A stretch of DNA of 43,313 bases, taken from IMG/VR virus record IMGVR_UViG_3300028073_000018, positions 1 to 43,313 of that record; one strand, 5' to 3'. The position numbers were made by a program, and so were the translations under genes. The stretch is from a virus. Positions 1-43,313 of the stretch are shown piece after piece. Below the pieces are notes generated by a model. That model was not told the origin of the DNA. It was given only the letters and a program-made list of their open reading frames with translations, and made no database searches. How positions within the stretch are numbered: the stretch's first letter is position 1; every line of letters begins with the position of its first letter.

Positions 1-1164
1 TTAAGTCTTGCAACTGGAAAATCTTATGAAATTAACGGAACTTCCGTACTTTCTGCAACTACTCTTGGATCAGGAGTTGTTAATTCTTCACTGACATCTG
101 TTGGCACTCTTGGCAAACTTGATGTTGGTAATGTCAATTCAACTGGTATTGTAACTGCAGTTACTGTTAATGCTACAAATCTGAATGTAAGTGGTGTTAC
201 TACTCTTGGTATTGTAAATTCCGGTAATATTTATTCTACTGGTGTTATCACTGCTACCACATTCTCTGGTTCTTTTAGTGGTACAGTTACTGGTACAGCA
301 TCTACTGCAACTCGTGCTACTTTAATTGACACAACTGCAACTTCTACAGATGCTTCATACTACCTCTCATTTGTAGAGAATTCATCTTCAACTCTGTCTG
401 AAACTTTAAGAGTTGATGAAGGAATTAGATTTAATCCATCTACTAATAGATTGGGTATCAATACTACTTCCCTCACTGAGACTCTCAATGTACAAGGTAA
501 CGCAAGAATTACTGGATCTGTATCTGCTAATTCCTTAAGTATTGCTGGAAGTCAGATTGTAAGTTCTACTAAGGAACTTCAAAATATTGCTACCATTGAC
601 GCAACAACCAAGGCAACTCTGGAAGCAGCACTGCAGATATCACCAAATAACTTTGATGATATCACAGTTTCTGGAATTTCAACTTTTGTTAAGGAAGTCG
701 GAATCAGTACTACTACTCAGTCAACTGATAAAGACACTGGTGCTCTTGTTGTTGAGGGTGGTGTAGGAATTGAGAAGAACCTGAACGTTGGTGGTTGGTT
801 GGCCGTTGCAGGAATTGCAACATTTAGTCAGCAAGTTACTGTTAACAGTGACGTTAGTGTTACTGGAATCATAACTGCAGGAGACTTCAACTCAACTTCT
901 GATAGAAGACTCAAGGATAATATCACTGTTATTGCAGAACCTCTTGCTAAAGTTGCACAAATTAACGGTGTAACCTTCACATGGAAAGAGAATGGTGAAT
1001 CATCTGGTGGTGTTATTGCACAAGACGTAGAAGTAGTTCTTCCTGAACTGGTAAGTGATGGGGAAACTAAGACTGTTAACTATAACGGTCTGATTGGTCT
1101 TCTTATCGAATCTGTTAAGGAACTTTCTGCAGAAGTTGCTGAACTGAAAGCAAAACTAGGTTGA
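1..1164 (+). CDS. Tail-fibre-like protein with C-terminal S74 chaperone domain (5' partial)
   Basis: The frame is open from the first base, so the gene begins upstream; the TTG at 451 is internal. The body is rich in Gly, Ser, Thr and Val with recurring beta-strand motifs such as VSGVTTLG, typical of phage fibre stalks. The last ~100 residues match the S74 intramolecular chaperone (endosialidase-type): Ser at 898-900 in SDRRLKDN, with Lys five residues later (913-915), gives the expected self-cleavage Ser/Lys dyad, followed by GGVIAQDVE and a C-terminal coiled coil (SVKELSAEVAELKAKL). S74 domains trimerise the fibre and then cut themselves off. A segment around 560-680 is clearly paralogous to the next gene. 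Family call is solid; receptor and exact virion position are unknown. Confidence 0.88.
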   Translation, partial: LSLATGKSYEINGTSVLSATTLGSGVVNSSLTSVGTLGKLDVGNVNSTGIVTAVTVNATNLNVSGVTTLGIVNSGNIYSTGVITATTFSGSFSGTVTGTASTATRATLIDTTATSTDASYYLSFVENSSSTLSETLRVDEGIRFNPSTNRLGINTTSLTETLNVQGNARITGSVSANSLSIAGSQIVSSTKELQNIATIDATTKATLEAALQISPNNFDDITVSGISTFVKEVGISTTTQSTDKDTGALVVEGGVGIEKNLNVGGWLAVAGIATFSQQVTVNSDVSVTGIITAGDFNSTSDRRLKDNITVIAEPLAKVAQINGVTFTWKENGESSGGVIAQDVEVVLPELVSDGETKTVNYNGLIGLLIESVKELSAEVAELKAKLG

Positions 1165-1176
1165 TAATAGACGAAT

Positions 1177-1206
1177 GTGTGCTACTGCTAAATAGTAGTA
1201 GCACAC
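1177..1206 (+). promoter_or_regulatory. Hairpin with late-promoter-like CTAAATA at its apex
   Basis: A 14-bp near-perfect inverted repeat (GTGTGCTACTGCTA / TAGTAGTAGCACAC, one mismatch) lies between two fibre genes. CTAAATA (1188-1194), a variant of the T4-type late octamer, sits across the apex, 30 bases before the next ATG. There is no T-run, so it is a weak terminator at best; it may be a transcript-end or processing hairpin combined with a late promoter. Confidence 0.45.
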
Positions 1207-1223
1207 TGTCTAGTGGGAAATAA

Positions 1224-2078
1224 ATGGCACTAGAAATACTAGGTTTACCAATCATCAATGACCAGAGAATGGTCATTGATGTAGACAAAATAGGTATTAA
1301 AACTTCATCTCCAACGGTAGAATTACATGTCGTTGGGGATGGGTTTTTTACTGGAACTTTAACAGTACCGACAATTGTTGGTACTATAACCACTGCAACT
1401 AATGTAATTGGTGGGATTGCATCTGTATCTAATTTAACTGTTACTTCGAGTGCAGATGTATCATCTATTAGTGGAACTACATTAACTTATAGTACAGGTA
1501 GATTTACTTCTTTAAATGGTAACATTGGAATTGTTACTAATCTATCTGGTACAAATTTAAGTTATCTGGGAATTGGAACCCTAGGAAGTTTAAGTATTGG
1601 ATCTACTGAAGTTATTAGTAGTAATTTCCAACTCAAAAATATTACTTCTTTAGATTCTACTACATTAGCAACGATTGAGTCTGCGATTGAAATTGCTCCA
1701 AATAATTTTAATAATTTAAATGTAAGTGGAATTTCTACATTAGGTTATGGAGCACAGTCGGGTAGCATTATTGTTGGATCTGGATCTACTGCTCTGATTG
1801 TTAATGGAAATACTAATGTCACTGGATCAGTTACTGCTTCTTCTTTTTATGGACCTGGTGGTTTAATAAATAGTTTTAATGGAATAGCAATTCGTGATAA
1901 TTATGTATTGGTTGGATTAGGATTTACTACTATTAATTTTGTTGGTACTGGAGTATCTGTTTCTTCTTCATCGTCATCTGTGGCAAATATTTTAATAGAT
2001 CCTTATATAAATCTTGATGGTGGTGTTCCAAGTTCGGTATATGGTGGCATTACTTCAATAAACGGAGGAGGAGTTTAA
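1224..2078 (+). CDS. Fibre-like virion structural protein, no S74 domain
   Basis: 284 residues, low complexity, rich in Ser, Thr, Gly, Ile and Val, with repeated short strands as in beta-rich fibre stalks. Residues ~135-175 (QLKNITSLDSTTLATIESAI, then APNNFNNLNVSGIST) closely parallel the preceding gene, so the two share a duplicated module. Unlike its neighbours it ends in a Gly/Val-rich tail (SINGGGV) with no S74 signature. It starts at ATG 1224 after a weak GGGA; the next gene follows only five bases after its stop, so they are probably co-transcribed. Most likely a short or adaptor fibre; exact role unknown. Confidence 0.78.
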   Translation: MALEILGLPIINDQRMVIDVDKIGIKTSSPTVELHVVGDGFFTGTLTVPTIVGTITTATNVIGGIASVSNLTVTSSADVSSISGTTLTYSTGRFTSLNGNIGIVTNLSGTNLSYLGIGTLGSLSIGSTEVISSNFQLKNITSLDSTTLATIESAIEIAPNNFNNLNVSGISTLGYGAQSGSIIVGSGSTALIVNGNTNVTGSVTASSFYGPGGLINSFNGIAIRDNYVLVGLGFTTINFVGTGVSVSSSSSSVANILIDPYINLDGGVPSSVYGGITSINGGGV

Positions 2079-2083
2079 AAATA

Positions 2084-5000
2084 ATGGCAACTCAAATTCA
2101 ATTTAGAAGAGGATCTTCTACAGAATGGACCAATATAAACCCAGTTCTTGCAGAAGGAGAATTGGGACTTGAGCTTGATACTAATAAATTTAAAATAGGA
2201 ACTGGAACAACTTCTTGGACTAATTTGCCATATGTGGCAATAACTTATGCATCTTCAGCAGGAATAGCAACCTATGCAACTACTGCAGGTATTGCTACTA
2301 ATGCTCAAGGACTTACTGGAACTCCTGATATTTCTGTTGGTATTATCACTGCAACATCAGGAAACTTTAGTGGCATCATTACTTCTTCAGGTGGATTTGT
2401 AGGAAGTCTTACTGGTACTGCTACTAGTACAACAAATATTCCTAATTTAACTGGCGATGTTACTTCAGTTAATACTACTACTACTCTTGCAACTGTTAAT
2501 ACTGATGTAGGAACTTTTGGTTCTTCAACTTCAATTCCAAGCATTACTGTTAACGCAAAGGGTCTTGTTACTGGAGTTACTACATCTGCATTTAGTGCAG
2601 GTGGAGAATTCACTTTAAGTGGTTCTTGTGGAACCATCTATAGTTCAGAAGCAGGAACTGGTGGCTATGGATTACACAACTTCTTTGCTGGTTATTGTGC
2701 TGGTCAGTGCAATACCGATGGATCCAACAACAACTTCTTTGGACAATATACTGGTTTCTACAACACCTGGGGATCGAACAACAACTTCTTTGGAAGATGT
2801 GCTGGTTACTGCACCACCTCTGGATCGAACAACAACTTCTTTGGAGATGGTGCTGGTTACAAAAACACCTCTGGAAGGCATAACAACTTCTTTGGACGTG
2901 GTGCTGGTGAAAACAACACCACTGGATACTACAACAACTTCTTTGGATATTATGCTGGTTTCTCCAACACCTCTGGATCCTACAACACCTTCTTTGGATG
3001 TAATGCTGGTTTCTTCAACACCACTGGATCCAACAACACCTTCTTTGGATATAATGCTGGTTACTCCAACACCAGTGGAGGCAGCAACAACTTCTTTGGA
3101 CCTTTTGCTGGTTACTCCAACACCACTGGATCCTACAACAACTTTATTGGACAAAGTGCTGGTGCCTTAAACACCACTGGATCCAACAACACCTTCTTTG
3201 GAAATGCTGCTGGTTTCTCCAACACCTCTGGATCCTACAACACCTTCTTTGGATGTAATGCTGGTCGATACAACACCACTGGATGCCACAACAACTTCTT
3301 TGGACAAAGTGCTGGTTTCTCCAACACCTCTGGATCCAACAACACCTTCTTTGGATGTAATGCTGGTTGCTCCGTAGTAACAGGATCTAATAACCTCATA
3401 ATTGGTTCTTATTGTGGAACTTATGGACTTACAAATACTGTAGTTCTTGCTGCTGGTAGTTGCCAAAGACTTAAGGTTAATGATAGTGGTCTTTTTATTA
3501 ATGGATCTGCATTTACTGGTGGTGGTGGTGGAGAATTCACTTTAAGTGGTTCTTGTGGAACCATTCATAGTTCACAAGCAGGAAATGGTGGTTATGGAGG
3601 CAGCAACTTCTTTGCTGGTTATTGTGCTGGTCGATGCAACACCACTGGATCCTACAACACCTTTATTGGACGTGCTGCTGGTGAAAACAACACCACTGGA
3701 ACCAATAACAACTTCTTTGGAGGCTGGGCTGGTAACCAAAACACCTCTGGATTCAACAACAACTTCTTTGGACCTTCTGCTGGTTGCTCCAACACCATTG
3801 GATGCAACAACAACTTCTTTGGACAAGGTGCTGGTTCCTCCAACACCACTGGATCCTACAACACCTTTATTGGACAAAGTGCTGGTGCCTTAAACACCAC
3901 TGGATCCAACAACACCTTCTTTGGAAATGCTGCTGGTTTCTTCAACACCACTGGATGCTACAACAACTTCTTTGGACTTAGTGCTGGTGGCTTCAACACC
4001 ACTGGATGCCACAACAACTTCTTTGGACAAAGTGCTGGTTTCTCCAACACCTCTGGATCCAACAACACCTTCTTTGGATGTAATGCTGGTTGCTCCGTAG
4101 TAATAGGATCTAATAACCTCATAATTGGTACTTATACTGGAACTTATGGACTTACAAATACTGTAGTTCTTGCTGCTGGTACTTGTGAAAGACTAAAGGT
4201 TAATGATAATGGTCTTTTTATTAATGGATCTGCATTTAGTGGAGAATTCACTTTAAGTGGTTCTTGTGGAACCATCTATAGTTCAGAAGCAGGAAATGGT
4301 GGTGGCTATGGATTACACAACTTCTTTGCTGGTTATTGTGCTGGTCAGTGCAATACCGATGGATCCAACAACAACTTCTTTGGACAATATACTGGTTGCA
4401 GAAACACCACTGGATGCCACAACACCTTTATTGGATCCAAAGCTGGTCGATACAACACCACTGGATTTAACAACAACTTCTTTGGAAGATGTGCTGGTTA
4501 CTGCACCACCACTGGATCCTGCAACAACTTCTTTGGAGAAAGTGCTGGTTTCAGAAACACCACTGGACGTGACAACAACTTCTTTGGAATAAGTGCTGGT
4601 TACTGCAACACCACTGGAGTCTACAACACCTTTATTGGAAGATATGCTGGTTACTCCAACACCACGGGATTTAACAACAACTTCTTTGGACCTTTTGCTG
4701 GTCGATACAACACCACTGGATCCAACAACACCTTTATTGGAGCTAGTGCTGGTTACTGCAACACCACTGGAACTAACAACACCTTTATTGGATATGGTGC
4801 TGGTCGATACAACACTACTGGATCCTACAACACCTTCTTTGGATGTTATACTGGTCGATGCAACACCACTGGATCCAACAACACCTTTATTGGACGTAAT
4901 GCTGGTCGATACAACACCACTGGATCCTACAACAACTTCTTTGGATGTAATGCTGGTCGCAACAACACCACTGGATGCCACAACACCTTTATTGGAAGAA

Positions 5001-6253
5001 GTGCTGGTTGCTCCAACACCGCTGGAGCCAATAACACCTTCTTTGGATTAAGTGCTGGTTGCTCCAACACCTCTGGAAACAGCAACACCTTTATTGGAAG
5101 ATATGCTGGTCGATGCAACACCTTTGGAGACAATAACAACTTCTTTGGAAATAGTGCTGGTTTCTCCAACACCACTGGAATCAACAACAACTTCTTTGGA
5201 CCATTTGCTGGATCCAGCAACACCACTGGAAACTTCAACAACTTCTTTGGAGAGAGTGCTGGTCGATGCAACACCCTTGGAGTCGCTAACACCTTTATTG
5301 GAAGATGTGCTGGTTTCTCCAACACCACTGGATCCAATAACACCTTCATTGGAAGTAGTGCTGGTCGATACAACACCACTGGACGTTACAACACCTTTAT
5401 TGGAAATAGTGCTGGTTACTGCAACACCACTGGATGCCACAACAACTTCTTTGGACAAAGTGCTGGTTTCTCCAACACCTCTGGATCCAACAACACCTTC
5501 TTTGGATGTAATGCTGGTCGATTTAACACCTCTGGATGCAACAACAACTTCTTTGGAAGTAGTGCTGGTTACTGCAACGCCAATGGATCCTGCAACAACT
5601 TCTTTGGAGAAAGTGCTGGTTTCAGAAACACCACTGGATGCTACAACACCTTTATTGGAAGATATGCTGGTTACTCCAACACCACTGGATCCAACAACAA
5701 CTTCTTTGGATTTAATGCTGGTTGCTGCAACACCACTGGATGCTACAACAACTTCTTTGGAACTGCTGCTGGTCGCAACAACACCACTGGATCCAATAAT
5801 ATCTTCTTTGGATGTAGTTCTGGAGTTGGAGTGGGTGGATTGTGTAATGTCACAACACAAAACAATCACATTATTATGGGAAATAATGCTCATACAAATG
5901 CTCTTATTCAAGTTGCTTGGACAGTAGTTTCTGACTGTCGTGATAAGTGTATTTTTGGACCTGTTCCTCACGGTAGAGGATTCCTTCAAAATATTACTCC
6001 TATTGAATATGCATTCAAAAACCGTGAAACTGGTGAATTAAAAGATGATGAAGGAAAACGCAGATATGGATTCAGTGCTCAGAATGTTTTAGAAGCAGAA
6101 GGAGAAAATCCTGTTATTGTGGATTCAAAAGATCCAGAAAATCTAAAACTGACATCAGATCATATGATTCCAGTTCTTGTAAATGCAGTGAAGGAATTAT
6201 CAGAAGAAGTTGATATATTAAAAACTAGATTAGATTTACTAGAAAACTCTTGA
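2084..6253 (+). CDS. Giant repeat-solenoid tail fibre/adhesin with S74 chaperone end
   Basis: 1,389 residues. Residues 1-50 contain a short head (IQFRRGSSTEWTN) common at the N termini of cyanophage fibre proteins. Residues ~175-1245 are a long array of 17-residue units, consensus NTTGxxNNFFGxxAGxx, arranged in three blocks that each begin with GEFTLSGSCGT; the first two end in a TGSNNLIIG-type and LKVND segment. This repeat class is seen in large S74-tailed adhesins and is expected to fold as a beta-solenoid. The C terminus has SDCRDK (Ser1283, Lys1288, correct S-x4-K spacing) followed by YGFSAQNVLEAEGEN and a coiled coil: an S74 auto-processing chaperone. Strong GGAGGAGG precedes the ATG. 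A likely receptor-binding fibre; receptor unknown. Confidence 0.9.
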   Translation: MATQIQFRRGSSTEWTNINPVLAEGELGLELDTNKFKIGTGTTSWTNLPYVAITYASSAGIATYATTAGIATNAQGLTGTPDISVGIITATSGNFSGIITSSGGFVGSLTGTATSTTNIPNLTGDVTSVNTTTTLATVNTDVGTFGSSTSIPSITVNAKGLVTGVTTSAFSAGGEFTLSGSCGTIYSSEAGTGGYGLHNFFAGYCAGQCNTDGSNNNFFGQYTGFYNTWGSNNNFFGRCAGYCTTSGSNNNFFGDGAGYKNTSGRHNNFFGRGAGENNTTGYYNNFFGYYAGFSNTSGSYNTFFGCNAGFFNTTGSNNTFFGYNAGYSNTSGGSNNFFGPFAGYSNTTGSYNNFIGQSAGALNTTGSNNTFFGNAAGFSNTSGSYNTFFGCNAGRYNTTGCHNNFFGQSAGFSNTSGSNNTFFGCNAGCSVVTGSNNLIIGSYCGTYGLTNTVVLAAGSCQRLKVNDSGLFINGSAFTGGGGGEFTLSGSCGTIHSSQAGNGGYGGSNFFAGYCAGRCNTTGSYNTFIGRAAGENNTTGTNNNFFGGWAGNQNTSGFNNNFFGPSAGCSNTIGCNNNFFGQGAGSSNTTGSYNTFIGQSAGALNTTGSNNTFFGNAAGFFNTTGCYNNFFGLSAGGFNTTGCHNNFFGQSAGFSNTSGSNNTFFGCNAGCSVVIGSNNLIIGTYTGTYGLTNTVVLAAGTCERLKVNDNGLFINGSAFSGEFTLSGSCGTIYSSEAGNGGGYGLHNFFAGYCAGQCNTDGSNNNFFGQYTGCRNTTGCHNTFIGSKAGRYNTTGFNNNFFGRCAGYCTTTGSCNNFFGESAGFRNTTGRDNNFFGISAGYCNTTGVYNTFIGRYAGYSNTTGFNNNFFGPFAGRYNTTGSNNTFIGASAGYCNTTGTNNTFIGYGAGRYNTTGSYNTFFGCYTGRCNTTGSNNTFIGRNAGRYNTTGSYNNFFGCNAGRNNTTGCHNTFIGRSAGCSNTAGANNTFFGLSAGCSNTSGNSNTFIGRYAGRCNTFGDNNNFFGNSAGFSNTTGINNNFFGPFAGSSNTTGNFNNFFGESAGRCNTLGVANTFIGRCAGFSNTTGSNNTFIGSSAGRYNTTGRYNTFIGNSAGYCNTTGCHNNFFGQSAGFSNTSGSNNTFFGCNAGRFNTSGCNNNFFGSSAGYCNANGSCNNFFGESAGFRNTTGCYNTFIGRYAGYSNTTGSNNNFFGFNAGCCNTTGCYNNFFGTAAGRNNTTGSNNIFFGCSSGVGVGGLCNVTTQNNHIIMGNNAHTNALIQVAWTVVSDCRDKCIFGPVPHGRGFLQNITPIEYAFKNRETGELKDDEGKRRYGFSAQNVLEAEGENPVIVDSKDPENLKLTSDHMIPVLVNAVKELSEEVDILKTRLDLLENS
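2604..5820 (+). repeat. 51-nt coding tandem repeats in three higher-order blocks
   Basis: The unit is AACACCACTGGA, two variable codons, AACAAC(or ACC)TTCTTTGGA, two variable codons, GCTGGT, two variable codons. Blocks start at about 2604, 3531 and 4242, each with GAGAATTCACTTTAAGTGG. The start of block 1 (from ~2619) and block 3 (from ~4257) are almost identical for ~140 bases. Constant codons are nearly invariant even at third positions, while the six variable codons differ from unit to unit. The repetition also creates long open frames on both strands that are not genes. Confidence 0.92.
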
Positions 6254-6257
6254 TATT

Positions 6258-6293
6258 ATAGTCTCATACATAGTATATGATGTATGAGACTAT
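6258..6293 (+). terminator. 13-bp perfect hairpin abutting the next start codon
   Basis: ATAGTCTCATACA (6258-6270) pairs perfectly with TGTATGAGACTAT (6281-6293) around a 10-base loop. It closes the fibre operon but has no U-tract, and the ATG of the next gene begins at the very next base, so the stem occupies the usual ribosome-binding region. It could end or stabilise the fibre mRNA and restrain translation of the glycosyltransferase. Confidence 0.6.
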
Positions 6294-6935
6294 ATGAAAA
6301 AAGTTTTAATTGCTACACCGTGTCTTGATCAAAAAGTTGATGCTTATTTCGTCCATAGTTTATGTGAATCTATTAAATTAGGACTTAAAAACAATTTAGA
6401 TATTAAATGTGTTTTTCTAGCAAATGAAAGTATTCTTCCGATGGCTAGGAATGAACTTTTTAAACTTGCTTATGACGAAAATTATGATGTAATGGTATTC
6501 ATCGATGATGATGAATATTGGGATGAAAGAGCATTAATTGAAATTATCCAATCAGAAAAAGATGTTATAACGGTCCCTGTCGTAAATAAGGGAGATAAAA
6601 AAATTGAATATAACGTGTGGTTAAATGATGATATACAAAAAGATGTTGATGGATACATCAAAATTAAAAAATGCGGGACAGGATTTCTCAAATTGACTCG
6701 TAAAGTTATTGTTGATTTGTGGAATACAAACACAGAATTACTGTTTCGCAACAAGCCTTTAAAAAATATTTGTGAGTATACCTTTGAAAACGGAAGTTTT
6801 GTTGGAGAAGATATTGCATTAACTAAAAAAATAACTGAGTTGGGATACGATATTTGGTTAAACCCAAAGCACACAGTATCTCATATTGGTAATAAAATGT
6901 ATAAAGGAAATTTTGAAAAGAGTTATAATCTATGA
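6294..6935 (+). CDS. GT-A fold glycosyltransferase-like protein
   Basis: 213 residues. The N-terminal strand KKVLIATPCLDQKVDAYF and a central FIDDDEYWD (about residues 64-72) give the nucleotide-sugar fold and the DxD-type metal/donor motif of GT-A transferases; GTGFLKLTR and a late FVGEDIALTKKI fit the acceptor side of this fold. No signal peptide or membrane segment, so it is cytoplasmic. No Shine-Dalgarno is visible because the start abuts the 6258-6293 hairpin. It overlaps the next gene by four bases, so translation is probably coupled. Placed between the fibre genes and three other sugar or sulfate enzymes, it may decorate fibres or phage DNA; the donor and acceptor cannot be told from sequence. 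Confidence 0.8.
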   Translation: MKKVLIATPCLDQKVDAYFVHSLCESIKLGLKNNLDIKCVFLANESILPMARNELFKLAYDENYDVMVFIDDDEYWDERALIEIIQSEKDVITVPVVNKGDKKIEYNVWLNDDIQKDVDGYIKIKKCGTGFLKLTRKVIVDLWNTNTELLFRNKPLKNICEYTFENGSFVGEDIALTKKITELGYDIWLNPKHTVSHIGNKMYKGNFEKSYNL

Positions 6936-8230
6936 TTGATATTATTATTCCAACTATGTGGTTTGCAAATAACTTCAAAGAATCTCTGCAAATTTATGCC
7001 GACCACAAATCAATTAATAAAATTATTATTATTGATAACAACCAATCAAAAAGACCATCATACGAGATTTTAAATCACCCAAAAATTGATATCATTTCAT
7101 ATGGCAAAAATATTTTCGTAAATCCTGCTTGGAATGAAGGATATTATAGATCAAAATCTAAAATTATAGGTATATTAAACGACGATATTGAAGTATCTTC
7201 TGAAGTATTTGATATGATTATTGATTTTAATCTTTCGGATGGAGACTTAATTGGTGTAAATTTACAGGGAAGGCAAAATAATTATAAAATTGATGACTAT
7301 ATTGATACAAAGGAAGAGATTGTAAAATTAAATTATGATCCCAAAAGACCTATTGGATCTCAGTCGTGGGCATTTGGAATTTGTATGTTTATGCTAAGAG
7401 AATCATATAAAATAATACCATCTTTATATCAAGTCTGGTATGGTGATGATTTCTTTGCACAGTCTGCAAAAAATATTTACGCAATCAATTCAAATAAAAT
7501 CAAAGGGACTATTTCAGAAACTCTTACAAAGTTTAACGATCCCGATAGTGATATTTCAAAACGGATTGAATTAGATTCAAAGAATTTGATATCATATGAT
7601 CATTTTATCAACGGAAAAAACTGGGACATCCCGCATAATATGATAAATTTTTATGCACAACAACGTAAAAATAAAAGTGTAAAGACTGATATATTTGATT
7701 TAGAATATCAAAGAGCAAGAAAAATAACAAGTGATATCAACGAAAACGTTCATGAACTTTATGAATTAGCAAATGAATGTAAGACTGTAGTAGAAATGGG
7801 AGTAAGAACAGGAGTTAGTACTAGGGCATTTTTGAATACAGATGTCAAACTCCTTTCTTTTGATATTGTGTTGGATTCAAATGTCAAAAAACTTTTTGAT
7901 ATTGCTAAACAACAAGGAAAATCTGTTGAATATATTCAAGCAGATGTTCTTGATATAGAAATTGAAGAGGTTGATTTATTGTTTATCGATACTTTCCACG
8001 TATACAATCAACTCAAACAAGAATTAAATCTTCACGGAAACAAGGCACAAAAGTATATTGCATTTCATGATACACATACATTTGGTCTCAAAGGAGAAGA
8101 TGGAAAGGACAATAGAGGATTATTGTCTGCAGTTATTGAGTTTGTAATGATGAATCCTCATTGGAAATTTTATAAGTATAAAACAAACAATAATGGATTA
8201 ACAATTTTAAAGAGAGATGCTTTAATTTAA
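6932..8230 (+). CDS. Bifunctional GT-A glycosyltransferase / class I methyltransferase fusion
   Basis: 432 residues in two domains. Residues 1-~215 form a GT2-like glycosyltransferase: IDIIIPTMWF at the start, NPAWNEGYYRSKSKIIG, then the metal motif LNDDIEVS (about residues 77-84) and WYGDDFF. Residues ~260-432 are a SAM-dependent methyltransferase of the Methyltransf_24 type: VVEMGVRTGVSTRAFL is motif I, DLLFIDTFHVYN and IAFHDTHTFG follow, ending NNNGLTIL. The second domain is a clear paralogue of the stand-alone protein at 31845-32399. It likely adds and methylates a sugar on one acceptor. Start ATG 6932 overlaps the preceding stop. Confidence 0.85.
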   Translation: MIDIIIPTMWFANNFKESLQIYADHKSINKIIIIDNNQSKRPSYEILNHPKIDIISYGKNIFVNPAWNEGYYRSKSKIIGILNDDIEVSSEVFDMIIDFNLSDGDLIGVNLQGRQNNYKIDDYIDTKEEIVKLNYDPKRPIGSQSWAFGICMFMLRESYKIIPSLYQVWYGDDFFAQSAKNIYAINSNKIKGTISETLTKFNDPDSDISKRIELDSKNLISYDHFINGKNWDIPHNMINFYAQQRKNKSVKTDIFDLEYQRARKITSDINENVHELYELANECKTVVEMGVRTGVSTRAFLNTDVKLLSFDIVLDSNVKKLFDIAKQQGKSVEYIQADVLDIEIEEVDLLFIDTFHVYNQLKQELNLHGNKAQKYIAFHDTHTFGLKGEDGKDNRGLLSAVIEFVMMNPHWKFYKYKTNNNGLTILKRDALI

Positions 8231-8278
8231 TCGATCATAATATCGTTATACATAGTTTAGATAAATTGATTATTCGGT

Positions 8279-9181
8279 ATGAAATCAAAGTATAGTATTT
8301 TTCATGTTCAAGGTGGCATTGGTAAGCACATTGCAGCAACTGCAGTAGCAAAAGCAATTAAAGCAAACCATCCAGATAGAAAACTAGTTGTAGTCTGTGC
8401 ATATGCGGATATTTTTATAAATCTTCCGTATGTTCATAGAGTTTATACTCTAGGATCGACGCAATATTTTTATCAAGAATATATTCAAGATAAAGATTCT
8501 ATTTTATTCCATAATGAACCATATTATACAACTAACCATATTCACAAACGCAAACGTTTAATCGAGAATTGGTGTGATTTGTATGGCATCAAATATTCTG
8601 GAGAAAAACCAGAAATAAGATTTAATAAACTTCAACATAGTATATCAAAGGAATTTTGGCAGAGAGAAAAACCAGTCATGATTATCCACACTAATGGTGG
8701 ACTCATGACTGCCGATGCAAAACCATATTCCTGGACAAGAGATATGCCATTTGATCTCGCAGAAAGACTTGCGGATTATTACAAATCAGAATATCATATT
8801 ATTCAACTTACAAAAATTAATTCTCCAAAGTTAGAGGGTGCAGAACATATTTTTGCAACACCAGAAAACTCATTAAGTTTAATGGAGTATTTTAGTATTG
8901 TCCTCCATGCAAAAAAAAGAATCTTAATTGATTCCTGTGTGCAACATGCATCTGCTGCCCTAAATAAATCATCGACAGTTTTGTGGAATGGGACTAGTCC
9001 AAAAGTATTTGGATATGATATTCACCACAATATCTGCACAACAGTACCATATGATTTTAAATTGCCAGGAAGTTATCTTTTTGATTTTGATTTTAATGGT
9101 AATGAAGTTGAGTATCCCTACGAAGAAGGGATAGAACTATTCGATTTCCATGAAATTGTTAAATCCGTTGATGCTCAGTAA
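8279..9181 (+). CDS. GT-B (GT9, heptosyltransferase-like) glycosyltransferase
   Basis: 300 residues. The opening FHVQGGIGKHIAATAVAKAI resembles the N-terminal Gly-rich loop of heptosyltransferase-like (GT9) enzymes, and residues ~220-245, IDSCVQHASAALNKSSTVLW, match the family's C-terminal donor-site block (usual form DSGPMHLAAALG). The C terminus (YPYEEGIELFDFHEI) looks like a phage-specific tail. It sits 48 bases downstream of the fusion enzyme and 9 bases upstream of a sulfotransferase, so it belongs to the same decoration cassette. The nucleotide sugar is not predictable. It may act on virion glycans or on host LPS; the first is favoured by proximity to fibre genes. Confidence 0.78.
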   Translation: MKSKYSIFHVQGGIGKHIAATAVAKAIKANHPDRKLVVVCAYADIFINLPYVHRVYTLGSTQYFYQEYIQDKDSILFHNEPYYTTNHIHKRKRLIENWCDLYGIKYSGEKPEIRFNKLQHSISKEFWQREKPVMIIHTNGGLMTADAKPYSWTRDMPFDLAERLADYYKSEYHIIQLTKINSPKLEGAEHIFATPENSLSLMEYFSIVLHAKKRILIDSCVQHASAALNKSSTVLWNGTSPKVFGYDIHHNICTTVPYDFKLPGSYLFDFDFNGNEVEYPYEEGIELFDFHEIVKSVDAQ

Positions 9182-9190
9182 ATTAACACC

Positions 9191-10105
9191 ATGACAGAAC
9201 CCATGCAAAAAACATATTATTTTATGGCAGGACTTCCTCGTTCGGGAAGCACAATTTTATCTAGTATTTTAAATCAAAATCCAAGATTTTATTCTGGACC
9301 CAGTTCTCCTGTAACTGGGTTAATGGCTATGCTAGAACAACAATTGTCTCAGGATGAATTGTTTTTGGCATATCCAAAACCAGAACAAGCATCGATGATT
9401 ATTTCTAATATCATTCAACAGTATTATTATGATGTAGAAAAACCAGTAATTTTTGATAAAAATAGATCTTGGGTCAATCGAATTCATTATATCGAAGGTT
9501 ACTTAGGAATTACACCAAAGATTATTTGCCCCGTTAGAAATATTGATGAAATTTTAGCATCTTTTATTTCGATACATCATCGCAATCCATATGAAGTAAA
9601 TGGAAAAATAAATTTTATTGATGAGATGTTGATTAAATCTAATATTCCATTAACAGATGATAATCGATGTGAATTTCTTGTTAGTGAATCTGGAATTCTT
9701 GGACAAAGTTATTTGGGAATTAGAAATGTATTAATGAAAGGACAAGAAAAATATTTACATTTTGTTGAATACGATAATCTTGTTAATTCTCCAGAAGAAA
9801 CGATGAAAGAAATTTATGAGTTTCTCGATGAAGAATATTATGAACACGAATTCAATAATCTCATTAATATCAATAATGAGAATGATGCTGCTACTTATGG
9901 TTTGAGTGATATGCATCAAGTCAGAAAAGAATTGAAAAAAACTTCTTTACCTCCAGAAGAAGTACTCTCGGAAAGTATTTTATCAAGATGTAAAGGTCTT
10001 GAATTTTGGAGAGATCTTGAATTAGATAAAAATAGTGAAGTTAATATAAATATAAATATAAACAATCAAGACTCAGAAGAGTCTAGTAACTTTATAGGAT
10101 CTTAA
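9191..10105 (+). CDS. Sulfotransferase family protein (PAPS-dependent)
   Basis: 304 residues. FMAGLPRSGSTILSSIL at residues 11-27 is the 5'-phosphosulfate-binding loop of PAPS sulfotransferases. IICPVRNIDEILASFISIHH around residues 113-132 holds the Arg and Ser that contact the 3'-phosphate of PAPS. These enzymes move sulfate from PAPS onto hydroxyls of sugars or proteins; phage versions are known in cyanomyoviruses. It is the last member of the sugar cassette. The Asn-rich stretch near residue 285 (a run of INI repeats) is a phage-specific linker. Start chosen at ATG 9191; ATG 9203 is an alternative. Substrate unknown, possibly the glycan built by the three upstream enzymes. Confidence 0.85.
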   Translation: MTEPMQKTYYFMAGLPRSGSTILSSILNQNPRFYSGPSSPVTGLMAMLEQQLSQDELFLAYPKPEQASMIISNIIQQYYYDVEKPVIFDKNRSWVNRIHYIEGYLGITPKIICPVRNIDEILASFISIHHRNPYEVNGKINFIDEMLIKSNIPLTDDNRCEFLVSESGILGQSYLGIRNVLMKGQEKYLHFVEYDNLVNSPEETMKEIYEFLDEEYYEHEFNNLININNENDAATYGLSDMHQVRKELKKTSLPPEEVLSESILSRCKGLEFWRDLELDKNSEVNINININNQDSEESSNFIGS

Positions 10106-10106
10106 A

Positions 10107-10376
10107 ATGGAAAGAACTCAAGAACAAATTTTACGAACAATTACTGCAGCTAGAGATAGTGTTTGGGTGATTGAAGATACTATTGCAAAATTAGATGGGG
10201 GAAAAACACCTTCTAAAGAATTAAAATCTAATATTGAACGTAATGTTGGGCATCTGAAACTTGTTGTTTCTGATGAAGAAATTGTTAATTCTGGAGAAGA
10301 TATTTCAGATCTACAATCTGCAATTACAACTGGCGAAGCAAAACTTGCTGAGGACATTTGGCCTGCTGCAGAGTGA
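10107..10376 (+). CDS. Small helical hypothetical protein
   Basis: 89 residues, not recognised. It is predicted to be mostly helical, with heptad-like stretches (RTITAARDSVWVIEDTIAKL and DLQSAITTGEAKLAEDIW), moderately acidic, soluble, without membrane segment. It starts one base after the sulfotransferase stop and closes the cassette; a new promoter follows at 10442. Function unknown. Confidence 0.75.
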   Translation: MERTQEQILRTITAARDSVWVIEDTIAKLDGGKTPSKELKSNIERNVGHLKLVVSDEEIVNSGEDISDLQSAITTGEAKLAEDIWPAAE

Positions 10377-10441
10377 TAAGGCAATAAAATATTGATATAC
10401 TATTTTAATTTTTTCATACGGGGGGTATCTTGGTTTTTATC

Positions 10442-10470
10442 TTGACATATGAGAATACAATCGTTAAGAT
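10442..10470 (+). promoter_or_regulatory. Sigma70-type early promoter
   Basis: TTGACA (10442-10447), 17-base spacer, TAAGAT (10465-10470). It lies in the first real gap after the sugar cassette and heads the long run of small genes, as expected for an early promoter read by host RNA polymerase. Confidence 0.75.
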
Positions 10471-10474
10471 ATTA

Positions 10475-10504
10475 AGACACAACCATAAAACTGTGATTGT
10501 GTCT
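10475..10504 (+). promoter_or_regulatory. Leader hairpin just after the early promoter
   Basis: AGACACAA (10475-10482) and TTGTGTCT (10497-10504) form a perfect 8-bp stem starting right at the expected transcript 5' end. It may stabilise the mRNA or act as an operator. Confidence 0.4.
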
Positions 10505-10535
10505 ACTATATAAACTTGTACCCTTCTTTCTTCTT

Positions 10536-10685
10536 ATGACTTCAAAAATCTATCTAGAAAAAGATTCAGATACAATTTACGAAGAACTTTTCGTAAATGA
10601 AAGCAGTGAAGATCTTGAAGACTTCGAAGATGAATATCGTGATAATGATCGAATGGATGATATGATCTCCAGATATGGATACTAA
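10536..10685 (+). CDS. Very acidic 49-residue hypothetical protein
   Basis: Start taken at ATG 10536; the open frame extends upstream to a TTG but that lies in the promoter leader. The protein is dominated by Asp and Glu (SSEDLEDFEDEYRDNDRMDD), a composition seen in DNA-mimic or protein-binding early phage proteins, but no family is recognised. First gene behind the 10442 promoter, hence probably an early, host-directed protein. Confidence 0.65.
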   Translation: MTSKIYLEKDSDTIYEELFVNESSEDLEDFEDEYRDNDRMDDMISRYGY

Positions 10686-10700
10686 TGGAGAAAATGTCTC

Positions 10701-10841
10701 ATGAACAACCAGTTAGAGCAAGAAATTTTAACCGAAATTAAAAACAAGGATCTGGATGAATTTGCAAGTTATTTGGGAATTGACACCGAAGACTTGGAAG
10801 AACTATACTTTGATCTTGATTTCGATGATTACTCTCGATGA
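10701..10841 (+). CDS. 46-residue acidic hypothetical protein
   Basis: ATG 10701 to TGA 10841. Sequence begins MNNQLEQEILTEIKNKDLD and ends in an acidic, aromatic tail (EELYFDLDFDDYSR). Its stop overlaps the next start (ATGA), which supports it as a real, translationally coupled gene. No family recognised. Confidence 0.62.
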   Translation: MNNQLEQEILTEIKNKDLDEFASYLGIDTEDLEELYFDLDFDDYSR

Positions 10842-11038
10842 CCATTGTTGCATTTAGACCTTTGGAAGAACCAGAACCTTATTCTTCTTATGTAACTAGA
10901 GATGGAATGTGGGCTGCAATTCCATATGGTAACACTAAATATGTGATTATTAATAATGGATATCAAGTCCATACAGCTAATAATCTACAATCTGCAAAAA
11001 ACTTTATTGCCAAACAACAGAGGAAAACTAAAAAATGA
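10838..11038 (+). CDS. Small hypothetical protein with SAKNFIAKQQ tail
   Basis: 66 residues. The middle (YVIINNGYQVHTANNLQSAK) suggests a small beta-alpha unit and the C terminus is basic (AKQQRKTKK). The LQSAKNFIAKQQ end resembles LESATKFIKKQQ in the protein at 17135, so the two may be distant paralogues. Four-base overlaps on both sides place it in a tight operon. Function unknown. Confidence 0.72.
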   Translation: MTIVAFRPLEEPEPYSSYVTRDGMWAAIPYGNTKYVIINNGYQVHTANNLQSAKNFIAKQQRKTKK

Positions 11039-11271
11039 TTTACGTGAATCTTATTGAAACTGTTCGTCAAATTAAAAATCATGTAGAAGTGGTTGCTACC
11101 ATTGAAGATGAAGATGGGAAACAAACATTGGGAATTTCAGACTTCTTTCTTTTGAATTCTGAACAACTTCCTGAAGATGAGGATGAACTGTGCTATTATC
11201 TTGAAGATAAAGAATTGGATTGGAATTCGTTTATTCCAGTTTGGTCTGATGATTTGCTTTTGGTTGCATAA
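11035..11271 (+). CDS. Acidic small hypothetical protein
   Basis: 78 residues, acidic, beta-rich start (VNLIETVRQIKNHVEVVATI) and an acidic C-terminal half (LPEDEDELCYYLEDKELDW). No recognised domain. ATG overlaps the upstream stop, and its stop shares a base with the next start. Confidence 0.72.
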   Translation: MIYVNLIETVRQIKNHVEVVATIEDEDGKQTLGISDFFLLNSEQLPEDEDELCYYLEDKELDWNSFIPVWSDDLLLVA

Positions 11272-11474
11272 TGGTTAATTTACCAAGTTTGTTTTCTCAA
11301 ACTTCGGATGGTCTTTATGATAGACATTATTATAAAGTATTATTAAAAAATAATACAACAAAGAAGTTTGATTATTATGAAGATGTAAGAAATTTTTGGT
11401 TTGAAAATTGCAGAATTCCAGATTTTTTAGATATTATCACTGTTCACGATAAATCAACAAAAAAAGGATTTTAA
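11271..11474 (+). CDS. Small hypothetical protein
   Basis: 67 residues with many aromatic and basic residues (DRHYYKVLLKNNTTKKFDYY). No motif recognised. One-base overlap with the upstream gene and two bases before the next start. Confidence 0.68.
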   Translation: MVNLPSLFSQTSDGLYDRHYYKVLLKNNTTKKFDYYEDVRNFWFENCRIPDFLDIITVHDKSTKKGF

Positions 11475-11476
11475 AA

Positions 11477-11653
11477 ATGTATAAAGAACTTTCCCCATAT
11501 GAAATAGCACTTGCAAATTTTGGCGATCGTGTTGCTATTATAGCAGGACTCGAAATTTCTGGAAAATTAAGTCCAGAAGATGCACATCAACAGGTTAAGT
11601 CTTTATATCAAGAATTAAAATCACTTAGAAAAAAAGAAAAGGATAGTTGGTGA
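11477..11653 (+). CDS. 58-residue hypothetical protein
   Basis: Begins MYKELSPYEIALANFGDRVA; two helices separated by KLSPEDA are likely, followed by a lysine-rich tail. No family recognised. It follows the preceding stop by two bases and is the last gene before a 34-base gap. Confidence 0.62.
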   Translation: MYKELSPYEIALANFGDRVAIIAGLEISGKLSPEDAHQQVKSLYQELKSLRKKEKDSW

Positions 11654-11687
11654 CATTGTTAAATATTAACAGTATATATCGAAAGTT

Positions 11688-11852
11688 ATGGTTGTATTAA
11701 TTTCTACAACCGTGATTTCCTGTACTCAGGCACTTAGTATTATCAATAGGTTGCAAAAAATAGTAGGTCTTACCGAACAACAAAAAAATGAAATTGTTTT
11801 GGAAGTAAAGAAAACTATTCCATCTTGTCCCATTAGGATTGAAAAAAGATGA
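11688..11852 (+). CDS. 54-residue hypothetical protein
   Basis: Begins MVVLISTTVISCTQALSII and contains IVGLTEQQKNEIVLEVKKT. The hydrophobic start could be mistaken for a signal or lipobox (VISC), but it is short and is followed by a polar helix, so a compact cytoplasmic protein is equally likely. Overlaps the next gene by an ATGA junction. Confidence 0.62.
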   Translation: MVVLISTTVISCTQALSIINRLQKIVGLTEQQKNEIVLEVKKTIPSCPIRIEKR

Positions 11853-12049
11853 ACAATCAACAATTAAGTTATAGTGAAGAATCTAAAGACATAAAATGGA
11901 ACAGAGGTTTGGATCTCTTTGTGGAATCTGTATTAAAACCAGATCAGGAACTTCGTCAATGTTCACATGATCAAAAATGTTATAATGAATTTATGGAAAT
12001 TAGGGAAAATGTTTTAGACTATTTGAAAACTATTCGTAAATTTGTTTGA
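11849..12049 (+). CDS. Small hypothetical protein
   Basis: 66 residues, charged and helical, with CSHDQKCYNEFMEIREN in the centre; two Cys and one His could bind metal but the spacing matches no known motif. Start ATG 11849 overlaps the upstream stop. Confidence 0.65.
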   Translation: MNNQQLSYSEESKDIKWNRGLDLFVESVLKPDQELRQCSHDQKCYNEFMEIRENVLDYLKTIRKFV

Positions 12050-12053
12050 TAAT

Positions 12054-12060
12054 CTAAATA
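12054..12060 (+). promoter_or_regulatory. Late-promoter-like CTAAATA
   Basis: CTAAATA lies 21 bases before the ATG at 12082, the same spacing as other late-octamer variants in this window. Short motif in AT-rich DNA, so tentative. Confidence 0.4.
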
Positions 12061-12081
12061 ACCCTATATCTGGAGTAATTT

Positions 12082-12402
12082 ATGCTATCTACACAATATC
12101 GTCTTCGTCTTGAAGCAATTTGTAAAAAGATTGCTTTACATCAAGAAGTAAGTTTAGAGGACATGATTTGGGCCGAAAAACTTGCAAAATCAAATCGTTC
12201 TGCTTCTACTATACTTCGTCAGGCTAGGAGAAAGGCAGAAAATCCTGATATGCAAGAAGGTGATATGGATGATTTTTTGAATCAACTTGATATTGGTGGA
12301 TTAGGGCACGAAAGATTTGGAAAAAGAGGATTTGATGATATTGATGATATGATAGATTGGTGGACGGAAGATAAACCCGATGATTGGCGTCAAAGAGATT
12401 AA
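12082..12402 (+). CDS. Hypothetical protein with helical N-terminal half and acidic end
   Basis: 106 residues. Residues 1-50 are amphipathic helices (LRLEAICKKIALHQEVSLED, WAEKLAKSN); residues 55-106 are acidic with repeated Asp-Asp and Trp (DDIDDMIDWWTEDKPDDW). No enzymatic motif. A good GGAG precedes the ATG. It heads a small cluster that includes the HiPIP-like gene. Role unknown. Confidence 0.75.
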   Translation: MLSTQYRLRLEAICKKIALHQEVSLEDMIWAEKLAKSNRSASTILRQARRKAENPDMQEGDMDDFLNQLDIGGLGHERFGKRGFDDIDDMIDWWTEDKPDDWRQRD

Positions 12403-12404
12403 AG

Positions 12405-12605
12405 ATGGATTATGAAGAGTTTTTGGATATGCCAACTACTTTTTTGGATGATATGGCACATTTAATAAATATTAAACATAAATATCGATTAGAGTTTAGT
12501 GAGCAGGAGAAGGAAATAAATCAACATCTGTTAAAGTATTGGGAAGAAATGAAACTTAACGAACTAAGATATAAATTCGAAAAATGTTGGGAAATTGATG
12601 AATGA
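12405..12605 (+). CDS. Small helical hypothetical protein
   Basis: 66 residues from ATG 12405, two bases after the preceding stop; an in-frame TTG at 12384 would overlap the upstream gene and is less likely. Mostly helical and charged (EQEKEINQHLLKYWEEMKLN). Ends in an ATGA overlap with the Fe-S-like gene. Confidence 0.68.
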   Translation: MDYEEFLDMPTTFLDDMAHLINIKHKYRLEFSEQEKEINQHLLKYWEEMKLNELRYKFEKCWEIDE

Positions 12606-12802
12606 AAACATTTAAAGAATTTCTTTTCGAGGAAGAAAAAGCATCTAAATCGATTGCAAAATATCAAAATGAACCAAAAGGAAATGAAAAATGTTCCAAT
12701 TGTAACATGTGGAGACCTCCAAATGCTTGCACTGCAGTAAGTGGTAAAATCTCACCAGATGGTTGGTGTAAATGGCATCAATATGACAGAAAAAATCAAT
12801 GA
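12602..12802 (+). CDS. HiPIP-like Fe-S protein with capsid-targeting-like N terminus
   Basis: 66 residues in two parts. Residues 1-13, MKTFKEFLFEEEK, match the T4 internal-protein capsid-targeting pattern (MKTYQEFIAEA) shared with the genes at 20163, 21210 and 21680. Residues 31-58 contain CSNCNMWRPPNAC followed by SGKISPDGWC, the C-x2-C ... PPNxC ... ISPxGWC signature of small high-potential iron-sulfur proteins (here C-x2-C-x8-C-x12-C), which bind one [4Fe-4S] cluster and carry single electrons. If both readings are right this is a redox protein packaged in the head. Cluster binding is inference. It overlaps genes on both sides by four bases. Confidence 0.72.
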   Translation: MKTFKEFLFEEEKASKSIAKYQNEPKGNEKCSNCNMWRPPNACTAVSGKISPDGWCKWHQYDRKNQ

Positions 12803-12990
12803 AAAATACTATCATCCTTTCACTATGTTTTCTCCCCCTTGCAATCATTTATGTGATTATGAAAGTATCTTTATGGTTGTCCTCTAGTGCTTCGGAGATC
12901 AATTATGTCAGAGAAGATGCCAAACGAGAACACGGACCTTACGTGGAGGGAGCATATGCAGATGTTGATAAAGAGGATGAGGAAGATTGA
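12799..12990 (+). CDS. Single-pass membrane hypothetical protein
   Basis: 63 residues. Residues 3-28 (LSLCFLPLAIIYVIMKVSLW and flanks) form one transmembrane segment; the rest is an acidic, probably cytoplasmic tail ending DVDKEDEED. The second half overlaps the next gene in another reading frame for 86 bases. No family recognised. Confidence 0.62.
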   Translation: MKNTIILSLCFLPLAIIYVIMKVSLWLSSSASEINYVREDAKREHGPYVEGAYADVDKEDEED

Positions 12991-13123
12991 AGTCGCAGAT
13001 ATTATTGATCAAGCAATATGGGAATGGTATTTTGAGATGGGAAAGGAAGTTCCCAACTGGAAGTGTCAGAAAGATCCAAAATGGTGGACGGATTATTTAA
13101 AAGAACTTGACAACGAAAAATAG
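12905..13123 (+). CDS. Hypothetical protein, out-of-frame overlap with the membrane gene
   Basis: 72 residues from ATG 12905, preceded by GGAG seven bases upstream (12896-ish). Sequence includes TWREHMQMLIKRMRKIEVAD and WKCQKDPKWWTDYLKELDN, a charged helical protein with a Trp-rich C terminus. Its first 29 codons lie inside the upstream gene in a different frame. The good ribosome site and clean C terminus argue both are used. Function unknown. Confidence 0.66.
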   Translation: MSEKMPNENTDLTWREHMQMLIKRMRKIEVADIIDQAIWEWYFEMGKEVPNWKCQKDPKWWTDYLKELDNEK

Positions 13124-13157
13124 ATATTCTATAGTTTGAACTATATGACTTTTTAGA

Positions 13158-13352
13158 ATGGACTACAAACCTTATACAATAGAATGGAGTAGAAAACGTT
13201 ACTTGTCTGAAGCAATACAAAAGTATTTTGACGACGAGATTTCTCCAGAAGTTGTTTTAGACGATATATTAGATATCTTAAATGAATTTGCTTCTGATCA
13301 TAAATCAAAGGCAAAAAAATTTCAATATATAATAGACAATTTAAAAAAATAA
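13158..13352 (+). CDS. Small helical hypothetical protein
   Basis: 64 residues; N terminus MDYKPYTIEWSRKRYLSEAI then acidic helices (VVLDDILDILNEFASD) and a Lys-rich end. No motif recognised. It stands 34 bases downstream of the preceding stop and one base before the next start. Confidence 0.65.
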   Translation: MDYKPYTIEWSRKRYLSEAIQKYFDDEISPEVVLDDILDILNEFASDHKSKAKKFQYIIDNLKK

Positions 13353-13353
13353 T

Positions 13354-13584
13354 ATGACCACATATTACGTATGGTTGTCAATATTTTCTGTAATTGCATA
13401 CTTTATAGCAACAGATGAAAGTGTTGCAAAGTATGTAATTTTGTTGTATAAACTTTTAGAAGTAAATACAAAAAGATTTTACTGGATGATAAGATTTCAT
13501 CCTAAAAACCCCATTACAAATTTGATCAAAAGGTGGGAATATGCTAAAATTGCAAAGCAACTGAGAAAGGAATTTGAAGATTGA
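13354..13584 (+). CDS. Hypothetical protein with N-terminal hydrophobic segment
   Basis: 76 residues. Residues 4-20 (YVWLSIFSVIAYFIATD) form a plausible membrane anchor and a second hydrophobic stretch follows (YVILLYKLLEV); the C-terminal half is basic (MIRFHPKNPITNLIKRWEY). Probably a small inner-membrane protein. Its stop overlaps the next gene's TTG start. Confidence 0.62.
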   Translation: MTTYYVWLSIFSVIAYFIATDESVAKYVILLYKLLEVNTKRFYWMIRFHPKNPITNLIKRWEYAKIAKQLRKEFED

Positions 13585-13820
13585 CTTTATATGTTGTTCG
13601 CACCAGTGAAACTACATTGATAACTCATGATGGAAATGTTCAACTTGGATTTTTTCATTCAACTTTAGAAGAATTCATGAAACTTCAACGTGCAGATTAT
13701 GTTGAAGTCCATTGGATTCCTGATCCTATTGCGAAAAGATACAAAAAAATTTCATATCAAAAGCATCTTAAAATGATGTCTTATGGTAAGGTGGACGATC
13801 CAGACTCTGGCACAAAGTGA
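13581..13820 (+). CDS. Hypothetical protein with TTG start
   Basis: 79 residues. No ATG occurs before residue 33; TTG 13581 overlaps the upstream stop (TTGA) with AAGGAA nine bases before it, which is the best start. Beta-rich N terminus (LYVVRTSETTLITHDGNVQL) and basic C terminus. No family recognised. A sigma70 promoter for the next gene follows immediately. Confidence 0.65.
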   Translation: MTLYVVRTSETTLITHDGNVQLGFFHSTLEEFMKLQRADYVEVHWIPDPIAKRYKKISYQKHLKMMSYGKVDDPDSGTK

Positions 13821-13821
13821 C

Positions 13822-13850
13822 TTGAGATGTCACCCATAACGTCGTATAAT
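13822..13850 (+). promoter_or_regulatory. Sigma70-type early promoter with consensus -10
   Basis: TTGAGA (13822-13827), exactly 17 bases, TATAAT (13845-13850). The -10 overlaps an in-frame ATG at 13849, which shows that the real start of the next gene is ATG 13873. Confidence 0.82.
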
Positions 13851-13872
13851 GGTTATAGATAAAAGGAGATCT

Positions 13873-14142
13873 ATGAATTTCGATACATCAGTTACACACA
13901 CATTTTCTTACATTTATAAGAATGATAACCCTCCACTTAAAATTTATGAGGGAAGTCTGCGTGATCAGAATGTAACAATTACATCCAATGATGATGACAT
14001 GACTATTTGGCAATTGTTTAATCTTTTTAAGTCATATGTACTAGCAGTTGGATATTGTGAAAAATCTTTCTACGATGGATGTGAATTTTATACCAAGGAA
14101 TTTTACAATGAAGATTTGAGTGAAGATGAAAATGGAATTTGA
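13873..14142 (+). CDS. Hypothetical protein under strong early promoter
   Basis: 89 residues from ATG 13873 behind a consensus AAAAGGAGAT site; the upstream ATG at 13849 falls in the -10 box. The protein has SNDDDMTIWQLFNLFKSYVL in the middle, an amphipathic helix, and an acidic C terminus. First gene after the 13822 promoter, so probably early and well expressed. No family recognised. Confidence 0.74.
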   Translation: MNFDTSVTHTFSYIYKNDNPPLKIYEGSLRDQNVTITSNDDDMTIWQLFNLFKSYVLAVGYCEKSFYDGCEFYTKEFYNEDLSEDENGI

Positions 14143-14428
14143 ATTTACTAAAGAGTATCCTGTATCCTATTTGTGTCCTCGGATCACGATTCAAAAAAAT
14201 CGTTGTGGTGGAAAACCATGCATTCGTGGAACTGAAGTTTTAGTAAAAACTATAGCAAATCTTGCAAATTCAGGATTAAGTCAGAAGGATGTTTTGAAGA
14301 AATATCCTAATCTTACCATGGAAGATTTAAGTGATGTTTACATTTATTATCATGGACCACATTTAATGTTTCAGAATCTAGAAACACCAGATGTTTGTCC
14401 AGGTGAGACTACAAAAATTGTAATGTGA
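14126..14428 (+). CDS. DUF433-domain protein (antitoxin-like HTH)
   Basis: About 100 residues; GTG 14120, ATG 14126 and ATG 14132 are all possible starts within the overlap with the upstream gene. NRCGGKPCIRGTEVLVKTI followed by GLSQKDVLKKYPNLTMEDL is the full DUF433 signature (CGGKPCIRGTRIPV, then YPxLTxEDI). DUF433 proteins are small winged-helix-like proteins, very common in cyanobacteria and usually paired with a toxin. No toxin-like partner is obvious beside it here, so it could neutralise a host toxin or act as a regulator. Ends with CPGETTKIVM. Confidence 0.8.
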   Translation: MKMEFEFTKEYPVSYLCPRITIQKNRCGGKPCIRGTEVLVKTIANLANSGLSQKDVLKKYPNLTMEDLSDVYIYYHGPHLMFQNLETPDVCPGETTKIVM

Positions 14429-14432
14429 GTTT

Positions 14433-14720
14433 ATGTCTAACGTAGAAATTCTTGAAGTAAGTCTTGAAAATTATGAGACTGCTTATGTAAAGGCAATTGT
14501 CGAAGACATGGTTTTGACACATAGGCAAACTAGATTTGAACCTGACGAATATGGTCCAGCAGTATGCTATGCTTTAGTAAATCTTTCTGATGTTGCTGAG
14601 CATATAAGTGATATTGGATCTGGAATTTATATGGAAAATCCAATTGAAGCAGTAAGAGAATATATTGAAGCAATTAACTATGATTTAGAATGGGAAATTA
14701 TAGATGAAGAAGATTATTGA
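14433..14720 (+). CDS. Hypothetical protein
   Basis: 95 residues, acidic, alpha/beta, with VSLENYETAYVKAIVEDMVL and EYGPAVCYALVNLSDVAEHI. No recognised domain. It starts four bases after the DUF433 stop and its last 17 bases overlap the next gene. Confidence 0.7.
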   Translation: MSNVEILEVSLENYETAYVKAIVEDMVLTHRQTRFEPDEYGPAVCYALVNLSDVAEHISDIGSGIYMENPIEAVREYIEAINYDLEWEIIDEEDY

Positions 14721-14922
14721 GGGAGATATTGTAGTCTTTATTGGATGTTTAAAGGAACAAATTAATTGGGGAAATAATGATGACCCAAATGGGATTCTAA
14801 TTAAAAATAATACTTATATTGTAGAAAAAATTGAAGTTCATTCTTATCATACAAAATTGACTTTAAAAGGAGTGAATGGTAAATTTAATAGTGTCTGTTT
14901 TCTTAAATTAGAGGATGAGTGA
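14704..14922 (+). CDS. Small beta-rich hypothetical protein
   Basis: 72 residues: GDIVVFIGCLKEQINWG, NTYIVEKIEVHSYHTKLTLK, SVCFLKLED. Alternating strands suggest a small beta barrel (SH3- or KOW-like), but no specific family can be claimed. Overlaps both neighbours. Confidence 0.66.
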   Translation: MKKIIEGDIVVFIGCLKEQINWGNNDDPNGILIKNNTYIVEKIEVHSYHTKLTLKGVNGKFNSVCFLKLEDE

Positions 14923-15067
14923 TTATCTCAAATTGATTGAACTTCGTAAAGAGGCATTGTTTGAAGGAGATGAAGATCAAGCACTGATTTATTGGGAAAT
15001 GATTGAAAATCTTATAGAAAATGGTAAAGTAACTGAAGAAGAATTTATTGTAGGAGATTATGTCTAA
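14915..15067 (+). CDS. 50-residue acidic hypothetical protein
   Basis: ATG 14915 to TAA 15067. Helical and acidic (LRKEALFEGDEDQALIYWEM then IENLIENGKVTEEEF). Overlaps the upstream stop by eight bases and shares one base with the next ATG, which supports coupling. Confidence 0.6.
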   Translation: MSDYLKLIELRKEALFEGDEDQALIYWEMIENLIENGKVTEEEFIVGDYV

Positions 15068-15189
15068 TGGCAACTAAAACATTTGAACAAAAAAACGGAA
15101 CGGTTTGGATTTGGGAAGAAACTCCCGAACTTAAAAAATTTATTCAAAACCAAGAGAAACAAAATAGTGAAAGTGCCAAGCAAAAATGA
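15067..15189 (+). CDS. 40-residue hypothetical protein
   Basis: Sequence starts MATKTFEQKNGTVWIWEETP and ends in a basic tail. The start shares the last A of the previous stop (TAATG). Too short to classify. Confidence 0.55.
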   Translation: MATKTFEQKNGTVWIWEETPELKKFIQNQEKQNSESAKQK

Positions 15190-15193
15190 ATTA

Positions 15194-15340
15194 ATGCATC
15201 TACAACTTCAGGCACTCCTTAGAGAGCATACTTTTTCCGATCTTCAATATCTTGGAATTCGTGAAGGTGAGCATTATTACTCTATTGCAGGAAATGAAGT
15301 TCCAGTTAGTATGATTGAAGGATTGGATTCTGAAGATTGA
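15194..15340 (+). CDS. 48-residue hypothetical protein
   Basis: ATG 15194 gives MHLQLQALLREHTFSDLQYL, then GIREGEHYYSIAGNEVPVSM. The frame extends further up to TTG 15083 but that would cover the whole preceding gene, so the inner ATG is preferred. No family recognised. Confidence 0.55.
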   Translation: MHLQLQALLREHTFSDLQYLGIREGEHYYSIAGNEVPVSMIEGLDSED

Positions 15341-15345
15341 ATTTT

Positions 15346-15510
15346 ATGGATTTACCTATTGATGATAAAGAATTGGATACAATTCTTTATGCACTTGGAG
15401 TTGGAGGAAATGTTCAACTATATCAAAAACTTAAACTAGTAAGAGATTTGAAAAAGGAAGGTTTACCTTATAAAAAGATCTTACGTGAAAAATATGGAGT
15501 TGTAATTTAA
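15346..15510 (+). CDS. 54-residue hypothetical protein, HTH-like end
   Basis: MDLPIDDKELDTILYALGVG, then LKLVRDLKKEGLPYKKILRE. The second half (GLPYKKILREKYG) is shaped like a short helix-turn-helix but is too small to assign. Stop shares a base with the next ATG. Confidence 0.6.
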   Translation: MDLPIDDKELDTILYALGVGGNVQLYQKLKLVRDLKKEGLPYKKILREKYGVVI

Positions 15511-15722
15511 TGGAAGAGTATACTTGGATTGATGATTGTTTTCGTGTAGAACAAAAGAAGTGGGGAACCTGGGACTCTTATAATAAGGAAGGCAAATGTA
15601 TTGTAACTTCATTGACTGAAGAACAATGTATAAATGCAACTCGTTTTTATCTAAAAGGTATTCAAGAAGGGTGGTCTGAAAATACTGTTAAATATGAAGG
15701 AGTAGTTGGTGGAAAACTATGA
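15510..15722 (+). CDS. Hypothetical protein
   Basis: 70 residues with several Trp and Cys (YTWIDDCFRVEQKKWGTWDS). LTEEQCINATRFYLKGIQ is a likely helix. No family recognised. Overlaps both neighbours by one and four bases. Confidence 0.66.
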   Translation: MEEYTWIDDCFRVEQKKWGTWDSYNKEGKCIVTSLTEEQCINATRFYLKGIQEGWSENTVKYEGVVGGKL

Positions 15723-15874
15723 CTGATACTGATGAGACTGCACCTTGGTATGAATTTGTCTCATATATAAGATGTTGTGAGAGTCTTGGTGTTACCCCAA
15801 GTCTTTCACGATTTTTTCGTTATAATCAGTATTTCAAATCATTATTTACAGAGAGCACACACAATGAAACTTAA
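15719..15874 (+). CDS. 51-residue hypothetical protein
   Basis: MTDTDETAPWYEFVSYIRCC, then ESLGVTPSLSRFFRYNQYF. LGVTPSLSRFFRY resembles a short helix-turn-helix. ATG overlaps the upstream stop, and its end overlaps the next gene by 11 bases in another frame. Confidence 0.55.
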   Translation: MTDTDETAPWYEFVSYIRCCESLGVTPSLSRFFRYNQYFKSLFTESTHNET

Positions 15875-16070
15875 AACTTCCACGAAAAAAACCAGAAAAA
15901 GAACAAAGAGTACGACCTTTGAATCTTATGATCCATTACAATTAGCACAATTCGTCAATTCTTCCAATTGGACTAATGAAATGATCTCAGAATATTATAA
16001 TGTTTCTTTGGAATTTATAGAAGATCTGTTAAACTATTACAAAATTCGTGAACTTTCTAAACTTAAATGA
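15864..16070 (+). CDS. Basic small protein, possible DNA-binding HTH
   Basis: 68 residues from ATG 15864. The first 20 residues are strongly basic (TSTKKTRKRTKS), followed by LAQFVNSSNWTNEMISEYY and VSLEFIEDLLNYYK, a helix-turn-helix-like arrangement. A basic tail plus HTH suggests DNA binding, but no family is identified. A longer frame upstream (from 15777) lacks a good start. Stop overlaps the oxygenase start (ATGA). Confidence 0.6.
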   Translation: MKLKTSTKKTRKRTKSTTFESYDPLQLAQFVNSSNWTNEMISEYYNVSLEFIEDLLNYYKIRELSKLK

Positions 16071-16675
16071 TAGATTTTAATGTTTTAGCTTTATTTCCTA
16101 TTCCAATTATTAAATTTAGATTTAAAGAACATCACAAATATTTTTTCAATGACATTGAAAAACAGGTAAACCTACCAAAGGGATGGATAGTTCCATTGAA
16201 CTCTACTTTCCCGAATATTCCTGATGATGATCTTCTTGTTCCTTCTGAAGTCAGGGAACAAATGATTTTAGATCTAACTAAAGATATTGATGAAGTTCTC
16301 ATTCAATTAAAATGCCCATTGAATTATTATTTTTCTGATTTCTGGTATAACATATATCATGACAATCAAGGACAGGAAACTCATAATCATTTAGCCGTCC
16401 CTGGGCATAAGGCTATCTATTGGTCTGGAGTATATTACAATAAAAATGCTTCACCTACTAAGTTTTATAGACCAAATAAAATGTATAGTACCCAGTTATT
16501 TCCTGGTTATGAAGATTGTGAATTGCATGATTTTTACTATTCCGATTTTTCACCATCCGTAGAAGATGGTGATGTTTTATTGTTTCCTCCATATTTTGAA
16601 CACTCTGTCACATCATATGATTATCACAAAGATAATATGAGAATGACATTCTCTTTCAATCTTACTTTGGATTAG
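16067..16675 (+). CDS. 2OG-Fe(II) oxygenase-like protein (PF13759-type)
   Basis: 202 residues. GQETHNHLAVPGHKAIYWSG around residues 102-121 carries the metal-binding His region and the SGVYY strand typical of phage 2OG-Fe(II) oxygenases of the PF13759 type; DGDVLLFPPYFEHSV holds the distal metal-binding His and the end (MRMTFSFN) the 2OG-binding Arg. Such enzymes hydroxylate or demethylate proteins, nucleic acids or small molecules using 2-oxoglutarate and O2, and are numerous in cyanomyoviruses. The protein at 38433 looks like a relative. It stands amid small early genes. Substrate unknown. Confidence 0.78.
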   Translation: MIDFNVLALFPIPIIKFRFKEHHKYFFNDIEKQVNLPKGWIVPLNSTFPNIPDDDLLVPSEVREQMILDLTKDIDEVLIQLKCPLNYYFSDFWYNIYHDNQGQETHNHLAVPGHKAIYWSGVYYNKNASPTKFYRPNKMYSTQLFPGYEDCELHDFYYSDFSPSVEDGDVLLFPPYFEHSVTSYDYHKDNMRMTFSFNLTLD

Positions 16676-16679
16676 ACTT

Positions 16680-16919
16680 ATGAAAAGGAAATCGAAGTCT
16701 AAAATAATAAAAACAGGTGGGACTGCTTCTAGTATAGATATGCAGGTCCCACCTTTTCATGAATTTTTTCCAATAACATTATTTTATAAAGAAGGAAAAG
16801 ATAAAAAATACTGTTATTTCGTTTGCGAAGATCATTTAAAAAAATACATATCTAGACATAACTTAAAAAAAGGATCATTTGATGTCTATGATACTGAACC
16901 AAAGAAATTAGAAGAATAA
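16680..16919 (+). CDS. Basic small hypothetical protein
   Basis: 79 residues. Basic N terminus (MKRKSKSKIIKTGGTASS) then FFPITLFYKEGKDKKYCYFV and CEDHLKKYISRHNLKKG. No recognised domain. Follows the oxygenase by four bases. Confidence 0.66.
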   Translation: MKRKSKSKIIKTGGTASSIDMQVPPFHEFFPITLFYKEGKDKKYCYFVCEDHLKKYISRHNLKKGSFDVYDTEPKKLEE

Positions 16920-16925
16920 TTATCA

Positions 16926-17138
16926 ATGAAAAAGCAAAGAAAAACGATTTGGAGATTGTGGAGTTATTCTTTGGGTGAAAAACACGGAAAAGATGATAGG
17001 GAAGCAGATATTATTTCTATTGTAAGAACCGTTATATTTGCAACATATTTGATTACAAATTGTTTTATTGTAGCTGGAGTAATTCGGCATTGGAATGATG
17101 TAGATTATCAAAAAGAAGTACCTGAATTAAAAAAATGA
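16926..17138 (+). CDS. Small single-pass membrane protein
   Basis: 70 residues. The N-terminal 35 residues are basic and polar, followed by a single hydrophobic segment (IISIVRTVIFATYLITNCF and IVAGVI) and a short charged tail. Positive-inside rule puts the N terminus in the cytoplasm. Function unknown. Confidence 0.64.
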   Translation: MKKQRKTIWRLWSYSLGEKHGKDDREADIISIVRTVIFATYLITNCFIVAGVIRHWNDVDYQKEVPELKK

Positions 17139-17341
17139 AATTTCGAATTGTAGAACGATCAAATTTTTCTGGAGATTTAGTTTTCTATCCACAATATAAA
17201 AAATATTTTATGTGGTGGGATTTTTGGGATTTTGACTTTCCTCCAAAAAGAATAGAATTTTATTCACTTGAAAGTGCAACTAAATTCATTAAAAAACAAC
17301 AAAATAGACCAAAGGAAAATATTTACTATTTGGAAGATTGA
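17135..17341 (+). CDS. Small aromatic-rich hypothetical protein
   Basis: 68 residues, unusually rich in Phe, Tyr and Trp (YFMWWDFWDFDFPPKR). The C-terminal LESATKFIKKQQ resembles LQSAKNFIAKQQ in the protein at 10838. Overlaps the upstream gene by four bases and ends the operon before a 159-base gap. Confidence 0.66.
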   Translation: MKFRIVERSNFSGDLVFYPQYKKYFMWWDFWDFDFPPKRIEFYSLESATKFIKKQQNRPKENIYYLED

Positions 17342-17500
17342 ATAGGTGTTTGGAACAATAAGACTCTCTTATAATGCGTCATTTATGCTGCAATATTTCC
17401 AAAAAAAGGTATAGACACTATAATCTTTATATCTTATAGTTTTTTCAAGATTGACCAATCGATCTTGAACTAACCTATCGAAAAAACAAATGAATATTTT
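17342..17500 (+). promoter_or_regulatory. Intergenic region with -10-like boxes and a hairpin
   Basis: The gap holds two TATAAT boxes (17370-17375 and 17419-17424) without convincing -35 boxes and an inverted repeat TCAAGAT/ATCTTGA (17445-17451 and 17462-17468). It probably drives the gene at 17501. Which box is used cannot be told. Confidence 0.45.
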
Positions 17501-17926
17501 ATGAGACCTTATTCATGTTATCAAAATAATACAGTTTCGGTTCCAACAAAAGACAAATATATGACCATCTATTATTACCGAAAGGGGGTAATGGTAGCAA
17601 TGAAAAGACAATTTGATGAAGACTTTGAATCACCAAAAAACTGTGTAGAAGAAAAAGTTTTAGACGAAGTTTCATATCAAACACACTTGGAACATTATCA
17701 TAGAGAAAACAAAAGATTACAAGATGAATTTTGTTGTGATCTTATTAAAAAGTATGAAATTACTCATCATCCAAAAGCAAATAAATTATTTGAAAAAGCA
17801 TGGGAATATGGTTGTTCCTCTGGATTATCTGAGGTTGAAGATTACTTTGCAGATCTTGTAGAAATTATTAAAGATGATAAATCATGTAAAAGAATAACAC
17901 TTTCTAGAAATGTACAATTTATATAA
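17501..17926 (+). CDS. Conserved-type cyanophage hypothetical protein
   Basis: 141 residues. VAMKRQFDEDFESPKNCVEE and HHPKANKLFEKAWEYGCSSG followed by EVEDYFADLVEIIK are a layout I associate with a hypothetical protein family of T4-like cyanophages; it is largely helical with a Tyr-rich beta hairpin at the start (MTIYYYRKGVMV). No enzymatic motif. ATG 17501 is the first usable start after the intergenic hairpin. Function unknown. Confidence 0.78.
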   Translation: MRPYSCYQNNTVSVPTKDKYMTIYYYRKGVMVAMKRQFDEDFESPKNCVEEKVLDEVSYQTHLEHYHRENKRLQDEFCCDLIKKYEITHHPKANKLFEKAWEYGCSSGLSEVEDYFADLVEIIKDDKSCKRITLSRNVQFI

Positions 17927-17972
17927 AAAATTTAATAAGATTAAATAGTATTAACCACACATAAGAACTATT

Positions 17973-18248
17973 ATGACTATCGAAGAAATTCAAAAACAAA
18001 TAGTAGAACTTCAAAGAATAGTAGAATCTATGCAAATTCAAAAATTAGAAGTTTCTAGACATTTTACTGGGGATTATTTTAAACCCTATAGAGGAAAGCA
18101 ATATCGTCGTATGGAATCGGAAAATATTCCAATTTGGGAACATTTTTGCGATAAATCAGGAGAATGGACAGTAGTTTCATCAGATGAAGTTGAGTTATTG
18201 GAAGATACTTATTGTAGTGAATGTGTTACTCCTGTAAAAAAATCTTGA
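17973..18248 (+). CDS. Hypothetical protein with N-terminal coiled coil and CxxC
   Basis: 91 residues. Residues 1-28 form a short coiled coil (EEIQKQIVELQRIVESMQIQ); the C terminus has CSECVTP, and FCDKSGEW lies upstream, giving three Cys that could bind zinc. TTAAATA at 17941 is a possible late-type promoter 26 bases before the start region. No family recognised. Confidence 0.66.
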   Translation: MTIEEIQKQIVELQRIVESMQIQKLEVSRHFTGDYFKPYRGKQYRRMESENIPIWEHFCDKSGEWTVVSSDEVELLEDTYCSECVTPVKKS

Positions 18249-18273
18249 CTTTTTAACTAATTAACATTAAAGT
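18245..18273 (+). promoter_or_regulatory. Sigma70-type promoter
   Basis: TTGACT (18245-18250, overlapping the upstream stop), 17-base spacer, TAAAGT (18268-18273), 22 bases before the ATG at 18295. Confidence 0.55.
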
Positions 18274-18294
18274 AAAAAAATCTAATCGTATATT

Positions 18295-19068
18295 ATGAAT
18301 ATTATTAAAAATCTTACAAAAGAAAATACAATTGAAGATTATCAAGTTAATATAAATGATATGATCACTGGTCAGAAGACCAATTTGTCGGATTTTATTG
18401 ATCAATTGATGACTAGGATTTCTAGTCTAGAGCATAAGAATAGGGAATTATATGATCGAGTAAATGTACTTGAAGAAGAAAACCTATCAACGACAAATGA
18501 ACTATATCGTTTGGAAAATTCACTAGAAACTCGAATTGATATTCTAACTGGACAATCTTTTATTGAAAATAATAACAATTTAAATAAAGCAAACTCGCAA
18601 TATACTGAAGAAGAATTGGATGCAATGTGCGATAAAGCAGCATCCGATGAAGAAAAAGAACAATGTAGAGAATATAATCTACGTGAAGCAGAATATTATA
18701 ATAAAAGAGTAGAACTAGATTATGCATCTAAGAGTCCATTACCTCCACATCAAATACATTTTGGTTGGAAAAATGTAAATAATGATGAATTTGATAAAAT
18801 GTTTCCACCAAAAGATTATCGCAGAAATATAACAAAAAAATGGAAAGTGACGATTGACGATGACTATAATCTTATTCTTCCCGAGAGTCTATTGAATGAA
18901 ATTGGTTGGAAAGAGGGTGATACTCTAGAGTGGATTGATAATCGAGATGGATCATTCAAACTTCAAAAAGTAGATAATAATCAACCTGAAAAATATAAAA
19001 CTTATGATGAAATGATTGCAGAAGGTTGGACAATGACTGCTGATGGATTTTGGATTAAAGAATCATGA
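18295..19068 (+). CDS. AbrB-like swapped-hairpin protein with coiled-coil N terminus
   Basis: 257 residues. Residues ~25-90 form a coiled coil (ISSLEHKNRELYDRVNVLEE). Residues ~182-226 (KWKVTIDDDYNLILPESLLN, then EIGWKEGDTLEWIDNRDGSF) match the AbrB/MazE/SpoVT swapped-hairpin fold, whose pattern is a strand, LPxxLLxxxGWxxGDxLxW and a final strand. AbrB folds dimerise and often bind DNA; cyanophages carry several such proteins, with a proposed but unproven role in redirecting host nitrogen or carbon regulation. A C-terminal segment (YDEMIAEGWTMTADGFWIKE) follows. Early-type promoter at 18245. The regulator role is inference. Confidence 0.75.
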   Translation: MNIIKNLTKENTIEDYQVNINDMITGQKTNLSDFIDQLMTRISSLEHKNRELYDRVNVLEEENLSTTNELYRLENSLETRIDILTGQSFIENNNNLNKANSQYTEEELDAMCDKAASDEEKEQCREYNLREAEYYNKRVELDYASKSPLPPHQIHFGWKNVNNDEFDKMFPPKDYRRNITKKWKVTIDDDYNLILPESLLNEIGWKEGDTLEWIDNRDGSFKLQKVDNNQPEKYKTYDEMIAEGWTMTADGFWIKES

Positions 19069-19337
19069 AACAAGAATTGTTTGTATGTTCTTGTGGTAGT
19101 GTAGATCATCAATTTATTATTACTTCTTTCGATGATGATGAAGATTATAATGATCTATATGTAGAAGTTCATTTGTCTGATGTTGGGTTTTGGAATAGGT
19201 TAAAGTATGCTTTTAACTATATTTTAGGTAAAAGATCTAGTTATAATTCTGGAGCATTTTCAGAAATCTTGTTAAATAAAGAAATTACTGCTAGATTAAT
19301 TGAAGTATTGCAAAATCATTATCGGAGAATGGAATAA
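19065..19337 (+). CDS. Hypothetical protein
   Basis: 90 residues. VCSCGSVDHQFIITSFDDDE at the start has a CxC that could bind metal; the middle (VEVHLSDVGFWNRLKYAFNY) and the end (ITARLIEVLQNHYRRM) look like a strand and a terminal helix. No family recognised. Overlaps both neighbours. Confidence 0.7.
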   Translation: MKQELFVCSCGSVDHQFIITSFDDDEDYNDLYVEVHLSDVGFWNRLKYAFNYILGKRSSYNSGAFSEILLNKEITARLIEVLQNHYRRME

Positions 19338-19561
19338 TGGCACTTTCCCAATCAGTAGAAGGATCACTAAAGGAAGCAGAACAATGTCTAAGAAATGCAT
19401 TAGCATATGCTGCAAGGCAAGAAAAACCTTTTGTTTCCAGAGAAATTTCGGATCTTATTTATAGAATCGATTCTTTGATTAAAACTGATAAATTTATGGA
19501 TAAAGTTGAAGAAAAATTTAGTAGCAAAGATGGAAAGGATTTCTTTGGAGGAATTTTCTAA
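19337..19561 (+). CDS. Small helical hypothetical protein
   Basis: 74 residues, almost entirely helical (EGSLKEAEQCLRNALAYAAR, EISDLIYRIDSLIKTDKFMD) with a Gly/Phe end (FFGGIF). No family recognised. Shares one base with genes on both sides. Confidence 0.7.
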   Translation: MALSQSVEGSLKEAEQCLRNALAYAARQEKPFVSREISDLIYRIDSLIKTDKFMDKVEEKFSSKDGKDFFGGIF

Positions 19562-19875
19562 TGATGGACTCTGAATCTAAAGTTGAAGTTATAGAGAAGG
19601 TTGAAAAAAACCTAGAAAATTTGCAAAATTTGATAAAAGAACGTAGGGAAAAATCTTTAGAGTGGTATAAAAATCTATCAGATGAGGATAGGTTTTCTGC
19701 AGTTCAAGCAGTAATTGAAATCGCATGTGAAGCAGAGAAATCTGGTTGTTCACATAGACAATTGCAGAAAGAATTAGGAATTTATCCCCAAGGATTTTGG
19801 ATTATGGATCTCTCAAATTTACATAATGCATTATGGGAATTTTATCAGAATCAAGAAATTATCAATTTTGAATGA
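19561..19875 (+). CDS. Helical hypothetical protein
   Basis: 104 residues; ATG 19561 or 19564. Long helix at the start (EVIEKVEKNLENLQNLIKER), then FSAVQAVIEIACEAEKSGCS and HRQLQKELGIYPQGFWIMDL, which has a helix-turn-helix-like shape. Last gene of the 18295 operon. Function unknown. Confidence 0.7.
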   Translation: MMDSESKVEVIEKVEKNLENLQNLIKERREKSLEWYKNLSDEDRFSAVQAVIEIACEAEKSGCSHRQLQKELGIYPQGFWIMDLSNLHNALWEFYQNQEIINFE

Positions 19876-19916
19876 TTTTTAAAATCTTTAGAGATTGTTA
19901 AACCCCTCTAAAACCC

Positions 19917-19945
19917 TTGCAATTTCTATGATTTTGTTCTAAATA
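19917..19945 (+). promoter_or_regulatory. Promoter candidate (sigma70 or late-type)
   Basis: TTGCAA (19917-19922), 17 bases, TAAATA (19940-19945). The -10 region also reads CTAAATA, so either host-type or late-type transcription could start here, upstream of 19976. Confidence 0.5.
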
Positions 19946-19975
19946 TAGTAGGAATGTTTTGAAACCCTGACAAAA

Positions 19976-20140
19976 ATGAAAAACAACGATTGGGAAGAAC
20001 TTGTAGCACTTAAGGATGCAATTTCATACAATCCAGCATCAGTACATCCAGATAAAATGGAAAAATTTACTGAATTATTTGTCCAGTCCCTTGTTGGAAA
20101 AGGAGATTATTCAAATCAAGAAAAACCTACAAATTACTAA
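19976..20140 (+). CDS. 54-residue hypothetical protein, cyanophage-type
   Basis: MKNNDWEELVALKDAISYNP then VHPDKMEKFTELFVQSLVGK. Its compact helical layout and ending (GDYSNQEKPTNY) look like a small protein family I associate with cyanophages; function unknown. It has its own promoter candidate and precedes the capsid-targeted module. Confidence 0.7.
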   Translation: MKNNDWEELVALKDAISYNPASVHPDKMEKFTELFVQSLVGKGDYSNQEKPTNY

Positions 20141-20143
20141 ATA
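20137..20143 (+). promoter_or_regulatory. Late-promoter-like CTAAATA
   Basis: CTAAATA ends 19 bases before ATG 20163, matching the spacing of late motifs before 21210 and 34012. It would make the capsid-targeted gene a late gene. Confidence 0.5.
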
Positions 20144-20162
20144 TTTTAAAAGATATTAGAAT

Positions 20163-21182
20163 ATGAAAGGTTTTAGAGAGTTTTTTTTAGATTTTGATAA
20201 TATCTATGAAGGTAGAAAATCTGGAGATTATTCTCTTCATGATTGGTTTACTAAAAGTAAGTCATCAGATGGTAAACCTGGTTGGGTTCAGTTGGGTGGA
20301 AGATATGCAGGAAAACCTTGTGCAAAACAACCAGGACAAACTACAAAACCGAAGTGTGGTTCTAGCAAGATGAAAGCAGCACTTTCTGATGAAGAAGAGC
20401 AGAAAGCTTTTGAACGTAAGAATCGTCAAGATCCAGACCCAAATAAGAGAGGGAAAGCAAAAATGGTTGCAACTGAAGAAAAAGATGCATGTTATCATAA
20501 AGTAAAATCTCGTTATAGTGTATGGCCAAGTGCTTATGCTTCTGGAGCATTAGTTAAGTGTAGAAAAGTAGGAGCAAAGAATTGGGGAAATAAGAAAAAA
20601 ACATTTAAAGAGTTTTTTGAAGAAGTATATTTAATTGAAGCACAGAGATATTTTTCAAGTAGATCTGAATTAGAAAAACATCATGGTGGGATTCCATCAG
20701 GTTATTATGCTAATAATGCTGGCAGCACTGAAAATCCAAAATGGAGACTTAAACCTAAATCTGGAGGTGTAGGTGAAAGAGGAAGAAGAAAAGAAAGAAT
20801 TGAAAATTTAAGTTCGAGTGAAGAAAGAAGAACTGCAGATACTAAAATAAGAAAATTGAAGTCTAAAGGATTAGAAGCACATCATATTACTCCACTACAT
20901 TATTCTTCAAAATTGAAGTCATCTATGAGTGATGCAGAGTGGAAAGAACGAGTAAAAAAAGATGCTTCGCAAGGGGTTTATCATGGACATCATCCAAGAA
21001 ATATAATGGGTGCTAAGAGATCTACTGATCCTTCAGATAAACCTGGAATTTATCATAGAAAGGGTGGAGCACATGAAATAGAATCAAAAACAAAAGATAT
21101 TGTTTCTGGTTCAATTCCTCATAAAGAACTTCTTTCTGCAGCAGTGAGAAGACAAAAGAAAAAAGCAAAAGCAAAATCCTAG
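20163..21182 (+). CDS. Capsid-targeted basic protein fused to an HNH-like domain
   Basis: 339 residues, strongly basic. Residues 1-16 (MKGFREFFLDFDNIYE) resemble the T4 capsid-targeting peptide. Residues ~18-140 carry a Lys/Cys-rich phage domain (GWVQLGGRYAGKPCAKQPGQ, and SVWPSAYASGALVKC) of a kind common in cyanophage DNA-associated proteins. At residues 145-160, KKTFKEFFEEVYLIEA is a second targeting peptide, now internal with its Met lost. The C-terminal part has EAHHITPL (His240, His241), GVYHGHHPRNIMGA and later GIYHRKGGAHE, an HNH/LHH-nuclease-like pattern. This looks like a fusion of two packaged internal proteins. Nuclease activity and packaging are inferences. Confidence 0.72.
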   Translation: MKGFREFFLDFDNIYEGRKSGDYSLHDWFTKSKSSDGKPGWVQLGGRYAGKPCAKQPGQTTKPKCGSSKMKAALSDEEEQKAFERKNRQDPDPNKRGKAKMVATEEKDACYHKVKSRYSVWPSAYASGALVKCRKVGAKNWGNKKKTFKEFFEEVYLIEAQRYFSSRSELEKHHGGIPSGYYANNAGSTENPKWRLKPKSGGVGERGRRKERIENLSSSEERRTADTKIRKLKSKGLEAHHITPLHYSSKLKSSMSDAEWKERVKKDASQGVYHGHHPRNIMGAKRSTDPSDKPGIYHRKGGAHEIESKTKDIVSGSIPHKELLSAAVRRQKKKAKAKS

Positions 21183-21189
21183 ATAAATA
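21182..21189 (+). promoter_or_regulatory. Late-promoter octamer GATAAATA
   Basis: GATAAATA, one base from the T4 late consensus TATAAATA, lies 20 bases before ATG 21210 and right at the upstream stop codon. Confidence 0.6.
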
Positions 21190-21209
21190 AAAATAAAAGT
21201 TATAAAAAG

Positions 21210-21683
21210 ATGAAGACCTTTAAAGAGTTTCTAGAAGAAGCACATCTTTACGAAATGCGTAAAGAAGATAAAGTTGCTGGAAAGAAAAAGACTCCTCTTT
21301 ATACAACTGTAAAGTCTGCTAGAGTTGAAAGACAACCTGAAGGTAGTGATACAAAGTGGAAATTAAAAAAGTCAGAAAAGAAAACTGTATCTCGTGAAGC
21401 ATCATTAGGTAGAACTAAACAAGGGATGATTGACACTGCAACTAATCCCTATGCTTCTCGTTATGAAGTTCTTGGAACTTATAAGAGACATGCACATGGA
21501 GGTGGTGGAAGTGGTGCAGAAGCACCTGGAAGAAAGAGAGGTGTTGGTAAGTTGGAACAACAAAAAATAGAAAGAGCAAAGAGAGAAAAAGGAGAAAGAC
21601 CTATTGGTTCAGGTCCATCCCCAGAATATAAAGTTGCATTGAAGAGAGCACAAAGATCACGTTCAATGGGTGGTGGACAATGA
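21210..21683 (+). CDS. Capsid-targeted basic internal protein
   Basis: 157 residues, very basic. MKTFKEFLEEAHLYE at the start follows the T4 internal-protein targeting pattern; prohead protease would be expected to cut after a Glu near residues 9-15. The rest is Lys/Arg/Gly-rich and probably disordered (HAHGGGGSGAEAPGRKRGVG), suited to binding packaged DNA. Late octamer upstream at 21182. Four-base overlap with the next gene of the same type. No enzyme motif seen. Packaging is inferred from the peptide. Confidence 0.75.
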   Translation: MKTFKEFLEEAHLYEMRKEDKVAGKKKTPLYTTVKSARVERQPEGSDTKWKLKKSEKKTVSREASLGRTKQGMIDTATNPYASRYEVLGTYKRHAHGGGGSGAEAPGRKRGVGKLEQQKIERAKREKGERPIGSGPSPEYKVALKRAQRSRSMGGGQ

Positions 21684-22531
21684 AGACATATCAGGAATTT
21701 ATTTCTGAAGCAAAAAAGTGCTGGCCTGGTTATAAGAAGAAAGGGACACAAAAACTCTTTGGGAAGACTTATAATCGTTGTGTGAAAGAAGATATTGAAG
21801 AACTTGAAGAGAGTTCAACTGGTGAAAGAAGTGGTAGAAGAACACGAGGCAAGGTAACTCTTGCTCGTGGTCGTGGTGCTGATATGACAAGGCAAGAAAG
21901 ATCTACTGCTGCGATTGCAAAGAAAGCAGGACTCAAAGGAACTGGTAAGTATTCCACCAAAGATTTGAGAACCAAAGCAAAAGACTACACAACTTATGAT
22001 AGTGAAGATACTGAAGATGATTATGGCAGCACCGAGCAGGATCATTACATTCGTACTCACGCATCAGCAAGAAAAGCAGCAAAGGGAGAACAGTTAATCC
22101 GTAAGTTCAAAACAGCAGGAAAAACTCCAACTGGAATGACTAGATTGAAAACTGCACCTTCAAGTGAAAGTGTAAGAAGAGTAAAGGATTTGAAAAAGCA
22201 AATCTCTAAATCAGGTGCTAATAAGAGAGGTCCAGTTCATACTGTAGATATTATGCACCGTGATAGTGATGTCGGAAAAGGTGACCCAGATAATCAAATG
22301 GAAAGAGGTAGAAACTTTATTCAAGCACTAAAAGATACTCCAAAGCATCTCAAGAGAGCAGGTGCAAAGAAAGGTGAGACTGTAGTTGGAAAACCAACAG
22401 CAGTGATGTCTGGTGAAGATCAAAAGACTGGAGTAGCAAAGAGAGCAAAACTTTATAAGAAAGTGTTTGGCAAGAGAAGCAGTGATAAGAGCAACAAAAC
22501 GGGACTAATGACTGGAGCAGTTGATAAATAG
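21680..22531 (+). CDS. Capsid-targeted basic internal protein with CWPGYKKKGT motif
   Basis: 283 residues. MKTYQEFISEA at the N terminus differs by one residue from the capsid-targeting sequence of T4 internal proteins (MKTYQEFIAEA), established to direct proteins into the prohead and to be removed by the gp21 protease. KKCWPGYKKKGTQKLFGKTY, directly after it, is a motif I associate with several cyanophage proteins. Residues ~55-283 are basic with SGERSGRRTRGKVTLARGRG and VHTVDIMHRDSDVGKGD. A terminator-type hairpin follows at 22568. Catalytic function, if any, is not evident. Confidence 0.78.
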   Translation: MKTYQEFISEAKKCWPGYKKKGTQKLFGKTYNRCVKEDIEELEESSTGERSGRRTRGKVTLARGRGADMTRQERSTAAIAKKAGLKGTGKYSTKDLRTKAKDYTTYDSEDTEDDYGSTEQDHYIRTHASARKAAKGEQLIRKFKTAGKTPTGMTRLKTAPSSESVRRVKDLKKQISKSGANKRGPVHTVDIMHRDSDVGKGDPDNQMERGRNFIQALKDTPKHLKRAGAKKGETVVGKPTAVMSGEDQKTGVAKRAKLYKKVFGKRSSDKSNKTGLMTGAVDK

Positions 22532-22567
22532 TAATGCCTTAATTGGTTCGCATCTTTAAGGTAGAGG

Positions 22568-22590
22568 AGGAGCAGAAATGCTCCTTTTCT
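22568..22590 (+). terminator. Rho-independent-type terminator
   Basis: AGGAGCA, loop GAAA, TGCTCCT, then TTTCTT. A 7-bp stem closed by a GNRA tetraloop with a T-rich tail, 37 bases after the capsid-targeted gene. Confidence 0.75.
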
Positions 22591-22592
22591 TG

Positions 22593-22600
22593 TATAAATA
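22593..22600 (+). promoter_or_regulatory. Late promoter TATAAATA
   Basis: Exact T4-type late octamer, 28 bases before ATG 22628 of the homing endonuclease gene. Confidence 0.7.
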
Positions 22601-22627
22601 CTATTGCGAACCAATTTAAGAGTAGAA

Positions 22628-23326
22628 ATGGTAAATCCTAACCGATTTTATACCTATGCATATTTGCGTGAAGATAGAACACCTTACTACATAGGTAAAG
22701 GTAGTGGGAATAGAATACATAAAAGAAAAGCAACAGATATTAAGCCCCCGAAAGATAAATCTAGAATAATTTTTCTTAAAAAGAATATTACAGCAGAAAA
22801 TGCCTATAAGCACGAGATTTATATGATTTCTGTTTATGGAAGGAAAGATTTGGGAATGGGAATTTTACAGAACAAAACTAATGGTGGTGATGGTGTCTGT
22901 AATATGAGTGAAGAAACTAAACAAAAAATTAAAGAAAAAAGAGCACTTCAAAAATTTACTGATGAAACAAAATTGAAAATAAGTAAAGCATTAATAGGTA
23001 AAAAGAGACCCCCAGAAGTTATAGAAAAAATAAAAAAAGGAAGAACTGGAATAAAGCATACCGAAGAAGCAAAACGAAAAATAAAAGAAAAGAGAGCAAA
23101 TCAAGTTTTTACTGAAGAAACTAGAAAAAAGTTAAGTGATTTACATAAAGGAAAATCCAAACCACATTTTTGGAAGAAATTTAAAATTATTAGTCCAGAT
23201 GGAAATATAGTAGAAGAAGTTAATCTTACTAAATTTTGTATTGAAAATAATTTAAATTATAGTTGTATTCGTAGAGTTTTATGTGGAAAACAAAAACAAC
23301 ATAAAGGATGGACTAAACCTAAATAA
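22628..23326 (+). CDS. GIY-YIG homing endonuclease with NUMOD3 repeats
   Basis: 232 residues from ATG 22628. Residues 5-40, FYTYAYLREDRTPYYIGKGS then NRIHKRKA, are the GIY-YIG core with its catalytic Arg; KHEIYMISVYG holds the catalytic Glu and TNGGDG ends the core. Residues ~98-180 are tandem NUMOD3-type DNA-binding helices (MSEETKQKIKEKR, HTEEAKRKIKEKR, FTEETRKKLSDLHKG). The C terminus (PDGNIVEEVNLTKFCIENNL) is a NUMOD1/IENR1-like recognition unit. Free-standing endonucleases of this kind cut cognate alleles and spread by repair. It separates the capsid-targeted module from the structural gene at 23343; the flanking hairpin and late promoter suggest timed expression. Confidence 0.92.
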   Translation: MVNPNRFYTYAYLREDRTPYYIGKGSGNRIHKRKATDIKPPKDKSRIIFLKKNITAENAYKHEIYMISVYGRKDLGMGILQNKTNGGDGVCNMSEETKQKIKEKRALQKFTDETKLKISKALIGKKRPPEVIEKIKKGRTGIKHTEEAKRKIKEKRANQVFTEETRKKLSDLHKGKSKPHFWKKFKIISPDGNIVEEVNLTKFCIENNLNYSCIRRVLCGKQKQHKGWTKPK

Positions 23327-23342
23327 ATAAAAAACTATAAAT

Positions 23343-24743
23343 ATGGATTCCCAAGACTTACGCAATCTCTACGAAGCATATACTAATGTTTATGAGCAGC
23401 AGATTGGTGTTCCTCTAAAGAGTGCATCTGACCGTGATGCAAAGAATCAATTGCAAAAAATGATTCCAAAGGGAGAGAAGGTATATACTCCCAAATCAAC
23501 ACTGCAAAATGCTGCTTATGAACCAGAAGGTGAAGAAATTGAAGAAGATATAAGAAGTAGAGATGTAAGTGCAAGAGGTGGGTTTGATCCAAGATTTGAT
23601 AGAAAACCAACAACTACTGGCAGTGGACAAGTTAGAACTCCTGGTGGACCTGTAAGAACTCCTGGTGGTCCAGTAACAACTCCAAGACCAACAGGACCAG
23701 TAGCACAAGCACCAAAACCTGCTGGTGGACTCCTTGGTTCATTAGATAAAGCTGCTAGAGATACTGCAGGCAGAGTTGGTGAGGTAATTGGCAGAGAAAA
23801 AGCAAAGAGTGTCCCTGGTGCAAATGTTCCTATTATTGGTGATGTTATTAAGAATGAAGGTGGAAGAAGGGGAAGAAATCAAGCACAGGGAATGTATGAT
23901 AAGGCAAAGGAAACTCTTGGTAATGTCTTGAAGCAAGACTATGATTATGAGATTGATGAAATGGCAATAAATCCAAATAGTCGTTTCACTACAAGTGCCC
24001 AAAGAAATGCATATGCTTCAAATCAGATTGGTTCAAAGCAATTTTCTGATAGAGGTGGATATGCAGGACTCAAAGCAGGTGGTGGACAAGCAGCACTGAA
24101 AAAGGGAAGCAGTGTAAGTGATGTTCTTTATGCAGGACAAAAAGCAAAGCAAGCAAAAGCACAACAAGATTTCTCAAATAGAATAAACAAACCTGCTCAA
24201 CAGCAATCTACACCAAAAAAACCAATGGATGATTTTGCTGCTGGTGGTGGTGCCGCAAAGATGAAAGCAACTGGTATGACTAAAGACCAGGTAATTGCAC
24301 AAGGTAAAAAGAATCTTGCTAATTCATATGAACCAGATTTGTTTGATGTTATTCTTGAGTATCTGGTTGCAGAAGGATATGCAGATACTAATGAAAATGC
24401 ATTAGTCATTATGGCAAATATGAGTGAAGAGTGGAGACAAACAATTATCGAAGCAGAAGTTATTGCTATGAAAGGTGGAGTTCCTGGTTCAGTGAAAGTT
24501 AGACCATCATTAAGTATTCCTGGAACTGATATTGGAGTAGGTCCAAATAAACCAGTTCCTGGGACATTTACAACTACAACTCCAGGTCAGAGGGAGAAAA
24601 TTAAACAAGGTGATACTCATATTGACCGTGGTGTAGGTGGTATGCAACCAAGACAAGGTGCAGGTCCAACTGGAGATGAAAGAAGGAGATATAATTCTCA
24701 AGTTGCTAGAAGTAGAACTCCTGGAAAACCAATGCCCCAGTGA
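23343..24743 (+). CDS. Cyanophage virion-type protein, low complexity
   Basis: 466 residues. The start MDSQDLRNLYEAYTNVYEQQ is of a type I associate with cyanophage virion proteins and may itself be a targeting signal. The middle is disordered, rich in Gly, Pro, Lys and Gln, with short repeats (VRTPGGPVRTPGGPVTTP). Residues ~330-375, YEPDLFDVILEYLVAEGYAD then ALVIMANMSEEWRQTIIE, are a recognisable cyanophage motif found in several proteins of such genomes. A strong terminator follows at 24765. Probably a head or internal protein; no catalytic motif. Confidence 0.75.
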   Translation: MDSQDLRNLYEAYTNVYEQQIGVPLKSASDRDAKNQLQKMIPKGEKVYTPKSTLQNAAYEPEGEEIEEDIRSRDVSARGGFDPRFDRKPTTTGSGQVRTPGGPVRTPGGPVTTPRPTGPVAQAPKPAGGLLGSLDKAARDTAGRVGEVIGREKAKSVPGANVPIIGDVIKNEGGRRGRNQAQGMYDKAKETLGNVLKQDYDYEIDEMAINPNSRFTTSAQRNAYASNQIGSKQFSDRGGYAGLKAGGGQAALKKGSSVSDVLYAGQKAKQAKAQQDFSNRINKPAQQQSTPKKPMDDFAAGGGAAKMKATGMTKDQVIAQGKKNLANSYEPDLFDVILEYLVAEGYADTNENALVIMANMSEEWRQTIIEAEVIAMKGGVPGSVKVRPSLSIPGTDIGVGPNKPVPGTFTTTTPGQREKIKQGDTHIDRGVGGMQPRQGAGPTGDERRRYNSQVARSRTPGKPMPQ

Positions 24744-24764
24744 GACACTCCATAAACTGTCCCC

Positions 24765-24789
24765 AGACCCTGCAAGGGGTCTTTTTTTT
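24765..24789 (+). terminator. Rho-independent terminator
   Basis: AGACCC, short loop, GGGTCT, then eight T residues (24782-24789). Textbook intrinsic terminator closing the capsid-targeted/structural module. Confidence 0.9.
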
Positions 24790-24790
24790 G

Positions 24791-24799
24791 TGCTATACT
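24791..24799 (+). promoter_or_regulatory. Extended -10 promoter candidate
   Basis: TGC followed by TATACT gives an extended -10 (TGn-TATAAT type) directly after the terminator. No -35 is visible. Confidence 0.4.
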
Positions 24800-24885
24800 A
24801 CAGAAAATCCAGGATTTGGTTGGTCTTTGGGGAGAGGGTCAATCAAAAAACTGCCCTAATTGGACACCAAAAGGACTTACTTCTG

Positions 24886-24894
24886 TGCTAAAAT
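24886..24894 (+). promoter_or_regulatory. Extended -10 promoter candidate
   Basis: TGTGCTAAAAT (TG-n-TAAAAT) lies 24 bases before ATG 24918 and repeats the TGTGCTA of the element at 24791; no good -35. Confidence 0.45.
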
Positions 24895-24917
24895 TTTTCT
24901 ATACAAATGTTAATTCA

Positions 24918-25328
24918 ATGAAAAATCTAAAAATTGTAGCAATCAAACGTGAAGATGGTCTGTATCACTTTGACCATCCCCATAATGACACAGTTGAAGA
25001 ACTGCTGATGAATGGAACTGAAGAAGCAATTGATGAGCATTGCTACTTCAAGACTGGAAAGTATCCGATTGAAGGTGATGAAGTTGAGATTTCTCTCTTC
25101 CTTGAAGAACCTGCTGATTATGATACTCTTCTTGTGAAAGAAGTGTCTGATGAAGAAGGGACAACTTATACTGATACCACAATGTGTGTTCCTGTTTGGT
25201 TGTGCCCTTGGTTGCAGGGATTCTTTGGTGAAGTTCCTGATGAGATTTACATCAAAGTGCGTCCAATCAACAAAGGTCTTGAGAGTTTTGTTGCTGCAAC
25301 TGGTATGCGAGGGATGCTCAATAAATAA
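24918..25328 (+). CDS. Acidic hypothetical protein
   Basis: 136 residues from ATG 24918; the frame stays open upstream to 24816 but that would run through the promoter candidate. MKNLKIVAIKREDGLYHFDH, then long acidic stretches and MCVPVWLCPWLQGFFGEVPD. PVWLCPWLQGF with two Cys is distinctive but not recognised. It follows the strong terminator, so it has its own transcription start. Confidence 0.72.
   Translation: MKNLKIVAIKREDGLYHFDHPHNDTVEELLMNGTEEAIDEHCYFKTGKYPIEGDEVEISLFLEEPADYDTLLVKEVSDEEGTTYTDTTMCVPVWLCPWLQGFFGEVPDEIYIKVRPINKGLESFVAATGMRGMLNK
25321..25327 (+). promoter_or_regulatory. Late-promoter-like ATAAATA
   Basis: AATAAATA overlapping the upstream stop codon, about ten bases before ATG 25337. 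Spacing is shorter than for other late motifs here. Confidence 0.3.
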
Positions 25329-25336
25329 AAGTAAAA

Positions 25337-25921
25337 ATGAATATTGAAATTAATAATGATCCATTTCCTCATATTATAATTGAAAATTATTTTAATGAAG
25401 ATGAATGTGGGTTAATTTGGAAAGAAATTGAATTTTTATTTCCTAAACTTTCAGATCCAACAGTTTTTGCTGGTGCAAAAAACCCAGATGGAAGTTTTAT
25501 GACAAATTCTTATGGGATGACTTTGGATAATGTCTATAGAAATAGAGATATATCTGACATATTGACATTTTCAAATAAAATTTTTAGTAATGAACTTTTT
25601 TTAAAATTAATAGAAAAAAATGACTATTGGTATACAATAGATCATTCATCATCCGATTATACGAAATTAAGATATTATGGTGAAGGTACTAAATATGATC
25701 CACATCAAGATACATGGGTAAATGTTTTAGTTTCTACTACTTTTTGTAAAGATGAATTGGAAGGTGGAGATTTATATTTCCCAAATCATAATTATCTAAT
25801 AAAAAGTGAGCATAATAAGACTGTAGTTTTTCCTGGATGGATCAGACATGGGATCACTGAGGTTATAAAAAATTATAGATTTGCAATTACTAAATTTATT
25901 CATTGTGGAGTTCCAGATTAA
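25337..25921 (+). CDS. 2OG-Fe(II) oxygenase (prolyl-hydroxylase-like)
   Basis: 194 residues with a complete double-stranded beta-helix site: YDPHQDTW gives the HxD metal pair (His123, Asp125), FPGWIRHGITEV gives the distal His171, and NYRFAITKF gives the 2OG-binding Arg181. LEGGDLYFPNHNY is the usual strand between them. The start (PFPHIIIENYFNEDEC) is typical of the P4H-like superfamily. It shares a TAATG junction with the membrane gene that follows. Substrate unknown; a prolyl or lysyl residue of a virion protein is possible because a collagen-like protein lies at 29252, but this is inference. Confidence 0.86.
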   Translation: MNIEINNDPFPHIIIENYFNEDECGLIWKEIEFLFPKLSDPTVFAGAKNPDGSFMTNSYGMTLDNVYRNRDISDILTFSNKIFSNELFLKLIEKNDYWYTIDHSSSDYTKLRYYGEGTKYDPHQDTWVNVLVSTTFCKDELEGGDLYFPNHNYLIKSEHNKTVVFPGWIRHGITEVIKNYRFAITKFIHCGVPD

Positions 25922-26574
25922 TGTCAAACAGAACTCGAAAACACTTTAAGTATATTTTATACATCTTGGGATGTGTATTGTTCTCATTGGGTGCAACATT
26001 CTTTATTGCATCTAATTTGGGAACAAATCCACTGGATGTATTCACCACTGGAGTTAGAAAGCATACAGGATTGTTGATTGGTACAACCCAATCATTATTT
26101 GCAATTACATGTTTGATCATTTGGTCAATCATTTACAACTTCAAGAAAGTTCCACCGATTTCCACATTTCTAACATTTTTCTTCTGTGGATATTTGATTG
26201 ACTTCTTCTTGTTCCTTACTGGAGAACAAACACCACTTAATTCATGGGTAGAACTTGCTATTGCACTATTCTTATGCACTGAAGCAAGTGCTTTGATTAT
26301 TATGAGTGGTTTTGGTATTCGTGCCATGGATCTTGTGGCAATTGCACTTGTAGATAAGACTGGACTTCCATTTTGGGTATATAAAGGAATTGTAGAGGTT
26401 CTTCTTTTCTCAGTTGGTTGGTATCTTGGTGGTGCATTTGGTATCGGAACCATTGCATTCTTATTCTTTGTCGGTTGGATGATTCAACCATTCATTTATT
26501 TGAATCAGAAGTTAGGTGTACCTAATTTCGGTCCTGTAGGTATACATAAAAGATTGGAAAAGGAATCTATTTAA
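25921..26574 (+). CDS. YczE/YitT-like polytopic membrane protein
   Basis: 217 residues, five or six transmembrane segments. ASNLGTNPLDVFTTGVRKHT, then GLLIGTTQSLFAITCLIIW, matches the YczE-family signature (GLGTNPWDVL ... TGLSxGxxQ), and the repeated half includes GFGIRAMDLVAIAL, the second NPxD-like turn. The family is of unknown transport function. Start ATG 25921 overlaps the oxygenase stop, so they are coupled. A membrane protein of this kind in a phage suggests alteration of host envelope transport during infection. Could be acquired from the host. Confidence 0.75.
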   Translation: MSNRTRKHFKYILYILGCVLFSLGATFFIASNLGTNPLDVFTTGVRKHTGLLIGTTQSLFAITCLIIWSIIYNFKKVPPISTFLTFFFCGYLIDFFLFLTGEQTPLNSWVELAIALFLCTEASALIIMSGFGIRAMDLVAIALVDKTGLPFWVYKGIVEVLLFSVGWYLGGAFGIGTIAFLFFVGWMIQPFIYLNQKLGVPNFGPVGIHKRLEKESI

Positions 26575-26612
26575 TAGTAAATGCTGGACACTTTTTGAAC
26601 CGTCCATGACTC

Positions 26613-26641
26613 TTCCAAATCCTTTCGGATTGTGGTATAAT
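26613..26641 (+). promoter_or_regulatory. Promoter with consensus extended -10
   Basis: TTCCAA (26613-26618), 17 bases, TATAAT (26636-26641) preceded by TGG, an extended -10. A small hairpin AATCC/GGATT lies in the spacer. Drives the KTSC gene, which has a strong AAGGAG site. Confidence 0.68.
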
Positions 26642-26670
26642 TAAAAGACAAAAGAAGGAGAACCACGTTA

Positions 26671-26913
26671 ATGTCTCTGATTGAATTTACTAATTCATCT
26701 GCAATTTCAAAGATCTCATTTGATCATGATGATTCAGAGATTGGTGTTGCATTTACTGCCAATCCTGATAAGTATTACTATTTTCAATGTGATGATGTGG
26801 ATGAATTTATTGGAAAATTAGAAGAGACTGTGAATGCAAATGAGAGTCTCGGTAAGTTTATTTCAGGTCTTCGCAAAGATGGGACTTTGATCTCTATTCA
26901 AGAATCTAACTAA
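26671..26913 (+). CDS. KTSC-domain-like small protein
   Basis: 80 residues. SSAISKISFDHDDSEIGVAF then PDKYYYFQCDDVDEFIGKLE and ESLGKFISGLRK follow the KTSC layout (SSxIxxIxYD ... LxVxFxxGxxYxYxxVP ... SxGxFxNxxIR). KTSC domains are small beta-alpha modules found next to RNA- and DNA-handling proteins; their role is unclear. A good AAGGAG site precedes the ATG and an extended -10 promoter lies upstream. Next gene is a DNA methylase 11 bases downstream. Confidence 0.72.
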   Translation: MSLIEFTNSSAISKISFDHDDSEIGVAFTANPDKYYYFQCDDVDEFIGKLEETVNANESLGKFISGLRKDGTLISIQESN

Positions 26914-26924
26914 AATATAGTAAC

Positions 26925-27803
26925 ATGAAGCAATTTCCATTAAAGACCTGCTTGAGGTATCCTGGAGGAAAGAGTAAAGCACTAAAAACTCTTGCACCTT
27001 GGTTTCCCACTGATTTTAAAGAGTTCCGTGAACCATTCTTGGGTGGTGGTAGTATCTCACTCTTGGTATCTCAAAATTACCCAAATATTCCTATCTGGGT
27101 AAATGACAAATATTATTATTTGTATAATTTTTGGGTACAACTTCGTGATAATGGTCAAAAATTATCTGATTCTTTACATTCCATCAAATTATCTGTAGAT
27201 GGTGATGATGAAGCACATAAGCAATTATTCAATAACTACCAAAAAGAAATAGAGTCATTAGATCCATTCAATCAAGCAGTTGCTTTTTTTGTAATGAATA
27301 AGTGTTCTTATTCAGGACTCACTGAAAATTCTACATTTTCAGTTCAGGCATCTCGTTCCAATTTTTCATTGATTGGAACACAAAAACTTGTACAATTTTC
27401 TAATATTATTAAAAATTGGAAAATTACAAATATTGATTATGCGGAGGTAATGAATGCAGAGGGTGAAGACGTTTTTGTCTTTCTTGATCCTCCTTATGAT
27501 ATTAAAGACTTCTTGTACGGAACGGACAGAAAATTACACGAAACATTTTCACACCAACGATTTGCTGATGATGTAGATCAATGTCCTCACAAATTTATGA
27601 TTACTTATAATGTAAATGAATGGTTGCTAGAGAGGTATAAGGATTATTATTTGAAAGAATGGAAACTCAGATATTCAATGGTTCATCGTGGAGAAAAAGG
27701 TACTCAAGATAATGTAAAGACAGAACTTCTGGTAACAAATTACGATACAGAGAATTCAACAAGATCTACACTCAACCTAATAGACTTTTTAGTTGCGGAC
27801 TAA
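26925..27803 (+). CDS. D12-class DNA adenine N6-methyltransferase (Dam-like)
   Basis: 292 residues. RYPGGKSK (residues 11-18) and FREPFLGGGSISLL (about 34-47) are the D12-class SAM-binding motifs; FLDPPYD with DPPY at residues 188-191 is catalytic motif IV. VRDKYYYLYNFW-like and NKCSYSGLTENSTFS segments complete the family pattern. It methylates adenine N6, in Dam relatives at GATC. In a phage it likely protects DNA from restriction or mimics host methylation. A Mom-like modification gene lies at 37197. Length and all motifs look intact. The exact target site is not predictable. Confidence 0.9.
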   Translation: MKQFPLKTCLRYPGGKSKALKTLAPWFPTDFKEFREPFLGGGSISLLVSQNYPNIPIWVNDKYYYLYNFWVQLRDNGQKLSDSLHSIKLSVDGDDEAHKQLFNNYQKEIESLDPFNQAVAFFVMNKCSYSGLTENSTFSVQASRSNFSLIGTQKLVQFSNIIKNWKITNIDYAEVMNAEGEDVFVFLDPPYDIKDFLYGTDRKLHETFSHQRFADDVDQCPHKFMITYNVNEWLLERYKDYYLKEWKLRYSMVHRGEKGTQDNVKTELLVTNYDTENSTRSTLNLIDFLVAD

Positions 27804-27973
27804 TGAAAATTAATATAGAATATCAAGATCAGTTTGGTTATTGGAAACATTACCAAACTAAACATAATGAAGCAGATGCTTATCGTACTGCACAATCTCG
27901 TGCAAATTCTACAGGTAAAAGGCATCGATTGATTGATGAAAATCGAAACATTTTAGACATTATAGACAATTAA
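27803..27973 (+). CDS. 56-residue basic hypothetical protein
   Basis: MKINIEYQDQFGYWKHYQTK, then EADAYRTAQSRANSTGKRHR. The pattern (beta hairpin, helix, then LIDENRNILDII) is common among short phage proteins of unknown function. ATG shares one base with the methylase stop. Confidence 0.64.
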   Translation: MKINIEYQDQFGYWKHYQTKHNEADAYRTAQSRANSTGKRHRLIDENRNILDIIDN

Positions 27974-27977
27974 ACTT

Positions 27978-28124
27978 ATGAATATTAAAACTGATAAAGA
28001 AACTGTACAATATGTTTACGATATCCTTTTGGAACATCAAAAAGGATACTCAGATTCTTTTGTTCCCGAAAGAATTAATAAAATTAGAGAATTTATGAAA
28101 ATTCTTAAAAAACAATTAGAATAA
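27978..28124 (+). CDS. 48-residue hypothetical protein
   Basis: Helical: DKETVQYVYDILLEHQKGYS and PERINKIREFMKILKKQLE. Not recognised. Last gene before the terminator at 28145. Confidence 0.6.
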   Translation: MNIKTDKETVQYVYDILLEHQKGYSDSFVPERINKIREFMKILKKQLE

Positions 28125-28144
28125 CTTATATGTAATAATAAAAA

Positions 28145-28178
28145 AATACCCCAGAGAGCACGACTTCTCTGGGGTATT
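28145..28178 (+). terminator. 13-bp perfect hairpin terminator
   Basis: AATACCCCAGAGA (28145-28157) and TCTCTGGGGTATT (28166-28178), loop of eight. Flanked by an A-run upstream; the T-tract is weak, so it may work in both directions or as an mRNA 3' stabiliser. A second short stem GTCCC/GGGAC follows at 28194-28207. Confidence 0.75.
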
Positions 28179-28259
28179 GTATTGACCACACACGTCCCGA
28201 TAGGGACTATCATATTTATAACACTTTTTTATGAAACAGTCAAACCATTATTAATCTGT

Positions 28260-28267
28260 TATAAATA
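28260..28267 (+). promoter_or_regulatory. Late promoter TATAAATA
   Basis: Exact late octamer, 300 bases upstream of the next start codon. It would produce a transcript with a ~295-base leader. Confidence 0.65.
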
Positions 28268-28567
28268 ATCACAGGAGATTTTTCTCCCGTTAGAGCTTAG
28301 ACGTATTACTAAGTGATCCATTGGTTCACTCATTAATGCCTCAGTAGAGCTCCATTAAGAGCAACCAAATACCCGCACGAAACCCTTATGGGTTGGGTAA
28401 TGACCTCACACGTTCGTATATCTCTAACTTAGTGATATATGTTAATCCTGATAGAAGTATTCCCAAGCAACTCACATGCCTACGGGGGACTTGCATGGCA
28501 ATATGTCATGAGGGATTAACATTTTCACTCTCTTCATAAAAAATGTTAATCCCTTAAGGAGAAAAAA
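28268..28567 (+). ncRNA. Long structured 5' leader with mutually exclusive stems
   Basis: No reading frame of note. Several stems are visible: GGAGA/TCTCC (28273-28286), AACCC/GGGTT (28381-28394), CATGC/GCATG (near 28475-28497). ATGTTAATCC occurs twice (28439-28448 and 28543-28552) and both copies can pair with one GGATTAACAT (28513-28522). The downstream pairing is a 14-bp perfect stem (28512-28525 with 28540-28553) ending just before the AAGGAG ribosome site. This is the layout of an attenuator or translational switch; whether it responds to anything is unknown. Confidence 0.6.
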
Positions 28568-29197
28568 ATGGCTGACACAATTTACGCACCAGATCCCTGG
28601 ACTGCACTTTCATAGCAGCACTCAGATATTCGTAGAGAAGCAGTAGAGCACACAGCAGCAATTCGTACTGATGTTGCTTTTGAATCAGGTAGAACTCGTG
28701 AGCAAGTTGCTACCAAAGCAGATGAATTAAATGATGCTATCAAGTCCTCAGGTTGGGCACTTTCCGATAGAGTTCAGGACGAAGCAGATCGTCTTGCTGG
28801 TAAGCAAGTAGATTTCTACATTGCTCAACAGCAAGCATATGCTGCGCATCTTGCTGAACTATCAAGACTTGCCGTTGCTGTTGATAAGAATGCTGAAATC
28901 AGTGCTCTTTCAACTCAGAAGTATGTCTCTGAGGATGGTGAGAAGACCCGTGCTCTCATCAATGACCTCAAGAATTCTGACCTCAATCGTATGCTGATTG
29001 AAAGAAACAGTGATGTTAATTTCTATCGTGCTGAGGCAGATCGTTTCGAAGGTCTCTATGGCAATGGTCAGTATGCTGCCCTTGCTTCTCAAATCAATGC
29101 TCTGAACTCCAATTTATCAGAAACTCGTCAGGGTCTCTATAACTTTGGAACCATGGCAGGTGTAGGTCAATCCTCAACTTCCAATCAGGTCCGCTGA
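28568..29197 (+). pseudogene. Helical virion-type protein interrupted by in-frame TAG at codon 16
   Basis: A 209-codon frame begins at ATG 28568 behind AAGGAG, reads MADTIYAPDPWTALS, meets TAG at 28613-28615, and continues in frame as QHSDIRREAVEHTAAIRTDV to a TGA at 29195. The rest is a long helical protein with coiled-coil character (VQDEADRLAGKQVDFYIAQQ). Codon use stays phage-like, so the frame was functional recently. CAG to TAG is a single change. Options are a nonsense mutation, readthrough (TAG followed by CAG), or sequence error; no tRNA with anticodon CTA is visible in the window. Confidence 0.7.
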
Positions 29198-29213
29198 TTA
29201 TTCATAGTTAAAT

Positions 29214-29233
29214 GGGGGGGATTCCCCCCTTTA
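29214..29233 (+). terminator. G-run/C-run hairpin
   Basis: GGGGGG and CCCCCC separated by ATT, followed by TTTATT, 17 bases after the interrupted gene. Short loop makes it unusual; likely a weak intrinsic terminator. Confidence 0.55.
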
Positions 29234-29251
29234 TTCTTAGGAGAATGAACT

Positions 29252-29824
29252 ATGGATGACTACGAAAGAAAACTTATAGAGTTAAACACTCTTTTAACTG
29301 CTGCTAAGGGTCATGGTTCTCAAGAGCAACTAAATTCTGCCTTACAGAACATTCAAAAAGCTTTGGATGTAGTTCCTCCAAAATCGGGAACAAGTGTTTC
29401 TAATCTTAGCATTACCATTGAAGATGATGATTGTCCTGATGAATGTCCACCAGGACCTCCAGGACCTCCAGGACCTCCTGGACCACCAGGAGAACAAGGA
29501 CCACCGGGACCCCAAGGGGAACCAGGAGTGTGTACTTGCAAATGCAAAAGCATTCTGGTTTCAAATGATTATACTGCTACTTGTGACGATTATTACATCG
29601 GTGTCAACAGTGAAGGACCTGTTACTATTTCACTACCTGAGAACTGCACCGACTGCTGTGAGATCATCGTGAAGGCAGAAATGGGACCACCTTTAGGTAA
29701 TCGTAAAGTCACAGTTACTACAACTGACGGTAGTTACATTGATGGAACTGACAAATATGTTATGGAAGTACCTTACCAATCGGTCAATGTATTTTGTCGT
29801 GGTGGAGATTGGTACATCATTTAA
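29252..29824 (+). CDS. Collagen-like fibre protein with Cys-flanked Gly-X-Y stalk
   Basis: 190 residues. Residues 1-60 are helical (possible coiled-coil trimeriser). Residues ~67-92 contain eight Gly-X-Y triplets rich in Pro ([19 protein letters not shown]), the collagen pattern. CPDEC before and CTCKC after the stalk suggest disulfide locks. Residues ~100-190 form a beta domain ([15 protein letters not shown] ... [14 protein letters not shown]) that is paralogous to the C terminus of the next gene. Collagen-like stretches are common in phage fibres, where they form trimeric stalks. A good AGGAG site precedes the ATG. Confidence 0.86.
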
Positions 29825-29835
29825 CGGAGTAAACA

Positions 29836-30447
29836 ATGGCATATTTAGCTCAACCTACATCAAAAACAGAATATGGAGTGGTTGGAGTTGGTAGTTTCAT
29901 CAACGTTTTAGAGGGATTTATTTCTTTAGAACAAGATGTATCACCAAGTTCTTCAGTATCTTTTAATCAAGTTAGTATTGGTGGAAGTAATGTAGTTACT
30001 TCAGTAAATCCAATTGCTGGTGCTGGAGTTACAATTACTAACTTAGTTTCAATTGGAAACACAGTTGGTTTTGCAGTATCGAATACTGGAGTCCTTTCTT
30101 TAATTGCAGGAAATGGTATTACTATATCTAATTCTACTGGTAATATTACTATATCTGCTGCTGGAGCAGACTTAATTGCAACAATTGGTGTCACTAGTAA
30201 CTATACAGCAACTGTAAATGATGAATACATTGGAGTGTATAGTGCTGGAGCTGTAACAATCACACTTCCAATTGGAGTTACTGGTAGAGTTTATACAATT
30301 AAAGATGAATATGGACAAGGATCTGGAAAGATTACTATCCAACCATCTGGACTTGAAAAGATTGATAATGCAAACAATTACATTATATCTGTACCGAATC
30401 AATCGGTATCTATAGTATTTCGTGGTGGACAGTGGAGAATCATCTAA
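29836..30447 (+). CDS. Fibre-like protein sharing the C-terminal cap of its neighbour
   Basis: 203 residues. Residues 1-115 are a Gly/Ser/Val/Ile-rich stalk (SIGGSNVVTSVNPIAGAG). Residues ~118-203, SNYTATVNDEYIGVYSAGAV to SIVFRGGQWRII, align with the C-terminal domain of the collagen-like protein, suggesting a shared trimeric cap or adhesion domain on two different stalks. Twelve bases separate the genes, so they are co-transcribed. Receptor or role unknown. Confidence 0.8.
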   Translation: MAYLAQPTSKTEYGVVGVGSFINVLEGFISLEQDVSPSSSVSFNQVSIGGSNVVTSVNPIAGAGVTITNLVSIGNTVGFAVSNTGVLSLIAGNGITISNSTGNITISAAGADLIATIGVTSNYTATVNDEYIGVYSAGAVTITLPIGVTGRVYTIKDEYGQGSGKITIQPSGLEKIDNANNYIISVPNQSVSIVFRGGQWRII

Positions 30448-30459
30448 TTCGATAGAACA

Positions 30460-31236
30460 ATGACTTTTAATATCAAACCATCTTTACCAGATCATAGAGA
30501 TTACATTTACCATAGTAATAGCACAGAAGTTCTACCTGAATCTGTAGACCTTCGTGAATGGGATACTATTGTCGAATCTCAGGATTTACTTAGTAGTTGT
30601 TCTGCCAATGCACTCACAAATGCATTTGAACTAATGGTAAAACGTGATTATCCAGAATATTTTACTCAACTTAGTAGGTTATTCATTTATTATAATACTC
30701 GTTTTGAAACTAGTTTAGTTGAAGAAGATTCTGGAATGTATCTGAGAGATGGGTTAAAGTCATTGAATAAATTTGGAGTTTGCTCCGAAGAATTATGGCC
30801 TTATGATATAGAAAAATTTGATGATCGTCCCACTGATGAATGTTATGAAGATGCTAAGAAAAGAAAAGTTCTAAAGTATCAGAAACTCATCAGCACCTAC
30901 TACATTACTCAAGTATTGAGCAACAACAAACCAGTTGTATTCGGAATGGAAATTTATGATAGTTTTATGGATCTAAATGAACGTATTTCTACTGTAAGTT
31001 TTCCATCTAGGAAAGAAAAAAGTCTTGGTGGTCATGCTATGTGCATGGTTGGATATGATTTAAAAAAGAGATTATTCTTAGCAAAGAATAGTTTTGGTCC
31101 CAATTGGGGAAACGGGGGGTACTGTTGGATTCCCTTTGATTATATTAAACAGGAAGGATACGACATTTGGACTTTTGATATAAACAATCAATCAGGAGAC
31201 TCAAATGTATTACCCAAGACCTTATCCATATTATAG
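30460..31236 (+). CDS. Papain-like (C1A) cysteine peptidase
   Basis: 258 residues. VDLREWDTIVESQDLLSSCS provides oxyanion-hole Gln41 and catalytic Cys47; LGGHAMCMVGYD provides His192; AKNSFGPNWGNGGY provides Asn210 and the conserved NSWGxxWG-like turn. The mature-domain start resembles family C1A without a long propeptide. Phage copies sit near fibre genes and may process virion proteins or act on host surface protein. The 3' end overlaps the next small gene by 32 bases in another frame. All four active-site positions are retained, so activity is likely; substrate unknown. Confidence 0.86.
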   Translation: MTFNIKPSLPDHRDYIYHSNSTEVLPESVDLREWDTIVESQDLLSSCSANALTNAFELMVKRDYPEYFTQLSRLFIYYNTRFETSLVEEDSGMYLRDGLKSLNKFGVCSEELWPYDIEKFDDRPTDECYEDAKKRKVLKYQKLISTYYITQVLSNNKPVVFGMEIYDSFMDLNERISTVSFPSRKEKSLGGHAMCMVGYDLKKRLFLAKNSFGPNWGNGGYCWIPFDYIKQEGYDIWTFDINNQSGDSNVLPKTLSIL

Positions 31237-31351
31237 AAGATATTGCGATTACGATTGTTATAACCCATATTATTATAATCCATATTGCAATCCATATTAT
31301 TATAATCCATATTATCACCCATATCGTTATTATCCATACTATTCCTACTAG
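31205..31351 (+). CDS. 48-residue Tyr/Pro-rich repeat protein
   Basis: Reads MYYPRPYPYYRRYCDYDCYN then repeats of NPYYYNPYCNPYYYNPYYHP. Nearly half of the residues are Tyr. It ends at TAG 31351. Low-complexity Tyr/Pro proteins like this may be extracellular or capsid-surface adhesives; no homologous family can be named. It is followed by a strong GGAG site for a second Tyr-rich gene. Confidence 0.65.
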   Translation: MYYPRPYPYYRRYCDYDCYNPYYYNPYCNPYYYNPYYHPYRYYPYYSY

Positions 31352-31360
31352 GAGATAATA

Positions 31361-31552
31361 ATGTCATACTACTATAACCAGTATCGTCCTTATCCATATA
31401 GAAGGATGCCATATCCTTTAAATTATTATAATTATAGTCCATATTACAACATTTATCGTAGTCAAATTTCTACAATTGATCAAAATCTAGTTAATTATGG
31501 TTACATGAATAATGTTTATCAAAATGCTTACAATTATAGTTGGATGAATTAA
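31361..31552 (+). CDS. 63-residue Tyr-rich protein
   Basis: MSYYYNQYRPYPYRRMPYPL then NYYNYSPYYNIYRSQISTID; about a third Tyr, with Asn, Pro and Arg. A paralogue in style of the preceding gene but with a less repetitive C terminus (QNLVNYGYMNNVYQNAYNYS). GGAG precedes the ATG. Function unknown. Confidence 0.7.
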   Translation: MSYYYNQYRPYPYRRMPYPLNYYNYSPYYNIYRSQISTIDQNLVNYGYMNNVYQNAYNYSWMN

Positions 31553-31565
31553 TCCGGAGGTTACA

Positions 31566-31811
31566 ATGAATCATTCAAATAGATCTTACTTTGCATATCA
31601 TATGCCATACCTTAAGTATGAAGATGGACATTGGTGTTTGTGTTACAAACTTTATCCAGAACCACCAATTCCACTCCCCCCACCACCTGAACCAATTCCA
31701 GAACCAGTTCCACCTGAACCAGTTCCAGAACCAGTTCCACCTGAACCCGAACCAGTTCCTCCAGAACCTGAACCATTCTCAGAAACCTCAGGAATTTGCA
31801 CTACTCCATAG
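31566..31811 (+). CDS. Pro/Glu-rich repeat protein
   Basis: 81 residues. The N-terminal 35 residues (MNHSNRSYFAYHMPYLKYED then WCLCYKLYP) are followed by PEPV and PPEP repeats spanning about residues 37-72, a rigid polyproline-II-like rod as in TonB linkers. A CCGGAGG ribosome site precedes the ATG. Probably a linker or surface peptide; function unknown. Belongs with the two Tyr-rich genes. Confidence 0.72.
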   Translation: MNHSNRSYFAYHMPYLKYEDGHWCLCYKLYPEPPIPLPPPPEPIPEPVPPEPVPEPVPPEPEPVPPEPEPFSETSGICTTP

Positions 31812-31844
31812 CTTATACATATTCTATAAGATATTGAGATAAAA

Positions 31845-32399
31845 ATGACAACTGACCTTTTAAAAAATGAATATGAATCTGCTATCAGAAATGATTCAGA
31901 TATCAATGAACATTTAGAAGTTTTAAAAGAACTTGCAGATGAGTGTGCTCATGTTACAGAAATGGGCACACGAACTGGAATAAGTACTCGGGCATTTCTA
32001 AATTCTGACGTTATTCTACGTGCTTATGATTTATCTTTAGATTCTGGTGTAAATGGTTTATTTGAACATGCTAAAAATTCAGGAAAAGATGTCAGTTATG
32101 TAGAGTCTAACGTACTCGACATAGAAATCGAAGAAACTGATTTACTTTTTATTGATACATGGCACTGCTATGATCAATTAATTCAAGAACTTAGATTACA
32201 TGCACCAAAAGCAAGAAAGTATATTGCATTCCATGATACTCAAACATATGGAACCGTATCTGAAGAATTTCAGGGGAAAAAAGGAAGCAACGGTCTCCTC
32301 CCTGCAATTATTCATTATATGATTGAGAATCCTGGAGTATGGCAGTTCAAAATTCATAGAACTAATAATAACGGACTTACTGTTATTGAAAGAATTTAA
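31845..32399 (+). CDS. Class I SAM methyltransferase (Methyltransf_24-like)
   Basis: 184 residues. VTEMGTRTGISTRAFL (motif I), DVSYVESNVLDIEIEETDLL, FIDTWHCYDQ and YIAFHDTQTYG, ending NNNGLTVIERI. Each element has a counterpart in the second domain of the fusion enzyme at 6932-8230, so this is a stand-alone paralogue. Such enzymes methylate sugars or small acceptors. Its place after the fibre and Pro-rich genes suggests virion glycan finishing; that is inference. Good conservation of all SAM motifs implies an active enzyme. Confidence 0.82.
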   Translation: MTTDLLKNEYESAIRNDSDINEHLEVLKELADECAHVTEMGTRTGISTRAFLNSDVILRAYDLSLDSGVNGLFEHAKNSGKDVSYVESNVLDIEIEETDLLFIDTWHCYDQLIQELRLHAPKARKYIAFHDTQTYGTVSEEFQGKKGSNGLLPAIIHYMIENPGVWQFKIHRTNNNGLTVIERI

Positions 32400-32430
32400 T
32401 CCTAATATTGACATTTTTTAAAAAAACTTG

Positions 32431-32438
32431 TATAAATA
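32431..32438 (+). promoter_or_regulatory. Late promoter TATAAATA
   Basis: Exact late octamer 20 bases before a small open frame at 32459. Confidence 0.6.
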
Positions 32439-32458
32439 AACCATACAACATAAAAACA

Positions 32459-32560
32459 ATGACTAACCTTCATACACAACCAAAGAGTGATATTAGTCCC
32501 ATTACCTGCTGGTTTATGGGTGAATCTCTCTTGGTTGCGAATATGGTAAGTCAAAGTTAA
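32459..32560 (+). CDS. 33-residue candidate protein behind a late promoter
   Basis: ATG 32459 to TAA 32560: MTNLHTQPKSDISPITCWFM then GESLLVANMVSQS. Supported by the octamer at the normal distance and a strong terminator right after it (32585); no clear Shine-Dalgarno and no homologue known to me. Confidence 0.4.
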   Translation: MTNLHTQPKSDISPITCWFMGESLLVANMVSQS

Positions 32561-32584
32561 AGTAACAAACCATAAAAGCAATCA

Positions 32585-32620
32585 AGAGGGAGAATCCAAA
32601 AGGTTCTCCCTCTTTTTTTA
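32585..32620 (+). terminator. Strong rho-independent terminator
   Basis: AGAGGGAGAA(T)CC, loop AAAA, GGTTCTCCCTCT followed by seven T residues. It insulates the structural module from the tRNA region. Confidence 0.9.
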
Positions 32621-32661
32621 TGCTTTGTGCCACTTGTTCAACTGGTCGTATCATTTTCCAC

Positions 32662-32713
32662 TGGGGTCCAATCCAGGGTATATTACTTGAGTCGGTGGGG
32701 GAACGAGACCCCA
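32662..32713 (+). other. Structured segment upstream of the tRNA promoter
   Basis: TGGGGTC (32662-32668) pairs with GACCCCA (32707-32713) across a 38-base interior. GAGACCCC (32705-32712) recurs directly before the promoter at 34489. No reading frame is credible; a reverse-strand frame (32514-32741) lacks any recognisable protein. Confidence 0.35.
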
Positions 32714-32719
32714 AGAACC

Positions 32720-32748
32720 TTGACAACTGAATAGTTACCACATTATAT
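32720..32748 (+). promoter_or_regulatory. Sigma70-type promoter of the tRNA cluster
   Basis: TTGACA (32720-32725), 17 bases, TTATAT (32743-32748), or an 18-base spacer to TATATG. The first tRNA starts at once after it, so the transcript begins inside or just before the tRNA and needs little 5' trimming. Confidence 0.7.
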
Positions 32749-32820
32749 GGGTCTGTAATTCAATGGTAGAATAACACCCTTTTAAGGTGAAGGTTGTGGG
32801 TTCGAGTCCCACCAGACCCA
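32749..32820 (+). tRNA. tRNA-Lys(TTT)
   Basis: Cloverleaf with acceptor GGGTCTG/CAGACCC, anticodon loop CTTTTAA, T-arm GTGGG TTCGAGT CCCAC. Reads AAA/AAG, common codons in this AT-rich genome. Confidence 0.93.
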
Positions 32821-32914
32821 TTGCTACTTGCACTTGTCGATTAAACAAGAATGCCGTAGCAAGATAGAGGCTATGTCCCTGTTATATCCTTATGAGGTAT
32901 ATCACACATAGTCC
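32821..32914 (+). ncRNA. Two stem-loops between tRNAs, possible small stable RNAs
   Basis: First: TTGCTAC/GTAGCAA (32821-32827, 32856-32862) enclosing CTTGT/ACAAG. Second: CTATGT/ACATAG (32871-32876, 32906-32911) enclosing a smaller stem. Neither is a tRNA. The T4 tRNA cluster likewise holds stable RNAs of unknown function; a comparison, not a homology claim. Confidence 0.5.
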
Positions 32915-32918
32915 ATCT

Positions 32919-33000
32919 GGGAGGATGTCCGAGTGGTTAATGGAAACGGTCTGTAAAACCGTCGGCTCTGCCTTCGCAGGTTCGAATCCTGCTCCTCCCA
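32919..33000 (+). tRNA. tRNA-Tyr(GTA)
   Basis: Acceptor GGGAGGA/TCCTCCC, anticodon loop CTGTAAA, long variable arm (GTCGGCTCTGCCTTCG) as expected for bacterial tRNA-Tyr. Confidence 0.93.
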
Positions 33001-33004
33001 CCTT

Positions 33005-33078
33005 GACGGTGTAGCTTAGTGGCTTAAAGCGCCTGCCTGTCACGCAGGAGATCGGGGGTTCAAATCCCCTCATCGTCG
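33005..33078 (+). tRNA. tRNA-Asp(GTC)
   Basis: Acceptor GACGGTG/CATCGTC (one G-U), anticodon stem CCTGC/GCAGG with loop CTGTCAC, discriminator G typical for Asp. Confidence 0.93.
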
Positions 33079-33081
33079 TAT

Positions 33082-33153
33082 GGTCTCGTCGTCTAATGGT
33101 TAGGACGTTGCTCTTTCACAGCAAAAACGAGGGTTCAAATCCCTTCGAGACTA
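33082..33153 (+). tRNA. tRNA-Glu(TTC)
   Basis: Acceptor GGTCTCG/CGAGACT, anticodon loop CTTTCAC, T-arm GAGGG TTCAAAT CCCTT. CCA is encoded right after the discriminator A. Confidence 0.92.
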
Positions 33154-33158
33154 CCAAT

Positions 33159-33230
33159 GGAATGTATCTCAGTTGGTTAGAGAGCACGACTGATAATCGT
33201 GAGGTCGTCGGTTCGAGTCCGACCATTCCA
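33159..33230 (+). tRNA. tRNA-Ile(GAT)
   Basis: Acceptor GGAATGT/CCATTCC with one imperfect pair, anticodon stem CACGA/TCGTG, loop CTGATAA, T-loop TTCGAGT. Confidence 0.9.
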
Positions 33231-33250
33231 ATTCCCGTAAGGGAAAATTT

Positions 33251-33337
33251 AGAAAGGTGGCCGAGTGGTTGAAGGCAAAAGTTTGCTAAACTTTCGGGGG
33301 AGAAATCCCCTCAAGGGTTCGAATCCCTTCCTTTCTG
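33251..33337 (+). tRNA. tRNA-Ser(GCT)
   Basis: Acceptor AGAAAGG/CCTTTCT, loop TTGCTAA in stem AAAGT/ACTTT, long variable arm CGGGGGAGAAATCCCCTC, discriminator G: class II tRNA-Ser. Confidence 0.93.
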
Positions 33338-33341
33338 CCTT

Positions 33342-33413
33342 GGCAGTGTAGTTCAGTGGTAGAACAAGAGATTCATACCCTCTTCGTCGGTAGTTCAATT
33401 CTACCCACTGCCT
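33342..33413 (+). tRNA. tRNA with anticodon CAT (Met, or Ile if C34 is lysidinylated)
   Basis: Acceptor GGCAGTG/CACTGCC, anticodon loop TTCATAC in a stem with one A-C mismatch (AGAGA/CCTCT). Elongator Met or Ile2 cannot be told apart by sequence alone. Confidence 0.85.
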
Positions 33414-33414
33414 T

Positions 33415-33486
33415 GTGTCGTTAGCCTAGTGGTTAAGGCAGTAGTTTGTGGAACTACTTAGATGGGTTCAATTCCCATACGGCACC
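33415..33486 (+). tRNA. tRNA-His(GTG)
   Basis: Acceptor GTGTCGT/ACGGCAC, anticodon loop TTGTGGA in GTAGT/ACTAC, discriminator C as usual for tRNA-His. Confidence 0.9.
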
Positions 33487-33488
33487 CC

Positions 33489-33559
33489 GCCCGATAAGCA
33501 TTGTGGTGATGCAGCAGTTTAGTAAACTGCAGAGAACAGTTCAATTCTGTTATTGGGCT
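33489..33559 (+). tRNA. tRNA-Thr(AGT), unusual A34 anticodon
   Basis: Acceptor GCCCGAT/ATTGGGC, anticodon stem GCAGT/ACTGC, loop TTAGTAA giving AGT. A34 is rare in bacterial tRNAs outside Arg(ACG). A second Thr tRNA (TGT) is at 36910. Confidence 0.8.
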
Positions 33560-33562
33560 CTC

Positions 33563-33587
33563 AACTATCTGGAAATTCCAGATAGTT
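33563..33587 (+). repeat. 25-base palindrome between tRNAs
   Basis: AACTATCTGGAA, one A, TTCCAGATAGTT: perfect 12-bp inverted repeat. Likely a processing or spacer hairpin in the tRNA transcript. Confidence 0.7.
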
Positions 33588-33591
33588 CAAT

Positions 33592-33665
33592 GTTCAGGTG
33601 GCAGAGTGGTCGAATGCGGAAGTCTGCAAAACTTCTTATCGTGGGTTCAAATCCCACCCTGAACT
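33592..33665 (+). tRNA. tRNA-Cys(GCA)
   Basis: Acceptor GTTCAGG/CCTGAAC, loop CTGCAAA in GAAGT/ACTTC, discriminator T (expected for Cys) with CCA encoded. Confidence 0.9.
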
Positions 33666-33669
33666 CCAA

Positions 33670-33741
33670 TCCAGAATCGACTAATTGGCAGGTCAGCACC
33701 CTTTGAAGGTGTACGTCTAGGTTCGAATCCTAGTTCTGGAA
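33670..33741 (+). tRNA. tRNA-Gln(TTG)
   Basis: Acceptor TCCAGAA/TTCTGGA, loop CTTTGAA in GCACC/GGTGT, T-loop TTCGAAT, CCA encoded. Confidence 0.92.
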
Positions 33742-33745
33742 CCAA

Positions 33746-33817
33746 GCAGGATTGGTGTAATTGGTAGCACGAGAGTCTCCAAAACTTTTAGTAGAGGTTC
33801 AAGTCCTCTATCCTGTG
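33746..33817 (+). tRNA. tRNA-Trp(CCA)
   Basis: Acceptor GCAGGAT/ATCCTGT, loop CTCCAAA, discriminator G as in bacterial tRNA-Trp. Confidence 0.9.
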
Positions 33818-33821
33818 CCTT

Positions 33822-33842
33822 GTTCTCTTGAATTAAGAGAAC
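33822..33842 (+). terminator. Hairpin ending the first tRNA block
   Basis: GTTCTCTT, GAATT, AAGAGAAC: perfect 8-bp stem directly before the next promoter. No T-run; terminator or processing signal. Confidence 0.5.
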
Positions 33843-33844
33843 GC

Positions 33845-33873
33845 TTGACAATCTATACTACATATAGTATGAT
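33845..33873 (+). promoter_or_regulatory. Consensus sigma70 promoter for tRNA-Ser/dps
   Basis: TTGACA (33845-33850), 17 bases, TATGAT (33868-33873), ten bases before tRNA-Ser(TGA). Confidence 0.85.
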
Positions 33874-33882
33874 TGTTATATT

Positions 33883-33968
33883 GGAAAGTTGACCGAGTGG
33901 TTGATGGTGGTAGTCTTGAAAACTACTGAGGTTTGTAGCCTCCCAGGGTTCGAATCCCTGACTTTCCT
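33883..33968 (+). tRNA. tRNA-Ser(TGA)
   Basis: Acceptor GGAAAGT/ACTTTCC, loop CTTGAAA in GTAGT/ACTAC, long variable arm (GAGGTTTGTAGCCTCC). Discriminator is T rather than the usual G. Confidence 0.9.
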
Positions 33969-33983
33969 TTGCTCCATAAGGAG

Positions 33984-33991
33984 CATAAATA
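33984..33991 (+). promoter_or_regulatory. Late-promoter octamer CATAAATA
   Basis: Overlaps the 3' arm of a small hairpin (GCTCC ATAA GGAGC) and lies 20 bases before the Dps ATG, the spacing seen for other late genes here. Confidence 0.6.
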
Positions 33992-34011
33992 ACCATACAC
34001 ACAAAAATTGT

Positions 34012-34446
34012 ATGGAAAATCTCTATAAGTTACTTTCTGATACTCAAGCATCACTCTTTTTATTATTTCAAAAAACATGGGTCTATCATTGGCATATTGT
34101 AGGACCTGACTTTAAACAAATTCATGATTTGTTTGGAGAACAGTACGAATCAATTCAAGAAGAGATTGATCGATTATCAGAGCACATGAGATTTTTAGGA
34201 ATTAAACCTATCAGTTCTTTGTCAAGAGTTTTAGAAGTTTCTGGAGTCTCTGAAGCAAAGACCAACATTTCCGAGATGGAAATGATCCGTGACTTACTTG
34301 AAAGTCACAAAAAAATGATTGATATGTTTAATGATGCTGCTGAAGAAGCAGAAAATCAAAAATCAAGAGGAACAGTAAATCTTCTTGATGATTTAAATGA
34401 AGCACATGGAAAATTTGTTTGGATGCTTCGTTCTTTTACTGAGTAA
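34012..34446 (+). CDS. dps: Dps-family mini-ferritin
   Basis: 144 residues from ATG 34012; a TTG-started extension to 33889 would run through tRNA-Ser and is rejected. YHWHIVGPDFKQIHDLFGEQ then EEIDRLSEHMRFLG carries all four ferroxidase ligands at the spacing of E. coli Dps: His26, His38, Asp53, Glu57 (E. coli 51, 63, 78, 82). Dps forms dodecamers that oxidise iron with peroxide and can coat DNA. In a phage it may protect DNA from Fenton damage in illuminated hosts or manage iron. A late octamer and an early promoter both lie upstream. No N-terminal Lys tail for DNA binding is seen. Confidence 0.88.
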   Translation: MENLYKLLSDTQASLFLLFQKTWVYHWHIVGPDFKQIHDLFGEQYESIQEEIDRLSEHMRFLGIKPISSLSRVLEVSGVSEAKTNISEMEMIRDLLESHKKMIDMFNDAAEEAENQKSRGTVNLLDDLNEAHGKFVWMLRSFTE

Positions 34447-34458
34447 CCAAAACACATA

Positions 34459-34480
34459 AGGACACTTTTCAAAGTGTCCT
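34459..34480 (+). terminator. Hairpin after dps
   Basis: AGGACACTT, TTCA, AAGTGTCCT, 9-bp perfect stem, followed by GAGACCCC and a promoter; no T-run. Confidence 0.55.
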
Positions 34481-34488
34481 GAGACCCC

Positions 34489-34517
34489 TTGACAATGACT
34501 CAGAGATCTGGTATATT
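34489..34517 (+). promoter_or_regulatory. Sigma70 promoter nested in an inverted repeat
   Basis: TTGACA (34489-34494), 17 bases, TATATT (34512-34517). GAGACCCC (34481-34488) and GGGGTCTC (34521-34528) bracket it exactly. Confidence 0.82.
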
Positions 34518-34532
34518 AAAGGGGTCTCAAAT

Positions 34533-34605
34533 GGGAGATTAACTCAGCGGTTAGAGTGTCTGCTTTACACGCAGAAAGTCGTTGGTTCGAATCCGACATT
34601 TCCCA
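34533..34605 (+). tRNA. tRNA-Val(TAC)
   Basis: Acceptor GGGAGAT/ATTTCCC, loop TTTACAC in TCTGC/GCAGA, T-loop TTCGAAT, encoded CCA. Confidence 0.92.
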
Positions 34606-34608
34606 CCA

Positions 34609-34682
34609 CGGAATGTAGCTCAGTTTGGTAGAGCACTGCTTTTGGGAAGCAGGGGCCGTAGGTTCGAATCCTATTATTCCGA
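34609..34682 (+). tRNA. tRNA-Pro(TGG)
   Basis: Acceptor CGGAATG/TATTCCG, loop TTTGGGA in CTGCT/AGCAG, C1-G72 pair and discriminator A typical of tRNA-Pro. Confidence 0.92.
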
Positions 34683-34706
34683 TATGCCACTTTAAAGAGT
34701 GGCATA
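34683..34706 (+). terminator. Hairpin after tRNA-Pro
   Basis: TATGCCACT, TTAAAG, AGTGGCATA: 9-bp perfect stem before the next promoter; terminator or processing hairpin. Confidence 0.5.
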
Positions 34707-34712
34707 AGACTC

Positions 34713-34741
34713 TTGACAAACAAGGCACTATGCCTTATAGT
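34713..34741 (+). promoter_or_regulatory. Consensus sigma70 promoter for tRNA-Gly
   Basis: TTGACA (34713-34718), 17 bases, TATAGT (34736-34741). A hairpin GGTTGA/TCAACC follows in the leader before tRNA-Gly. Confidence 0.82.
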
Positions 34742-34778
34742 TTAAGGGTGGTTGAGACAGAGTTTCAACCTTAAATAT

Positions 34779-34850
34779 GCGGGGTTAGTTCAGCGGTAGA
34801 ACGCTATCCTTCCAAGTTAGATGTCGTCGGTTCGATTCCGATACCCCGCT
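34779..34850 (+). tRNA. tRNA-Gly(TCC)
   Basis: Acceptor GCGGGGT/ACCCCGC, loop CTTCCAA in CTATC/GTTAG, discriminator T as usual for Gly. Confidence 0.92.
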
Positions 34851-34852
34851 CT

Positions 34853-34867
34853 GAACCTTTAAGGTTC
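34853..34867 (+). other. Short palindrome between tRNAs
   Basis: GAACCTTTAAGGTTC pairs with itself (7 bp). Probably a processing hairpin. Confidence 0.45.
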
Positions 34868-34871
34868 ACAT

Positions 34872-34943
34872 TCCCCTGTGGCGCAGCGGTAGCGCAGTTG
34901 ACTGTTAATCAATGGGTCGCAAGTTCGAATCTTGCCGGGGGAG
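34872..34943 (+). tRNA. tRNA-Asn(GTT)
   Basis: Acceptor TCCCCTG/CGGGGGA, loop CTGTTAA in GTTGA/TCAAT, discriminator G as in tRNA-Asn. Confidence 0.92.
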
Positions 34944-34944
34944 T

Positions 34945-35119
34945 TGAAAGGTCTAGAAATGTCTGGATCTTTCATACAAGTCGGGATCATCATATCCGAC
35001 TTACTAAATCCTAAGTTTTCTTGGGTCAGGGGATTGTTCACCCTGCTCATTCACTGCCCTCTAATGCAGTGAAACATTCGGGGCCAAGTGTCTGGCCGAG
35101 TAGTGGACACTCACTACTC
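34945..35119 (+). ncRNA. Hairpin-rich non-coding RNA candidate (seven stem-loops)
   Basis: Seven consecutive stems: TGAAAG/CTTTCA; AAGTCGG/CCGACTT; CCTAAG-TTTT-CTTGGG; CAGGG/CCCTG; TTCACTGC/GCAGTGAA; GGCC/GGCC; GAGTAGTG/CACTACTC. The loops of the last two hold complementary AGTGTC (35087-35092) and GACACT (35106-35111), allowing loop-loop pairing or an alternative fold. No open frame and no tRNA shape. Lies directly after tRNA-Asn and before the gene at 35145, so it could be a stable RNA cut out of the tRNA transcript. Confidence 0.6.
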
Positions 35120-35144
35120 ATTAAAAAATTATTAAAAATAAAAG

Positions 35145-35351
35145 ATGAATTTTATTCCTATTAGTTCTAAAAATCTCAAGGAAGTTCCCGTTAAAACAAC
35201 TCCTGAGAATGTAAGAGAAGCAAATGAAGGATTATTTACATCAAAAATGAATCTACCTGAGGCAGCAAAGCACTGTGGAATGTCACTCAAAGAAATGAAG
35301 TTGACATTTTTCGAGTACCTCAAGTATAATCCTATCACCTACAACGGTTGA
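35145..35351 (+). CDS. Small HTH-like hypothetical protein, cyanophage-type
   Basis: 68 residues. TTPENVREANEGLFTSKMNL then PEAAKHCGMSLKEMKLTFFE, a helix-turn-helix-like pair (LPEAAKHCGMSLKEMKLTF), ending KYNPITYNG. I associate this layout with a short protein family of T4-like cyanophages. It may bind nucleic acid. Ends seven bases before the intron-containing tRNA. Confidence 0.75.
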   Translation: MNFIPISSKNLKEVPVKTTPENVREANEGLFTSKMNLPEAAKHCGMSLKEMKLTFFEYLKYNPITYNG

Positions 35352-35358
35352 TTTTTAT

Positions 35359-35631
35359 GGGAGTGTAGCCCAGCGGAAGAGGCAGTGGACTTATGAAAAA
35401 TTGAGCCTCATTTGGGAAACCTTATGAGTGTAATTCCTCAAATTCGGTGAAACCTGTAAAATGGCAATACCGAGCCAAGCATCGTAAGATGAAGGTGTAG
35501 AGACTAGACGGGGAACACCTAAACCGAAAGGTATGGTGAAGGTATAGTCCAGACCACAAACTCTATGAGGCAACGAAAGTTGTAGTGGTAAGAAAATCCA
35601 TCCAGGGTGGGTTCGAATCCCACCACTCCTA
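35359..35631 (+). tRNA. tRNA-Leu(TAA) interrupted by a group I intron
   Basis: Exons 35359-35392 and 35593-35631 splice to a 73-base tRNA: acceptor GGGAGTG/CACTCCT, stem GTGGA/TCCAT, loop CTTAAAA (anticodon TAA). The junction falls after U34, the same place as in cyanobacterial tRNA-Leu(UAA) genes. Oddly, the variable region is only five bases (CCAGG), not the long arm of a standard Leu tRNA. Confidence 0.87.
35393..35592 (+). other. Group I intron (200 nt, no ORF)
   Basis: The intron starts ATGAAAAATTGAGCC, close to the AAATAATTGAGCC start of cyanobacterial tRNA-Leu introns; TTGAG is the internal guide pairing with exon CTT (U-G at the splice site). P: ATTCGGTGAAACCTG (35442-35456); Q: ACCGAGCC (35469-35476); R: GTGTAGAGACTAGACGG (35495-35511); S: AAGGTATAGTCC (35539-35550); last base G. 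All core elements are present, so self-splicing is likely. Confidence 0.9.
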
Positions 35632-35673
35632 TTAAAAGGTAAATTCCTAAATAAAATTAGGTTTACCTTTTAA
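35632..35673 (+). promoter_or_regulatory. Long hairpin with late motif in its loop, before the HNH gene
   Basis: TTAAAAGGTAAA (35632-35643) pairs with TTTACCTTTTAA (35662-35673), and inside it CCTAA (35646-35650) pairs with TTAGG (35657-35661). CTAAATA (35647-35653) lies at the apex. The stem ends four bases before the endonuclease ATG, so it can shut off translation from read-through RNA. Confidence 0.65.
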
Positions 35674-35677
35674 ATAT

Positions 35678-36145
35678 ATGTCTTTAAGATATACAAATGA
35701 TGAATTTATTGAAGCAGTAAAAACCTCAACAAGTATTCGACAAGTTCTTTCAAAAATAGGACTTAAAGAAGCAGGAGGAAATTATAAGGTAGCACAAGAA
35801 AAAATTAAAAAATTAAATCTTGATACTTCTCATTTTACTGGAAAAGGTTGGTTAAAAGGAAAAACTCATAGGCATACAACAAAACCAATTGAATATTACT
35901 TAACTGAAAATTCTTATCATCAATCATATAAATTGAAAAATCGTCTTATTAAAGACGGAATAAAAGAACACAAATGTGAAGAATGTGGTATAATAAAATG
36001 GAGAGGAAAACTAACACCAATTGAATTAGACCATATAAATGGAAATCCTCGGGATAATCGTTTAGAAAATCTTCGTATTTTATGCCCAAACTGCCATGCT
36101 CAAACAGAAACATATAGGGGAAAAAATAAATATTTGAAATACTAA
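35678..36145 (+). CDS. Free-standing HNH homing endonuclease
   Basis: 155 residues. N-terminal half (YTNDEFIEAVKTSTSIRQVL, GNYKVAQEKIKKLNLDTSHF) is the helix-turn-helix DNA-binding domain common in such phage proteins. C-terminal half has KCEECGI, then PIELDHINGNPRDNRLENLR and ILCPNCHAQT: a zinc-ribbon HNH with the DH, N and CxxC positions intact. Its place 46 bases after an intron-containing tRNA-Leu suggests it drives movement of that ORF-less intron by cutting intronless alleles, as described for the F-CphI/psbA intron pair of cyanophage S-PM2. The target site is inferred, not shown. Confidence 0.88.
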   Translation: MSLRYTNDEFIEAVKTSTSIRQVLSKIGLKEAGGNYKVAQEKIKKLNLDTSHFTGKGWLKGKTHRHTTKPIEYYLTENSYHQSYKLKNRLIKDGIKEHKCEECGIIKWRGKLTPIELDHINGNPRDNRLENLRILCPNCHAQTETYRGKNKYLKY

Positions 36146-36153
36146 ACAGTAAC

Positions 36154-36429
36154 ATGAAATACACTCTAAGTACTGCTTATAGGTGGGTTGATACTACTGA
36201 GGAAAATTTCATTGTTAAAATGTACTTCATTCAAGATATGCCATATACATTCGATGAACTTCCAGATGTTATGCAAAATGATCCAAACATCGTTTTAGAA
36301 GCATCATCAAGTCATAGGTATAGTGATGAAGAATTATATCGTGCCTCTGTATACCTAACTGTAGAAGAATGTCATCCTCTCATGTATGAATTAGATTTAG
36401 TTAATCCTGAATTATTACCTGTTGATTGA
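36154..36429 (+). CDS. Hypothetical protein
   Basis: 91 residues. YTLSTAYRWVDTTEENFIVK starts a beta-rich half; FDELPDVMQNDPNIVLEASS and YLTVEECHPLMYELDLVNPE follow. No domain recognised. Follows the HNH gene by eight bases and shares its stop region with the oxygenase start. Confidence 0.7.
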   Translation: MKYTLSTAYRWVDTTEENFIVKMYFIQDMPYTFDELPDVMQNDPNIVLEASSSHRYSDEELYRASVYLTVEECHPLMYELDLVNPELLPVD

Positions 36430-36905
36430 TGATTATTATTTTAGATGACTTCTTATCTGAAGAAGATTTTAAAAATACAGTAGAGTACTGTCATAATTCT
36501 TCCTATCAATATGGAGAAACTGATAGAAAAAATACACCTCCCACTGGAATGATTTCTCCAATAAATTCTACAGAATTTATATTTAACTTATTTGATTCTA
36601 AAATTAGACAATATGTTCCAGAAGTAAAAGATCTGGAAATACATAGAATGTATATTAATTGTTTCTCTCCAGGTGAAAATCCTTATTTTCATACTGATGG
36701 AGATTCTGGAATCACTTGTTTATATTATTCAAATCTTGAATGGGATATTAATGATGGAGGAGAAACACAATTTGTAATTGAGGATGAGATGACTGGAATT
36801 TTACCAATTCCAAATAGAATGGTATGTTTTGATGCAAATATATTACATCGAGCAACTTCATTTCGTAATAAACATCGGTTTACTATTGCTACTAAATACT
36901 CTTAA
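36429..36905 (+). CDS. 2OG-Fe(II) oxygenase (prolyl-hydroxylase-like)
   Basis: 158 residues from ATG 36429 (an in-frame TTG at 36426 is less likely). NPYFHTDGDSGITCLYY gives the HxD pair (His88, Asp90), NDGGETQF the connecting strand, ILHRATSF the distal His140 and HRFTIATKY the 2OG-binding Arg150. The start (IIILDDFLSEEDFKNTVEYC) is typical of P4H-like phage enzymes. Fourth oxygenase-type gene of the window by position of family, substrate unknown. Sits between the tRNA-Leu intron region and tRNA-Thr. Confidence 0.86.
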   Translation: MIIILDDFLSEEDFKNTVEYCHNSSYQYGETDRKNTPPTGMISPINSTEFIFNLFDSKIRQYVPEVKDLEIHRMYINCFSPGENPYFHTDGDSGITCLYYSNLEWDINDGGETQFVIEDEMTGILPIPNRMVCFDANILHRATSFRNKHRFTIATKYS

Positions 36906-36909
36906 TCAT

Positions 36910-36983
36910 GCCTCCGTAGCTCAGTTGGATAGAGCAGGGTTTTTGTAAAGCTCAGGTCGTAAGTTCAAGTCTTATCGGGGGCT
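36910..36983 (+). tRNA. tRNA-Thr(TGT)
   Basis: Acceptor GCCTCCG/CGGGGGC with one G-U, anticodon stem GGGTT/AGCTC, loop TTTGTAA, discriminator T. Confidence 0.88.
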
Positions 36984-37012
36984 CTGAGTTATAATACTCC
37001 AAATAATATCAA

Positions 37013-37186
37013 ATGAAAATTAATCTTTGGTACTGTAAAGAAATGAATCAGTGGAGATGGACTCTTACTGATGATCATCGTCCTATTGTAAAACAAGAAT
37101 CGGGTCAACGTCCAAATCTTCGTGATGCAATGAATGATGTTGCAAATACTGTCGAATATATGTTAGAATCCAAACAAAGTGAGTAA
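37013..37186 (+). CDS. 57-residue hypothetical protein, cyanophage-type
   Basis: MKINLWYCKEMNQWRWTLTD then RPNLRDAMNDVANTVEYMLE. The beta hairpin with Trp pairs plus a terminal helix is a layout I associate with a small protein of T4-like cyanophages. Function unknown. Lies between tRNA-Thr and the Mom-like gene. Confidence 0.7.
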   Translation: MKINLWYCKEMNQWRWTLTDDHRPIVKQESGQRPNLRDAMNDVANTVEYMLESKQSE

Positions 37187-37196
37187 AAATACCTAA

Positions 37197-37796
37197 ATGA
37201 AATCTGATTTTTTTATAGATAGAGTAGGTAAAGAAGAAATCAAAGAACTTCTTTATACCTATCACTATCTAAAAGATGAATCCAAGGATTTTAAATCAGG
37301 TTTCAATTATGGATTATATAGTAAATCATTCACTGACCCTATCAGGTGTGTTGGTGCTTGCATTTTTACTGGTCTCCCAGTTCCAGAAATTGCCGTAGGT
37401 GCTTTTGGACTAGAAAGAAATCAACAGCAAGGAATTTACGAATTATCACGTCTTTGTATTCATCCAGATATTCAAAACCAAGAATATAATATTACTTCTT
37501 GGTTCGTTAGTCGTTGTATTCGGAGATTTAGAAAAGATGCCTCAGTTCGTGCTATTCTTAGTTATGCTGACTCTAGTAAGCACACTGGAGTTATATACAG
37601 AGCTTGCAATTTTCAATACTATGGCATGACAGAATCCAAAAAAGACTTTTGGATTAAGAAGAATGATGGTTCATACATTAAACATTCTAGAGGGTCTATA
37701 AAAGGTATTGAAGGTGAGTGGAGACCTAGAACTAAAAAGCATCGTTATCTAATGGTTTTTGACAAATCTCTTAATGTTTTGTGGGAAAAGATTTGA
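37197..37796 (+). CDS. Mom-like DNA-modification protein (GNAT-type)
   Basis: 199 residues. TYHYLKDE at residues 20-27, the central block GIYELSRLCIHPDIQNQEYN, and SYADSSKHTGVIYRACNFQY (about residues 120-139) parallel the phage Mu Mom family, whose pattern is HY, ELSRxWV..N.ES and SYAD..GHxGxIYxAxNFxY. Mom adds a carbamoylmethyl group to adenine N6 and blocks many restriction enzymes. Related phage proteins are often labelled DNA modification or acetyltransferase. A Dam-type methylase at 26925 is a second modification gene. Precise chemistry here is unknown. Confidence 0.8.
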   Translation: MKSDFFIDRVGKEEIKELLYTYHYLKDESKDFKSGFNYGLYSKSFTDPIRCVGACIFTGLPVPEIAVGAFGLERNQQQGIYELSRLCIHPDIQNQEYNITSWFVSRCIRRFRKDASVRAILSYADSSKHTGVIYRACNFQYYGMTESKKDFWIKKNDGSYIKHSRGSIKGIEGEWRPRTKKHRYLMVFDKSLNVLWEKI

Positions 37797-37829
37797 CAGT
37801 TGAGAGCAATTGTTTTATTATCAATAAAT

Positions 37830-37910
37830 GCTCAAGTGGCGGAACGGTATACGCAGCAGACTTAGAATCTGCCGTCGCAAGACTTGGAGGTTCAAATCCT
37901 CTCTTGAGCA
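37830..37910 (+). tRNA. tRNA-Leu(TAG)
   Basis: Acceptor GCTCAAG/CTTGAGC, loop CTTAGAA in GCAGA/TCTGC, long variable arm (CGTCGCAAGACTTG): canonical class II Leu, unlike the intron-bearing tRNA. Confidence 0.93.
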
Positions 37911-37932
37911 TGAAACTAAATAGTTTCTTATA

Positions 37933-38005
37933 GGGGGCATAGCTCAATTGGCAGAGCACTTGATTTGCATTCAAGAGGTTTCGAGTTCGAGACTCGATGC
38001 TTCCA
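37933..38005 (+). tRNA. tRNA-Ala(TGC)
   Basis: Acceptor GGGGGCA/TGCTTCC, with G3 facing T70 as required for Ala, loop TTTGCAT in CTTGA/TCAAG, T-loop TTCGAGA. Confidence 0.9.
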
Positions 38006-38006
38006 C

Positions 38007-38035
38007 TTTACAAAAATCAAATACTTTGCTACTAT
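38007..38035 (+). promoter_or_regulatory. Sigma70 promoter of the tmRNA gene
   Basis: TTTACA (38007-38012), 17 bases, TACTAT (38030-38035). Predicted start near 38041, where the acceptor part of the tmRNA begins. Confidence 0.72.
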
Positions 38036-38040
38036 ATAAA

Positions 38041-38262
38041 GTGTTCAAGAGGATAAACCTCTATATTCCAACACATCGGGGCAGTACCGATTACCTCCAC
38101 TACATGGGGGTAAAATAGAATCGACTGGGATGTACGTATTATCTGTTGACGGGACAAAAAACAAACGCAAACAACATTGTTGCATTCACTCGTCAGACCG
38201 CATTGGTTTGACCTTAAATGAGTGAGGGGGTTATAAGTTTCCTTCTAATCCAAAACTTACAT
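38041..38262 (+). ncRNA. ssrA: Circularly permuted tmRNA (ssrA) with tag ANNIVAFTRQTALV
   Basis: The 3' tRNA-like half comes first: T-stem ATCGG/CCGAT (38075-38079, 38087-38091) then acceptor strand TACCTCC (38092-38098) and A. After only seven bases the 5' half begins: GGGGGTA (38106-38112) pairs with TACCTCC including the G3-U70 wobble for alanine, followed by AATCGACTGGGATG, the conserved tmRNA 5' motif. The tag frame starts at GCA 38167 and reads ANNIVAFTRQTALV to TGA 38211. ANNIV is the usual start of cyanobacterial tags, and cyanobacteria of this group have two-piece tmRNA. The T-loop (GGCAGTA) is not canonical. A terminator follows. tmRNA rescues stalled ribosomes and tags products for proteolysis. 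Confidence 0.83.
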
Positions 38263-38282
38263 AGGGGTGCAATGCCCCTTTT
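38263..38282 (+). terminator. Rho-independent terminator after the tmRNA
   Basis: AGGGG, TGCAATG, CCCCT followed by TTT. Preceded by a TAAGTTT/AAACTTA stem that belongs to the coding RNA. Confidence 0.72.
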
Positions 38283-38432
38283 AATGTATAGATACGGTTA
38301 ATTACTATTACTAAAATTATTCATTATAAAGATTTGAAAATTTGTCTTTTTATGAATTTTTAATCCATTTATATAATGAATCAGAGAATATGGATCTAAT
38401 GAACTTTTTGAAAGAGGATATAAAAGATTAAA
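38283..38432 (+). other. Gene-free AT-rich gap
   Basis: No credible reading frame. A TATAAT (38372-38377) with a weak TTTATG 17 bases upstream may serve the oxygenase gene at 38433. Confidence 0.4.
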
Positions 38433-39101
38433 ATGCTAAATTCTTTATTTAAATTTCCTTACTACAAAACAAAAATAAATTCACAAGATTTCAATAAAGA
38501 AGAGTTAATTTCTTCTATGCTTAATAATTATTCAATAGATCCATCAAGAAATGAATGGAACTCTAGTTCTAATTTGCACCATGAATATAATGACTGGAAT
38601 AATGAAAAATTTAAGAAAATTGATTATTCTAAGTTAATACCATTATATCATTCTGCAGTAAAAGAATTTATCACACAGTTTGAATTTGTTGATGAAATAT
38701 ACTGGCACTTTGATATACAGAATTATACGGTAACTACCAAAGGACAATGTATGTTTCCTCATAACCATTTTCCTTTGGTATTTGCTGGAGTTCATTATTT
38801 GAAATTTGATTCTAATGAGCATACTTCAACGGTATTTCATAATCCATCTTCTTATGGATTAGTTTTAGATTTACATTATTCCAAAAAAAAAGAATTATTT
38901 GATCGAAATAATGAAAATAATCTTTGGATGTGGAATGATATTACAATAGATGTTGAAGAAGATGATTTAGTAATATTTCCTGCCATAGTAAATCATTCCA
39001 TTCGAGCATCAAAGAGTGATAAAGAAAGAATTACGATTGCAATAGGGATTGATATACAAAGAAATAATAATCCAGAGGACAGTCAGGAAACCGTCCACTG
39101 A
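38433..39101 (+). CDS. 2OG-Fe(II) oxygenase-like protein (PF13759-type)
   Basis: 222 residues. GQCMFPHNHFPLVFAGVHYL (about residues 108-127) contains the metal-site His region and AGVHYL strand; EDDLVIFPAIVNHSI carries the distal His and RITIAIGID the 2OG-binding Arg. The layout matches the protein at 16067 (THNH ... SGVYY ... FPPYFEHSV ... RMTFSFN). The N-terminal 100 residues are helical and aromatic (EWNSSSNLHHEYNDWNNEKF). Substrate unknown; fourth 2OG-type gene in the window. Confidence 0.75.
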   Translation: MLNSLFKFPYYKTKINSQDFNKEELISSMLNNYSIDPSRNEWNSSSNLHHEYNDWNNEKFKKIDYSKLIPLYHSAVKEFITQFEFVDEIYWHFDIQNYTVTTKGQCMFPHNHFPLVFAGVHYLKFDSNEHTSTVFHNPSSYGLVLDLHYSKKKELFDRNNENNLWMWNDITIDVEEDDLVIFPAIVNHSIRASKSDKERITIAIGIDIQRNNNPEDSQETVH

Positions 39102-39124
39102 AGTCTCCCACCCAGTCCGAGTCG

Positions 39125-39133
39125 TGCTATGAT
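39125..39133 (+). promoter_or_regulatory. Extended -10 promoter candidate
   Basis: GTGCTATGAT (TGC-TATGAT) repeats the TGTGCTA pattern of 24791 and 24886; no clear -35. Confidence 0.42.
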
Positions 39134-39155
39134 TACTAGGTAATCAAAGAGGTGC

Positions 39156-39287
39156 ATGACTCGGATTTTTCTTGACGAAACTCAAATTGAAGAACTCGAT
39201 AACTTTGATATTTACGATGATTTGAATGATATTTTTGATGAAGAATCAGTTGTAGAAACTGACTATTTTGTTGACTCTGAAATCTGA
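39156..39287 (+). CDS. 43-residue highly acidic hypothetical protein
   Basis: MTRIFLDETQIEELDNFDIY then DDLNDIFDEESVVETDYF: mostly acidic and hydrophobic. An AAAGAGGTG ribosome site precedes the ATG. Short, unknown, but well placed between a promoter candidate and the next gene. Confidence 0.58.
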   Translation: MTRIFLDETQIEELDNFDIYDDLNDIFDEESVVETDYFVDSEI

Positions 39288-39295
39288 TTTTTATT

Positions 39296-39673
39296 ATGTC
39301 TACTCGTGCTCGCATCGGCATTGAACTCAAGAATGGTTCAGTGCTTTCTGTTTATCATCATTGGGATGGTTATCCTGAATGGTTGGGTCGTATTCTAAAA
39401 ACTCACTACAACACTCGTGATAAAGTTTCTGAACTGATTGATGGTGGTGACATGAGCACATGTTGGGATGAAGACAATAAACCAGCATATTATTCTACCC
39501 GTGGTGAAGTTTGCCCTCCTCGTCTAGATGCCAACAAATATGATTATTTGGCAGAAGGTGAAGAGTATGCTTACCTGTTTGTAAATGGTGAGTGGGTATG
39601 CTATGATTGTCATGAATTTGGTGATCGTATGCCTACTATTGCTGAAATTCCTTCTGGATCACTTGCTGGTTAA
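39296..39673 (+). CDS. Phage-type hypothetical protein (MSTRARIG family style)
   Basis: 125 residues. MSTRARIGIELKNGSVLSVY then HHWDGYPEWLGRILKTHYNT is a start seen in many phage proteins of unknown function. The second half has YSTRGEVCPPRL and NGEWVCYDCHEFG, with Cys pairs. No catalytic motif I can name. Well-formed gene on a coupled operon with the following membrane proteins. Confidence 0.8.
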   Translation: MSTRARIGIELKNGSVLSVYHHWDGYPEWLGRILKTHYNTRDKVSELIDGGDMSTCWDEDNKPAYYSTRGEVCPPRLDANKYDYLAEGEEYAYLFVNGEWVCYDCHEFGDRMPTIAEIPSGSLAG

Positions 39674-39676
39674 TTT

Positions 39677-39868
39677 ATGAAAACTTCTGCTACTGTTGCT
39701 GCTGCCTTTGCTGTTATTGTTCTTGCTACGGCAGGACTCTTCTTCCAATCGTGGATTCTTGGAATCATTCTGTCTTGGTTTAGTGTCTCACTGACATTCT
39801 GGCAGAACTTTTTGATTATCCTTCTTGCTAATATGATTACTTACAACTCTGGAGGTTCCTCTAAATGA
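39677..39868 (+). CDS. Small membrane protein
   Basis: 63 residues, two hydrophobic segments (AAAFAVIVLATAGLFF and FWQNFLIILLANMI) joined by WILGIILSWFSVSL, which may be a third. Probably an inner-membrane protein; it overlaps the next tiny gene by an ATGA. Not clearly a holin, as no lysis gene lies next to it. Confidence 0.68.
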   Translation: MKTSATVAAAFAVIVLATAGLFFQSWILGIILSWFSVSLTFWQNFLIILLANMITYNSGGSSK

Positions 39869-39948
39869 TTGAAATTATGGCAGGATTTGCCTTTGGTTAT
39901 TGTATAATGGACCTTGCTATGAAAATTTACAATGAGGTGAAAAAATGA
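39865..39948 (+). CDS. 27-residue candidate membrane peptide
   Basis: MIEIMAGFAFGYCIMDLAMK then IYNEVKK. Both ends overlap neighbours by four bases (ATGA), which supports coupled translation, with GGAGG upstream of the ATG. Too short for assignment. Confidence 0.5.
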   Translation: MIEIMAGFAFGYCIMDLAMKIYNEVKK

Positions 39949-40352
39949 AACAACAAAACGGTTTTATTGATCCTGCTGCAGTTGTTGTAGTTGGTGGTGT
40001 AGTTTTGCTCGGTGCTCTCATCTTTATTGGTGGTCCCCAATATAATGTCTGGCAGCAATCTCTTGCTGGTAAAGCAGAACTCCAGAAAGCAGAATATACT
40101 CGTCAGGTAGCAGTGCTAGAAGCACAAGCAAAGAAAGATTCTGCACAGCAACTTGCTGAAGCAGAAGTGATTCGTGCTCAGGGTGTTGCTAAAGCAAACC
40201 AAATCATCGGTGACAGTCTAAAGGACAACCGTGAGTATCTTCAGTATCTGTATATCACTGGTTTGGAAGAAGGCAGCAACAAAGGTAACGTAACTATCTA
40301 CGTTCCGACCGAAGGTGGTATGCCTGTTCCTACACTTCAAATGAATAAGTGA
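39945..40352 (+). CDS. SPFH/prohibitin-like small membrane protein
   Basis: 135 residues. Residues ~12-30 (AVVVVGGVVLLGALIFIGG) form an N-terminal membrane anchor. Residues 40-85 are a long Ala/Glu/Gln coiled coil (AVLEAQAKKDSAQQLAEAEV), then IRAQGVAKANQIIGDSLKDN and YLQYLYITGLEEGSNKGNVT, matching the C-terminal end of prohibitin/HflK-type proteins. It looks like a truncated SPFH protein keeping only anchor and coiled coil. Such proteins organise membrane complexes or modulate FtsH protease; that role is inference. Confidence 0.75.
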   Translation: MKQQNGFIDPAAVVVVGGVVLLGALIFIGGPQYNVWQQSLAGKAELQKAEYTRQVAVLEAQAKKDSAQQLAEAEVIRAQGVAKANQIIGDSLKDNREYLQYLYITGLEEGSNKGNVTIYVPTEGGMPVPTLQMNK

Positions 40353-40735
40353 TGTATAGTACACCAGTAAGAGGAACGGAAAAAAACAAAACCACCTTAA
40401 ACTGGTGGGAATACTGGATTGGTCATTGTTGGATGACTGGATGGCAAAGTATGGGCATGACATTCAGAATTTGGTCTGACTTAATGGCATCAAATTACAA
40501 GGGTTATGCCTTACTTAAAGAAGATGACCCAGAGGGGGAATGTATTGATTGGTTCTGGGCATCACTCAATGAGGATGATGTTTATCCTAAAGAGTTTCTT
40601 GAAGAACTGATGCAAATGGCAGAAGATGTAAGAACTGGCAAGGAAGAAGTTATTCCATTAGATGAAGATTTCTTTGATAGAATTAATAATCTTATTGGTG
40701 ATATATACTCGGATGAACTTTCGGGAGAAGATTGA
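40352..40735 (+). CDS. Hypothetical protein
   Basis: 127 residues from ATG 40352 (GTG 40349 also in frame). Trp-rich start (LNWWEYWIGHCWMTGWQSMG) and an acidic C-terminal half (VIPLDEDFFDRINNLIGDIY). No domain recognised. Overlaps neighbours by one base on either side. Confidence 0.72.
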   Translation: MYSTPVRGTEKNKTTLNWWEYWIGHCWMTGWQSMGMTFRIWSDLMASNYKGYALLKEDDPEGECIDWFWASLNEDDVYPKEFLEELMQMAEDVRTGKEEVIPLDEDFFDRINNLIGDIYSDELSGED

Positions 40736-41151
40736 TGGGAATGTTTGACTACCTAAAATCATCTTATGATCTAGGTCCAACCTTTACAAATGTAGTATGT
40801 CAAACCAAAGACATTGAAGATGGTATCGGTGGAACAATGACTGGTTACTGGTTAGATCCAGTCGGTCAATTGTGGTATCCTAGCTATATTGGCACACACA
40901 CCTTTGAAAAAATCAACGAGGATGATCCACGATACCATTCTGATAAATTGTTCCTAAATTTTGAATGGATTCCTACAGGACAACGTGGAAAGTTTCAACC
41001 ATGGTACATTACAAAATATGTAGAGATATATCCTGAAAAATGGGAAGGTGAATGGGAAGATTGGCCTAGATGTAGACTTCACTTTAAGAATGGAATTCTG
41101 CAAGACTACGAAATTGTAAAAAGATCGAAACAAAATGAACAATCCATTTGA
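40735..41151 (+). CDS. Phage-type hypothetical protein (MGMFDYLKSSY)
   Basis: 138 residues. MGMFDYLKSSYDLGPTFTNV then DGIGGTMTGYWLDPVGQLWY and EWEDWPRCRLHFKNG are an arrangement I associate with an unnamed family in large phages. Beta-rich with many Trp. ATG 40735 (or 40741); its last 17 bases overlap the next gene. Function unknown. Confidence 0.78.
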   Translation: MGMFDYLKSSYDLGPTFTNVVCQTKDIEDGIGGTMTGYWLDPVGQLWYPSYIGTHTFEKINEDDPRYHSDKLFLNFEWIPTGQRGKFQPWYITKYVEIYPEKWEGEWEDWPRCRLHFKNGILQDYEIVKRSKQNEQSI

Positions 41152-41293
41152 TGTAGTAAAAAACACTCGACAATCATTTGATAAATTTCAAGATCAAGTC
41201 ATTACTGAAGTTCAAGTTCAGTTCAAAGATGAACCACCAGCTTGGATTCCATTAACTACTTTACTTGCAATACCTAAAAATAATCAAAATTAA
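41135..41293 (+). CDS. 52-residue hypothetical protein
   Basis: MNNPFDVVKNTRQSFDKFQD then VQFKDEPPAWIPLTTLLAIP. Begins inside the end of the upstream gene in another frame. No family recognised. Confidence 0.55.
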   Translation: MNNPFDVVKNTRQSFDKFQDQVITEVQVQFKDEPPAWIPLTTLLAIPKNNQN

Positions 41294-41310
41294 TTTAATT
41301 ATTACTCATT

Positions 41311-41511
41311 ATGAACACTAAGAAAAAGTTTGTTTATTTGAAACCCAAGACTGAAGAAGCTTTTGACTTTTTCGATAGGAAAATGCTAGGTCTTCAATCA
41401 TGTGAATTGTTGGAAGAGAAAGAAAAAATGTATCTACTGAAACCAATTAGAACTAATTTTACTTTTTGGATGTCAAAAGATAATGATAAGAATTGGGATT
41501 TGGATAAATGA
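41311..41511 (+). CDS. Small basic hypothetical protein
   Basis: 66 residues. NTKKKFVYLKPKTEEAFDFF then SCELLEEKEKMYLLKPIRTN; alternating strands and one helix. Not recognised. Stop overlaps the next ATG. Confidence 0.64.
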   Translation: MNTKKKFVYLKPKTEEAFDFFDRKMLGLQSCELLEEKEKMYLLKPIRTNFTFWMSKDNDKNWDLDK

Positions 41512-41666
41512 TGAAGACTTTACCTGACAAAAAGGAACTTGATATTATGTGGACTGTTGCTACCAGCACCAGTTTGGAAACTGGCACAAGACCCCATATC
41601 CTTTTTGCCAGGATGCTGTATGATGAGTTCAACGATATCAAACCCCCAGTAGGACTTGCAGAATGA
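41511..41666 (+). CDS. 51-residue hypothetical protein
   Basis: MKTLPDKKELDIMWTVATST then GTRPHILFARMLYDEFNDIK. No family recognised; overlaps both neighbours by one to four bases. Confidence 0.58.
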   Translation: MKTLPDKKELDIMWTVATSTSLETGTRPHILFARMLYDEFNDIKPPVGLAE

Positions 41667-41830
41667 ACTACTTGTGCTTGGTTGATGGTGTGGTGGAATA
41701 TGGCAGTACTGACCCTGCTAGTTTTGCACATTATCAGTTAGTGTATGCTGAAGAGCACTACTATGCTAATGTAGAGTTTCTCACACTCACTGATGAAGAA
41801 TATGATGCTATGTTTCCTTTGGAGGATTAA
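41663..41830 (+). CDS. 55-residue acidic hypothetical protein
   Basis: MNYLCLVDGVVEYGSTDPAS then LVYAEEHYYANVEFLTLTDE. Looks like a small beta-alpha unit. Starts inside the previous stop (ATGA) and ends two bases before the next ATG. Confidence 0.6.
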   Translation: MNYLCLVDGVVEYGSTDPASFAHYQLVYAEEHYYANVEFLTLTDEEYDAMFPLED

Positions 41831-41832
41831 TA

Positions 41833-42075
41833 ATGAAAATTTATGTTATAATACATAACGGATATTTTCCCATTCGTGCATAAAAAATTAAAGAAAATGC
41901 ACAAGAAGAAGCAGATAAACTGAGTAAAGAACAGTATCTTGCAACTATTGAGAATCACTTTCAATCTGCAATAGATTACGGAAGTGATCAAACTAGAGAA
42001 GATGTAATCAAAGAAGTTGATGGTTGGTATAATAAGAATCCATATTCAGTTATTGAAATAAATTTGGAAGAATGA
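41833..42075 (+). pseudogene. 80-codon gene broken by in-frame TAA at codon 17
   Basis: ATG 41833, well placed after GGAGGATTAATA, opens MKIYVIIHNGYFPIRA, then TAA at 41881-41883, then the same frame continues KIKENAQEEADKLSKEQYLA to TGA 42075, which overlaps the next ATG. Both parts have normal codon use, so a single nonsense change in an intact gene is the simplest reading. No in-frame ATG exists after the stop for re-initiation. Function unknown. Confidence 0.66.
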
Positions 42076-42524
42076 TTAAAACCTACACTCTAACCATCAC
42101 AGAAGAACAGGCACGGGCACTCCAATATGCTACTGATCTTCTCCAACGAGTTCAGTTGGGACAATGGGAAGAAATTGTAGATTGGTTGCCTCTCAAAAAA
42201 CCCACAGATTATACCAAACTTCACGAAGACTGTCGCACTATTGGTAAGATTCTTTCTGAACATATGGTAGATCAGATTGATGGATATGGAAGTTCTTTGG
42301 GTGTTGGGCATCCAGACCTTCCCAAGAACAATGGAGTTCTTCGTGACCTTCATTGCGTCATTCGGCACAAACTTGCTTGGGAGCAGGCAGTGGAAGATGG
42401 TTTGATTGAGAGTGAAGATTCTCCACGCAAATGGCCTGAAATGATGCAGGTATGCTATGATGACCCTATGAAATGGGGAGACCAACCACTTGCTAAAATG
42501 GAGAGAATTGATGAAACTCTTTGA
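42072..42524 (+). CDS. Hypothetical protein
   Basis: 150 residues. TYTLTITEEQARALQYATDL then LLQRVQLGQWEEIVDWLPLK, a layout I associate with hypothetical proteins of large phages; later GYGSSLGVGHPDLPKNNGVL and HCVIRHKLAWEQAVEDGLIE. No catalytic motif. Overlaps the broken gene upstream (ATGA) and the next gene downstream. Confidence 0.75.
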   Translation: MIKTYTLTITEEQARALQYATDLLQRVQLGQWEEIVDWLPLKKPTDYTKLHEDCRTIGKILSEHMVDQIDGYGSSLGVGHPDLPKNNGVLRDLHCVIRHKLAWEQAVEDGLIESEDSPRKWPEMMQVCYDDPMKWGDQPLAKMERIDETL

Positions 42525-42780
42525 TTACGAAACCTACGAGGACTATGGAAAGGAATGGTTCTTCCAAGTTCTCAAATCTTCCAAGTTTGCTTTGCTTGAT
42601 ATTACAGTTCAGTGGGATGATTTTGGTTCCGATGAAATCTTTCCAGCAATTTCATTGAGTATTGGTTCTAGTCATTTGCTTGGATTTTTTATACGATACA
42701 AACGATTTCAATTTGATTGTAGTATAATTGACTCAAAAGCACGAGACCTTGAATGGTACAGGAGAAACTTTGATGACTGA
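42511..42780 (+). CDS. Hypothetical protein
   Basis: 89 residues from ATG 42511. YETYEDYGKEWFFQVLKSSK then FALLDITVQWDDFGSDEIFP; beta-rich with aromatic residues, ending in a basic helix (ARDLEWYRRNFDD). An in-frame TTG at 42490 is less likely. Not recognised. Confidence 0.68.
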   Translation: MKLFDYETYEDYGKEWFFQVLKSSKFALLDITVQWDDFGSDEIFPAISLSIGSSHLLGFFIRYKRFQFDCSIIDSKARDLEWYRRNFDD

Positions 42781-42952
42781 CGAACAAATTGATAAGATGC
42801 TTGAAATGCACCGATATTTGATTAAGTGTGAAATTAGGCAAGCATTTGATATAATTAGTCAAGATGACCGTGCTTCCATTCTCCAAGAAGAAGTAAATAA
42901 TAAGCACTGGGAAGAGTTTTCTAAATGGTTCAAAATGATTAGAGACAAATGA
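42773..42952 (+). CDS. Small helical hypothetical protein
   Basis: 59 residues from ATG 42773, with GGAGAAAC before it: MTDEQIDKMLEMHRYLIKCE then IRQAFDIISQDDRASILQEE. All helical. The frame extends upstream to TTG 42728 but the inner ATG has the better ribosome site. Confidence 0.66.
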   Translation: MTDEQIDKMLEMHRYLIKCEIRQAFDIISQDDRASILQEEVNNKHWEEFSKWFKMIRDK

Positions 42953-43140
42953 CTACCAGAGCACTGCAAATCTTGGAATGCACGATGGAACTCTCTATGC
43001 GTCCTAAAAGTAAAGATAGACAGAAGTTGATTGCCCGTGTAATCAATGAAGTTGCTGATAGGTTATGCACGGATTGCGGAGAACTTGAAGACCCTATTGA
43101 GATTTTGCGTGAAATTGCTGATGAGGTGGAGGCATTATGA
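42949..43140 (+). CDS. Small hypothetical protein with CxxC
   Basis: 63 residues. MTTRALQILECTMELSMRPK then LIARVINEVADRLCTDCGEL. Helical with a single CTDC. Overlaps both neighbours by four bases. Confidence 0.66.
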   Translation: MTTRALQILECTMELSMRPKSKDRQKLIARVINEVADRLCTDCGELEDPIEILREIADEVEAL

Positions 43141-43313
43141 GTAGAAAAAACAGAGCACAACAAGTAATGAATGAGTATTATAACGATTATCCAAAAGAAC
43201 CTATTGGTGGTGGTAATCCTTATTACTGCTGTTCTTATTGTAAGATAAGTGACCCACAAATCAACGGAGAACTTAAAAATCATACAGAATGGTGTGAGTA
43301 TCGTATTCAAAAG
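43137..43313 (+). CDS. Zinc-finger-like small protein (3' partial)
   Basis: The frame starts at ATG 43137 and runs off the window after 59 codons. YYCCSYCKISDPQ, then LKNHTEWCEYR, gives C-x2-C ... H-x3-C, a plausible zinc site. Basic N terminus (MSRKNRAQQVM). Full length and family unknown. Confidence 0.62.
   Translation, partial: MSRKNRAQQVMNEYYNDYPKEPIGGGNPYYCCSYCKISDPQINGELKNHTEWCEYRIQK

Follow-up and report, generated by a model that had tools for sequence, protein, structure and literature searches.

The closest described counterparts of the RNA discussed here are the two-piece tmRNAs of cyanobacteria (Rfam RF01851) and of alphaproteobacteria (RF01849). Two-piece tmRNAs have also been published from marine phages, among them methylophage Melnitz (PMC9004378), and 79 phage sequences are catalogued in the tmRNA database (PMC11915505). 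The Melnitz tmRNA, like ours, is of the two-piece type and sits on a marine phage, but it is closest to alphaproteobacterial ones and is tied to a glutamine riboswitch. The portions of that report on marine-phage tmRNAs describe neither mosaics nor divergence of the tag end. A permuted tmRNA in a marine phage is already known; the points of interest here are a mosaic core and a rewriting of the degron that extends across cyanophages.

The window, by which we mean the whole 43,313-base IMG/VR viral contig that was analyzed, is assigned by sequence kinship to a T4-like Synechococcus phage (Kyanoviridae). Among named records, it comes closest to T4-like Synechococcus phages (S-PM2, S-CREM1, S-SRM01, and others), with each match covering at most 3% of the query. 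Permuted tmRNAs were found in the isolates S-CAM1, S-CAM3, S-CRM01, Sf-FS3, S-SSM7, and S-CBWM1, as well as in AG-345-P14, and the same search returned none in S-PM2, S-CREM1, S-SRM01, S-T4, RB11-B, DSL-LC02, or S-SCSM1. When the window tmRNA was used as the blast query against named phages, S-CAM1 alone was matched, over 23% of the query. The S-CAM1 tmRNA (HQ634177.1, unannotated) is likewise permuted, comes from a T4-like Synechococcus phage, has a 6-nt inter-half stretch, and shares the same tag start. It differs in its canonical T-loop (UUCGAUU) and in a tag that ends STVAA. GenBank hypothetical proteins overlie unannotated permuted tmRNA genes at 404-622 of L453 (S-SSM7) and 359-499 of L456 (S-CAM3), and these are probably misannotations.

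A sequence-only reading of the window had proposed that it encodes a permuted tmRNA, and covariance-model searches confirm this. In a cmscan of the whole window, the cyanobacterial model (RF01851, cyano_tmRNA) matches 38026-38278 with 72.4 bits (cut-off 70, E 1.4e-17, full model 1-288), and the permuted model (RF04321, tmRNA_permuted) matches 38049-38205 with 52.4 bits (cut-off 47, E 1.5e-7, model 1-213). Both matches exceed their gathering scores, and both halves of the molecule are covered. An acceptor/D pattern matches once in the window and not at all in 100 shuffles. The fold z-score is -3.5, which is the one result of MFE folding used as evidence, and MFE folding of the precursor did not recover P2. 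ARAGORN lists 20 tRNAs in the window, and the tmRNA is absent from its output. A tRNA-Ala gene neighbors the tmRNA, and in parsing cores the shortest inter-half stretch was taken.

All features of the gene lie on the plus strand. Just upstream is a sigma-70-like promoter sequence (38007-38035; TTTACA-17-TACTAT, with TG before the -10 hexamer) that agrees at 9 of 12 positions, although such a match is weak alone because the count in the region is not above that in shuffles. S-CAM3 carries TTGACA upstream of a TAATAT hexamer in the same place. The 3′ part of the tmRNA is encoded first (38041-38098) and comprises a 5′ extension, the P2 5′ strands (38051-38056 and 38062-38069), the T-arm AUCGG-GGCAGUA-CCGAU (38075-38091, with the alpha-type T-loop at 38080-38086), and the acceptor 3′ strand UACCUCC (38092-38098). 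The seven-nucleotide inter-half stretch ACUACAU (38099-38105) consists of discriminator A73 and six intervening nucleotides, with CCA not encoded. The acceptor 5′ strand GGGGGUA (38106-38112) then leads into the D region AAAUAGAAUCGACUGGG, the two together spanning 38106-38129, and here an alpha-type 'AG' replaces 'GG'. The motif TCGACTGGG occupies 38121-38129, and the P2 3′ strands GGGAUGUA and UUAUCU (38127-38144) pair with 38062-38069 and 38051-38056, respectively. Several particulars noted earlier from the letters alone stand as described: the permuted order, which is read directly from the sequence as an acceptor 3′ strand seven bases ahead of the 5′ strand; the 7-bp acceptor stem GGGGGUA/UACCUCC, which keeps G3-U70 with A73 next; the TCGAC motif; and the tag frame, which starts with an alanine resume codon and reads ANNIVAFTRQTALV followed by a UGA stop (38167-38211). 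That frame is kept in relatives. Farther downstream are a tag-end hairpin (38193-38211, UCAGACC-GCAUU-GGUUUGA), a putative pseudoknot stem formed by UAAGUUU (38234-38240) and AAACUUA (38253-38259), and a terminator-like hairpin AGGGGTGCAATGCCCCT with a T run (hairpin at 38263-38279, 38263-38282 with the T run; one found versus 0.3 expected).

Among 11 distinct relatives, 97.7% of the cells for the proposed pairs are paired, compared to 28-50% in slid controls. Changes on both sides of a pair number 10 cells versus 1.9 in shuffles, and they are confined to two base pairs, namely one acceptor pair and the innermost pair of the tag-end hairpin. The T-stem and T-loop are unchanged across the 11 sequences, and the putative pseudoknot stem is paired in all 11 but is nearly invariant and so offers little covariation. 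The final valine codon together with the stop codon makes up one arm of the tag-end hairpin. Therefore, RNA pairing may partly shape the end of the tag. Taken by its sequence, the window tmRNA is probably a working gene.

The T-loop of this RNA, GGCAGUA, conforms neither to UUCRANY nor to the canonical cyano_tmRNA form UUCGAYU. The sequence-only reading was correct that the loop departs from the canonical one, but it is not a mere oddity, as it is the standard alphaproteobacterial type accompanied by the matching D region. The Rfam alpha consensus has GGCgGUA and then the D region AAAuAGGAUCGA; the window carries the alpha-type pair of traits (T-loop GGCRGUA with D region AAAuAGgAUCGA). Therefore, the molecule is a mosaic in which an alpha-type tRNA-like core is set in a cyanobacterial-type tmRNA. 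With the cyanobacterial RNAs it shares gene order, the ANNIV tag start, the tag-end hairpin, the 3′ pseudoknot, and a short inter-half loop that lacks CCA, and it differs from them in its T-loop/D region and in a tag that ends ALV rather than APVAA. With the alphaproteobacterial RNAs it shares the T-loop GGCRGUA, the D region AAAUAGxAUCGA, and the acceptor stem, whereas its tag, P2, and 3′ domain are of the cyanobacterial type and CCA is not encoded. Decay of the T-loop was considered and rejected, since this loop is the Rfam consensus for the alpha type and recurs in many phage tmRNAs of that type.

Scores for separate segments divide along the same line. For the tRNA-like fragment 38062-38136, alpha_tmRNA is the top-scoring family of the tmRNA clan (33.8 bits, E 4.9e-9), and for the fragment holding the tag and 3′ region (38131-38300) cyano_tmRNA is the only tmRNA family that gives a score (32.9 bits, E 6.6e-8). 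Given its T-loop, the RNA belongs to cyano_tmRNA in the mRNA-like part only. The whole alpha_tmRNA model (RF01849) reaches 37 bits on the window, below its cut-off of 50, and aligns with the core segment only. Rfam classes L166 as an alpha-type tmRNA (112 bits), and its tag is ADENLALAA. Its core is identical to the window's at 42 of 44 positions, the highest count for a canonical core being 30. In a leave-one-out position score, all seven mosaic cores group with the alpha class (42-58 bits), against a cyanobacterial mean of -53. Viral and genome contigs gave 89 distinct permuted cores, with the D position left free in the phage scans and constrained in the host scan. In this set, UUCGA-type T-loops occur with 'GG' in 50 of 50 cases and GGCRGUA with 'AG' in 37 of 37. 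SmpB binding is reported to require T-loop/D-loop contacts (PMC3968760). As a natural experiment, swapped cores would bear on both the tRNA elbow and SmpB recognition.

From these mosaics, it seems that the tRNA-like core moves as one unit, T-loop and D region together. A direct comparison is that between L443 and L211, which carry the identical tag ANKIVAFSRTSVPSLV. Starting at the first base beyond the cassette, 205 of 207 downstream positions are shared, and the two are near-identical for about 45 nt upstream of it, but only 19 of 44 positions agree within the T-arm/acceptor/D cassette. The core of L211 is canonical, and that of L443 has GGCAGUA with 'AG'. Furthermore, L157 combines the core of the window with a tag (LNNIVSFRRTAVAV) similar to those of the canonical-core sequences L116 and L213. 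Given this cassette difference and this mixture of core and tag, the core has switched partners, and probably on more than one occasion. A canonical-core near-relative of the window family was not found, and the case for a swap in the window itself therefore rests on similarity and on the analogy with L443 and L211. Two observations on these sequences can be added here. Rfam identifies an abiF RNA and a group I intron at 6356-6623 of L443, less than 1 kb upstream of its mosaic tmRNA, and L157 holds at 8286-8606 a shortened tmRNA-like sequence, below Rfam cut-offs, that may be a reduced or broken form.

For the window, we consider recombination with an alpha-type phage tmRNA the most likely source of the T-arm, acceptor, and D region. 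Transfer of one whole block from a donor resembling L166 can be accepted only in part, because the inter-half stretch of L166 is 29 nt long with ACCA and that of the window is 7 nt, of the cyanophage kind, and without CCA; this mismatch would call for later loss of the loop or for another donor. The same cyanophage-like stretch, along with the lack of a canonical near-twin, leaves room for an origin in place, the T-loop and D region having mutated in concert. The same T-loop also occurs with A18-G19 in unrelated phage tRNAs, and thus the elbow may be reachable repeatedly. We nevertheless judge this route improbable, since the identity with L166 includes D positions outside the contact and since L443 and L211 differ in one sharp cassette.

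The phage tRNAs just mentioned form a set of 33 distinct cloverleaf tRNA genes in viral contigs, part of it fetched by a pattern including AAAAGT, that have the T-loop GGCAGUA and A18-G19 in place of G18-G19. All 10 of those fetched by other patterns have A-G at the D-loop position. Most of the 33 are glycine tRNAs, and His, Lys, Pro, Gln, Val, Cys, and Met are also represented. Examples, among others, are found in L123 (4332-4401), L124 (5479-5548), L126 (239-308), L131 (5282-5352), L138 (11404-11473), L154 (951-1097 and 2376-2446), L159 (1617-1686), and L169 (2449-2518), the last being a close relative of the window. GGCAGTA yields 32 cloverleaves in 678 occurrences, compared to 1 in 18,376 for 60 permuted loops. 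ARAGORN detects none of the 33, so it is blind both to the window tmRNA and to the phage tRNAs that share its elbow, and none of these tRNAs reached the Rfam tRNA cut-off in the 12 contigs to which its models were applied. They may represent an alternative-elbow class that has gone unnoticed.

The stretch between the two halves proved to be ordinary. It had been described as far shorter than in host genes, but it spans 7-20 nt in picocyanobacterial hosts (about 20 at most), with some hosts also having 7 nt (e.g., L282, L283, and L358), and mostly 5-10 nt in cyanophages. A special shortness of this loop is thus rejected. Because short loops are common in cyanophages and also present in hosts, there is likewise no special ground for the suggestion that the RNA stays in one piece.

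The tag presents a different picture. The 61 picocyanobacterial loci yield nine distinct tags, every one ending APVAA, whereas just six of the 42 distinct cyano-type tags from 117 phage loci end AA (Fisher's test P 1.6e-6, with relatedness ignored). Only C-termini were counted, since the starts of S-CAM1-like tags are ambiguous owing to an in-frame GCA upstream. Other cyanophage ends are TA, LV, TV, AV, SV, and a few more, and the final residue is A, V, or L in all 42. Positions 2, 5, and 9 (N, V, and R) are invariant, and I4 and F7 are each present in 41 of 42. Changed ends also occur in isolates with named hosts (Sf-FS3, ELATA; S-SSM7, ELVTA). Of the 24 alpha-type phage tags that these scans yielded, 20 end AA, and the remaining four seem to have been parsed wrongly. 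The window tag ends ALV, not VAA, and the cyanobacterial-type start with an altered end noted by the sequence-only reading turns out to be a family-wide trend rather than a single oddity: cyanophages diverge at the tag end and keep the start ANNIVxFxR, and hosts never change the end. In eight near-identical relatives (L060, L069, L133, L144, L146, L156, L164, and L167), the first codon of the tag VNNIVAFSRQTVSV is GTA (valine) instead of GCA.

On why phages carry tmRNA, the sequence here yields a sharp, testable prediction. Cyanophage tags depart from host tags chiefly in the degron rather than in the start, so the phages may need ribosome rescue but not the destruction of the products. The earlier suggestion of rescue without destroying products is too strong, given that all ends are A, V, or L and that V-ended degrons still act in Synechocystis, where, according to PMC3446811 (citing Huang 2010), strength declines in the order LVA > AAV > ASV and weakened variants retain activity. 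By analogy with this ranking, many cyanophage ends resemble the weak AAV and ASV degrons, and tags ending ALV, VSV, VAV, or ATV look weakened, not dead. The handling of the ALV tag by cyanobacterial proteases would follow these other variants, and with ALV in place of the host PVAA, tagged proteins would probably be degraded more slowly than host-tagged ones.

Two other interpretations of the tag deserve comment. Non-polar C-termini suit recognition of the ClpXP or Tsp/Prc type. Ends restricted to A, V, or L are compatible with this, and another host protease with such a preference might handle the phage tag as well as PVAA, leaving the end free to vary. We regard a tag that is redirected or neutral, and not weakened, as somewhat unlikely, because hosts never leave APVAA, alpha-type phages mostly keep AA, and V-ended variants are the weaker degrons in Synechocystis (PMC3446811). 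Far less credible is that the gene is a decaying remnant in which the odd T-loop and the changed tag are signs of lost function. Its modest Rfam score, its absence from the ARAGORN output, the phage-to-phage variation in tag ends, the shortened form in L157, and the GTA codon in eight related contigs might be expected of a remnant. Against this, the T-arm, acceptor, P2, tag frame, tag-end hairpin, and pseudoknot are all kept in 11 distinct relatives with compensatory changes, the D region and T-loop change together, and tag ends remain restricted.

A search for SmpB genes was negative in the window and in 19 related records, several of which are fragments, and positive in 10 of 14 control genomes. 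Therefore, the host would have to supply SmpB. This dependence is also what would be expected if the phage RNA mainly titrated host SmpB and thereby blocked host trans-translation, for which the tmRNA of mycobacteriophage DS6A, reduced to a tRNA-like domain, is a precedent (PMC4131195, PMC11915505). A pure competitor would not need the full tag frame, stop codon, and 3′ pseudoknot that are kept, nor does it fit well with a nearly invariant ANNIVxFxR start, and we find this role quite improbable.

Our preferred reading, which we hold with reasonable though far from full confidence, is that the window carries an intact permuted tmRNA gene with an alpha-type core gained by recombination, serving host-dependent ribosome rescue with a weakened degron. 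The gene is framed by promoter-like and terminator-like sequences of its own, and its transcript would fold into a two-part tRNA-like domain. Host tRNA enzymes would probably cut this transcript, the host would add CCA, and host AlaRS would charge the RNA with alanine through G3-U70. Together with host SmpB, the RNA would then free ribosomes stalled on broken mRNA during infection. More tentatively, cyanophages might possess a trans-translation of their own, in which cyanobacterial and alphaproteobacterial cores are interchanged as a cassette and the degron is systematically rewritten for rescue with slow degradation, with the same elbow (GGCAGUA, A18-G19) marking an overlooked class of phage tRNAs.

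Other genes of the window merit brief mention. A tRNA-Thr at 33489-33560 has the anticodon AGT, and A34 is unusual among bacterial threonine tRNAs. A ferritin/Dps-like protein (PF00210, 34027-34446) and a Mom-like DNA modification protein (PF25680, 37197-37796) are encoded near the tRNA and tmRNA genes.
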